From Gonapodya prolifera JEL478 (taxonomy: Eukaryota > Monoblepharomycota > Monoblepharidomycetes > Monoblepharidales > Gonapodyaceae): 58,206 nt of DNA. The stretch is taken from positions 299,420 to 357,625 of the forward strand of contig KQ965770.1 of assembly GCA_001574975.1 (NCBI GenBank), read 5' to 3'. A program made the translations under genes and the position numbers. This document shows positions 1-58,206 of the stretch, piece by piece. Positions within the stretch are counted from its first letter, which is position 1; every line of letters begins with the position of its first letter. The notes below the pieces were generated by a model. It was not told the origin of the DNA and did no database searches. It saw nothing but the letters and a program-made list of their open reading frames with translations.

Positions 1-432
1 TACCGCGCTATTGCCATATGTACCGGCTCTGGCATTGGGGCGTCTCTCTCAATCCCCATGCAGAACCCAAACGTCTTCCTGATCTGGATCGCGTCCGACA
101 TGGAGAATACATTCGGCCCGACATTGCAGGAGTTGATCGAGAAGACGATCCCGTCAGAGCGGAGGATCGTTTTCGATACCAAGAAGGCCGGGAGGAGGCC
201 CAACGTGGTACAGCTGCTCAAGGACGTTTTCCATGCATATGGAGCTGAAAGTATGTGCAGAGTGGAATTGCGATGTAAAAGCTGGACTCATAAACGCTTC
301 CCCGTTTCCCATCCACCACACAAAAACCACTCAGTCGTGTTCATCACCTCAAATCCTCGCGGAACAGTTGAGCTCATGCGGATCTGTCGGGAGAACAACA
401 TGCCCTGCTTGGGACCAATTTTCGACTCCTAA
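1..432 (+). CDS. TmpL/TmpA-like membrane flavoprotein, C-terminal end (5' truncated by window)
   Basis: The reading frame is open from base 1 and ends at TAA 430-432. It enters with ICTGSGIGA, a glycine-rich dinucleotide-binding loop, then FLIWIASDMENTFGP, and finishes with VFITSNPRGT and CLGPIFDS. This pattern is typical of the C-terminal FAD/NAD(P)-binding region of fungal TmpA/TmpL-type integral membrane proteins (sometimes fused to an AMP-binding domain), which act in redox signalling at membranes. An 84-base intron (251-334, gtatgt...ctcag) interrupts GAE|IVFITSN. It is a multiple of three with no stop, so an unspliced reading would also look open. An AATAAA at 637-642 could serve as the polyadenylation signal. 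The N-terminal domains lie outside the window, so the exact subfamily is unknown. Confidence 0.7.
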   Translation, partial: YRAIAICTGSGIGASLSIPMQNPNVFLIWIASDMENTFGPTLQELIEKTIPSERRIVFDTKKAGRRPNVVQLLKDVFHAYGAESMCRVELRCKSWTHKRFPVSHPPHKNHSVVFITSNPRGTVELMRICRENNMPCLGPIFDS

Positions 433-634
433 AATCAAATGGAGCGAAATCACGATTCACGTGGAGAAATTCCTTTTCCTAGAAAAAAACACTTCCCAAA
501 AGCCTGGGAACTGAGATCATGCACTGGCAGTAGTCATAACATTAACGCGAGATTTATTTGTTTATTTATTGGGTGTTTGTGCGTGATGGACATCTTTATG
601 AATAATCTACTGGAATGCATGCAAAGTACACACT

Positions 635-1812
635 TTAATAAACACTAACACACCTCCACTGCTCCAAATGCCCAAAGAACTTGACGTCCTTTCCATCCAC
701 CTTCCCGCTCCCTCGCAGTAGCTTTCCGAAATCGTGATATACCTTCCCTCCAGCGCAGTCAACACGCTGTCCCGTTCCCACTTATGCGCCGTAAAGTAGG
801 CGTCTTTGGCCGGTAAATCGAGATGGAATGTGTTGTAGTAGTTTTGGCCCGACGCGCTTGTGGCCGGGTCCATGCCCCGGGTTTTCGGCCCCACAGGCAT
901 CATTTGGTGCACGCCAGAGGGCTCCCACACGCACGTGAACGAGTTCTTGGCGTATTCGTTGGCGTCCGGGGCAATGCACCACGACTTGACGTCCTCGCCT
1001 GAGTCCAGGTAGAACCTCATGGCCCAGCACCCCGGTGGGTGCGCCTGTGAACCGGCCCCATTGCCGCTCAAACAAAGCGAAAGACTCGGACGTGTCGATG
1101 GTGTGCTGCGTGCCGTCCACAGTGAGTGTGCCAGTGAGACGGACCGTGGGATTGGCCTAGGGCAGTGTTGGGAGGGCGACTGTTGTTGTACGAATCTTGG
1201 GGAAATTAAGCACCCAGTACCACGACCATCCATACAGCACAATGTCAATGTCGGTGGGCTCACCCTTTGGCACCATCTGCAACCCACCACTTCCACCATA
1301 ATAGAAGTGCCGACCCGTAGGCGTCATAGCGAGATCGAGCTGGATGCCCTGCAGGTCGAGTTTGATCTTTGTTCCTGTCAAATTGTCACCGCCCTCCTGG
1401 GAAACAAACGACTGCGCCGGACTCTGGATGTTGAGTCGTTCTGTGCTTGCCGACCCTGGTCCGATCACGGAGCATCCGCGCAACTTGCCTGTAGTGAGGT
1501 CGTTGACGGAGAGGAAGGTCCCGATTCTTTTGCTCCCGTGCACGTATATGTTTGTGTTAATGTAAGATTTCTAGCCCGAGGTTGTGGTGATGAAGTAGAG
1601 CATGTAGATGCTGGAAGTGAATCAGGTACAGTGTCTGGTCACATTTGGCAAGTAGAAGACGGTAACACGCACCAGCTGACGAGCGCCAGATCATCCTTGA
1701 CGACGGCCAGGGTCTTCCTCACATAGAACGTGAGGGTGTTTGTGCCGTCGTTGTCGATTGTAGAGGGCTCGAAGTGCGGGCGTGTCCATGGCAGAGTCGG
1801 GTGGGCAGACAT
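635..1812 (-). CDS. AttH/CrtC lipocalin-like protein (kievitone hydratase-like), frame-broken
   Basis: The conserved core is GRHFYYGGSGG, then a beta-rich stretch, then FERQWG, then YITISESYCEG and DVKFFGHLEQWRC. These are hallmarks of the AttH/CrtC double-lipocalin family, which includes fungal kievitone hydratase and bacterial hydroxyneurosporene hydratase; the likely chemistry is hydration or isomerisation of a hydrophobic substrate. The ATG at 1810-1812 gives MSAHPTLPW without a clear signal peptide. A 57-base intron (gtgctt...ccctag) near 1160-1220 removes one apparent stop and joins SWYW to ANPTVRLTG. A further intron between roughly 1570 and 1690 is needed to avoid another TAG. Even so, two single-base shifts remain: one extra C in the CCCC at 1030-1033, and one missing base near the YCEG motif around 690-700. 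Decay or sequence error are both possible. Confidence 0.6.
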
Positions 1813-2182
1813 GGCGAAATTTGTAAAAGTGGTTAACGAGTGAGTTCTGAGCTTGCTGGTTGGTGCTACTAGCTCTCCGCTCTTAATACTACGATTGTAG
1901 CCTAAACGCCAAAATAATTCGGGTTAAGGTATTTCCTGTGTCGGTGTGTGAAAGTTGTCCGGACTGGGACTCGGCTGCACCTGTTTTCCCCGCATCGTGA
2001 ATACCCTTCTGTAGCGGCTCACCGGTCGGCACGACACAACGACTGGATTGGTAGACCATCAAAAGATAATCTCCTGAAATTTTTGGAACTCGTTTGATTC
2101 CCGACTGAGAGACCCTCCCAAAGTAATGAAGCAAAAATTATTCCCATATTACGTATACGATACAAGTACCACATTAAGCATC

Positions 2183-3709
2183 TTAATGGCGGGCTTGGAA
2201 TCTAGTAGCAAAGTTAATTGCCAGGTTCGGACTTGCGATTGTCGCGTTTTGGTAGGAACTCTCGCAGGTCGAGGGAACCACCCAGGGGTCCTTCTCGAAC
2301 AACGCCCAGAGGAACTGCGTGTACTCCAGGAACCCGGCGAATACCACTGGTCCGTGCATCATGTCCGGGTAGATGCTGTACCGGATCTTGCTGTCCTTGT
2401 TCGCGGCGCAGTTGGCTTGGTACGCCTTGAAGTTGGTGTACGGGTCGACGGCCTCGTCCTTATCCCCCTGTATGACCAGCATGGGTCCTGCCAGAGCACC
2501 CACACCACGCGATTGCACGTTATCTGTCCAGGCATCGGTGAATGAGGCGTTTACCCAAGCGACGCTCTTGAAGATCTGGGTGAAGGTGTGGACGCATGAG
2601 CACATACCACACACGTGCCAGTATGCCGAGCCATAAGAAGAGAACTCACATCTTCAATCCTGGATCCAGCGACCAGCGCGTTCCCCACGGCGAAGCATCC
2701 ACCCTTCAAGATGTACTCAAGGACCTTCTCTCCCTTGGGCGTGAGCCAATCGGACACGTTGACGGCGGTGGTGTTGAGGCGCCGAATCGATTCCAAGAAC
2801 GTCACCGGGTAGAACACAGTGCCGGCGGCTTCCATCGCAGCGCGCAGGTCCGGAAGACCTAGCTGGCGTTGATTGATCGACTGTGGGTCCATCGCAGGCG
2901 CCACCGAGACCGCCCCGAGGAACCCGCCAGTTGGCTCGACAGCCTGGTGCTCGTTGACGGCCCAGGCAGACAGACCGCCCTCGCTGTGTCCGATGACGGC
3001 CCAGTCGTAGGTCAGAAGGCTTTTGGGGAACGCCGTGCGGGACGCAATGACGGCGGACGCGACGTCGTATGCGTGCGAACGCGCCGAGACGTAGTTGAAT
3101 TGCGTGTCGGCGCCTTGCCCGGCGTAGTCGGGGGCGATGATGGCGTACCCTTTCATGGCGATGAGGTAGAGGCCGACGAAGTCGTAGTAGAGTTGGCGCT
3201 GAAAGGGGGGCAGAGTGTGTGTGATCAGGTGACGTTTATGCGTTGCCAAGAAAGCAAGGGGTCCAACTTACCTGAACGCTGGGAGCACAGTCCCTCGTAA
3301 TTCCAGACGTGCCGTGCGTCCAAACCACGGTCCGCATCTCGGTCGTGCCCGTGAACTTGGTGGTGTAGGGCAGGAGGATGAACGCGCTCGCCGGCACGGG
3401 TTTCTGGGTCAAGTCCTTGGAGACGTAGAGCATGCGGTAGAGCGTCAGACCCGGCGGGTAGGCGTACACCTTATCCAGGTCCGATCCAGACACTTTCTCG
3501 AACTTGAGAATCTCGCCCGGCTTGGACGAGTTGCTGGAGAAGTTGCCCGGCGTCGCGTAGAAGGTGCTGTTGAAGACGTTCTCGATCATGCCCTGTTGCC
3601 AACTGGCGAGAACGGCGTTGTACACATCGTCCGTGGCTTGGGATGAGGACCCGGACGCGAACAAGACCAGCACGGCCGCGATTGCGACCGAGAAGTGTTT
3701 GAGCAACAT
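2183..3709 (-). CDS. Secretory lipase (LIP family)
   Basis: Three exons (3709-3272, 3198-2650, 2575-2183) give 459 residues, the usual size for fungal secretory lipases. The N-terminus is a signal peptide (MLLKHF followed by an alanine/valine/leucine core to about residue 23). The nucleophile elbow is GHSEGG in exon 2. The remaining triad residues are probably the Asp in QGDKDEAVDP and the His in DMMHGPV, both in exon 3. Several N-x-S/T sites fit secretion. Both introns are canonical (gtaagt...tttcag and gtgagt...acccag) and the frame is intact throughout. The enzyme should hydrolyse triacylglycerols outside the cell. It is transcribed away from the aminotransferase gene, with more than 1.5 kb between the two starts. 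Confidence 0.9.
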
Positions 3710-3756
3710 GATTGGTCTTCACTGAGAGTAGCGGAGAGTCTCATTCTTTACGCGTC

Positions 3757-3770
3757 ATGTATATACACCG
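3757..3770 (-). promoter_or_regulatory. TATA-like element of the secretory lipase
   Basis: On the minus strand the sequence reads GTATATAC about 50 bases upstream of the lipase ATG, a plausible core promoter position. Nothing else in the sequence supports it. Confidence 0.4.
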
Positions 3771-4957
3771 GGACATCAATGGAAAAGAACTCGATCCACC
3801 ACCCTACGATCAATCGGCGAGGGTGCCGCGGTGGTTCCTAACTTGAGACGCATACAGTGGCGATGCCGCTGGTGACATTTCGCGCTGATGTCGCTGATAG
3901 TCGCACGGCTTCTGCACACGTTTGTGAGTTTTCGCGTTGGACTGCTCGCGAGAGTGCGATGTTGGCGTTAAAGCGGTACACGTCACAGAACAGGGAATTA
4001 AATTTTTCGCCAATTTCTACTTCAGGGCTGTCTGCATGATTGAATTTCTGCGCGTGTATATAGCGGAATGAGAACAGAAAGTCTTTCAAATCGGAAGTCC
4101 GGCGCCGTTTCGGCCCCTGCCCGAACTTCGTCCCCCATGCCCTCAAATAAATGCTTCCGGTCGTTCCATGGTGGAAAGTAGCGTCCGGCTTCGAGTGGAG
4201 GTGCAGAGAGCTCACTGGCTCGTGAGAATTGGCGTTCTGTTCTGATTCCGTTCTTCTCCACTCAGATAAGTGACCCTGGCCGCAGTGGAGTCCCAACACC
4301 GGCGTCACGGGCCTCACCCGACAATGTCACCCACGACGGGTATCAACGCAAGCAGGCGAAGGGGAGGTATACTTGTATCGTTTGTATTAGGGGTTGCTGC
4401 ACAGATGATTTTTCTGAAAACCTGAAGTTGGTCGTGAGCCCTTCCAACTTCCAAGGAAGCCATGTATTTGTGCAATAATGCTGCACTTGTGTGTGCTCTG
4501 CACAATAGAACAGCCGCTCCGCGCCACGTAATCCGCGTCCGGCGGACGTCTGGCTCCGCGTGAAATATTCGCCTCGGGCTCGACAGCCTCGGTCACCGCT
4601 GCGCGTGGAATATACGCCTCTGGCGGGACTATGCGTTCCGCATTCTAATCGTCGCTTCACGGCAGGTAATCCGCGTCCGGCGGACGTTTGGCTCCGCGTG
4701 GAATAAATTGCTCATCCACGACAGCCTTCCCGGAGCAGAAGTTTAGTTGTTGGTGGGAACATTTTTGGAAGATGGGGAACGTCAGTTGTGGCCACGCAGA
4801 CCACTTGAAAAGGTGACTACAACATAGTCAGAGAGAGTATCTAAAGACGGTGAGACAGTCGCGCGTGAAGCGATCTTCGATGCTGGAGGTTGGCAAGTTC
4901 CACATTCCCATGACGGACGAAGTGAGCGCGGACGAAAGCGCCGTCGGATGGCACAAA
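3771..4957. other. Intergenic region without a recognisable gene
   Basis: Only short open frames in every phase, none with a family motif or splice support. The region contains the two 35-base direct repeat copies annotated separately. Confidence 0.5.
4528..4700 (+). repeat. Pair of 35-base direct repeats
   Basis: Copies at 4528-4562 and 4666-4700 start GTAATCCGCGTCCGGCGGAC and end GGCTCCGCGTG, with one mismatch. Weaker echoes (GCGTGGAATATACGCCTC and GCGTGAAATATTCGCCTC) lie between them, so a longer 130-base unit was probably duplicated and then drifted. Confidence 0.75.
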
Positions 4958-5028
4958 GACGTGACCGTAAATCTGCGGATCATTTGAGCTGTGACACTCG
5001 AATGAGCCAACAGATTTACAGTCACGTC
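4958..5028. repeat. Inverted repeat / hairpin upstream of the aminotransferase
   Basis: GACGTGACCGTAAATCTG at 4958-4975 is matched by its reverse complement at 5011-5028 with one mismatch. The 35-base loop carries an inner inverted pair (TCATTTGAG / CTCGAATGA, one mismatch). The element ends about 195 bases before the aminotransferase ATG. It could be a MITE remnant or a paired regulatory site; GTGACNGTAAAT is a possible half-site. Confidence 0.7.
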
Positions 5029-5222
5029 TGAGGATTCGGTTTCCGTTCGGTCGGTAGCCTCAGGTGACGTGTCCATGGAGACGGTTGAGGCATTTGCTGT
5101 GACGGCGGTGTGAAGCTTTGAACGACGGATTTCGCTGCGGGACGAATGTGTGGAGAAAAGAATAGCAACGGTTGCTGTGGATAAATAGTTGTCACAGTTT
5201 ACCCGCCCTGACTTCTCGCACC

Positions 5223-6863
5223 ATGGCTGCAGCAAACGGAACCCACGCGAGGGAGGAGCGGCAGAAGCCAGACATTGACTGGAAGAACCTCGGCTTCTGT
5301 GGGTCCCACGCGGGCTGATAGGCGGCCGTGGGGGTGTCGGATTCAACTCACTCTGTTCTGTCCCCCGATGGTTTTTGCCCTGCATGCGATTGCAGCCTAC
5401 ATTCCGACATACTCACACGTGGAGTACAAATGGAGAAAGGGGCAAGGCTGGGATGACGGAAGGCTCGTGAAAGAGCCCTACATGAACATCCACATTGCCG
5501 GTTCGTTCTTGTTCCTTGCATCAACCGTCCGCCGTCCAGTGTACGAGCCAGAGAACGGGTGCCGTCGTTTTTGCAGCAACGGGCCTCCACTATGGACAGT
5601 CATCGTTTGAGGGATTGAAGGCGTACAGGATGAAAGATGGCAAGGTGTGTTCCCTGTTTTGAAGAACGTCTTGCTCGAGACGGAGACAACTGCACCCTCG
5701 CGAGGGCCCCAACGCAACGACGTGTACCATACTAACGTGCCATGTCCCCCCCTTCAGGTCAGACTCTTCCGCCCCGACAAGAACGCCGAGCGGATGCAAA
5801 TCTCCGCCGACGCCGTCTGCATGGTTGCCCCGCCCCCCTCCATCTTCCTCGAAGCCTGCCGCCGCGTGATTTCCGACAACATCGACTTCGTTCCCCCTTA
5901 CGGAACGGGCGGGTCACTCTACGTCCGTCCGCTGTTGTTCGGGTCCGGCCCCCAGATTGGGTTGCATGAGGCCGACGAGTACACCTTCCTTGTCCTGGTG
6001 ATTCCCGTGGGGGAGTATTACAAGGGTGGGGTTTCGGGGAGCGTCAAGGCGCTTATTAGGAATAAGTTGGATAGGGCGGCTCCCCACGGAACCGGTGAGT
6101 CTTGGCGATCGGTGCGAGCGGAGCGAGGACACTCGAGCGCACCGTGGCGTTTGCCGGAGGAGAGGACAAGGCCGAAGTGCAAAGCACTAATAAAGGGATC
6201 AGAGTGAAGCAAAATCTTTGCAAGACACTCGAGCTGTCTTTGACCATGCCCATCCCCGCTGCCCAGGGCACGCCAAGCTCGGTGGCAACTACCCCGCCGC
6301 GCTGGGCCCCGTCAACGAAGCCGTGAAGATCGGGTACAACCTTCTCCTCTTCCTGGACCCGGCCACACACACGCACGTGGACGAGTTCTCGTCCAGCAAC
6401 TTCATCGCGCTCACTTCCCTCGACGCGGAGGGGCGGAGGACCTACGTGACCCCGCAGAGCGAGAGTATCCTCAACTCGGTCACCAATAGGACGCTCAGGG
6501 AGATTGCGGAGAAGAGACTCGGGTGGAAGGTCGAGGTCCGCAAAGTGCCGTTCGAGGAGGTCAAGAAGGGGACCTACAGCGAGGTCGGCGCGTGCGGGAC
6601 CGCGGCGGTTATTAGCCCCGTCGGTACCATCGGGTACGAGCATGAAGATGGGCGGATTGAGGAGATTAAGATCGGGGACGGTTCCGTTGAAGGTAAGTTG
6701 TCTTTCAGTAACTCTCACGCACACCCGAGCGAGGCTTTTAACTCCATTTCGGTGCGCTCTAATAGGGTGGAAGGCGCTCTTCAAAGAGTTTTCTGCACTC
6801 CAGGTTGGCGAGGTGGAGGACTGGGAGAAGTGGGGGTACCACTGGCCTGCGGAGGGGATTTAG
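5223..6863 (+). CDS. Class IV PLP aminotransferase, branched-chain amino acid aminotransferase family
   Basis: Six exons (5223-5298, 5396-5500, 5577-5644, 5758-6094, 6267-6692, 6766-6863) splice in frame to 369 residues. Motifs in order: NLGFSYIPT, LHYGQSSFEGLKAYR, VRLFRPDKNAERM, SLYVRPLLFGSGPQIGL, HAKLGGNYPAAL (with the lysine expected to bind PLP), and CGTAAVISPVGTI. This is the branched-chain aminotransferase fold; the form is close to fungal BCAT-like enzymes such as ToxF. It would move the amino group between valine, leucine or isoleucine and 2-oxoglutarate. No clear mitochondrial presequence is visible at MAAANGTHAREE, so a cytosolic form is likely. It lies 2.5 kb upstream of the first of two isobutyryl-CoA dehydrogenase genes, a later step of valine breakdown. 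Confidence 0.92.
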
Positions 6864-7021
6864 AGGTTACGCAGAGTATCAGCTGAACTACACGTTTCTT
6901 ATGGAAGAAAACTTTGCAGCAAGAAGCAGAATTGTCACAGGAACTTTATGAAAACACGGCACAACTCAAGCCGTAGAACAGCCGCTTTTAGTCCCGATCT
7001 GACTGACCTGAGGCCACAATT

Positions 7022-7773
7022 ATGGCATCGAGGCTTCCCAAGAACCCTCTGCTGATATCGGGGTACGTAGACGCGCGTCGAGATGGCGAGATACCGGACT
7101 GGTCCTTCATCAGCGGCGGCGCAAGGAAGGTTCGGACTGATGATCCCGAACCACAAATTCACGCTCCATCTCCCCACCTCCCCACACCAGGATCTCTGAA
7201 ATCACGCTCGCAGTATACTTGGGTACGTACCGCTCGTGAACCTGCGTCCGGCATGAAGTTGAGAAGTTCGACGTCATCAATGTGTGCTGCAGGATGGGTC
7301 ATTGCTGGCATGAATGGGAACAGGCTGGGGCCGTTTAAGCATCGGACGTTGGTGCTGTGAGTATTGCTACGTGGATGGAACGAATGACCTTCGGCGTGTG
7401 TTCTGACACGCACTTCCGACGCAGGAAGGGACACATTGACTATATCATGGTACGCTACACACGGAATTGACACGTCCGTAGCTATATCCATCCTCAACCG
7501 CCTTCGCCACGCTTTCCCCAGATGGGTACCATCCAAATCGCCCTCTCGGCCACCGCGTTCTCCAAGCGGATAGACCCTCGCATTCTGTGGCCCTTCATGG
7601 GCGCCTGTTGGCTCAACGCGTCGCTGTTTCTCGTGGGAGCTGTCGCGGAGAAGGGGAGAGAGATTTACAGCCACCCCGTGGTGGAGAAGGTGACGTTGCT
7701 TAGCTTCACGGTGAAGACTGTGAGCTGGACGTATATGATGGTGAAGGCTGTTCAGGAGGGGTTCGCGGAATAG
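7022..7773 (+). CDS. Small polytopic membrane protein (possible hydroxylaminobenzene-mutase-like)
   Basis: Five exons (7022-7062, 7191-7222, 7293-7356, 7425-7449, 7522-7773) keep phase at every junction and give 137 residues. The product is mostly hydrophobic, with about four membrane-spanning segments around ISEITLAVYLGWVIAG, IDYIMMGTIQIALSA, ILWPFMGACWLNASLFLVGA and VTLLSFTVKTVSWTYMMV. The pattern GHIDYIMMG between helices 1 and 2 loosely resembles small hydroxylaminobenzene-mutase-like membrane proteins, but I would not rely on that. The very short exons (25 and 32 bases) would be missed by simple gene callers. It is co-directional with the aminotransferase and about 160 bases downstream of it. 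Confidence 0.65.
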
Positions 7774-7831
7774 GCAGAGTTTTCAGCGATGATGTATTGC
7801 TTTTGATGATCACAAATCACGCTTGCGTTTG

Positions 7832-8789
7832 TCACACCCTGAAAGCGGCTCTAAACACCTTGCCCAACGTTTCCACAACGGCGCCTCTGCTAGCGCGAAA
7901 GGGATGAATCATATGCCCAGCACCCTTCACCTCCACGACTTCGACATTCGGCGCCGTCTTCCTGAACCTTTCTACATCTTCCTCGCGAAAAGCGCCCAGC
8001 TCCTTCTGCGCGCGTAACAAAACACCTCCTACAGCACAACTGGGCTTGTCATCCCCATCGGTGGTTGCCCCATCCGAACTCAGGACGGCATCGTACACGG
8101 CTGGGTCCACCGAAAGGAGACCCTGGGCTAAAGAGACAAGTCCTGCTTCGGTGAGCGACTCGCTCATGGTCACGGGGACGCCCGGCGCGATAGGATCGGC
8201 GGCCATGAGTTGCTGCACGTGAGCGACCGGTAGGTTCGCGCTTTTAGACGCTTTGCAGTCTTCACGAACTTTTGCGAAGAGGGCTTGGTATGGACTTGAA
8301 GTTAGGCGTGCGAATGTCATGTACATAGGCGGGTCTGAGGGCATGCGGAGTGGGACGAGGTGCGGGTGGCAGGTTAGACGAACAGGTGTCCCGACGATGG
8401 GCCGAATCTCACCTTCAAGAAGCATTCCCGCCACAAGTTCCGGCCGTGCCGCACTGGCCCCGTACGCCATGACGACGCCCAGGGAATGTCCGACCAGGAC
8501 GCACTTCTTCCCGAAGGTCTCACAACCGCATCCAAGAATGCGACAACATCCGAGGTATAGTCCGTCCTCGTGTACCGCCCACCTGCTCGGTCCGACTTGC
8601 CGTCGTCGAGAAGGAAACATTGGTACCCCTTGGGCGCAAGGTGCAAGGCGAAGTCCCACCACGAGTGTCTGATGAGGCCAATGCCGTGCAGGAAAACGAC
8701 GATGGGGCAGACGCCGGACCGACGCTGGCGTAGTGCAGGGTCAGGTCGCCGTTTGTGAAGGAGTGTGTGGCGTCGATGTCGATTGTCAT
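7832..8789 (-). CDS. Alpha/beta hydrolase, frame-broken twice
   Basis: From ATG 8787-8789 (MTIDIDATHSFTNGD) the protein shows IVVFLHGIG (oxyanion region), a helical middle, VLVGHSLGVVMAYG (nucleophile serine elbow) and VKGAGHMIHPF (catalytic histidine). This is a classic alpha/beta hydrolase order at about 315 residues. No intron is evident. Two single-base deletions are needed to join these parts: one in the four-G run at 8704-8707, and one near 8517-8528 just before the GHSLG block. The last 230 residues are open without a break. The substrate cannot be named. Read as is, the gene would be truncated after about 30 residues of correct sequence. Confidence 0.65.
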
Positions 8790-9047
8790 GCTTGGTTGGA
8801 CAAGATGACCACAAGGTTCTCCATGGTTTTTATGTATGAAAGGAGGATCGGGATCCAGGGTCCGATTGTGCCTGGACGGGAGAACTAAAATGCGGGAGAA
8901 CTAAATAAGTGGCAGAATTAATGGGGGACGGGTGCCTGTTTAGTGACCACAGCGAGGTGTGGGTGTGGGCCCATTTCGGGTAAACGGGTTCAGGCCTTCC
9001 TTTTCACCCCAGGAGTGACACCCATTTCAAATACGGCAACTGACGAT

Positions 9048-9290
9048 ATGGAGCAAGCAAAATACTCCATCAAACTTGCCGACCACCCCTCACAGCCGGA
9101 TTAGAACGGACAAGTCCCGTTCGTTGGATCCGCGAACCGGGCTCAGGCAGGAGAACCACAATGACGGGAAGTCGTCCAGGGTGATGAGTACAAGAATTCT
9201 GGTGATCATCGTCATGGTGTTGCGCTTGTGTAACGGTACTGCGCGTCATGCAAGCTCCCTTCAAAAATGACGCCAAATGATGTGTTCGGC
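9048..9290 (+). pseudogene. Gutted copy of the metallo-hydrolase gene
   Basis: 9048-9130 aligns with the first exon of the intact-length copy at 11576 (MEQAKYSIKLAD against MAQEKYTIKLAD) but has an in-frame TAG where the other has FQN. Around 9150 the sequence jumps to the extreme 3' end of that gene (GGAGAACCACAATGACGG and the following untranslated bases). About 1.3 kb of internal coding sequence is therefore gone. The upstream and downstream flanks remain alignable. Confidence 0.8.
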
Positions 9291-9378
9291 AAAAGATGCA
9301 CAAAACAAAACCTTTCTCCCGGCGTCATCACCGTTCTTTAAAACCTTCACCTGCCTCATCACATGCTATCCATCAACG

Positions 9379-11268
9379 ATGCTGGTCGCAAAGAGCGCAC
9401 GCGCATGCATCCGCAATCATGCTCGCGCCCTTCGATGTGTTGCGCCGACAATGAATCGATCGCGAAACATCTCAGGATTCGCGAGCGTCGTGAATTGTAC
9501 GTTCATTTCTCAAAGCTTCCGTCGCCGGGATTCCGATATCAAACACCCCCGAACATCTAGGGTCAGAGGGGCTCACGGATGAGCAGCTGGAGTTCCAGCA
9601 AACCGCCAAAAAGTTTGCGGACACCGAATTCGTGAGTTACCCTCAACGTTTTTCGAGCCGATGCCACCTCTGACGCAGGTTTTTGAAGGCTCCAAATATG
9701 CGCGAATGGGATTTGAATGAAATCTGGCCGCAAGAAGCCATGCGGAAGGCAGCGGAACTTGGCTTCGGAGGTGAAGATGCACACCATTCCGGCTCATACA
9801 TCCAGACCGGCTGCCCATGACACGCAATCGAATACCTCAGCTATATACTGCTCGCCCGACTTTGGTGGAACCGGTCTGGGCCGTTTGGACGCCTCAATCA
9901 TATTCGAGGCGCTTGCCACTGGAGATGTCTCGACGACTGCACTGCTCTCCATACACAACATGTGCGCATGGATGATTGACGAGCACGGTAGTGTGGAGCA
10001 GAAGGAGAAGTACCTACCGTCACTGGCGTCGTTCGAGGTGCGAGTTGTGTTGACCCCAAAGTGTACAACATTCTGTCTTCTTATGATCATCGCCGACAGA
10101 AAATGGCCTCGTATTGTCTCACGGAGCCCAACGCTGGCTCAGACGCTGGTAATCTTTCTACTTCTGCTCGGAAGGAAGGGGATTATTACGTCCTCAATGG
10201 CTCCAAGGTTGGTGAGAGTCATTCTTCAAAATCTTCGAAAATTTGACTCTAGTCCCTCCAGGCTTTCATTTCCGGTGGTGGAGACTCGGAGGTATACGTT
10301 GTAATGGCGCGAACAGGTGTTGCGGGACCCAAGGGAATCTCTTGCTTCATCGTAGAAAAGGGAACGGAAGGACTCTCGTTCGGTGCGAAAGAGAAGAAAG
10401 TTGGGTGGAACTCTCAGCCGACACGTGCGGTTATTTTTGAGGATTGCAAAGTGCCAGCGTCCAACCTCGTCGGGAAGGAGGGTGAGTGGGTTGTAATTTC
10501 TGTTTCAGATTGGTGAAATAATCTCTTGCATCGCTTTGTGTAGGGCAAGGATTTTCCATCGCCATGAACGGCCTGAACGGTGGGCGCCTCAACATTGCCA
10601 GCAGTTCTCTTGGTGGAGCCCACGCCGCGCTTGAGCATGCCTTTGAGCATGTCAAACAACGAAAGCAGTTTGGCAAACCCATCTCTTCGTTCCAAAATAC
10701 ACAGTTCCGACTGGTAGATATGGCGACAGAGCTGAATGCCGCCAGAATGATGGTGCGAAGAGCGGGCAAGGCAATGGACGAGCAAAACCCAGCAGGCGCT
10801 GCCCTATGCGCGATGGCGAAACTGGTGAGTAATTGCGTGCTTTTGTTGGCCAAAGCGTTTCTCACGGTCCTTGTTGGTGTATTTAGCACGCGACGGAGAA
10901 ATGTTATGATGTGAGTTGAATATCCCGTTCCATCTCACCCGACACCGAATGACGACGTTAAACGCGCTATAATGGGACTAGATTTGTGACCAAGCACTGC
11001 AACTCTTGGGTAAGTCACTGTTCGCTCCAAGGAACCCACAACACTGGCGGTAATGTTATATTCGTACCGACAGGTGGATACGGTTATCTCAAAGACTATC
11101 CCATACAGCAGTACCATAGGGGTAAGTTTCCTTTTTCCCTTCCTTCGGGCCGCATCAGAGTCAATATGCTTGCGCATACGAAACTTAGATTTGCGAGTTC
11201 ACCGAATTTTAGAGGGTACAAACGAGATTATGAGAGTAGTTGTAGCGAGAGAAATGTTCAAAGAATAG
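9379..11268 (+). CDS. ACAD8-like: Isobutyryl-CoA dehydrogenase (ACAD8-like), copy 1
   Basis: Eleven exons splice in frame to 418 residues; the last are 10887-10910, 10982-11009, 11074-11121 and 11189-11268. The N-terminus ([19 protein letters not shown]) is arginine-rich and lacks acids, as a mitochondrial presequence should. Landmarks: [32 protein letters not shown] (flavin-binding block), [59 protein letters not shown] and [15 protein letters not shown]. The match is specifically to isobutyryl-CoA dehydrogenase of mitochondrial valine breakdown. The catalytic base is likely the glutamate of LEGTNE. Exon 3 appears to use an acceptor ending GAAG (9685-9688), because the nearer GCAG would break the frame. 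No frameshift is present. Confidence 0.93.
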
Positions 11269-11575
11269 TGGATACATACTTTAATTCTGACGCCAGATGT
11301 CAGGGAGCGGTAGTCCGGTTTGAGAGGTTCGGGATATGGAGGAGGTAAGAATGAATTTAGTGCCTGCCTTGGGCGAGCTTGTCCACCTCCTTGGTTGGAG
11401 TACCCTTCCTCGAGCCACACGCGAGGAGCTCCCAGTACAACCCAGGTGCTAGAGAAGTGTGTCTCGATGACCGGTTCAGGTGCGCCAACACTGACCGCAG
11501 CGGGCAACGGGGCTGGGAGATGGTCCGCTTTTTCCCCTGGCAATGACACGCCTTTTGCATCGGTCAATTGACGCT

Positions 11576-13014
11576 ATGGCGCAAGAAAAGTACACAATCA
11601 AGCTTGCCGACCCCTCGTCGGAGCCAGACTTCCAGAACGGAGAAGTCCTTTTCGTCGGAACAGCCACGGTCCTCTTTCGGAGGGCTTTCGTCTTCTTTCG
11701 AAAGCTGTCGGAGACGGCAGGCGGCGAGGGTTGATATCACCATCCTAAAATAGCTATGGTGGATTTTGCTTCATGACGGGTGAGAGTCTCTGACGAAAAG
11801 CAGTCGTTGCTGTTGCTGACGTCACTGGCTCAATGCCCTTAGATCCCAACTTCCTCCACAAGGGAGATCACGCTCATCTGGGCCCTGGAGTTGAGGCAGT
11901 CCGCTTGACAGATCCGGCGATAGAGCTCGGAGACATACCGAAGGACGTGGATTTCATCGGTGGGTGGTTGGCACGATGGTGCACATCAATCAAAGACTTA
12001 ACCTCCGCGTTTGTAGTGCTATCCCACTTTCACGAGGACCATTTTTACAAACATTCACGGAAAAGGGTACGATGTGCGCCGCGTTTGTTCGTCCCTCCTC
12101 CATCTCCTTCTCACGGCAGTTGCGAACCAGGACCGGTCAACATTCCCATCGTCACCACACCCCACGTCGAGAACATCAAGAAGTTTGATCGCTTTAAACA
12201 AACCACTCTGTACGAGCTTTCAACGTGGGACAAGATCACGTTGCACAAAGGGAAGCTCGACCGTCAGCATTACTGCAACGCCGGGAAGCACGCACCTACT
12301 GGACTGGGCTTCCGTTCGTACTTGCATTACGGACATTCGTCATCCTCCATCGCTTACTGAATTGTACACATTACTACCTCCAGTGATGGGCTCCCTCATT
12401 GACTTTGGATCCGCATCAGCTTTGGCGCCAAAATTTTGACTCTGGATATCGGGGGATACTCTCCTTTACGACGATTTGAAGGTATGGGGGAGAAACTTGA
12501 TAGGGCGAGCCAACCGCATAATGTTTTCACCATCACAGGAAATTCCCAAGCGCTTCCCAAATATCTCTTTGGCTCTCGTCCACTTGGGGGGTACAACGAT
12601 CTTGAAGGTCTTTGTTGTCACCATGGATGGAGCGCAAAAAGTGAGCTGAGTTGCGTCGACGCTGCCTTTGTTGATGGAGCCAATTTTGACTGCGTACTCC
12701 ATGCGGGGTCGAGTGCCTCAAGATCGTCAAACCCAAAGTCGCAATTCCGGTGTAAGCCATGCCTGTGGACCCTGATGGGGAACAGCACTCATGGACGCCG
12801 GGCTCCCCCAAAACATTACATTCCCAGTCACTACAACGACTACGATCTATTCAAAAGCCCTCTCTCGGAATTTCAAGACCTCGCAGCCAAGGACAAGGAG
12901 CTCACTGATGTTACCGAGCTCGCGTGTCTCAAGCATGTGGACATGTACAGATTCAGTGTCTCAAAAGACGTCGCCGGCAGGGGAGGCACAATGACGGTAT
13001 GTCGTCGAGGGTGA
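11576..13014 (+). pseudogene. MBL-fold metallo-hydrolase, multiply frame-broken
   Basis: Recognisable blocks are GEVLFVGTATVLF, DPNFLHKGDHAHLGPG, VLSHFHEDHF (the zinc-binding HxHxDH), PIVTTPHVENIKKF, PGKHAPTGLG, ISGDTLLYDDLKEIPKRFPN, LVHLGGTTIL and HYNDYDLFKSPLSEF. This order fits bacterial-type MBL-fold metal-dependent hydrolases of the UlaG/NAPE-PLD-like group. Several introns splice cleanly, for example before DPNF at 11843 and before VLSHF. The junction after the first exon has no good GT donor. Near 12261 a base is inserted, near 12282 one is missing, and near 12445 the frame shifts again before ISGD. The last part of the protein beyond HVDMYRFS looks unlike the family. Either a decaying gene or sequence errors. 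Confidence 0.6.
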
Positions 13015-13171
13015 CGAGTACATGAAATCTTGTACATATCGTCATACTGTTGCGCTTGAGATATACGGTACTTGCGCGTCTCCCAACTCCCTTCAAGGAA
13101 GGGAAATGGTTCCGGCAAGAGATGCACCGAAGAACCCTTCTACTGCGTCATCACTATTCTCTCCACCAACC

Positions 13172-14857
13172 ATGCTAGCCGCAAAGAGCGCACGCGCATG
13201 CATCAGAAAATCTACTCGCGTGCTTCAATGTGCTACTCCGACGATGAATCGACCGCGAAACATCTCAGGATTCGCGAGTGTCGTGAACTGTATGTTCCTT
13301 TCTCAAAGCTCTCTCCGCTGGACTTCCGATCTCAAGCAGCTACGAACATCTAGGGTCAGAGGGGCTGACGGAAGAGCAGCTGGAGTTCCAGCAAACCGCC
13401 AAAAAGTTTGCGGACACCGAATTCGTGAGTTACCCTCAACGTTTTTCGAGCCGATGCCACCTCTGACGNNNNNNNNNNNNNNNNNNNNNNNNNNNNNNNN
13501 NNNNNNNNNNNNNNNNNNNNNNNNNNNNNNNNNNNNNNNNNNNNNNNNNNNNNNNNNNNNNNNNNNNNNNNNNNNNNNNNNNNNNNNNNNNNNNNNNNNN
13601 NNNNNNNNNNNNNNNNNNNNNNNNNNNNNNNNNNNNNNNNNNNNNNNNNNNNNNNNNNNNNNNNNNNNNNNNNNNNNNNNNNNNNNNNNNNNNNNNNNNN
13701 NNNNNNNNNNNNNNNNNNNNNNNNNNNNNNNNNNNNNNNNNNNNNNNNNNNNNNNNNNNNNNNNNNNNNNNNNNNNNNNNNNNNNNNNNNNNNNNNNNNN
13801 NNNNNNNNNNNNNNNNNNNNNNNNNNNNNNNNNNNNNNNNNNNNNNNNNNNNNNNNNNNNNNNNNNNNNNNNNNNNNNNNNNNNNNNNNNNNNNNNNNNN
13901 NNNNNNNNNNGGTGTTGCGGGACCCAAGGGAATCTCTTGCTTCATCGTAGAAAAGGGAACGGAAGGACTCTCGTTCGGTGCGAAAGAGAAGAAAGTTGGG
14001 TGGAATTCTCAACCCACGCGTGCGGTTATTTTTGAGGATTGCAAAGTGCCAGCGTCCAACCTCGTCGGGAAGGAGGGTGAGTGGGTTGCAATTTCTGTTT
14101 CAGATTGGTGAAATAATCTCTTGTATCGCTCCGTGTAGGGCAAGGATTTTCCATCGCCATGAAAGGTCTGAACGGTGGGCGGCTTAACATTGCCAGCAGT
14201 TCTCTCGGTGGAGCGCAAGCCGCGCTCGAGCACGCCTTTGAGCATGTCAAACAACGAAAGCAGTTTGGTCAATCCATCTCTGCGTTCCAAAACACACAGT
14301 TTGAACTGGTCGATATGGCGACAGAGTTGAATGCCGCCAGAATGTTGGTGCGAAGAGCGGGCAAGGCAATGGACGCACAGGACCCAGCAGTCCCTGCCCT
14401 ATGCGCGATGGCGAAACTGGTGAGTAATTGCGTGCTTTTGTTGGTCAAAACGTTTGTCACAGTCGTTGTCGGTATATTTAGCACGCGACAGAGAAGTGTT
14501 ATGATGTGAGTTGAATATTCTGCTCCATCTCAACCGACACCAAATGACGTTGAGCGTGCTTTAATCGGACTAGATTTGCGACCAAGCACTGCAACTCTTG
14601 GGTAAGTCACTGTTCGCTCAGAGGAACCCATAACACTGGCGCTATTTTCTTTCGTATCGACAGGTGGATACGGTTATCTCAAAGACTATCCCGTACAGCA
14701 ATACTTGAGAGGTACGTTTCCTTTCTCCCTTCCATCGCCCGCATCGGAGTCAATATGCTTCCGCATACGATACTTAGACTTGAGAGTTCACCGAATTTTA
14801 GAGGGTACAAACGAGATTATGAGAGTAGTTGTAGCGAGAGAAATGTTCAAAGAATAG
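13172..14857 (+). CDS. ACAD8-like: Isobutyryl-CoA dehydrogenase (ACAD8-like), copy 2, interrupted by an assembly gap
   Basis: Same exon plan as copy 1. The presequence is [18 protein letters not shown], and the visible blocks are [60 protein letters not shown] and [15 protein letters not shown], ending at TAG 14855-14857. Exons 3 to 5 and part of 2 and 6 fall in the run of N. What is visible has no frame break. Coding differences from copy 1 are few and mostly conservative (for example [10 protein letters not shown] against [10 protein letters not shown]), so both copies probably make the same enzyme. Confidence 0.88.
13469..13910. other. Assembly gap (442 N)
   Basis: A run of N inside dehydrogenase copy 2. 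The corresponding stretch in copy 1 (9676-10315) is about 640 bases, so the gap length is probably an estimate rather than a measurement. Confidence 0.95.
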
Positions 14858-15056
14858 GAAACCTTATTTCTGACGCCAACAAGGGGAGCTGTGCAAATTT
14901 GTCCAGGCAACAACATTTCTCCGTCCTATTTGTCACCCAACTCAGAACCGTTTCCATCACTGTATGACTCCACCCGTCTGAGAGGGATCAAACCTTTTGT
15001 AACCGCTTCCAACTGCGGAAATTCTTCTGCGGGCACCATTTTGCGGTCCTCTTCAG

Positions 15057-16879
15057 ATGGGCGCATTCCCAATCGAACTTACCCTGGATATGAGCGCACA
15101 ACTGAAGCACGATGGAACTCCTTCCTCTCCACAAAATGGACTTATTGGTGTTCTGAAGGGATTATGGGGGAAAGCTGGGCACGTGGCGACTGGACAACCC
15201 CCCCGTTCTCAGTCCACACCCTCCCTGGGACCGAGCCGCCTAAAAATTCCTGGCGGTTTGGCAGATTCCGAAAGACAGCCAGCACCAGTGTCGATGGATG
15301 CCACGGAGATCGTCTCTCTACCACCTTCATGGGACAGCAGCAATAATTCAACAACAGAACGACAGCCGAGTGTGGATATACAGTTGGATACCTCTCAAAG
15401 ACTTTTTGGGAAGAATTATATAGAACTAGAAAAGTCTCTTGGGACTGGAGCGTGGGGAAATGTCGGCCTCGTGCGACGAGTCGGTGACAGGAAGCTGTTT
15501 GCATTGAAGGTGTTTCGACATAAACCTGGGGACGAAGCCTACCCCGACCGCTACATGCAGCGTTGCCTCATTGAGTTTCGGATAGGGAAGCTTTTTCGCC
15601 ATCCGAACATCGTCCGGGTCTTCGATTTGGAGTACGACGATCCTCAAGGTGTCCTCGCCCAAGTTTCCGAGTACATTCAAGGAGGGGACATGTACACAGC
15701 CATCAGCACAGGCGCGCTTGTGAACCAAAAAGAAATTGACTGCCTCTTTGTCCAACTGGTGCGGGGCGTCGCCTACATGCACTCTCAAGGAGTCGCCCAC
15801 CGGGATTTGAAACCGGAGAACCTTCTTTGGGATCTTCGAAAGGGACTTTTAAAAATCAGTGAGTCTTGCTCCACGCGCGCCTGTCCAGTCGTGATGGCAC
15901 CCTAACATATCCAATCCAATCCCCAAGTCGACTTTGGTTCCGCCGACATCTTCCTTCACCCTCCATACCCTGCCACCACTTTTCCTTCAACATCACCTCT
16001 CAACGTCGGGACGGAACTACCACGAATGCTTCAACGGGAATTTTCAGGGAACGCAATATCTCTTTCGCGTGGGGTATGTGGTTCCACACCCTACATTGCT
16101 CCGGAAGAGTTCACGGAGCAAGTGTACGACCCCCGGGCATCGGACGTGTGGGCTCTTGGTATCATCTACATCGTGAGTCGTATCTTTTGATATGTTATTA
16201 CCCGGGCGAATTCTGAAATCGTGGACAGGCGATGAATACCCGAAAATTCCCCTGGCAATGTGCTGTGCGCAATGACCCTCGATTCCTCCGTTACGTTCAG
16301 ATGGCGTACCTCCCTATCATGGAACGTCTTCCATGGGCTTCGCGAAACATCATCCAGAAGATACTCAACGTCAATCCATCCAAACGTGCAACCTTGACGG
16401 AAGTCATGGCCGACTGGTGGTTCAGCAAGGTGGAATGCTGCGTTGGTCCGGACGGAAAGCTGTCAAAGCATTACGCCAAACTCCCGCTGCACGAGCGCCA
16501 CCAACACGGAGCTTTCGACGTCGCCATGGAAATCCTGGCAAGGGAGCAGATGACGCTTTCTCCGGAAGGAGAAGACATGTATTCAACAGATGCGCTCGCC
16601 AACGTGGATGCTGACCTCGCTGCGCGGCTCCACTCGGCCATGTTGTCGCAAGTTGCGAGCGCGAATGGAGCACCCTCTCAAATTGGCAACGACGCCATGG
16701 ACATTCAATCTCCTGCTGCGCCAGGTGGACTCGTGACTACCAGTAGCATAACTACCAGCAGTAAGGTTGCTGCTGTAGCGCCAATCGACATTCCAGGTGG
16801 TAGCACGGGCGTTCGGGAACGCCACAAGAGCGACCGTAGCTATGCCACGGAAGGGCGGGGGAACTCGGATGATAGATAA
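15057..16879 (+). CDS. Ser/Thr protein kinase, HAL4/HAL5 (SAT4) family
   Basis: Exons 15057-15858, 15928-16172 and 16229-16879 give 565 residues. The first 120 are disordered. The kinase domain then shows LGTGAWGNVGLV (about 129-140), ALKVF with the ATP-binding lysine, AHRDLKPENLL, a spliced IDFGSADIF, and VCGSTPYIAPEEF. The activation segment is long (about 45 residues between DFG and the APE-like motif), and ASDVWALGIIYIAM follows. That layout matches fungal HAL4/HAL5/NPR1 kinases, which stabilise plasma-membrane transporters and tune potassium and nutrient uptake. A serine/threonine-rich tail follows. The upstream 200 bases hold no gene. No frame problem. Confidence 0.9.
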
Positions 16880-17275
16880 TTGTGTTGTTTGCTCTGTCAC
16901 CCCCCGCGAATCGGGTCCTTGGCGCGATTGCGAAGATCCCCGGATACCCCCATCTGCTTCTTGTGGTCGAAAATCCCCTGACTTTGCATACCAGCATATC
17001 CCGTACCGTTCTTATTTTGAAAAAGCAACAAAAAGGCCAGGGTGCCAATCTAGTGAATGTCGATTTACATACCGTTTGTGAAAAATGCAATATTGTCGCG
17101 TCCATACATCAAAGGAACTAACTTTCGAGCGAAAAATGAAAATGCAAATCAAATACTCCCAAAATCAGATACATTGTTCCACAAGATTCACAGTGCGAAT
17201 CGCTCCAGCGAAGGTTACACCGGCTCATGGTTTCCTGAGGCTGCGTTGATCCAGGATATTGTCTTGCATGAGAGT

Positions 17276-17985
17276 TCAACGGGGTTCCATTTGGGTGTGA
17301 GGTGCCGATTGGTAAACAACCGCTGGCTGCTGCACGTAGGAGGCCGGGTGGTGGTTCCAGGGCACATTTCCATGTTCCTTAAATTCGGAGATGGTCACAA
17401 CCATGGGGGGGAGCGGAGATTACGAAATGGGGAACTCACGGAGGGTAATCCGTTGTTGCCATTGGGTCCGGCCTCGGCCTCAACCACTGCAGAGTTACCT
17501 CGGATCCACTCCTCATCTCTAGGTACTATGTCGATGAGAAAGTCGAACATGTCCGACCTCGCGACGGCTTGGGCGAAATCCGAGCGGTTCAAAGTTCGTC
17601 TCCGGTCTTCTTCGGCGTGCATCCACGCTCGAAGCGTCATCTCTTCAATAAAAATTTCGGCGGCTTTGGCAAGGAGCATGGGAGTTTCGCCCGAAATCAT
17701 CTTGTCGGGGTAGAAGTCCGCTTCATCGGAGTGCTTCGACAAGCAGACGCGCAGGTTGGGCAAACTACACACCAGGTTCTTCATCGCATCCTCGTCACTT
17801 CGCATGACCTTTTTGACACGCGCAATCGGCAAACTGTGGCTCTTTAGGTCCTCCAGACTGGTAGAAGCCATATGACGTTGCTGGTTCTGCCAAAACGCCT
17901 ATCGAAGTCCAAAAACATATCATCGTCGTCAATCACCTAGAAAGCAGTGTATCTCGGTGGGGATCGCTCTATTTACCGCGATCAT
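17276..17985 (-). CDS. HAP5: CCAAT-binding factor subunit HAP5 / NF-YC
   Basis: The histone-fold core is unmistakable: SLPIARVKKVMRSDED, SGETPMLLAKAAEIFIEEMTLRAW, RRRTLNRSDFAQAVARSDMFDFLIDIVPRDE. The preceding residues FWQNQQRHM are typical of HAP5 and lie upstream of the ATG at 17871, so I extend the gene through an acceptor at 17899 to a small first exon (17985-17977). An in-frame 72-base intron (17772-17701) falls inside the histone fold. The last exon (17377-17276) encodes a short proline/glutamine tail. Total about 165 residues. With HAP2 and HAP3 it binds CCAAT boxes; the histone-fold pair is with HAP3. The exact start codon is uncertain. Confidence 0.9.
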
Positions 17986-18186
17986 AAGCTCCAACTTCGC
18001 TTCCAACCCTCGCGACACTCGTCCTGGTGCTCCAACGACAGAGCTTGGGGGATGATCCGTCATCGCACACAGATGGCGAAGACTACTGGATGCTTGCAGG
18101 TTCCCTGAACTCGGTGAATCGAAGAAATTCGCAGGTAAAGCTCCGTCACTTCATGACCAAAGCCACCGAGATCTCTTCCACCAAAT

Positions 18187-19847
18187 TTAATTCATCTCGC
18201 TATCTCTTTTTTCTAAGCTCACGTATTTCCTCAAATGTTCGGGTACACTGCGGTAAAGCCCCTTCGTTTCAAGCCATGTTTTGGAAAACAGGCGAGATAG
18301 ATATCGCCCTGCACCGTCGCACAGCACGGGCACGACAGTCTTCCCTGGTCCGAGCATTTTAGACACTCGATACGCGGCGACAACTTAAGACAGGAAGATG
18401 CACCGAGGAACAGGCTGAAAACGACTTCATATCCTCAGAAGATTATCCCATTTTCGTTGGCAAGGCACTCACCCTTCTTCGTCGAGCAGTCCGAAAACCA
18501 TTTCGATCGTTGCCTCATCCTCCATCTTCAGTGCACCATCAACTTCTTTGGCCTCGAGTGCTGGCCGAAGGTTATCTGTCACGACCTTGCCCGATCCCCT
18601 CCGTTATAGAGCTCCCTCCGCGTTCTAGTTGGCCTGTCGTTATGTAGGAGTGCAAGACTGACCCCGGTGGGTCGGCGAGATAGATTTTCACAGAAGAATT
18701 CAGACTTTTAAGAGAGTGGGCGACGCCGAAACGGGTACCCCCAGTGCCTGCAGTGCATGACACTAGAAATGAGTGGATTGGAAATAGGGAGAAATTGTGA
18801 GATGGGACGTACCTGTTGCGCATGTGAACGCATCAACTTTTCCGCTAGTTTGGTCCCAAACTGAGAGGGCATGAGTGGTGACGTGGTGACGAGATAAGAC
18901 GGGGTGGTATGGTACTTGCTTTCGGGAACTGCAAGTTGAAGTCAAGCCTTGAAAGAAGTCACAATTTCTGTCTACGCAATAACTCACCAGTTGTCTCCAC
19001 GTGCGCTCGCCGGTTTGCAACGTCGTCTGACCATGTACAAATCTGACAACTGAAGAGCAGAAGGTCATGAACTGGTGCTCACCAAATTGAGCAGTCCACA
19101 CAGCATTCTCGGTTCTCTCTGCAAAATCTCGAGCCTGATGGCTGTAGTTTGCTGGGTCTTCGTACGCGACAGCGGGAACTGTAACGTGGGATGGACACGT
19201 CAACCTTCAGCGTTCGCGGAAATGGCCTCGGCGACTCACCAGGGTGCACGTCCGCACCAAGCATTTTCAGCAAGTCAATATTTTCTTGGGATTGCGTGTT
19301 CGGCACGTAGATGACACATTTGTAACCTCCTCTGCTCCGGCAGACGTGAGAAAGTCCAATCCCAGTGTTACCCGCCGTCCCTTACAGAAGACACGACCAT
19401 AAGCTTTTGCTGGTACACGTAAGCTCGCGGTGTCAAAGTACCTTCAACAACTGGTTATCAAACGGGAAGGGGGACATTGGTACGGCAACGAATTGGACCC
19501 GTACATCCGGTGACGGATACCCACTGACACCCCCTGGTTTGACAGGTCCACGCTCTTCGGCGTCCTTTACGAGGTATAAAGCGGCACGATCCTTCACAGG
19601 CCCCCTGAAGCGTCGTTTATGGGAATGACGAGTTGAGAACATCCGCTTACTTTTTGAACGCGATGAGCTGCTCACCAGGTTGCATGAAGTCCGCCCTTCC
19701 GAGAATCTCGCATCCTGTTTCTTCAGACAAACGATTCAGTCGGATCAGTGGTGCGTTGCCGATTGCTTCCGTCAATCCTCCGGCGATTCGAAGCGAAGAA
19801 GGAACACTTCCGTAGAGAGAAGTGAGAAACGGGCGTGTGGCAAACAT
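18187..19847 (-). CDS. Cysteine synthase (O-acetylserine sulfhydrylase-type), with microexons and frame breaks
   Basis: The family order is clear: [123 protein letters not shown] and [13 protein letters not shown]. It resembles the fungal cysteine synthase with a mitochondrial-type leader ([21 protein letters not shown]). The lysine of KDRAA should bind PLP. Two 9-base exons are needed to restore conserved motifs. Three single-base deletions remain: at the first splice junction near 19604, in GQG-R-VTDNL near 18583, and near 18387 in the last exon. With those allowed for, the protein ends ...[12 protein letters not shown]. Cysteine synthesis from O-acetylserine and sulfide is the expected activity. 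Confidence 0.8.
18920..18928 (-). other. 9-base microexon with a GC donor in cysteine synthase
   Basis: TTCCCGAAA sits between an acceptor (acttgcag) and a GC-type donor (gcaagt). Joined in phase it reads V-P-E-I-W, restoring the conserved PEIW before DQTSGK. Skipping it keeps the frame but loses the motif. Confidence 0.65.
19442..19450 (-). other. 9-base microexon in cysteine synthase
   Basis: TTGTTGAAG between ...aaccag and gtactt. It joins PGV to VEG, rebuilding VVEGTAGNTG, the conserved substrate-binding segment of the family. Confidence 0.7.
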
Positions 19848-21070
19848 GGAGAACGGATGGAGTGATTTCGAGAGCTCTGGGCCGACAAATTACCCAATTT
19901 TCGAAAGAATCGTCACGCATCCAATGACGTATCTTTCAACCAGACACGAAATCATTTGTGAGTGATGGAAAGTAATTTGAGCTCGTTTTTTGAGATAAAT
20001 CTTCCATGTAGTTATGGAGAAAAGGTGCTCGAATCATTGTTCCTTCTGTAAGTATTAATTATTGGCACGGACCCTCCGACGTTCCCCTCCTGAGCAGGCG
20101 TCACCGCAAGGCATGCGTAGCTGGGGTCGCACTGCGTACCCTGATGGATATCTGTGAAGCCATTGAGTTTCAGGACCTAATAAGTCCACGTCGGAACCTA
20201 CTGCGAGTGTTCGAGCGAGCCGCACCAACATTTTAGTGCTGTGACTGTCCTGGCCAGTGAGAACGCAAGGAGTGCAACGCTCCGCGAATAGGATGCTAAA
20301 GATGGGGACCTAAGGACAAGTTGAGTGAATTTGCGTTTGCGCCGTTTGTGGAGCACATCGGGTCGGCCTCCACGTGGCGTGCTCTGGGGTCTGGGCAGGA
20401 CGGGGAACTAGACCGCGGACGTGACCTGCTACTACCTTCACGTCTGTCTGTTTTCCCCTCCTCTCAGGTGTCGTCGCAGATTGTTGGGACGTGTTTGAGG
20501 GAGCGGGCGTCATATTCTTCAGAGCAGAATTGCCCTTTGTTGGTCGCTAATAGACACCTAGTATTTACAGTATCTTTCGTGTGTGCTGTTCATGTCCCTT
20601 CGTCGCTCACGGTCGAGATGTCAAACGGGAACGTGATGTTGAGGGACATTTTTGTGAGCCCCGACTCACCACGCAAAACTCACGCTCCACGTCTCTGCAA
20701 AGGAACGTTAGCTCTTGATGCTCAAACCTCGTGCGCTCAGCTACAGCGCTCGGGCAAGTCTGTGTAGAGAAAAAGCGTCTCAATTCGAAGAATCATCACT
20801 CGGTATCGTCATGTACATCAGCTGTCGCCCACGTAATAGGCGAAGCGTCGTGTGCTTGGTTCCCCGCTCTGCCCAACGGGGAACCGTCAGTGCCTATTCA
20901 TAGGCTTGCTCGACGATCTTGAGCACCTTCTCTTCAATCTTCAGATGTCGCGGAAGATTTGTCGCTAAATAGGAAGTCAAGATATTAATTTTGAAACGGA
21001 TTCTCCGCTGTTGGGGAACGTGTTTGTGATCGTTCATCTTCGCATTTTCCAAAGCACCTTTTACAGTGGG
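19848..21070. other. Intergenic region, no confident gene
   Basis: No family motif or splice chain found. A 67-codon minus-strand frame at 20894-21097, ending LATNLPRHLKIEEKVLKIVEQAYE-like and rich in lysine, looks protein-like and overlaps the AP endonuclease start. I could not assign it or find partner exons. I looked for snRNA and SRP-like signatures around 20050-20300 and saw none. Confidence 0.4.
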
Positions 21071-23011
21071 ATGATCGACGAAGGTGGTCACAATCAAGCT
21101 AGAAGGACGCGGAAACTAAACATTCTCTCTTGGAATTGTAACGGCCTTGCAACCCTGGAGAAAAAGTGAGGCGTTTGTGGTAAAGGGCGATTTCATTCAA
21201 ATGAAAGCATTGGCGGCAGGCACACCCAGCAAACGAAGGATCCTATCAAAGCTTTGAGAGCCTTGTTTGATGAGTTTCAAGGTGGGATGATCCTCTTCGC
21301 GCAAAGGGCTCGAATGCGGATCCAATAACGTGTACCGTCACGTGTTTGAATTGCATTTGCAGCCGACGTTATCCTCTTCCAAGAAACCAAGGTGGCACCA
21401 CCGCCACGGCTACCAAAGACTTTGGCTCGCGTTTGTGGATACGACAGCTTCTTCGCCTTCAGTGATCCAGGCAAACGAGGATGGGGTGTTGCTGCTGTAA
21501 GCTCACTCCGAGTCACAGAGAACCGCACCGTCTGAGCCCCAACCTCTCTAGTATGTTCGCAAAGGTCTTGTCAAATCCGTGACGCCAGGATTCTTCCGCC
21601 CGCCTCGAGATAACGAAGAGGCTCGATCGCTCAGTTTGGATTTTGGGACCTATGAGCTGCTTTGCCTTTATGTGCCAAACCCATACAAAAGTCAAGACCG
21701 ACTTGACTATAAGACGGCTTGGTGTGAGGATTTGGAAAGCAGGGTGAAAGAGCTCTTCCGAAAAGGCAAGGTGAGCCATCGTCCATCCCCGTCGCTCATC
21801 TGTGGCCCCAATCTTCACCTCCCCACAAGCCCATCATAATCGCCGGTGATCTCAACACCGCAATCACACCAATCGACCATTACAACCCCGTGAAACATTC
21901 CCAGGAGCGTGGTTTTACGGCCCCCGAGCGGAAATTCTGGACGGATCTGATGGAAAGTTACGATCTTTGCGACGTGTGGAGAGAACGCGAAGGAAAAGGG
22001 AAGGCGAACGTGTTTACGTGGTGGGAAGTCAAGAAGAACATGAGGGCTCATAACTACGGGTGGCGAGTGGGTGGATCCGACCTCACGTGACGCTCATCTT
22101 GTGACCGCGTGCACACTTCCCAGGTCGACTATTTTTTGATTTCTCGTTCTTTGATGCCGTACGTCTCTTCCTCTTCGATTTTGACAGAAGTCACTGGCTC
22201 GGACCATTGTCCAATCACGCTGAGCCTCGACCTCCCGGACAATGGTCTCGTGAAGTTCCAAAGATTCAGCGGTCGGGTTGCTGGGGCGATGAATAGGAAT
22301 ATGGAGGTTGTTTCGGACACGTCAAGCGACGACAGCACGGACGAGGAACAGGACGTTGACGTCAGCATGCAGATTGGAAAGGTCCCACTCGCACTGTCAA
22401 CTCCCAAGTCTACGTTGAGAGACCCCGTGTCTGATTCACCTTCCACACCGCTCAAGGATCCGCCAACACTGCGTCCTTCCGTCTCCCCCTCCCTTCCTGG
22501 AGTCGAACCGTCTTCTAAAAAGGAGGTCCAGGGCAACTACCGTCCACTTCCCGGTGTGAGAACAGGAACAGGAACACCTCAAGGCCAGGCTGATGCAGCG
22601 GCGCGCCACAGGGTCGCAATGGTGCTCCTTGCAGATTCAACGCTTAGTTTGGAGACTGAGCAGGGTAGACGCGAGGTGATGAAGCGCTCGGGTGTGACGG
22701 AAGATGCACTGCCAGGGGCAGCGAAGAGGATTGAGACCGTGGCTGTTGGGCGGGATCGTGCCATGCAGAGCTCGTTGAAGGGCTCTGCCGACGTGTCTGA
22801 TCGTGTGGGAGCTGGACGTTCGACCTCCAGCAGTCGCAATGATGGACGCTCGCTAAATACTCTCACGGAGTCTCAGTCAGCTCCTGTGGTCGCTATTTCT
22901 TCTGATGACGAGAGGTACTCCGTGGGATCTGTATCGAACTCTGGAAGAAAGCGCAGTGCATCGTCCGACCCTTCCAGTGAATCCAAGAGACAGCGGCTGA
23001 TGCGCTCTTAG
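21071..23011 (+). CDS. Class II AP endonuclease (exonuclease III / APE1 type) with long C-terminal tail
   Basis: Six exons (21071-21165, 21220-21281, 21363-21496, 21552-21770, 21830-22066, 22124-23011) give 544 residues with no frame break. Catalytic landmarks: SWNCNGL, ILFQETK (metal-binding glutamate), LYVPNPYK, IIAGDLNTAI and GSDHCPITL (Asp-His pair). It cleaves the backbone at abasic sites in base-excision repair. After the catalytic domain (about residue 310) comes a 235-residue serine/threonine/proline-rich tail with a basic end (GRKRSASS...KRQRLMRS) that may act as a nuclear signal. APN2-type enzymes usually end in a zinc-finger GRF domain; none is visible. The ATG gives MIDEGGHNQARRTRKLNILSWN-like context, directly before the domain. 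Confidence 0.9.
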
Positions 23012-23413
23012 GGACTTCCAACTGGAGAGGGTTGATGCTGTCGTCTTGGGTTGTTGATCGTGATCGACAACAGACCAGCTACTAAGACGAGAAGCCTGAC
23101 CGACGAATCAAGGGAACAAAACTCGCAGACACTGGTGACAATTCCCGAGTACATGACAGGAAGGTCTTGCAATTGGCGAAGATGTGATCTTTGGAGCAAA
23201 TGAGTTAGAGGCGTAGTTTAGTCTTCGCCGTTCGTACCACATTGGGTGCAGGCTTGTTGAAGCCCCGCTGCAACTTTTCGTGCATGGGGATATTTTGATC
23301 TTTCGAGTGTACGTACAAAGATTTCATCACAAACAATCGAATATATCCAATGAAAAATCAAAATCTGACAATCATTCCACCTGCATACCCTGAACTATTT
23401 CTAAGACAAAAAT
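23012..23413. other. Intergenic, nothing recognised
   Basis: AT-richer spacer between the AP endonuclease stop and the ankyrin fragment. No motif seen. Confidence 0.5.
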
Positions 23414-24032
23414 TCAATATCCAGCACCATACTTGCGAAAGATCTTCACCACACTGGAATGAGAGTACCACTTCGCGATCCTCATCGTGCGGTCACCGTG
23501 AGGCTTCACTTGGGCACCAGCGTCAAGCAGGGTAGTCTTCACGAGAGTGGCAGTGCCAAAATCACGTTGCAGTGGCCCCGCTCAGATGCCAGGTCCAGCG
23601 GTGTACAGCCGTGGCAGTCACGGAAAGAAACATTAGCGCCGTGAGTGAGAAGGAGTTCTGCAAGTTGACCGTGACCCATAGTTGTGCTCGCTAGCAATGC
23701 ATAATCCCCTTGTGTGTGCACGTCCGCTCCACCATTCACAAGACAGCACAATTCTTTTTGGCCACTGCAATCATCAATAGTGCTCCGCCATCACGTCACG
23801 ACGCACGATGGCTCCGCGATCCAAAAGAGCTCGGACCGCGGCAACTCGATTTAGCTCCACTGCACGCTGGCAGCGGCAACAAGACTTCTTGACCTGTATG
23901 CACATCACACCCATGCTCAATGAAGAAGAACACTACGCGATTTCCTACACTCGCCGCAGCTATTAAAGCTGTAACCTGCCGCGGATGCTCTCCTGTGACA
24001 AGTGTCCACAGCACGCTTCCAACCGCAGCCAC
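23414..24032 (-). pseudogene. Ankyrin-repeat gene remnant
   Basis: Read on the minus strand, ankyrin units appear in shifting frames: TALIAAASVGNRVV..FIEHGCDV, VELNRVAAVRALLDRGA, LVNGGADVHTQGDYALLASTTMGHGQLAELLLTHGANV, and CTPLDLASERGHCNV followed by LLDAGAQVKPHG and a final VVKIFRKYGAGY stop at 23414-23416. At least three frame changes and one stop separate them, and no intron pattern explains this. No other domain is attached. The upstream limit is uncertain. Confidence 0.6.
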
Positions 24033-25481
24033 AGCCAGTCACTCCATAGCTGCTCCCCCGCCCATCCACACATCCACACACACACACTCAACCCCCGTCA
24101 TGAGGAATGCTCTCGCGGAGCGATATCGAGGCCCAAGAGCCGTCTTCCGTCTTCCCTTCACCCGTTACGAATGCGCGCGTCTCAACCGATACCCGCCCCC
24201 CTCCCGCCTCCCACCTCCCCAGCCATCGCATCCTCCGTATGGGTAAAACAGTCCATCAACATCACCACCACAAATCCACCGTCACCACCCCAACTCCTCG
24301 GCACGACCGCCAGCGCACCCCTTCTCAACGAAACCACCTTCAACAGCTGGGTCGCCACCGCAAACTCCTCCCAACCCGCAACGACCCAAGTCCAGTACAT
24401 GGTCCTCCAAACGCGCCTGGACTACATCGACACCGACGCGTACACCGCCGTCCGGGGGGTACCTTTCAACCACACCTTTGACGCCTACTTCGTCATGCCG
24501 CCCGACAGTGGCGGGCGGACCTTCACCCCGGCGTCGGGTTGTTTTTTTGGAGCTTTGGGTCTGGTGGCTGATTGTGGCGCCGAGAGTGGACGTGTATATT
24601 TATCAGAGTTTTGTATTTTGTAGCATTCTGAAAACATGTGAACCTTCTGAGTCGATGATGATGTGTGCGATATGATCATCGGCTACGTCGCGGATTTCAC
24701 CAGTCAAGCTAGTTGTGGTACTTGAAGACACTGGTAAAAAGGTACTGAACTACCGGAGGCGCGTCGTCGGGTCCGTGCTCGGTGCTCGCTTGCCCGCACT
24801 TGCCCCAACAACCAACAACCTGTGCCCGCACTTGCCCCGTCCTTTCCTATAAAAACCCCGCCGAAACACCAGTCCCCCATGATGTGTTTGAAAGAATCCA
24901 CTCCTCCCCCGGCCACTTTTAGACCGCCTTACAAGGGCGGTCCGACGGCTCGGGGGTTATCTCAACGCTTCTATGACACTGTGTTGCACGGGGTTTGGAT
25001 ACTCGCCCCGCCCGCTATTTGACCGGCGGCGCCTCGTCGTGGTCTGCAGGGTGGGGCTTTTCCACTACTCATCTGAACTGTTTGGTGCGCCGTTTTGTGT
25101 GTACCGTGTGGTTGCATAGGTCTGCAGCGATGCAGGCTCGAGCTCAAGTCGCTTGTTTGCGAGCCACGTAATTTTTGGAACTTGGAGCGCGAGGGGGAAA
25201 CCCTTGTGCTCCTGCATCATTTTTTATGCTGAATTTGAAAACGAATGAAATTGGTCCCTTGGAGTTGGTGGAGAGTGCAGGGGTCTTTTATTTGACATAT
25301 GGTTGGCGTGTATTTGTAACATAGCTATTGCCAGCTTCTCTTTATACACGTCCTTCAAGTGAAACGCTGATGCAAGAGCGGCATATATCTGCCACACTCT
25401 CCCATTAATTACGACGACATAAGATTTTCTTCATTACACTGTGCTCGATCTTATCCACTCTTTCCTTTCAACACTCTCCAG
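24033..25481. other. Gene-poor stretch with an uncharacterised open segment and short repeats
   Basis: A plus-strand frame over about 24240-24560 is rich in Thr/Asn with several N-glycosylation motifs and could be an exon of an extracellular protein, but no start or splice partner is evident. A TATAAAA lies near 24848. TGCCCGCACTTGCCCC occurs at 24791-24806 and again at 24823-24838. A GC-rich segment at 24752-24773 is repeated imperfectly at 25022-25044. No gene is supported. Confidence 0.4.
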
Positions 25482-26813
25482 TCACTTTTCCTTCTTCGTT
25501 GTGTATTGATCCCAGCTCTCAGAAAACCACACGCTGTGAGGTGGAGGTTTACCACTCTTCTTCGCTTCAATAATTTGTTGCTCGATGTAGTAGAAGAGTG
25601 TCCTGCAATCCAAAGTGTGAGAGGCATGCCGCTTGGTGAGGAGCAAACACTTACCCATCATATTGACGCCGAACCGCCTCTTTGGATATCATACCGTCTT
25701 TCGCACACAGAAGGAACAACGTGCCCCATTCAAAGAAGGCGGCGAACCTATTGTAATGGTTGGTGTTAGCCGTGTTACAGAAGACACGAGAATGTTTCCG
25801 TACCACCCAAAAGGGTCCACCCAGTTTCTCTGTGCGCGTATCATGCGCATAAGTTCAGGGAACGTGAGAGCTCCTTTTCGGTCCCTAGTACCAGCTATCA
25901 AACATCACTTCTACATCCGCACACGTCGGTCTACATCACCTGTCATGCTTGGAGAAAATCTCCTCGAACTTCTGAGGCACAAATCTCCCTTCATTATCGT
26001 ATGCTTCGGAATCTGACCCGTGCTTGGCCTAAGGGACAATATCGACATGGTTGAGGTTTCAAAAAGAGGGCGGGACATCGCGGAGAACATACTCTGTGGA
26101 TGTTTTTGATACATACGCCAAACGTTGGATCCTAAAGAAAACGCGGCTTATTCATCCTAGTGATCTCAGAGCAATGTACATTTATAAAAGTACCCACCGG
26201 CACCCAAGAGTTGCTTGTCGGGTATGAGAAGTTGACATTGATGATGAAAACAGCCAGAATACTGAACATGGTGCTAAATGCCAGTGTTGTGAATGACTAT
26301 CTCCGCTGTAGTTGGAACTCGTTCGGCTTACTTGAATCCAAGGGAACGGAATCCCTGAGTTGCATCATCAGTAACATTTAAGCAGTGGATTGGAATATCG
26401 AGAACATACCAAGAAGGTGTCGCGCATGCTGATAATGCCATCACCGTCCCTGCAATGAGTAGCGTGAACCTTATGGTGACGCACCTAACCTTTCCACTGT
26501 TCCACTGCAGGGTGAGCTCTCCTGCTACAGCGTTTCGTGCGTTGAGCCGCTGGCCCCTCTCACTTCATCCCACCAGGTGCAACGTCTGACAGCGTGAGAG
26601 CACCCACCGGTCGAAAAATGCCACATGCTGTTGCAGAACAGATAAATGCTTGTTGTTGTTCTTCGAACCCGTCGTGTGCTCCTGTGTTGCTGCATCCACT
26701 GCTCTCGGCTGACCTGCATTGCCGAGTTTGTCAAGGCCAATTGGAGGGGGGAATTCCTTCGTCGCCGGAGCTGATACGACGAACATGGAAGAAGTTTTGG
26801 ATTCGTTTTCCAT
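25482..26813 (-). CDS. Caleosin / peroxygenase
   Basis: Nine exons (26813-26608, 26449-26410, 26354-26332, 26273-26198, 26131-26093, 26028-25940, 25884-25804, 25747-25655, 25602-25482) sum exactly to 256 codons. Motifs: [22 protein letters not shown] (EF-hand, written across two junctions), GFRSLGF, a hydrophobic segment [19 protein letters not shown] with a weak proline knot, [47 protein letters not shown] and VRRQYDGTLFYYI. The EF-hand and the histidines of the NIH and KHGSD motifs, which bind haem in caleosins, are all present. It is a calcium-binding, lipid-droplet-associated peroxygenase. No frame break despite exons as short as 23 bases. Confidence 0.93.
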
Positions 26814-26848
26814 CGAGAAAAGATTCTTCTCTCCGTCCTTCTCCTTCC

Positions 26849-26857
26849 TTTTTATAT
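26849..26857 (-). promoter_or_regulatory. TATA box of caleosin
   Basis: Minus strand reads ATATAAAAA about 35-45 bases before the caleosin ATG, an orthodox core promoter spacing. Confidence 0.5.
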
Positions 26858-27616
26858 TATCCGCGGAGTGACGTAACCAAACCATCATCGGAGCGCCAAG
26901 ATCAGGGTTTTGTGACTGCGTGTGTCGAGTCACGTCGAGAGCAGACGAGTTAATCCGCAATACAGTGAAAAGAATGTTAGCAATGGGTGTTCTTAACTCT
27001 AATATCTGTTCTCGTCCGCATGATTGCACCTCGTTGGATCTCAATTGCCGCTGCAGATGTTTAAGGCAGCATTTTATCCATGAAATAGATGACAGATGAT
27101 TTACCCTTTTATGGCAATAGGGAAGGATTTAATTTCCATGAAACAAATGACAGATGATTTAACCTTTTGTGACCCTATGGAAGGATTTCTGTCCTTCATC
27201 CGCCATTCTCGTCGCATCGCCCAGCTAATGAAAGTGCTCCAAAGCACCATCATCCACAAGGAACAGTGGAGACATATGTTTACCATGTACATATGGTCCG
27301 CCCAATTGATGTATCAGTCTCATATGTGTCATTCCCAATTCTGGATTAAACAGTCGCCCTGTCGATGTCTGATGTACGAGATCTTAGTTCTCACATTCGA
27401 CTATACAATAATTCCAAATGTCGCATTTTGGTACCCGTTTGTGTTTCAAAATTGGAATCCCGTTGCGTGCAATGTGTTCGTACCACCTTCGATCTGCGAA
27501 CAATGGCCCCGATACAAGGTGACACCAACTTATGTTACAACGTCGTTCTACCGAGATATACCGATTTGTCCAGAACGATTCCAGTCGTGCAATTTCCCGC
27601 AGGCTGCTCCCGTCAT
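26858..27616. other. Intergenic between caleosin and MYND genes
   Basis: Holds the 54-base tandem repeat at 27077-27188 and a long plus-strand open frame antisense to the 3' side of the MYND gene. That frame has no family motif and I do not call it. Confidence 0.45.
27077..27188 (+). repeat. Two-copy tandem repeat of about 54 bases
   Basis: TCCATGAAATAGATGACAGA... at about 27077-27130 recurs as TCCATGAAACAAATGACAGA... at 27135-27188. Shared cores are ATGACAGATGATTTA, CCTTTT and GGAAGGATTT. Confidence 0.75.
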
Positions 27617-28828
27617 CTACGATATTACAAAGTTGACCACAACTGCCCCGATAACAACAAGCGCCAAGACAAAGAGCACCCAAAGCTCCTCTGAGAAGTC
27701 CACGGGTCCCTTATCTTGGGCCTCCAGAGTGTCCGACCCTTTCAACTGAGGGATACTGTCGCAGGCCTTCTTGTGGATTTCCGCGTGTTCGCTGCGACAC
27801 TTGGCGTTGCAGTAGCGCGCCGCCTTGCAGCCGCCGCAGTAGATGAGTTTCCCCTTCTTCCACACCACCTTTCCGGCTTCCGCAGCCTTACACCGCGTGT
27901 TCCAGCAGCATGCGCCCAGCTCGTTTTCTTGAAATGACCTCCGCGCCCCCCGGAACGACCGAAGCACCGCTGCAGGTGGTTTGTTGGGCCATGTCGACAT
28001 GGCAGCAAATTTGGCACCGACTTCAACCTCCTTGCCCAGTTCCAGCGCCAAGTACGAGGACCACTGCTTCTGCACCTCAGGGTCGATGTGGTCCTGAGGT
28101 ACAACGGTGGAGCCATTGTCCTGTGCGATTAAAATGGTCCGGTTGAGTCGAAGGTTGCTCTTCTCGAGCGCCCTCGGGTAACCATCCCCCGCGTCCGCGA
28201 CGAGCATGAGTTTCAGGTTGCGAATGAGATGGGCGAACCCTTCGTCCGTCACCACGAACATCTTATCGCGCTCTCGGTCGTGGTACTTTGGATCCCGCCG
28301 ACGCTCGATCTCCTCGCACGCAGTCCCCAGTGTCGACTCCACGACACCAAACGCCGGGTCTAGGAGGGCTCGTGTCGCCCACCGACTTGACCGCGCGATT
28401 TTCCACAGGAGGTTCCGCGCAATGGCCGACCTCAGGTCCAGAGCTGGGAGCAATCGGCCCCCGGGGAAGGCCGTCTCGGCGACCTGGCGGTAGAAGGTCG
28501 ACACGACGGCGGCATTGAAGATGTGCCGCGCGCGCTGCTGGATCTTGGTGTCTTGGTGGTCGTAGGAGATCGTGATGAGATGAAGAAAGTGCTCAAACAC
28601 AATGTTGATGTGTTTGGATTCCAAAAACTCGCAATACCTGAAATAAATCAAAGAGGTCGAACCGTTGGGCATTCGATCCATCGCAGCGAGCCGGACTCAC
28701 CAGGCGGCAATCTCATCCGGCGCGTCCAGATCGAACTCCCCGACTTTCTTCGCCACGTCCTCCTGCGTTGGCAGATCCAACTTGGCCAGGGATTCTTTCA
28801 GTCGATGCGAGAATCGAATCACTTCCAT
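27617..28828 (-). CDS. MYND-type zinc finger protein with C-terminal membrane anchor
   Basis: Exons 28828-28701 and 28637-27617 give 382 residues. The first 250 are helical without a recognised family. The MYND finger spans about residues 285-330: CCWNTRCK, then IYCGGCKAARYCNAKCRSEHAEIHKKAC, with the expected Cys/His spacing (written here in pieces: CCWNTRCK, YCGGCKAARYC, CRSEHAEIHKKAC). The last 20 residues (LWVLFVLALVVIGAVVVNFV) form a tail-anchor-like hydrophobic segment, unusual for MYND proteins. A role as a tail-anchored protein-interaction adaptor is inferred. It is divergent from the PPR gene with 134 bases between starts. Confidence 0.8.
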
Positions 28829-28962
28829 TTCCGAGTCCTAGCCTTGTCCCGCCCCAATCGCGAATAGTTGGAACGTGGCCTGGGGCAGCGGCACAACATT
28901 GTACAGGCCAACTGACAAATTTGCCGGCAACCATTCTGTTACTCCCCGAATTCACCTGGAAG
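28829..28962. promoter_or_regulatory. Bidirectional promoter region
   Basis: 134 bases separate the ATGs of the MYND gene (minus) and the PPR gene (plus), so both promoters must overlap here or run into the neighbouring 5' ends. No TATA is seen. Confidence 0.6.
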
Positions 28963-30065
28963 ATGGCCGCTTCTCGCGCTGCTGCCGCCGTAATCGGGCG
29001 CTTTCATCCAGTTGGAAGGTCTTTCGCGGGCATCATGTCCACCGCCGTGGCTTCCGCATGTGCTCGTGCCGTGACTCAATCCAAAGGGGCACGGTCGTTT
29101 TCTGCGGCGTCGGCAGGAGGATCGGACTCATTGGAGGACCTCAGAACCGCGGTTAAAGCTCGTGAGTTGAAACGTGGGCTGGGTATGGAATCCCTTCTTG
29201 AGAGTGTGTCATTTGTTCGGGACACATTGCGGATCGCAGCTCGTCTCCAAACCGAACACCCATTTTCCATTTCCATTTGCCAGGCAACCTTTGGGAAGTC
29301 AACCGCATTTACGATCACCTCGCGTCGAATTCCTCCAACTTGCGTTCCTTCACTCCGGATGACATCGGTGCCATCCTCTCCCTTCACCTCAAATCTGCTG
29401 TCCCTGAGCGCGTGACGAAACTGCTCGAGGATGTGTCGGCTGCGGGTGTCCGACCTGCTCTGGGTGAATTCAACACATACGTGCGGAAAAACGCGCGAGC
29501 AGCGGGTTGGGTGTACGACGATGCTGTGGTGTTCCTGGATGCCATGCGCAAGCGAGGAGTTAAGCCAGACAGCGAAACATACCAGTTGCTGATCTCTGCG
29601 CTGATTGGTGCCCGGGATGCGTGGGGCGCGTGAGTGAAAAATGTTTTCTCTTCAATTATTTGATTCGTCTGACACACCGATTCTGGCAAATAATGTTCAG
29701 CAAAAAGCTCATGGACCAGGAGCAGCCTGCCGACGAGGTTCCCCCGACACCCGAAATCTACACCTCGCTGATCCGTGGTCTCGCGGAACAGGGCGACGTG
29801 GACGCCGCCAAGGAGGTGGTCGATGACATGCTGGACAACAACGTCCGACCGGATAGTAAGCTGCTACAGGAGACCGTAGAGGATTTAATGAAGCGGGGAT
29901 TCAACGTGAGTTGGAAATCGCACTATTGACCACAGTGGTGCTGCATATTGACTTACGATATTGGTGCTTTGTCAGGACGCTGCTTTTGACCTTGTCAATG
30001 AGCTCGCCGTTGGTGAAGGGGGCGAGGCTGTGGTGGAGATGGGAAGCGGAGGGTCAAGGCCATGA
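28963..30065 (+). CDS. Mitochondrial pentatricopeptide-repeat protein
   Basis: Exons 28963-29161, 29284-29629, 29701-29905 and 29976-30065 give 279 residues. The N-terminus is alanine/arginine/serine-rich (MAASRAAAAVIGRFHPVGRS), a likely mitochondrial targeting signal. At least two good PPR units follow: one around YDDAVVFLDAMRKRGVKPDS and one around EIYTSLIRGLAEQGDVDAAK, the latter followed by VVDDMLDNNVRPDS. Weaker units precede them. PPR proteins bind organellar RNA, so a role in mitochondrial RNA processing or translation is likely. The acidic tail ends GSGGSRP. Frame intact. Confidence 0.87.
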
Positions 30066-30829
30066 TTCCCTTCTCCCCTCGACCTCTCGGTGCTGCTCCA
30101 TGGTGACGTGTGACTCTATATCTGAATGTGGTCCATTCTCGTCCGCCGTGCCAGCCGCATTCCATTGTCGTGATTTCTCACAACTTCGTCATTTAGATAG
30201 TGAAAATATATAGCTACCAACTTGAAAAGCACTTACCTTGTCTGATTTGATTCGAAAATACTGGATGGCAATTCATTATGTATGGTGGGGTTGCCTGCGA
30301 ATGTGGTGAATTCATTCAAGAACTTCGAGCAACGAAGCGGATCAGAAGAGCCGACGGCGTGAGCATCATCTATTCTGTTCAAACTCCCCTTGGCATTAAT
30401 GATGGACGAAAACTTGTGTCCCTCGCAGCTCTACTGTGATTCCCCCCTCGCCTGCATATCCCCGTAACCCACTCAATTCAGCAAACTTTCCTACAGGTGC
30501 CTACTCATTTATCTTTCTCTCTCGCTCTCATTTTGCTTCGCCGTCGGTGTCGTTTCGCCTGCAAGGGGGGGAAGTCTCAGCATTTCCTCGTCACAAATGG
30601 TTTGGGACGAGCGCGAAGAGCAGGCTCATCGATACGTTACGAGGAAGTCATACCACGTCTTCAACCGGATGGACGAGTCGGGAACATCCAAAGCGGAAAA
30701 CCCATCCTCTCTTCCCCATTCCTAACCCCCCTCTCCCTTTCCTTCCTCTCCATGGCTTTAGAATCATCCCCTCCCTGACCGATACCCTTATTTGCCCTTC
30801 CCCTCCCCATTTCACTTTCCACGAACGTG
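30066..30829. other. Intergenic / 5' region of the KH protein
   Basis: Pyrimidine-rich near 30700-30820 (runs of CCCTCTCCC type), as often seen before fungal starts. No gene recognised. Confidence 0.5.
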
Positions 30830-32001
30830 ATGACAGACCCCACAGACCCCCCGCGGAGCCCAGACAGGAAACGGTCCTTCAACGATGACTCATCGGACAG
30901 GGACTCGGACCGCGACGAGAGAGACGCACGGGTGAAGAGACAGGTCACGGATGATAGGAGCTCGAGGGGGACTGGCAACGTGGCTGTGAAGGGTGGTGAC
31001 GAGGACGGAAAGGACAGCGGAACCAAGATGGAGGATGCGGACGTGGACGTGGCGATACCGGTGCTGAGTATGAGAGCGCTGATTACGACGAAGGAGGCCG
31101 GTGTGATTATTGGCAAAGGGGGCAAGGTGAGGCTCAACGCTCGTCCTCCATGACCCTTCCACAAGCGTGACGAACCCGAAACCCGACACCATAGAACGTT
31201 GTCGAGATCCGCAACGAGAGCGGCGCAAAGGTCACCATCTCTGAGCACGGTCAGGGTGCAGTGGAACGGATCATTACCATCACCGGTACCCTGGACTGCG
31301 TCGCCAAGGCCTTCGCACTCGTGTCCACCAAGATCATTGAAGAACTGATCGAAAGCGAGCGGGGGGCCGCCTCTGGGCCAACCGTGGACCCATCGGACCT
31401 CAAGTCTCGGCACTGCAGCGTGCGTCTTCTCATCGCCAACTCGCGGATGGGCTCGGTAATCGGAAAGCAGGGAAACAAGATCAAGGAGATCCAGGAAGAG
31501 TCCGTTGCCCGCATTACGGCCTCGGAAGAGCCCATGCCCGGATCAACAGAACGAGTTGTGACCATCTCGGGGGTCATCGACTCCATTCACCGCGCTGTTT
31601 ACTTTATCGGAAAGGTACTCCAGGACAACCAAGACCGACCTGGCTCCAACGTGCCGTATCGGCCCATGGCACCCGTTGGTCGCCCAGCATTCCCCATGGC
31701 CACTCCCTCGTTTGGGTATCCCGGTGTGCCATTGGTGCCGGCCCACCGTGGTGCGGTTCCAGTGCAGGTGCAGCAAATCTTCATTCCCAACGATATGGTG
31801 GGCTCCATCATTGGCAAAGGAGGTACAAAGATCAACGAGATTAGGCAGCGGTCGGGCAGCCAGATACGGATTGCAGATGCTCAGGCGGCGAGCAGTGAGC
31901 GGCTGGTGACTATCACTGGGTCGCCCGAGGCCAATCAGCTGGCGTTGTATCTCCTTTACAGCAGATTGGAAATGGAGAAGCAGAAAGCGCAAGTGGCGTG
32001 A
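30830..32001 (+). CDS. Triple KH-domain RNA-binding protein (PCBP/HEK2-like)
   Basis: Exons 30830-31126 and 31195-32001 give 367 residues. After an acidic, charged N-terminus come three KH domains with GxxG loops: GVIIGKGGK|NVVEI (about 91-105, split by the intron exactly after the loop), GSVIGKQGNKIKEI (about 185) and GSIIGKGGTKINEI (about 290). A proline-rich linker with PYRPMAPVGRP separates KH2 from KH3. This is the poly(C)-binding protein layout, seen in yeast HEK2 and PBP2, which control mRNA localisation, stability and telomere-related functions. I start at ATG 30830. Frame intact. Confidence 0.92.
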
Positions 32002-32112
32002 GGTTACATAAATGTCGAAATCAATTGCATTGGAGAGATTACAGAATTGCAGACGTTGAAGCTTTGTATCATTGTTCGGGCATAAAGACCATTAATTACA
32101 CGTGATTATAGA

Positions 32113-33893
32113 CTAGTATTCTGGCCATTCCGGATCGACCTTCCTTCTCCATGCCTCCAGTCCTCCTTCTACATCCTTGACGACCGCCAAGCTCGGAAAC
32201 TTCGTTCGGATGTGTTGAACGGCAAGCTGAGAGTCGTTCCCACGACGGCATATGCAGTACACTGGGTATAGGAAGAGAGTGAACGTCGAAGGGCACTTTC
32301 AAAACAGCTACGCGCATACCCGGTAGTTCCCCTTGTCCCGCGTGAACAGCCTCCTCGACCTCTGATAGTCGAGATTCCAGTTCGTCAATAGGTATGTCTG
32401 GGAAACAAAAACATGGAGTCAGAACACATCTTTGGCGCGCTGCGCGGAGCTTACTCACTCAACGAGTTATCGAGTGCGCAAATCTTCGTCTGAACTAGGG
32501 GACGCGTATCAATAAGCACATGGGGAGTTTTCGCCACTCGCACGCGGTTGTACGCGTCGACCGAAATCCGATCCTCTTGCTTCAAAACTGCCAACGATTG
32601 GGTCTTGTCATTGGCCTTCATTCCACACCACATCTCGTAGTCCGTCTCGAGTCCTGTCAGTGTTGCCCCGTCTCCGCACGCAACGCATTCTTTTCGCTTG
32701 CCGCGCAATCTGATGGTTCGGAAGGCGCCAGACATAGCGTCAACCATCAAGAGCTTGCCACAGTAAGCAGGTTCAACACCGGCAGCAATTTTAAGTGCTT
32801 CGAGAGCTTGAATGGTACCAACTATGCCAGTGACTGGGAAAAGACGTTGCGTTGTCGTTGAAACATCCGCTTCAACAGGAGCGATCACGTTTGATGCGCT
32901 TACCAGGTCCAAAAACGCCTCCATCGCCACAATTTGTCACCGTCTCTGGCGGTGGAGGGGCCGGAAAGACGCACCGATAGCACGGCGATCCGTGGTGGTT
33001 GTACACTGTGAGCTGTCCTTCAAACCGAAGGGCCGCACCGGACACAAGCGGTTTCCCGGCAAGGACGCAGGCGTCGTTGAGAAGATATCGGGTAGGAGGG
33101 TTGTCTGAGCAGTCGAGTACAATATCGTATCTGTCTCAATGGTTGGCCCCTACCAAACACACACCATCAAACCCCACTCACTGTTTGATTAGGTCGAGAG
33201 CCGTAGATCGGTCTAGCAGATAGTTGTATGCGATGCACTCAATTTGAGAGTTTATCCTACGGTACAGGGCAGGGCGTTAAATGTGGTTGTGCGATACTAT
33301 GAAAGGACTAAAATCTCACCGAGTCATCGCAATGGTCGCGGAGGTGGACTTGGACAGTCCCACCCGTTCTTCGTCGTGGATAACCTGACGTTGTAAATTG
33401 CTGACTTCCACTTCGTCGTAGTCCACTACCCCTATTCGCCCTTGATTCGACGTTGCCAAATTGTGAACTCGTCAATCAGGAGCACCAAGCTAGCGTCGAC
33501 CCACCGACACCCGCCGAAGCAAGATATAGACACGCCGGAGATCCTAGTCCGCCAGCCCCGACAACTAGCATGGATGAATTGACGATTCCAAGTTGACCTG
33601 GCAACGGAATCATTTTATGGGCGACTCTTCGGCAAGTCAGACTAAGAGGGGCAGGCACCTTCGACGCTGATTTCCGGAAGAAGCAGGTGTCTGCTGTATC
33701 GATGAATGTCATTGCGGGAGAGCTTCGCCTTCTTCTTCCTCGTTGGAGTGTCATTTGGTGAACTTGAGCGATCGAGCGCTGTTTTGTCGATTCGGGGGCC
33801 ACTCAATCCCTCAATCGCGCTCAATCTTTGCCGAAGGCGCTCGTTCTCCGCGAGAAGTCGCTCAATGGTGGCATCGGGACTTTCAGCAGTCAT
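32113..33893 (-). CDS. UBA4: UBA4 / MOCS3: E1-like adenylyltransferase plus rhodanese
   Basis: N-terminal coiled coil ([17 protein letters not shown]), then [30 protein letters not shown] (ATP-binding loop), [29 protein letters not shown], the zinc-binding pair CYRCVFP and KECVACGD, and a rhodanese domain with the active-site loop [11 protein letters not shown]. The gene ends at 32113 with WPEY. At least six short introns, for example one in CCG|gtatgc before [10 protein letters not shown]. The enzyme adenylates and thiolates URM1 (and the small molybdopterin synthase subunit in lineages with molybdopterin), for tRNA wobble thiolation. I start at ATG 33893 (MTAESPD). It is 102 bases downstream of, and co-directional with, the GDP-mannose dehydratase gene. 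Confidence 0.93.
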
Positions 33894-33994
33894 GATAAGA
33901 GTGGACTTTGGTCGAGCAGCGTTTGTATGGTATTTGCACAGCATTGCAACAGATTACATTACACGTACAGAGTAAGGTTCAGAATGGTGACTTT

Positions 33995-35669
<1,675 letters not shown>

Positions 35670-36557
35670 TTCGTTGGGATGGGGTTGTGTGCTTGACCAC
35701 GGAATCACGAACACCTGGAGATCGGATCAACAATGTTCTGCCGGTGGCACAAGAGAAGAGGGGGATTCTGGACGAGTAAGTTAATATTATTCAGACTACT
35801 AGGAGGGTGATGGGGGGAGAGTGCAGTGTAGTTTCGGTCGCTTTGTCGCACTAACAGGATACGGTTACAGGTTACAGGTACTCGCACAAAAAATGAGCAC
35901 CAATAAAGCATTCAGCACCAGGAAGTTGGAGATTGGGGGAGCGAGTGAGTTCGGAGTTCAGATTGTCATCGGGGGAGGGAGTTGGGAGTTTGTGCGGCAC
36001 GTCACCACCAATAGAAGCAAAGAACCAAACTCCACTTCCCACTACAAAAAAAAAAAAAAAAATACAAACTTCCTATCGTCTGTTAGAGAAACAAGAGGGA
36101 GAAAGAGAAGAGCGATTACCAGCGCATGGTCCCGTGGTCAAACACAACTTTCCCCCAAATTCACCACTCGTCGTGTCCCAGTGGCGGTGGACTCTGACGG
36201 CGAGCGGGGGAGATAAAGGAGGGAGTCTGCGGCCTGGCTGATCCACCAGCTAGCGAAGCACCTTGGTGCCACCGACCTGTTGCTGTGCGTGGTCTCCGCG
36301 CCGTCCCGGCTGCAGGGTGTTGAGAGGGCATCTTTATTTGCTACTTAAACCACGCGGCGGGGCGAGAAGAAAAGTTGGCAGAAGAGCTGAGCCCAAAACG
36401 TTGACGCTCGCGGTGTCGGCATTTCAGTATGGGTTTTATCCCAGATATTACAGTGGGTTCGGCTCTCATATTTCCTCCCGTTGGTCGGGAAGCCGGGCGT
36501 TCACATGATCCCACTCTGGCCAATAGACATGGTGTTTTATCCAACCGATGAGAGCCG
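35670..36557. other. Intergenic with a 17-base poly(A) run
   Basis: Between the GDP-mannose dehydratase start and the SDR stop. An uninterrupted A run covers about 36046-36062. No gene or element boundary could be drawn around it. Confidence 0.5.
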
Positions 36558-37568
36558 TCACACCTCCGCATACACTTCAACCTCGCGCTCAGTCCACTCC
36601 CACAACACCTTTCGCGCCGCCTCGTTCCCGTCATGCCAGGTCCCCTTTTCCCTTCTACCAACTGGTCCATAGAACCCTCCACTCTCCACTGTCTCCCTCT
36701 TGGCCATGCAAGCCCACAGGTAATTCTTACACCCATCCTCGGGAGTCGTATACCCGCCGTAGAGAAGTAATCCAAAGATGTAAAGAACAGTCCGGTGTAG
36801 TAACGAAGCCTTGGCTGTGCCGGGCGTGTCCACAATACCAGGGTGGATGACAAGCACGGTCAAGTCGTCTTGATTGCGCTTGGCCAATTCGATCGCGTAG
36901 AGCACCCCCGCCACTTTAGAGCGGGCATAACTTCTCCCTATTGGCGTTTTCGCATCCTTGAACTTTGCCGGATCAGGCGGCCCCGTCTCAAGGCCCAACC
37001 AGGCTAACCTGGCGGCGATCGAGCTGACAAGAACAACGCGTCCATTCCTGCCGGGGGCCCTCTTGAGCGCGGGCAAGAGCATCCTGATCAGTAAGGCGTT
37101 CGCCATGTAGTTGACTCCCATGTGGGGCTCGTACCCTTCGGCGGTTGTCCCACCGGATTGTGCAAACACCAACCCGGCGTTGAGGATGAGTATGTTCAGG
37201 TGACCGGGTTCCGCCACCGCTTCTAGAACAAAGCGAGCAGCATTTCGGACGGCAGACAAAGAGGACATGTCACACGGGACGAGAGTGATTTTGGTGGTCC
37301 TTCCGGGTCGGTCTGCAATGTCTTTTGCCGCGGTGGAGGACGAGGGACGGTGCAGAATGATGATGTGGGCAGGGGGGTGAGCGAGAGTGCACAGCGCCCG
37401 GACAGCGGCGCCGCCGAGACCGGTGGCTCCTGGAACATGGTCGCAATTCAAATCGTGAATCGTTCAGTATCAGCCACAAGAAAGAGGCCCACCGCCCGTG
37501 ATGAAAACTATTTTCCCTGTCAGATCTTCCCCCTCGAAGGTTACCGGGTCGAAGTGCTTCTCTTTCAT
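36558..37568 (-). CDS. Short-chain dehydrogenase/reductase (retinol dehydrogenase/WWOX-like)
   Basis: Exons 37568-37493 and 37429-36558 give 315 residues. The cofactor loop is split by the intron: VFITGG|ATGLGGAAVRAL. Then LVPCDMSSL (adenine-ring Asp), LNILILNAGLVF, GRVVLVSSIAARL (catalytic serine) and SYARSKVAGVLYAI (YxxxK). The C-terminal region HPGIVDTPGT and YGGYTTPEDGCKN is typical of classical fungal SDRs acting on lipophilic alcohols or ketones. The true substrate is unknown. Frame intact. Starts 615 bases downstream, on the transcript axis, of the cyclin L stop. Confidence 0.88.
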
Positions 37569-38182
37569 GTCTACGGCCAAGTCGTGTTGATGTGGAGGTA
37601 TTTATGAGTCACAGATCACAACATCCTGCTTTGACCGCAGCGCACCACCCACAACTTTATCACCCACATGGCAGCGAAACGTTCTCCCCCGCGCGGGACA
37701 GTGGCAATGGCGGTGGCTGGTTGGTACAGCTGCATGAGTGTGATTCCGATGGGCGTGAGCGGAATACGGCTTTCGATGCTTTTGTCATTCGCCACTGCGG
37801 TGCGGCTCGTTTCCTGCCATCCATGGGTGCTGGAATTCTGAACGGAGCAAAGGTAAGTGCTTCGCTTGAGACTGATCGAGCGTTCGTTTGGCGAGGGCGT
37901 GGCGAGGGTGGGGTATGTAGTGTTCCCTCTCAAGTATCTCTAGCTGTAGAAGCTGCGGCCGGGGGTGGGTCCTCTGACGTACGTCTAGTGACCATCGGTA
38001 GCGGAATAAGGCACGAGTCAGAGATACCCCCATTCTGTCCGCGTTTGTCCCTTTGCTGTTCTCAGTGGTCCTGTCAACTTGCTCCATCGCTCTTCCGCAC
38101 ACCACGAGACCAACAATCTCGCAAGGCACTCGTGAAAGCATTCTTATCAAGAGTTATAGTTGGCGCATGTATTTCCACAAAC
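37569..38182. other. Intergenic between SDR and cyclin L
   Basis: SDR promoter region and cyclin L 3' end. No motif seen beyond this. Confidence 0.45.
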
Positions 38183-39785
38183 TCATCGCCGTTCGCGATC
38201 TCGCGATGTCCTCCTATCCCGTCGTCTCTCCCTCTCCGACCCTTCACGGCCCCCGTACAGACCTTTATCTCTGCTGCGATACGAATCTCCACGGTGTCGT
38301 GCAGGAGACCGCGACCGCGACCGTGTTCTGGAGGGGGTTCGACTGTCAAATGCACGGAATGTCAGAATACAAACCACCATTCACGACCCAGGAGGTACAA
38401 TTCCAGTCCTCACCTTCTTCTGCGATACCTGTCACGCGAGCGGCTTCGATGCCGGTTGCGACTCCTATTCCGGCTTCGGCTCCTGCTTCTACTCCGGCTT
38501 CGGCTCCTGCTTCTACTCCGGCTTCTTTCACCCCTTCTCATCCCACTCCGACTCCCAGACTCCTCTCTGCGAGACGAGGTAGGCGCTCTATCATTCCCAA
38601 CGACCTTTCGTCCGTCGTCCGGTCGCGGTGGCAACCCGTGCTGCTGCTGGTTGTGGTGGGTACTCGCCGTATGCACGGCACCGGGTGTCTCAGGCCGCTC
38701 AGCACCCGATACCGTCGACGACCCTTGCAGACGTCGTGCCGCATCTCCGCCGTTCTGCGTCACTGTCCCCTCCGTCGCACCAGGCGCTTCCGACCTCCCC
38801 TGTCCCTGTCCCTCTCCTTCGTGCCCTTCCTCCCCGTCCACTCCCTCCGGCTCCTCCCTCCCCGTCGCGTCCGCCCCCTCACGCGCCTTGACCCACGGTT
38901 CGACCTCTCTCAAACTAACCGGCATGCCTTTCCTACGAATCTTCCTCGAGTACGTGGATCCCAACACCGCGCACGCAATGTCTACTTCCTCCGGATCCAC
39001 TTCGAACACGGAAAGCCACCGTGTCGGGAGAGGCGTCTGGGTGTGCAAACACGCGAGGTGGATCGACGCCGCGGCGAGCGTGGGTGGGGGGACGAGGACC
39101 GGCAGAGGGGTTCGGAGCCTGGGTTAGGAAGTTTCGAGTGTGAGCATGCAGCACTCCCCACCACGCGAGAAAAGCACATACATGTCATTAGCGTAGTTCC
39201 AAGCCTTCTTACAGACCTCCTGGTCCTCATCCAAGTCGAGCGCCTTCAAGAAGTTGACCAGGAGACCGTACGGCAGCTCGACGTGGACGTTGAACCCGAG
39301 CCGTCTAAGAATGTGCATTTCGCCCGTAAGGCACGCGGTACGGAGCTCGAAGTACGCCGCGCTGAAGGACTCGAGCGGGTCTGTGAACTTGCGGCGGTGC
39401 CGCTTCACGCAGTAGTCGAAGACGGACAGGATGTCGGCGATTTTGCGTGGCTGCTCGGCGACTTTGGAGGCGAGGAAAACAGCGCCGAGGACCGCGTCCT
39501 GTCGGGGCGGGACATGTGGGGTTGTTCTTTGTGGTGGTTCGGGCGAGGCGAGGGGAATCACCTACCCTGAGACCGTACTGCCGAAAAGACGAGACGAAGA
39601 AGAATCGTTGGAACAGCACGAGCGCTATTGCGATCGACGTCTGCGGCCTGTGTTAAAAGGTGGCAACATAATCAGCGACGCTCCAAGACACCACAAGAGA
39701 CCGACAGCTCGAACCAACAATTGTAGAAGTATTCCAACAGACTGCACGAGCTCCGACCCGAACAGACGCAGGTCGGTCTCAAGGT
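38183..39785 (-). CDS. Cyclin L with C-terminal RS domain
   Basis: Conserved first cyclin box: LRLFGSELVQSVGILLQL|PQTSIAIALVLFQRFFF, FRQYGLR, AVLGAVFLASKVAEQPRKI, FSAAYFELRTACLTGEMHIL, LGFNVHVELPYGLLVNFLK. Second box: LRTPLPVLVPPPTLAAASIHLA and RWLSVFEVDPEEVD. The tail is a long arginine/serine domain around 38410-38560, then a last exon with RTPSRTRSRSRSPARH and an RDRERR end at 38183. Cyclin L partners CDK11-type kinases and couples splicing to transcription. The exon beginning near 39785 lacks its upstream partner; the start codon lies further 5' and I could not place it. Confidence 0.9.
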
Positions 39786-40365
39786 CTAAATCGCGTCATG
39801 TGAAAAAGAACGGTCATCCGCAGTCCGCTGCATCATCCACTTCAATCCCCACCAAAACAGCAACGCATGCCTGCCTGTAGCAACGCATACAGTGCAGGAT
39901 TGCTACAACGTACTTTCGGAAAGCCCATCGCGCCTGCTTGGCGTCGTCTCAAGTTGGTGGATGGTCAGAAGCGGGTTCTGAAGTGAAAGCTCCGTTGCCA
40001 TCGCGTCGTGCACAGGCGGGGTCGATCGGGAAGCAAGGGGACGGGTGGAGATGCCCCTTGCAAACGGGGCGACTCTCGTTCGGAATTTGGGGCGTAGTTG
40101 TGATTTGGGGCTTCACTTTCAGCCGTTGCGACCAAGTGAATTCGCGGGGCAACTGTTCCTCTTGGCAACAGCAAGAAGAAGCAACGGGAACAAATTATAA
40201 GAGTTTGAGAAGATTCTATTCACTCCCGAGGTCTCAATGAGACAATAACTTTTGAAGGCGAAACAGCAAGAAGGGGTCTCCTTTCCAAATTTGTTTTGTT
40301 CCTCACCTCTTTTGTGATCTCTGTTCACCCAAACGTTGAACCGTTGAATGTAATACACTGTCCCT

Positions 40366-40600
40366 CAGATGCAGCGCGCGACGGATTTCAAACCTCCTCG
40401 CGTTATAGATGCTCTATGTATTGTCTGCTGCATCCGAGTGTGGCTTTCTGACCGTCGGCGCCGTCACCCCCACAGCTAAGCCAGACTCCACCTCACACCG
40501 TTGCTCAGATTCGGCACGCGACGGATTTCGCACTTAATAATGTGAAAGGTACTGTTTATTATTGCTGGCTGCAACTAAGCGTGGATGTCTACCGTGTCAT
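40366..40600 (+). repeat. Imperfect tandem pair of about 140 bases
   Basis: CTCAGAT...GCGCGACGGATTTC near 40367 and CTCAGATTCGGCACGCGACGGATTTC near 40506, each followed by a similar ...TTATTGTCTG/GCTGGCTGCA... stretch. Confidence 0.45.
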
Positions 40601-40851
40601 AAGGAACCAAACATCCAATCACTTCCAGTGATCGGATATTGCTTTGACAAGAGCTTTCTGTCACAATCGGCTGGCCTCTCTGAACGGCTCCGGAAGAGTT
40701 CCAACTCCTCTTTGCGTCTGCGCCAATCAGGAAGCCACAGCGCTTCAAGTTACACCAAGGTGTCGCCCACTTCTCCTCGCTCAGGTCAGTGGAATGTGGT
40801 GAGGTACCATTGAAGTCATCGCGGTTGAAATTTTTGATGGGCGGTCGCTAC

Positions 40852-41105
40852 ATGAAATATGTGGCGCGCAGGAAGGGCTGCGCCGTCGCATGAAATATGT
40901 GATGCGCTGGATGACGGGCTGCCGCTACATGAAATCTGTGGTGCGCTGGATGCGGGGCTGCCGCTACATGAAATATGTGGTGCGCTGGATGCGGGGTTGC
41001 CACTCCATGAAATATGTGGTGCACTGGATGAGGGGGTGCCGCCGCATGACATGTGTGGTGCGCTGGACACGAATTGCCGCTACATGAAATATGTGGTGCG
41101 TTGGA
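40852..41105 (+). repeat. 39-base minisatellite, seven copies
   Basis: Units begin ATGAAATATGTGGTGCGCTGG at 40852, 40890, 40929, 40968, 41007, 41046 and 41084, spaced 38 or 39 bases. Because the main unit is 13 codons without stops, open frames appear on both strands (MKYVVRWMRGCRY on plus; APHISCSGSPAS on minus). Confidence 0.93.
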
Positions 41106-41973
41106 AGTTCCAAATGGTCGCATCACCCCACTTCCTTTTGCAGTTCGCATATGATACATCCACTTCATCATGACCGCTCCTCGGACCCGCTGCTCCGACT
41201 GTCCCCCCTCTCCACATCTCGCCTCCGACTGCCTCTCTACCACGTACCATAACTACCCAACCGCCATGTCAAAGTCGCCAACAAGGCCCAAGCTCAACAC
41301 ATCCACAATCTTCCCTTTGAAGTCGGAACCCACTTGCATCCGACAACACAGCAGGTTATCCCACAGAAGCACCTGCGCTCCGGTGTTAGGTTGCCCACCG
41401 GCTTGCAGTGTTGGGCGGAGTGGGTGTGAAATTCACCAGCGAGGTCGTGTGAAGAGGGCGACGATTCTGGGTATCACCGGGGAGTGTGGGCGTCAAAGAC
41501 GACTTGTATGTAGACGGAATTAAAACTGGCAGACATGATTTTCGGGTATAGTTGATGGACGCAGAATGGAGACATTGCATTTCAACAAAGCTACGAAGTC
41601 GGTCAAAACAGTCTGAATGAAATCGTTTGAAATGTTCCCGCAAGCCCCGTTTGTGTATCGAATGCATGTAAGTTGTAATCTACGATAAATGAATCACAGC
41701 ACTATCCTACAGCAAGTAACAACAAACTCTTGCTAGAAATTCTCAAAGTCCGGTTGAGCGAGCCTTTCGAATCGGATGGCTGGGTGGTACGTGATTCCGA
41801 AACTTGGTCGGATGCAGTCACTAATGCAATCGGAAATGACGACTCGAAGGAAACAAGGCCAGGAACGGAGTCAGAGGGAGAAATATGGGGGAAAATGGCG
41901 GGAAATGATGACCATTGAGGTAGGGCGCCCCATGGCCGCAGATTCAGGTATCGGGGAACCATAACCAAACAAT

Positions 41974-43511
41974 ATGCCAAACAATATGTATCGCTACCGA
42001 GCAGGATACCCCCTTCCGTCCATGTCCAATCTGCCGTACGGGGGCATGTGGCTGTTTGCAGCCCTTTTGGGCCTCGCAATTGTGGATGTGTGGCATGCCA
42101 ATACCAGGTTGAGGACTGTGCCGTGTTGTAAGAATCAAACTGGGGCGAGCTTTGTCACATTAACCCGTACAAATTCATTGCACTTTTGTGTTTATATGGA
42201 TGGTGTATTATTCTTCCCCCCTCCATCTCTCCTTTCAAGCGAATTGTTCTACGTCCAATCTGGGACGGTGCTCCCGTGGACCAAGGGAAGCTGTTGCGGA
42301 TATTCAGCCTTCAAGTGTGACGCATCGGGCCGAATTTATTATGCCGCGCTATCTGCGCGAGGCCCGAAAGAAAATATACCAGCGCTGCAAGCCCTTACAC
42401 AAATGCAGTCGTTCTATTTGTTTGGAAATCAACTCTCCAGGCAGATACCGCCACTTTTCGGCCTCTCGCAACTGCAGCTGTTACAATTAAGCAACAATCA
42501 GCTCACTTGACAGATACGGGATTTGTCATCTCTGACGAGCCTTCTGTACCTTCACCTGGACGGGAACAACCTCGTGGGAAACATCGACGACCTTTTACCC
42601 TCATCCCTATCTCTCTGCAGTCTCACTAGCAATAACACCAACACAGGCCTGTTCTCTTGCACCGGAAACTACCCCCCTGATTGTGGCTCTGTGTCATCTA
42701 ATGATGGAAATATTGGTCCGCTCCCAATCCTTAGTCCCTGCCCTTCTCCTGCCGCTGCACCCTCAACAGGATTCCAAGTGGCAACCACGATGTTGACAAC
42801 AACTTTGTCTTCTTCAGCACTCTCCATAGTTTCATCCATTTCATCCACCTCCAGTATCTCGAACCCAACAACAGCTTTGTTGGGAACCTTACCAACTTCC
42901 ACTTCCGCTCCAGCAACAATACCAACTTCTGACGTAAACAGCAAAGCATCGACCGATACCCAACCCATTCCGTTGGCCGCTATTGTCGGGGGCTTACTTG
43001 CAGGATTGGCTCTCGTTGGCATTGTCGCATTTGCGCTTTGTCGGAGAGCTCCACGTGAACCTCGTGAAGGTGTGTGGCATTTTGGTAATATGATGGCTTG
43101 GATCATTCACGACTTGAGGTGCATGCGAGAGTAGCCACCTGTTCCTCCATATCGGAGAAACGAAACTACATCGCCATGCCGGACCTCGTCCTTCCAAAAG
43201 CACCTGGGCTCCCTTCTCATACGTCCGACAGCTCCATCGCCACACTTCCTACCACTGTCACATCTGTTTCTCTGATTGAAGAGGGACCTGTGCTCATACT
43301 CCATTCATTAACAGGAACAGAAGCCATGTCAACACTCGACGAACATGACCTCACTATGTACTCCTCCCCACTTGTGTTGGAGGGAACAGCCCAAGGCATA
43401 TCTTCTGTGTCTATAGATCATCGTCCAAGTTCTGCTTATTTGGAAGTACCGCAGCCACATAGTAATCCTGTTGTTGGTGATATTCACGAGGCGAGTGCGA
43501 TTTTAAGTTGA
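41974..43511 (+). CDS. Leucine-rich-repeat membrane protein with an in-frame TGA
   Basis: A leader with GMWLFAALLGLAIVDVWHA suits secretion. SCCGYSAFKCDASGRI is the usual cap of fungal and plant LRR proteins. LRR units follow: ALTQMQSFYLFGNQLS, GLSQLQLLQLSNNQLT, then a TGA at 42508-42510, then SLTSLLYLHLDGNNLVGNI in the same frame. The family expects glycine at the TGA position (GGA to TGA), so this is a nonsense change or an error. After a Thr/Ser-rich stalk comes one membrane helix (LAAIVGGLLAGLALVGIVAFAL) followed by RRAPREPREG. An intron (about 43072-43160) leads to a Ser/Thr-rich cytoplasmic tail ending 43511. Codons around 42130-42260 may hide another intron. Confidence 0.6.
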
Positions 43512-44256
43512 AACCAAAACATCAAATGATTTGAACGTTTACAGTCCCAGCCCAATCGCGCCTACAAGCTTTTGACGGCTCCAATTTTGCGGGACTTCAG
43601 TTTCTCCACTGTATCCCCAGAGACTCCATATTTGCAGGTCCTCCATGCGGTACGTTGAACAGGTGACTGGTTTTATTACGACTAAAATTTTCTCGATGTA
43701 TTTCCGATACCGGGCGCTGTTAGTACTCACCACAAAGCGCCGACGAGATTCCAATTTACCCAAATGAGCACGTGAAGTCCTGACAGCTTTTAGAGATGGC
43801 TGGGCGTACCGTCATGTGGTGAACACGAACGAGCCGAGGAGTGGAATGTTTCCTCTGTGAGTGACCGCTGTGAATGCTTTCAAACGGGACACTTCTGAGG
43901 CTCCACGGAAATCAATTTTTTCTTTTGAGGGAATGCCTCCAACTTCCGAACTCCGAAAATGTAACATGGCCTTTTGTTGGCCCTTCGCACAGATTTGAAT
44001 CGGGGATGTTCTGTAACGAGTTGGCTTGAGTAATAATGGGACCTCTGTCTTCGCTTATTGTTTCATTTTCTTGTTCGTATTTATTAGTCTTATTTGCCTT
44101 TTTACCAATTGAATGGAACGCGGTAATGTGTGTCAAAGAACGGTGAAACATCGACTCTTATCGCTTTTCGATATAAACACTCTGCTCTTACGTACACTCA
44201 GTTTGCCGACAGCATGAAGCCATCGCCCAGAGCACCCCGCGCGGAGGACGGTCACA
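43512..44256. other. Intergenic, nothing recognised
   Basis: I checked a GATTCAAATC motif near 43990 on the minus strand as a tRNA B box, but no A box or cloverleaf fits. Confidence 0.5.
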
Positions 44257-44740
44257 ATGGTGCTCCTACCCGGTGTACCAATACCAGTACCACATCGCCA
44301 TCCCGAGGGGCGTTGGTGCAGCAGCACCATCAGAACCCGGGCAATCTTCGGCCCCTATGCGAAACTCAAACCCGACGGGAACTGGTACCGGTACCACATC
44401 GCCATCCCGAAGGGTGTCGGTGCAGCAGCAGCAGCAGCAGCAGCAGCAGAGCCCGACATGCGAACCTTGGACTCAAAGAGGACCGGTACCAGTACCGCAT
44501 CGCCATCCCGAAGGGTGCCGGTGCAGCAGCAGCGACAGAGCCCAACATGCGAACCTTGGACTCAACGAGAACCGGTACCAGTACCGCATCGCCATACCGA
44601 GGGATGTCGGTGCAGCAGCGGCAGCAGAGCCCGAGAAGTCGCCACCCCTTGCCATTCCTTCAGCACGCGAAACCCGAACTCAACAGGAACCGGTACCAGT
44701 AACGCATCGCCATCCCGAGGGGTGTCGGTGCGGCAGCGGC
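44257..44740 (+). repeat. Degenerate minisatellite with CAG run, five units
   Basis: Each unit of about 90-120 bases carries ACCGGTACCAGTACCGCATC-like sequence, then GCCATCCCGA, GGTGTCGGTGCAGCAGC, then CCGACATGCGAACC or similar. The second unit holds about nine CAG triplets (44420-44447). Several frames stay open (TASPSR, VQQQQQ, HRHPEGCRC), so predicted proteins here are probably by-products of the repeat. Confidence 0.85.
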
Positions 44741-45129
44741 AGCAGAACCCGGGGGCCAGGGCGAAATGCTGAGTTGCAAAATGGACGAATGGAAAGGTCA
44801 CGACGGTTTCTAGAGTATGGAGGGCTCGCAGAGACTAGATGATAGGAGGGCCTCATGCCTGGCGCAGGTGTGTTGGTACCAGAGGAGGTGACGGTTGGAG
44901 TGGGTGATTGGGAAAAGCGGTGGGTTTAAAAAGCGGTGGTATGGCTGCGGCCCAAATCTCAGATCCAGTTCAGGTGTTCTGTTTTCAACCATTTTAACAA
45001 TCATAGAGATGTAGAAATGAAGCGCCGAATACATAAATGAAGCCAACATTTCATTTCTGTTCTCAGGTACATGCAAATTACGGTATTCTCTGCCCAAGTC
45101 CTCTACGAGACTATGTGTAGCTGTCAAGA
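44741..45129. other. Intergenic after minisatellite
   Basis: No gene recognised; contains the 3' flank of the chitin synthase gene. Confidence 0.5.
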
Positions 45130-48100
45130 TCAGAATGCCCTCTTAGCTCCTTGCGTGAAGCCTCTTTGATGACGCCCTCGAGAGTCCATGCTAGAAGCAT
45201 CCGAGTCGTATGGTGTCCGCTGCTGTGCTGGAATCCGATCAGGTGGCGGTGTCCACCCGGAATCAGTCTGCTTTTGATGCGACATCCACATTCGCAACTC
45301 CGACGCCATGTCCGTCGCGAGCTTTTCTCGCGTGAGGCGCTCCCATTCGTTCCAACGGTGCATTCGCATTGAGCCCTCGAAATCACCCTCCTTTTCACTG
45401 TGGTCGCCTCCCTTCTTCTCTCCAGAGACCATACGCGTTTGTCCCCAAGAGAAGTCGTCAAAGTGCTGCAAAACAAGATATACTGCGTTAGCTCAACTGT
45501 GGTGGAAGTCGCATGAGACATCGTACACACCCAATACGCATACGTGGGCAAAACAAAGTTCCAAATAGGTAAACTGAAGAGGTAAATAATCATCCAGAAG
45601 ACGTATTTGAGGTTGCGGGAGGTAAGGACAATAAGGACGGCAGGAAGACCCAAAATGGCGGCGAGGAGGAGGAGGGGAATAATGGGCTTCTCAACGACGA
45701 AGAAACTGCTGACCACGAGGTAAATGGTGAAAGAAATAGCGGCGGGTAGCACGACAGTGCCGATCAGTTCCATGAAAACGACTGTGTGAGGTTGAGAGAT
45801 GTGAGGTCGATCACATTGTGCGATCAGTCGCTCAGAACTCACCAAACTGCATCGAAATGCAGAACGTGCCACACAGATCCTTCACGAGCACCAATTCCAG
45901 CAGGTTGTGAATGGTCGAGTTGATCCAGCGCCGGCGCTGTGACAACAGGATGCTGAACTCGTCCGGGACAAGAGTCTTACACTTGGCCTGAGGCACGAAA
46001 AGCATTTTGCGCTTCGGGAAGGTCTTGAGCATCAGGGTAGTAAGGTAACTGTGCGGTGGTGGTGGACGGTTTAGCTGGTGGCGTCAAACTGCTGAGAAAG
46101 TCGGACAAGACTCACCGATCCTCGCCCAGAAGAAGCAGGTTCTTCTTGTGCAGGGTATCAATCACGTTTTCCGAATACTGCTCCACAATGTCCGGGTTTG
46201 CCAGGATGGGGACGTAGTAACCGTGCGGCCCTTTCGGTGCCTTGATCCGATACATGCAGAAACATCCAGGAAGACATGTAACACCTCCGAAAACAGACTC
46301 GAACGCTTTCGACAGGTGGTGCGAAATGTGGTACTCGAAGACCTGAATCATGGTGACCCAAGAACCCCACTTGTTCTCGATCTTGGTCTCCCCACACAGT
46401 CCGATAACATTGGGATCCTTCATCATGCACGCGATCAAATGCCTCAGCGAGTCCGAGTACACCTTGGTGTCGGCGTCCACCATGAGAAGCGCCTCGTACG
46501 TGTCGGGGGGCACACCACCAAGGGCCCAGATCTTGGAGAACAGGTCGTACTCAAAGTCGGTCAACCGATCGTCGAAAATGACTTTCTGAAGGAAGTTCAT
46601 GATGACAATCTGCGAGTCACGCTTTCCACGGTTCCCGGGCTTCTTGAGCGTGCCCGTCTTGTACTGGCGCTGCTCCTCGTCATTGCCGACCTTGATGACA
46701 CACACAATTGGGACCCGGCGGCCAAAGTTCTCGTACGCGTTTTTACAGTAGCCCGCTACCACCTTGGCCTTGTTCTCGCGCTTGAAACCGTCGGCGATGG
46801 CGACGTAGGAGCCCTCGATGGGTGGGTCCGGGAAACGGATGGGGTTTAAAACCTAAACGGCGGGTGGGGTTGAGCGTCGGGTCGCACGACGTGAGTTCTC
46901 GATGACATGACTCACATCATGTGCGGGCACGATCAGATCCATGACAATGTCCGGGGTGGGCTTGCTGTTGCCGGACCCGTGAATGATACCGTCGCACACA
47001 ACAAGCAGCATCTTGCGTTCGTCGGGGTAGTCCGTGAGCGACAACGAGTCGATCGTCTGCTTCATGGAATCTTCGCCTTCGGAGTAACTGAGGGGGGCAA
47101 CCAACAGCAAAACGTTGGCCCTCTGCTCTCCGACTGCACGGCACGGCACCATTAAACCCCCATTCCCACAGACCACCTCAACTCACCACGTAATCATGAG
47201 CATGACATACATCAAATCGCTCCTCCACCCTTCCGGCAACTGCTTGGGCTTCCACATCGCATTCGGCAGAATCGAGGACGAGTAACTCCCGCTCGTCATC
47301 ACACTCTCCGTGTCCGAATTCACGCCCCTATCCTTGGCGGGTACGATCTCGACCTTGATCCCGCCCGCGCCGTCGGGGACACGACGCGCGCGGAAGTTGC
47401 CCGACCCGACCTCGGACATGGCCATGTCGCGCCCGTTGGGGGAGATGGATACCATTTTCTCGGACAGGGGACCGCGAGTGGGTGGGCGTGGGTCGTTTCG
47501 TACGGCAGAGGCGTCGCCGAGGCGCCAGGAGAGGGACCAGGAGAAGAGCACGGCGAGGGCGAATTTGATGACGACCTGGGTAAAAGCGAGGTGGGTGGAG
47601 TGATGAGCCACAGACATTGCCAACAAAGGGACCTCGGGGGGAACTTACCACACCAACAATGAACACAAGCGACACCCACAACACGACCTGCGAAACAATA
47701 CATCCGGCCGTCTGGGGCTCCAGCACTCCAACCTTGAACACCTCCGAAAGACACTGCCCGCGCAGCTTGAGCTCCGGTGTCGCCGAAAGGGCCTTGGTCA
47801 TATCACCCCCCAAATGCGTCAGGACAATATTGTAAACATCGTTTCCCAAAAACTTCGGGTTCTCCGAAAGGAGCCTAAACACATCGAGCACGTCGCCATT
47901 GTACACCGTCAAGAGGGGCGGCNCGACTGTGACGTTCCCTGCCTTTTGCTGTGGCGCGGAAGCGACAATGTCTGTCCACTCGTAGAACACCTCGCCCTGG
48001 TACTGGAGTCCCGCGAGGGCCGTCCGCGCCGGCTGGGTCTGGTGGCACGCGGGGGTCTGCCCGACAAAGCGGGGCCAGATGTTAAGCGCGGTGCAGTTCC

Positions 48101-49238
48101 AGTTCTTGAACCCGGACACGATCTGCGCGCAGACGGATTTGGTGCTGTCGATGGGGAAGAAGTAGCCGATCTCATTCCCGACTGCCCACGTGTATATGTC
48201 GACGGGACCCTGGGTCGTGGTCGGGTGGGTGAACCCGGCCTGGGAGTAGGCCTTTCCGTGAATGGAGAAGTACCCGATGCTCTTCATGACGCTCGCCTGC
48301 ACGCGTGGCGTGGGCGCCCCGCAGAGGGCCTGGGTGAGCCCGAAGGTGATAAACCCGACCGCGGAGCAGATGAGAACGATGATGGTGCACAGCGCCACCT
48401 TTTCGCGCCACGCGTGGCGGATTTCGGGGGTTTTCATGCCAAACATCTCGATCAGGAAGGGAGGGTAACAGCACGTCAGACACATGGTCATGTACCGCCA
48501 CCACGAGGCCGGTTCGTCGTCGTCCCGATTGCGGCGTTGCGTGACCACGGGCTCCTTGACGCGCCCGAGAAGGACGGACCGGGATCGCACGGGGCGGCCG
48601 CTGGGCATGGCTCCGTTGTCGACAAGGGGCTGGTTGGATCCGATAGAGCCCTGCGAATTGATGTTGCGGCGGGACGAAGTGCGGGCAGCCACAGTGGGGG
48701 CAAGGGGTTCGGGTCCCATCCCGGCACCGTCCTCGCCCATCCCGGGAACGCGCGGGCGGCGATCGCGTTGTCCGCGGTTACGTTCGGGCCTGACGAGGGA
48801 TTTGCGGCGCGAGATGGGGCCGGTCATGGTTTCGGGCGGGAGGGATGGCGTCTCATCGACGACGGGGCGGTGAGCGGGCATGACGATGGACCCGGGCGCG
48901 GCGCGGCGCGTGGACTGGTTGTTCAGTATGCCTTTGGAGGCGGAGCGGAGCATGCCCCCGCCACCGTTGAGTGTGTTGTCCGACCCGAATCCGTTGTCGC
49001 CTGGGTAGTCTGGTGGCGGGCGGCCGTACCCGTTAGAGGAAGGTGGTGGGGCGCCGTTTTGGCCGAACCCACGCGCGGTCGAGGCGCTGCGAGGAGGCGC
49101 ATTTTGGTAGTAGTTGTTGTCGCCCGTGGCTGGGCGGCGTTGGGACTGGCCCCCGTAGGACTGTTGTCCTCCGTCGGGCGGGACTTGTTGGTACCCGCCG
49201 TTGTAGTTGTTGTAGTTTTGGTTCGGAGGAGGCGGCAT
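45130..49238 (-). CDS. CHS: Class IV chitin synthase (CHS3-type)
   Basis: About 1,230 residues in seven exons (49238-47649, 47575-47187, 47133-46916, 46852-46116, 46048-45843, 45781-45531, 45465-45130). A disordered Pro/Gly/Asn N-terminus precedes a first membrane helix near residue 275 ([20 protein letters not shown]), an extracellular loop, and a second membrane pair. The catalytic domain has [31 protein letters not shown] (DxD), [26 protein letters not shown] and [17 protein letters not shown] (QxxRW). C-terminal helices follow. One N at 47924 makes a residue unknown. Exons 2 and 3 do not join in phase (donor phase 2, acceptor needs phase 1), suggesting a lost base near 47130-47190. The enzyme polymerises UDP-GlcNAc at the plasma membrane. 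Confidence 0.92.
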
Positions 49239-50668
49239 TGCTGCTGCAACTCAGCGGTCCGGTCCAAGCGGGTAAAAAGGGGGATGGGATCTGTCACTGA
49301 ACTCGATCGTTGCAGCGACCCTGCGCTTCGTTGACTGCACTATCCACACGCAGATGTCAATGCGTTTTCACTCCCTGTGCGCTGTCTTCTCTCTGCGTGC
49401 GGGGGAAACGTGTGAGTTGGCGGAGTCGCAAGCATCCGCAAGCCCGGGTGACAGCGGGAGAAAGAGAGCAGCGGGGATGCGCAGGCGAGAGCGTCGCAGC
49501 GTGGGCAGGCAGGCAATCCAAATGGCGTGGCGGGGTGAGCGGGCGTTGGAGTGGTGGTGCAGGCGGGCAAGGACAGCAGCCGTAGCAGGGGCTGAGATTG
49601 CAAAAGCGCACAAGGGTCGCCCACAATTTCGACTCACGTCTCTGCGTCTCTTCCTTGCTCTCGCTCGTCCTCGTCACTGCAGACGCCTCGAATCTCTCCT
49701 AGTGTGGCACTTGCCTAATGGGGTGTGGACGGTTTCAAATGCAGGGCTCGATTCGGTCTGTGCCACAGTTGCCACTTTTTTGCATTTGGGCGATTGGTGA
49801 CGCGAGTCCGGATTCTGTAGCAGTTATTGCTATTTTATCATTGTATTCGCGATGGCGGAAATGGTTTTTGTGACCGGGGCAGATGGATGAAATGTGATGA
49901 CGGCACCTCAGTCTGATGCCAGTGAGCCGGGTCCCGACCCCGTTCCAAAATACAACGCCGAACCGACATTCAGCTACTCTACAGTCACCCCTGTCCGTTC
50001 TTTAGCTTTGAGCACCCGTAGCTGATACTTGGCGTCGGGGTCGGGCGGGGATTGAAAGCGGCTAATCACTGATTAGTCGGTCTTCTCAAAACGAATCTGA
50101 AACCTGACGAGCTGCCTGGCCTTGGTATTTCCCTTGCCGCAACAGAATACCCACTCGAACTGGAGAACTAAAGTGTACAAAAGCAAAAGTAATCAAATAA
50201 ATCATCACTACTACATTCGCATTGCACACCAACGTCCGTGCGGCGTGGGAGGGGGAACGGGGCTGGGGGAGATAAAGGGGAGAGGTGCGCCACATAAGAA
50301 TGAGAGGGAGAGGGAGGGGGGAATAGTCCTTCAGAATGGGAGAGGCGAAGGGGAGACGGGTCGTGGAGACCGCGTCGCATACGCAGGGAGAGGGCGGCGT
50401 CGCATATGCACCTCAGGGGCGCGGCAAAGGTCGCATATGCATGGGGCGAGGGGAGGTCCGCGTCGCATATCCACAGTCCACAGGGAGGGCCACGTCGCAT
50501 ATCCAAGGGAGAAGGAAGGAGAGTGCGACCCAAATGTCCATGCACCTCCCACGCTCGGACTCGGCGTTCAGTCCATTCATCGCCACCGTGTTCGCATTCC
50601 TTCCCAATGTCCGTACTCGGTGCAATTCCTCACCCTCAACCACCGCCACCACTCCACCACTCCACCTC
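49239..50668. other. Chitin synthase upstream region and spacer
   Basis: A 1.4 kb gap holding the chitin synthase promoter on its left and the SKA1 3' end on its right. The only structure seen is the CGTCGCATAT repeat at 50373-50504. Open frames on both strands lack motifs. Confidence 0.5.
50373..50504 (+). repeat. Five regularly spaced CGTCGCATAT motifs
   Basis: CGTCGCATACGC at 50373, CGTCGCATATGC at 50398, GGTCGCATATGC at 50429, CGTCGCATATCC at 50461 and 50493. Spacing is 25, 31, 32 and 32 bases, with purine-rich GGGAG filler. Confidence 0.8.
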
Positions 50669-51747
50669 CTACCCAACAACAACAAACCTCGTCTGCCCAC
50701 CCCCCCTAACCTCCCTCACTCTCCCCAAATGCCTCGCAATGGCAAGCACCGCTCTTCCCTGCGGGTCCATCCTAAACTGGCTCTTTGCCCAATTCTCCTT
50801 GATGTCGTTCTCGGTCACGAAGGTGCGGTCTTTGGTCTCGGCGGTTTCGGTCTCGCGGTAGGACCAGAAACGGTCGCGGTGCGGCTTGGGGAGGGCGGTG
50901 GGGCGTTGTCTGGAGGTGGGGACGGGGGTGGGGGTTGGGAAAATAGGCAAGAGGAGCGGGGGGGAATAGTCGTTCAGTACTATGCGATGCGAAGCATCGC
51001 ACAAGCGGAAAGGCATCTCGCATACCGTGCCCGTACCCCGTACGGTCAACTCCAGCCTCCAACTCACCTGAGCAGATTATACTTTTCGGTCACGTGCTTG
51101 TTCAGCTCGGCGATACTCGAGTTCAATCTGTCGTCACCAATCAAGAAAAAACATCGTCAATGACCACTCGACACCGACTACCAAAACACACCAACCCACT
51201 TGACCAACGACATCCGGCCGACCATGTACTTGGGCAGCGCCGCGTACTCGCGCTCCGTCACGTCGGGGACGAGCGCAGGGCCCGACTTGGCCTTCCTTCC
51301 CGACCCAACGGTGGGGTCCTGCCCCTGCGCCTGCCCTCTCGCTCCCACCTGCTCCATCCCCACCGCCCCCACATCCCGATTCGCACCACCCCCGACCGCC
51401 AAGACTCCCCTCGCCCTTCCCGCCACCCCGAAATCAGCCGTCCTCCTCTCCTCACTCGCCGTCTTGACCCCAACCCCATCCCCGCCAAGCACCCTCCCCG
51501 CCAACCCCTCCATCGCGGCCGCCTCTGCCGCCAATGCCTCCAACTGTGCCACGAGGGGAGTCGCGGCCGTGGAGATGCGCGTTGCGTGTGCGTGTGCGGT
51601 GGCTAGAAGGTCCAGGATCGCCGCCGAGGGGTCGCCGCCCCCAGGAGAAGCGCTGGGGGAGGAAGAGGGGTGTGCCAGGAGGTGCAGGCGCAGTGCATAC
51701 GAGTGCGCGGTGGATACGAGGAACGGGTTTGCGTGTGATGGCGACAT
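50669..51747 (-). CDS. SKA1: SKA1 kinetochore-microtubule protein
   Basis: Exons 51747-51200, 51127-51068 and 50909-50669 sum to 283 codons with no frame break. The C-terminal winged-helix microtubule-binding domain is clear: VTEREYAALPKYMVGRM, SSIAELNKHVTEKYNLLR, RDRFWSYRETETAETKDRTF, VTENDIKENWAKSQFRMDPQ, GRAVLAIARHLGRVREVRGG. The N-terminal half has a helical alanine-rich stretch and a glycine/glutamine linker. SKA1 with SKA2 and SKA3 tracks depolymerising microtubule ends at kinetochores. I start at MSPSHANPF; an in-frame methionine 96 bases upstream is possible. No SKA2 or SKA3 was recognised nearby. Confidence 0.88.
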
Positions 51748-52227
51748 CGGTGCGGGAATGGGAGAAATGTGGGTTTGGTGGGGAGTGTTTTGGGGCCACA
51801 GCTGGTTGGTGCACGGGCCTGGCGCGAAACAGGCGACAGTCATGTCGCGACGGCTTCACGTGAAGCTCTTTTCGTGCCCATCATGCCGCTTGATTTCGTC
51901 GGGCCACGAGCGTGTGACATGCTAAACTCGTCGTGCTCCAACCTCCGGCGACGGGGTCGTCATTTTGCGCAGAGTGAAGAAGCGCTTGCAAATACTTTCA
52001 TCCCTTACAAATACGTTTCCTCCATTATAAAACACCGTGACGGCTGACGCGATACCGCCTCCTTATATTCGATAAGGCACTCTCGCGTTGCACGCTCGAT
52101 CACATGTTACCTCATCGTTCAGCACACTCCAATCTCCACACCATTCCCGCACCCATCCCACTCTCGCTCACCCACCATCTCCTCCATCTCTACCATCCGC
52201 ATACGCCCTGCTTCCGCCTTCGATTCC
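51748..52227. promoter_or_regulatory. Divergent promoter region
   Basis: 480 bases between the SKA1 start (minus) and the 52228 gene start (plus). It includes an AT-rich stretch near 52000-52080. No clear site called. Confidence 0.4.
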
Positions 52228-53243
52228 ATGCATCGCCTCTCATCATCTTCACCATCAGGAGCCCAGATCCAAGGAGCGGATGCGGATCCCGTCTCCCTCA
52301 AGCCGCCCGTCTCCCCGCACATCGAGCCAGCGGCACCCTCACGTCGGAGCTTAGTTCACTTCTCTACCAAAGTGAGACGCACCCGCTCTTACCGTAGCGC
52401 GAGTGTTTGACAAATACCGTAACTCTAACGCTCATCACAAGGCTCCCACGCTCCACCTGTACTACCCCCGCAGCGACTCGGTCACCGACAGCGACGCATC
52501 AACGCCGCAATTCAAGCGCCTTGACGTGGACTCCGTCGGCGTCCTGAGCTCGCAGGGTGGAGGAGGGTCGTCCGAGACGCTCGTGGATGAGAATGCCATA
52601 GCGGCGGCTGTCGTCGTCGGCGGCGGCGGAGATGCGAGCCCGTCAAGCCCTGCTGAACTTCGCAATGTCGCAGGGACTGGGACGCGTGGTACGAGTGCTC
52701 CGCTTGGTACCACTGCGTCGCAAGGACTGTACGACACGTCTCGAGACTACATCTCCGGTGGGAGTCCATCGCGACCTGCTGAACTTCCCAAAGTCGCAGT
52801 CCCTGCAGCGCGTGGTACTAGTGCACCGCGTAGTACCTCTGGTGCTCCAGAACTGAAAGACCCATCTCGGGACGACACCTCTGGTACGTCTCCCCATCTC
52901 TCTCCAAGCCTCTCCCCTGACCCCTCTCACCTTCCGCAACCCACGCCCTCTATCACCCTTCACCCCAAAAGCCGACACCTCCCTCTCCGACCTCCTCGCC
53001 CTTCTCCACCTGGCGCGCGCATCCGTGTCCGACTGGCGCGCCCACGTCCGCGACGAGTGCGCCGGGTTGCGAGACGGGATCCAGGCCTTTGCTAGGACGG
53101 AGGAGAGGAGGACTGGGCATGTTGAGGAGAGGATTGGGGCCGTGGGGATGCTGGCGAGGTCGAGGGGTGAGGTTGCCGTTGGAGGCAACAAGGCACAGAG
53201 CCGTCGTGGCGGAACCGCAGGAGTCCGAATGTACATAGCATAG
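52228..53243 (+). CDS. Uncharacterised protein with an internal 41-residue duplication
   Basis: Exons 52228-52371, 52442-52883 and 52972-53243 splice in frame to 285 residues. The N-terminal two thirds are Ser/Thr/Gly-rich and disordered. Residues about 115-200 contain a direct repeat: SPSSPAELRNVAGTGTRGTS and SPSRPAELPKVAVPAARGTS, each followed by SAP...SRDY/DD. The C-terminal 90 residues are helical and charged (LSDLLALLHLARASVSDWR, RDGIQAFARTEERRTGHVEE) and could form a coiled coil. I recognise no family. It is divergent from SKA1. Confidence 0.6.
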
Positions 53244-53497
53244 CGTAGCTCTTAGAAAACAAACATACAATCCGTGTCAAGTTATCAACCGGTCGACCAG
53301 TCCACGTGAAAACACCAACACGATTCCCCTCCGTGTCGTGTGTAACATCTCCAAAACCAACGATTTGAAGCCAAGGTGGTGTCCTCCCCACTGCATTCTA
53401 TCGCTGATTCATCCCACAATCGAGGATCTGGGATGAACTACGTTTGGGAATGAGTGTCGTAAGATCCCATCTTCGCCTTCGCCATCACAATCAAATC

Positions 53498-54090
53498 ATG
53501 GATCAACTCCACAACCGAAGCGCCAAGACCATCCCCGTATCGCAGCCGGTATGTACATCGACAATACCGCTTAACCTACCTCTCATCGGTGGGGCCGGGC
53601 CAAAATGGATCGCAGGGTTTGGACATTGTGGTCTTTCGACGAAAATCATCCGCATCGAGCACTACTTCATTCGGACAATCGATGGCGGTGCAATCGACGG
53701 CGTACAGGAATGCGGCCTTCATGAGCGAGCTCAACGAGTCCGAGTCCGAACCCCATGAGGAGGCGTCCCCCAAGGCGCAGCAGTCTGTGCCAACTTCAAA
53801 GCAAGGAAACATTGCATCCGCAAATCGTGGGTAAACTTATTGCGACTCTACATGTCTCATATCTTACGACCCACCCCAATTCACGGTTTGAAGAGGGAAT
53901 TGCTCAGTTCCCAGGCATCGACGAGCTCGAACAAGCACGACAACAAATCGCAGAGTGGAAAGCACAGCTGGCCAAGGACTGCAAAGACACCAAAAATTTT
54001 CTGGAGGCGTCTGCGGCGACGGAAGATGTGAGGCTGCGGAAGTTGGAGGAGAGATTGGCGAGGGTGAGGCAGGCGCTTGAAGAGCAGTGA
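53498..54090 (+). CDS. Small coiled-coil protein
   Basis: ATG 53498-53500 gives MDQLHNRSAKTIPVSQP, then an intron (gtatgt...tcgcag) to GLDIVVFRRKSS. A serine-rich middle follows, and a last exon with QARQQIAEWKAQLAKDC and RLRKLEERLARVRQALEEQ, a strong heptad pattern ending at 54090. The middle intron (gtaaac...gaag) does not keep phase by one base, so the junction near 53830 is uncertain. No family recognised; it might be a subunit of a larger coiled-coil assembly. Confidence 0.5.
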
Positions 54091-54424
54091 GGCGGGGGAG
54101 TCAATGTACGACGCCGTTGGGGTTGCAACATCAATTTACAATTGTACACGATTATCTTCATATGCATTGTGGTTCTACCTCACAAATGTCAGCACATTGT
54201 CGGAGATATTCAAGCGTTCGGGCGCAGTGAAGCTGCAACGCCTCTCGCCGAAACACAATATTAGTCCGCTGCAATTGCACTGGCACACGCTTCGGTCACA
54301 TTAACTCCGCAAATGATACATGTGTGATAAAAAGGTCGAAAGGTAGCTGCAACCAGTTAAAGCAAAGTTTCGTTGTTGTATTGCAATTATGGGAAGTTTA
54401 CCCCATCCCTATTATATCGTTGCT
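54091..54424. other. Convergent 3' spacer
   Basis: AT-rich spacer between the coiled-coil gene and TFB1, which end towards each other. Nothing recognised. Confidence 0.5.
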
Positions 54425-56900
54425 TTACCTCACCACTTGAAGGGCATATCGGACTGCCTCTTTCACACCCCCGACTCGCGCCGCGTTCCCGCCGATGGAT
54501 CTCTCCGCGATCTCCAGTTCTCGCATTTTGCCCTCCAGCCCACTCGCATACTTTTGCAACCGACTTCTCTTCGCCGTGCCGCTCTGCTGCACCGTCCAAA
54601 AGGTTCGGAGCAGCTCCGTGGTGGAGGATACGAGAGCCGTCACCGAAGGTGGAATTGGCGCATTCATGCGAGATGAGGGTGGAGGTTGTAGTGTGGCGTA
54701 CACTTGAGCCACTACTGAGGAAGGGTCGTTCATATGTGATAAGGTCTTTGGAAAGGGAAGTGCAAATACTGTTAGATCGAGAAGTGTAGTTGTTATGAAC
54801 AAGCGCTCTTACCCGTGTCAGGTCTGCGTCCCACGTCCTGATCTCGGCAACAAATTGTTCCAGTCTCTCCGGAGTTACCTTAGGGGACACGCGATATATT
54901 TTCGACACGATTGGCATTCGGGCTGCGGGCAATCGGAGCTCACATTGGCCTTCTTCTGCTTTTCTGCCCGTCCTTCAAAGTATCGTCCGATGTCCTTCAC
55001 ATTCAGTGGCTGTCGTTGGTCCGGAGCTGGCACCTCCAGATCGTCGAGAGCTTCTTGCGCTTGGTGTGCAAGAGTTCGGCGCTGATCACAACGATTCGTT
55101 GGCCAACGAGGCTACGGTCGCTTGCCCGTGACACGACCTACCCTTTGCGTCTCCTCAAGATTTTGTGTTGGTGGTACTTTCCTTCGTTCGTGAGCTTTTA
55201 TCCTGGAGGTTGAACAACGTGTTCGTTATATTCACAGCTTGGTGGCAGCACGAGGCGTGCTTCTCACACTGCTTCTTCTATCACAAGGCTTGAATGTTTG
55301 TTGAGTCGGCGCATAAGTTCGTGCGAGTTTTTAACTCGGCCAGGTTTCTGGGTGAAGTCGTTCGGCTTTTCCAGGTTCTGTTAAGGCCCGAGAGTTTCAT
55401 TCACGGGACTATGAAGAGGCAAGTGGATTACAGACCTGCACGTGATCTTCCTCTGTCGCCTCCAAATCGAGGAAAGAATCAACGGGCTCGGGGTTTTGAA
55501 ATCGACTGGTGAAAGGTTTGTCTATGTTCCGAGCAATTCATCACCGAAAGACCAAGATTGGCATGTGGCGCGCTCAAATAACCTTCTTTCTTTTTCAGGA
55601 CTTGAAACATGGGGTCCTTCTTGCCCAATGCTGCTGCACTCGAGGTGGAGCCAGGAACAGTAAAACTGGGGTTCTTAATCTCCTCGCAATAGAGATAATA
55701 TCTGTACCAGAACTCAGAGGCCTTGATTTGCTGCACATACCACATCCATCAGAAAAGGAACACAGGGATGTTACTCGTCAACCGTCTGCCTCACCTGCCT
55801 CGTAGTGACATGATCATTATACAACGCGAGAACACGTGGTTCCATCCGAAAGATTTGGTCGATTTGATCGGGTGTCAGAGCAACGCTGAACGTTCCGTCC
55901 GGAATATCGATGGTTTGGAAGTTCTCGGTCAGCATGAGCGAAGTTCGACCAGTGCGTTGGCGCATCTTCAGGACTTGGGCACGAACGAGAGCCTATGGAC
56001 ACCACATCTTCGTGTGAGCCGCGCAGACCCCGTGATGCTCGAACGTGAATGAACCTTGCGTGGTTCCCAAAAATCGTCATCTTGTATTTGCTTCGTTCCA
56101 ACAAGGTCCTGGTGAAGCTTCGCCAATGCGATGTTCTCTTTGAGCAACTGAAGACGCGCGGCCCTTTCGTCCTCAGAAACTGGCGCTCGTCCGGTGTTTC
56201 GATTAGTGGTGGTGGGTCTCATTCCAGGTTGCATTCCTGGCGCCGGGGGAGTCGCGGGAGGGGGCGACGGTAGATTCAGAGGAGTGTCAACGCGTGTCCG
56301 CTTAGCGTTCGCATCTGTGTGCCTAGTTGAGCTTGGTTTGGTGGTTGACTCCAACTTTGCTTACCATCTTCCACAATTCCTTCTCGCGACCTCTTTATTG
56401 ACACGGGTGATTCATTCGACACCACTGGGGACGGTTTATCTCGGCTGGCAGCAATAGCATCCTTCACAACATCTCGGTCATCCTTAGCAGTCAGTCCATT
56501 GAATATGAAGTCTATAGGCTTGTCAAACCCCGCAGCTGGATCAAGTACCAGTCGAAGAATAATCTTTTCGGGATTTTTATTGACCTGCTGATCTGCGGGA
56601 TGTGATGGGGCGGCGAGAAGAAATAGTCCAACACCTCTTTGGTGAGACCGTCAACCACGGTTTGCTTGAACAAGGTCACCCACTCGTAATGCTTCTTAGT
56701 GGGAGCAACATCTGGTCCGCAAGACGTCCATCAATAGGCGTCCATCGTATCAGTTCACTTGTGAGTTCCAATGTTCCTGGCTTTTTGTTGCAATCCGCTG
56801 AGCATTCAAGGAGAACACCGGGTGAGCGGGGTCTAACATATGCAAGGGGTGGATCAGACGACGAGGAGGAGCCGTTGTTGGGTGGAAAGGCGGAATACAT
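54425..56900 (-). CDS. TFB1: TFIIH core subunit TFB1 / p62
   Basis: Starts MYSAFPPNNGSS at 56900. A PH-like N-terminal domain follows (CNKKPGTLELTSELIRWTP, then across an intron NQQVNKNPEKIILRLVLD and FDKPIDFIFNGL). The first BSD domain has LLKENIALAKLHQDLVG and DDFWEPRK|ALVRAQVLKMRQRTG, then TSLMLTENFQTIDIPDG and YNDHVTTRQ. The second BSD domain carries IKASEFWYRYYLYCEEI. Later exons give ELMRRLNKHSSLVIEEAV, a helical linker, PLNVKDIGRYFEGRAEKQKK and the C-terminal bundle ending ALQVVR. About ten short introns, most in phase; the junction after GKKDPMFQ (near 55625) is unresolved. TFB1 scaffolds TFIIH in transcription initiation and nucleotide-excision repair. Confidence 0.9.
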
Positions 56901-57112
56901 AATGATTTTATTGGAAGTTCGTTCTGTCTTCGCAAATCCACATATCCTGTCCACAAATCTAGTTGCGGTTATCCGTGGAAGATCCAAAAGACAAAAAGAG
57001 TTCTAGTGGTCGTTTGAAGGAGGTAATTCGTTCATATTCACAATTGATGGGGTAACCCTAAGATACAGTTGAAAAATGCACAACCAAATCTAATGCTGTG
57101 GTACTTGAAGTT
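56901..57112. other. Short spacer
   Basis: TFB1 upstream region; the E2 gene on the same strand ends at 57113. Nothing further seen. Confidence 0.4.
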
Positions 57113-58206
57113 TTACTTGCCAAAGTAAGTTCTCCAGTTGGCAGGCACCTAATGACATGTTATTCGACACGGTAACTGTGCCAAAGCAACAAAGCTTTCT
57201 CTTACCGCCCAACCATGCATTCCTGCCACGCGAACAAATGCCTCCATCGCTTCAAACGGGGAGTATGATTCCCTCCACCGCGTTGGATGCACCCTCGCAG
57301 GTGGGTGCGGTGAGGTTAAGGCCATGCGCACCTGGCATCAAAATGACATTGAATTCCAGTCATCTTAGTACCGCGAAAACTTACCTGGAGGAGGGCACTC
57401 TCGATTGTGTACGATGGAAGCCACCCGGAAGTGGTGAGCAAGTCCATACTATCGAGGTAGTAAGGTTAAAATGTGCATCGTAGTCTCACCAAACGAAAGG
57501 CTTTACCAAATCGATCCACCAGCAGTAACGTGTCCTAAAGTTTGTGCATGAGATAAAGCTCATAGCAATGAAAAACAGTACCATCTCACCTCCACCCCCT
57601 TCTATGTGCTGCAACATTCGCGGTTTCCTGTGAAACAACGGTCGTCAAGGTTCCGCGATCAGGAAGACAAAATGTTGACCTACACAACACGAATGTACGG
57701 TGGTGCAATCGGGTATTCCGGGGAAAAGCGCACTTCTAAAGTGACACCCTCGTTGCTCAGGTTGAATTTGGCGAGATCCTGGATCTCACAAAAGGTAAGT
57801 ATTCTGTCGCTCTGGAGTGCCAACAAACTCACCTTAGCCAGCGGTAGGCTTGGGTCGAACTCAACAATATGGACTACCCATTGATAGAGATTTCGAATAT
57901 CCGACATGTCCAGCCTCCAACCCCGATCCTTTTCAGGCGTCTCCTCCATAGTTCGTTTGATTCGCATCAACTCTTTTTGAAGCGCCTTGGTAGCGGTTGC
58001 CGAAGCATACTCAGGGGGATCCATGAGTGCAAGTTGTTCAAGTGTATCACCCTCGTCGTTCTTTTCGGAAGAAATTTTCGGTCGCTTGGGATCGTGGACG
58101 TTGATCTCGACGTCATCATCAGAATATCCTTCACCACCATACTACAGATGCGGGTCTTGAAAGGAAAGTAGACGAAACTTTAGCATGCAGACTTACATAG
58201 TCTTCT
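57113..58206 (-). CDS. UBE2Q-like ubiquitin-conjugating enzyme, 5' end beyond the window
   Basis: Exons on the minus strand carry ATKALQKELMRIKRTM, RNLYQWVVHIVEFDPSLPLAK, VTLEVRFSPEYPIAPPYIRVV, KPRMLQHIEGGGGHVTAGG, SICMDLLTTSGWLPSYTIES and PANWRTYFGK with stop at 57113-57115. This is the UBC core of the UBE2Q class, with the catalytic cysteine in GGSICMDLL. An acidic stretch (YGGEGYSDDDVEINVHD) precedes the core. A donor at the right edge (GAAGACTAT|gtaagt) shows that at least one more 5' exon lies outside the window. It would accept ubiquitin from E1 and pass it to substrates or an E3. Confidence 0.9.

Follow-up and report, generated by a model that had tools for sequence, protein, structure and literature searches.

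The window, that is, the whole stretch of 58,206 nucleotides from Gonapodya prolifera JEL478 that was analysed, has a G+C content of 53.4% and 443 Ns, which include a scaffold gap (Table 1) and a lone N at position 47923. Its stop-free frames, which match chitin synthase domains, NF-Y subunit C, KH domains, and acyl-CoA dehydrogenase, mark it as part of a fungal nuclear contig; scans of the window with Rfam at gathering thresholds and for tRNA genes gave no match. Two chitin synthase pieces, compared with solved structures at E values up to 0.001, also gave none. A long minus-strand frame of 640 aa (47328-49250), which has a Pfam match (CHS4), overlaps a plus-strand frame of 575 aa (47607-49334), which has none. 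At 37505-39570 (+) a further two long frames, with lengths of 540 and 522 aa, overlap each other and have no Pfam match. The NF-Y subunit C frame contains about 27 extra in-frame residues (17704-17784, -) that are missing from the aligned solved relative, and this insert is probably a stop-free intron with a length that is a multiple of three. The closest solved relative of the acyl-CoA dehydrogenase gene is ACAD8; this gene has short exons as well, of 24 and 28 nt.

The gene considered here is located on the minus strand at 19847-18187, and an earlier note had described it as a cysteine synthase gene with two microexons of 9 nt. The identification is borne out, as the open part of the gene, 196 residues long, scores 147.3 bits with PF00291 (PALP fold; cut-off 35) and has NF007989 (cysteine synthase A) as its top NCBIfam match. 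The NF007989 score is 276.8 bits against a cut-off of 387, for a query of only 196 residues and a profile of 334. The same part aligns to PDB 5jis with E = 6e-64, PDB 5i7w being another solved relative, and the modelled protein contains the PLP-lysine motif VKDRAA. A search of genome contigs yielded 167 loci, of which 80 were kept as the homologue set, with identities of 55-62% in the best segment. All 80 are bacterial, so that the search of these contigs for fungal orthologues returned none among the kept loci; the 20 matches listed from a plasmid collection search (495 records) were likewise all bacterial, and viral contigs gave four pattern-matching stretches and no true relative.

Table 1. 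Features of the cysteine synthase gene and other elements, in window positions
Feature	Position	Strand	Basis or remark
Exon 1	19676..19847	-	start codon, N-terminus, to RADFMQP; profile match from 19790
Exon 1, alternative end	19651	-	alternative model
Exon 2	19525..19604	-	translation and profile gene model
Microexon 1, TTGTTGAAG	19442..19450	-	profile gene model, conservation, shuffles
Exon 4, ending GADVHP	19240..19380	-	profile gene model
Exon 5	19083..19178	-	profile gene model
Exon 6	18988..19026	-	profile gene model
Microexon 2, TTCCCGAAA	18920..18928	-	profile gene model, conservation, shuffles
GC-AG intron, 59 nt, gcaagt...ctcag	18861..18919	-	profile gene model
Exon 8	18813..18860	-	profile gene model
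Exon 9, with frame break near 18580	18473..18747	-	translation and profile gene model
Exon 10, with frame break near 18386	18187..18414	-	stop after SEMN; profile match ends 18256
ACAD8-like acyl-CoA dehydrogenase gene	9572-11265	+	10 exons in profile match; intact
Scaffold gap	13469-13910		run of 442 N

The gene model was obtained with a splice-aware profile aligner that allows GT donors, GC donors at 1.5%, AG acceptors, introns of 40-160 nt, and frameshifts at a cost. Its profile was built from the 80 bacterial homologues and no hint of microexons was given; nevertheless, it returned both 9-nt exons with identical ends, together with the GC-AG intron. The model consists of ten exons separated by nine introns, which range from 56 to 74 nt and all start with GT or GC and end with AG. 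Eight of the nine are in phase 1, as read from the translation and the profile model. The introns flanking microexon 1 are 74 and 61 nt long and those flanking microexon 2 are both 59 nt, while 14 other introns from this gene and the ACAD8-like gene, a set that takes in the first cysteine synthase intron with its doubtful donor, measure 54-71 nt (mean 62.9, SD 5.3). The 74-nt intron thus lies 3 nt above that range. The branch-point pattern YTNAY occurs in seven of the nine introns, before microexon 1 only very close to the intron end, but as a count without a control this says little.

The first microexon is flanked by ...aaccag and gtactt, and the second by ...cttgcag and gcaagt, which agrees with the earlier proposal of two 9-base blocks between plausible splice sites. 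At the sequence level each is an internal coding block shorter than the 15 nt taken as the upper limit for a microexon, with an acceptor and a donor, and phase is kept in both the joined translation and the profile gene model, again as proposed. Microexon 1 supplies the end of an I codon, the codons for V-E, and the start of the G codon in GGVIVEGTAGNTG; microexon 2 supplies the end of a V codon, the codons for P-E, and the start of the I codon in ETTVPEIW. The phase-1 joins to the neighbouring exons produce PGGVIVEGTAGNTG and ETTVPEIW, respectively. For the former, the better donor is at 19524 (gtgggt), since the earlier GT at 19530 leads to PGVVEG, two residues shorter. The view that each block restores a conserved motif was upheld: across the 80 homologues, the microexon 1 columns are invariant for V, E, and G (80 of 80 each), with I in 65, and those of microexon 2 are invariant for E and I (80 of 80 each), with P in 55. 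At the split codon preceding microexon 2 the gene encodes V, whereas 71 of the homologues have G there and the other 9 have A; this is a small point against the microexon model. The shared phase of the two blocks, which had been regarded as unusual along with their shared length, is unremarkable in a gene with eight phase-1 introns out of nine, and the pair requires no special cause.

The condition of the gene downstream, which the earlier note overlooked, is less favourable. From exon 2 onward the frame stays open across both microexons up to about 18580, where it meets a break and a stop; the homologous sequence then goes on in another frame, with a second break near 18386. Neither break disappears when the frameshift cost is set to 6, 9, 12, or 15 nats. 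The 19676-19604 junction is doubtful, as it holds a third break at costs of 6 and 9, and at 12 and 15 the donor moves to 19650 and eight residues are inserted right before VKDRAA. With frameshifts forbidden, the best of the models enumerated still contains a stop and loses ten columns. With two or more breaks downstream of the microexons, the assembled copy has no open frame across the whole enzyme in any of the models found. The two C-terminal frames past the breaks (44 and 65 aa) have no Pfam match alone, so their homology follows from the profile alignment.

One explanation for these breaks is that they are local assembly or base-calling errors in a functional gene, whose microexons would then be live and constitutive. 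This is possible but doubtful. The nine introns with GT or GC starts and AG ends are what a functional gene would have, as are the lack of an in-frame stop codon from exon 2 up to the first break and the presence of VKDRAA. Against it, the gene is broken two or three times within roughly 1 kb (per 972 nt), compared with no break over the 375 profile columns of the ACAD8-like gene. The intactness of this 1125-nt yardstick argues against a uniform error rate, although at the rate seen here it would be free of breaks about 3-10% of the time (Poisson). A short-chain dehydrogenase gene was considered as a second yardstick and dropped, its relatives being too distant (best identity 30%; 5 of 10 genomes matched). 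Moreover, the protein has an extra Gly (SRGGYKC; 19320-19345, -) missing in all 80 homologues, and RF replaces LA in the GTGGTLAG loop (18720-18735, -), the R standing where all 80 homologues have L; both are signs of decay or divergence. The gene also departs from its homologues at 7 of the 64 columns invariant across all 80, or on average at 29 of 142 (20%) when 200 random subsets of eight sequences are used, while the ACAD8-like gene departs from its eight homologues at 7 of 91. These figures point to decay as well, yet they were not used as support because the homologue sets of the two genes are not equally broad. Rather than local sequence error, we prefer the reading of this single sequence as that of a copy that is probably a young pseudogene.

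The preferred context of a GC donor includes an exonic AG before it. The donor after microexon 2 (gcaagt) has AAGT at +3 to +6, and it was chosen by the model over the alternatives; the description of gcaagt as the preferred GC form is correct on the intron side but fails on the exon side, where the exon ends AAA/gcaagt with no G at -1. GT-AG accounts on average for 98.7% of the splice-site pairs in fungi, and for GC-AG a share below 1% is given in model organisms (PMC7072748), so that one GC donor among nine introns is a modest surprise. It may be a decayed GT in a decaying gene. Alternatively, the true donor would be the GT four bases downstream (AAAGCAA/gtacca), leading to a 13-nt exon, a break of frame, and no GC-AG intron. 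Such a GT is indeed present, and a decaying gene need not keep its frame; still, this choice is improbable, as the 9-nt exon stays in frame and restores E-I, found in 80 of 80 homologues, and the profile model picks the GC in spite of the penalty.

The existence of the microexons was examined by dinucleotide shuffling of the sequence that separates the flanking exons, with the 6 bases at its start and the 20 at its end kept in place. At site 1 none of 1000 shuffles scored as high as the real sequence, and at site 2 a single one of 1000 did; in an earlier run none of 130 did so at either site. Even so, 198 and 76 of the 1000 shuffles, respectively, led to the call of an exon no longer than 30 nt, at a lower score bar one exception; a microexon call alone is therefore weak evidence, and it is the score that counts. 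Masking the microexons with N left the path unchanged at a cost of 7.8 nats (microexon 1) and 4.4 nats (microexon 2), values that gauge residue information only and not exon skipping. When GC donors were forbidden, the model skipped microexon 2 in favour of a single 127-nt intron at a cost of 7.1 nats, and with one shuffle in 1000 exceeding the real score the support at site 2 is moderate. If there were no microexons, one long intron would span each site and three residues would be lost from each motif. For the second gap this reading benefits from a single intron that stays in frame (ETT---VWDQ) and from the small size of the 7.1-nat cost, but it needs introns of 144 nt (site 1) and 127 nt (site 2), compared with 54-71 nt in the 14 others, and a change of length in motifs that scarcely vary, the PGG..GTAG segment having a length other than that of the query in one homologue out of 80 and ETT..WDQ in none. 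Together with the shuffles, this makes it very unlikely.

The explanation that we consider highly probable is that of a CysK-type gene of the PLP-dependent beta family in which paired introns left the microexons between them, these being constitutive in the ancestral gene, and of which the present copy is likely a young pseudogene. It is based on the sequence, the phase, the conservation, the intron lengths, and the frame breaks in the assembled sequence, from which we infer splicing itself, the constitutive inclusion, the order of removal, and the pseudogene status. Two short phase-1 introns just 9 nt apart within a conserved motif would leave a 9-nt exon between them, and this would have happened at two such places. 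In fungi whose introns measure around 60 nt, splice-site pairing presumably takes place across the intron. Each short intron would be recognised across itself (intron definition), and the flanking introns would be removed in turn, each removal fusing the tiny exon to a neighbour; with successive removal, no recognition of the tiny exon as such would be required. Because motif residues are encoded by both 9-nt blocks, every functional version of the gene is expected to include them constitutively, and the intact ancestral gene would have done so. The broken copy would still display the ancestral exon structure or, less likely, belong to a functional gene with local sequence errors.

Regulation of the microexons, with the skipping of one or both acting as a switch toward a shorter, in-frame, inactive enzyme, is highly improbable. 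Both lengths are multiples of three, the GC donor looks weak, and a microexon switch is reported for Trichoderma Xlr2 (PMC11121469); however, the near-constant motif lengths given above do not fit with it, and the downstream frame is broken anyway. Least probable of all is a live gene with old microexons, common to a fungal clade and jointly regulated, that tune cysteine synthesis via the weak GC donor.

The microexons of this gene are ordinary in kind, as the class of tiny exons to which they belong is already known, and the rarity attributed to them is not supported, given the plant and fungal cases reported in PMC8831610, PMC1184071, and PMC12940212. A full-text literature search, with most subscription journals outside its coverage, found no paper joining cysteine synthase and microexon. 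The case is a clean example of paired short introns leaving microexons in conserved motifs, which a gene model made without protein evidence could easily drop. It is also a warning that a striking splice structure may sit in a broken gene copy, where a non-canonical donor need not be functional.

With the bacterial CysK-like cysteine synthases (NF007989; PDB 5jis and 5i7w) the gene has the protein family in common, but there the homologous stretch is a single open frame without introns, unlike in the fungal gene. A close parallel in form is found in plants, where AP2 and invertase genes are reported to have microexons of the same 9 nt and phase 1 inside conserved motifs, often missed by annotation (PMC8831610). 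These are supported by RNA-seq and conserved across species, whereas the fungal case is one broken-frame locus known from its sequence alone. In Fusarium CYP621A the evidence for a fungal microexon in a conserved motif likewise came from an intron that was too long and from comparison with relatives; that exon is 1 nt long and is a candidate in 24 genes, with transcript reads from two species (PMC12940212), compared with 9 nt at a single locus for the cysteine synthase. Finally, the P450 genes of Phanerochaete chrysosporium, likewise a fungus with short introns, contain microexons of 2-10 aa, down to 6 bp (PMC1184071), and differ in the enzyme family and in the many genes involved.
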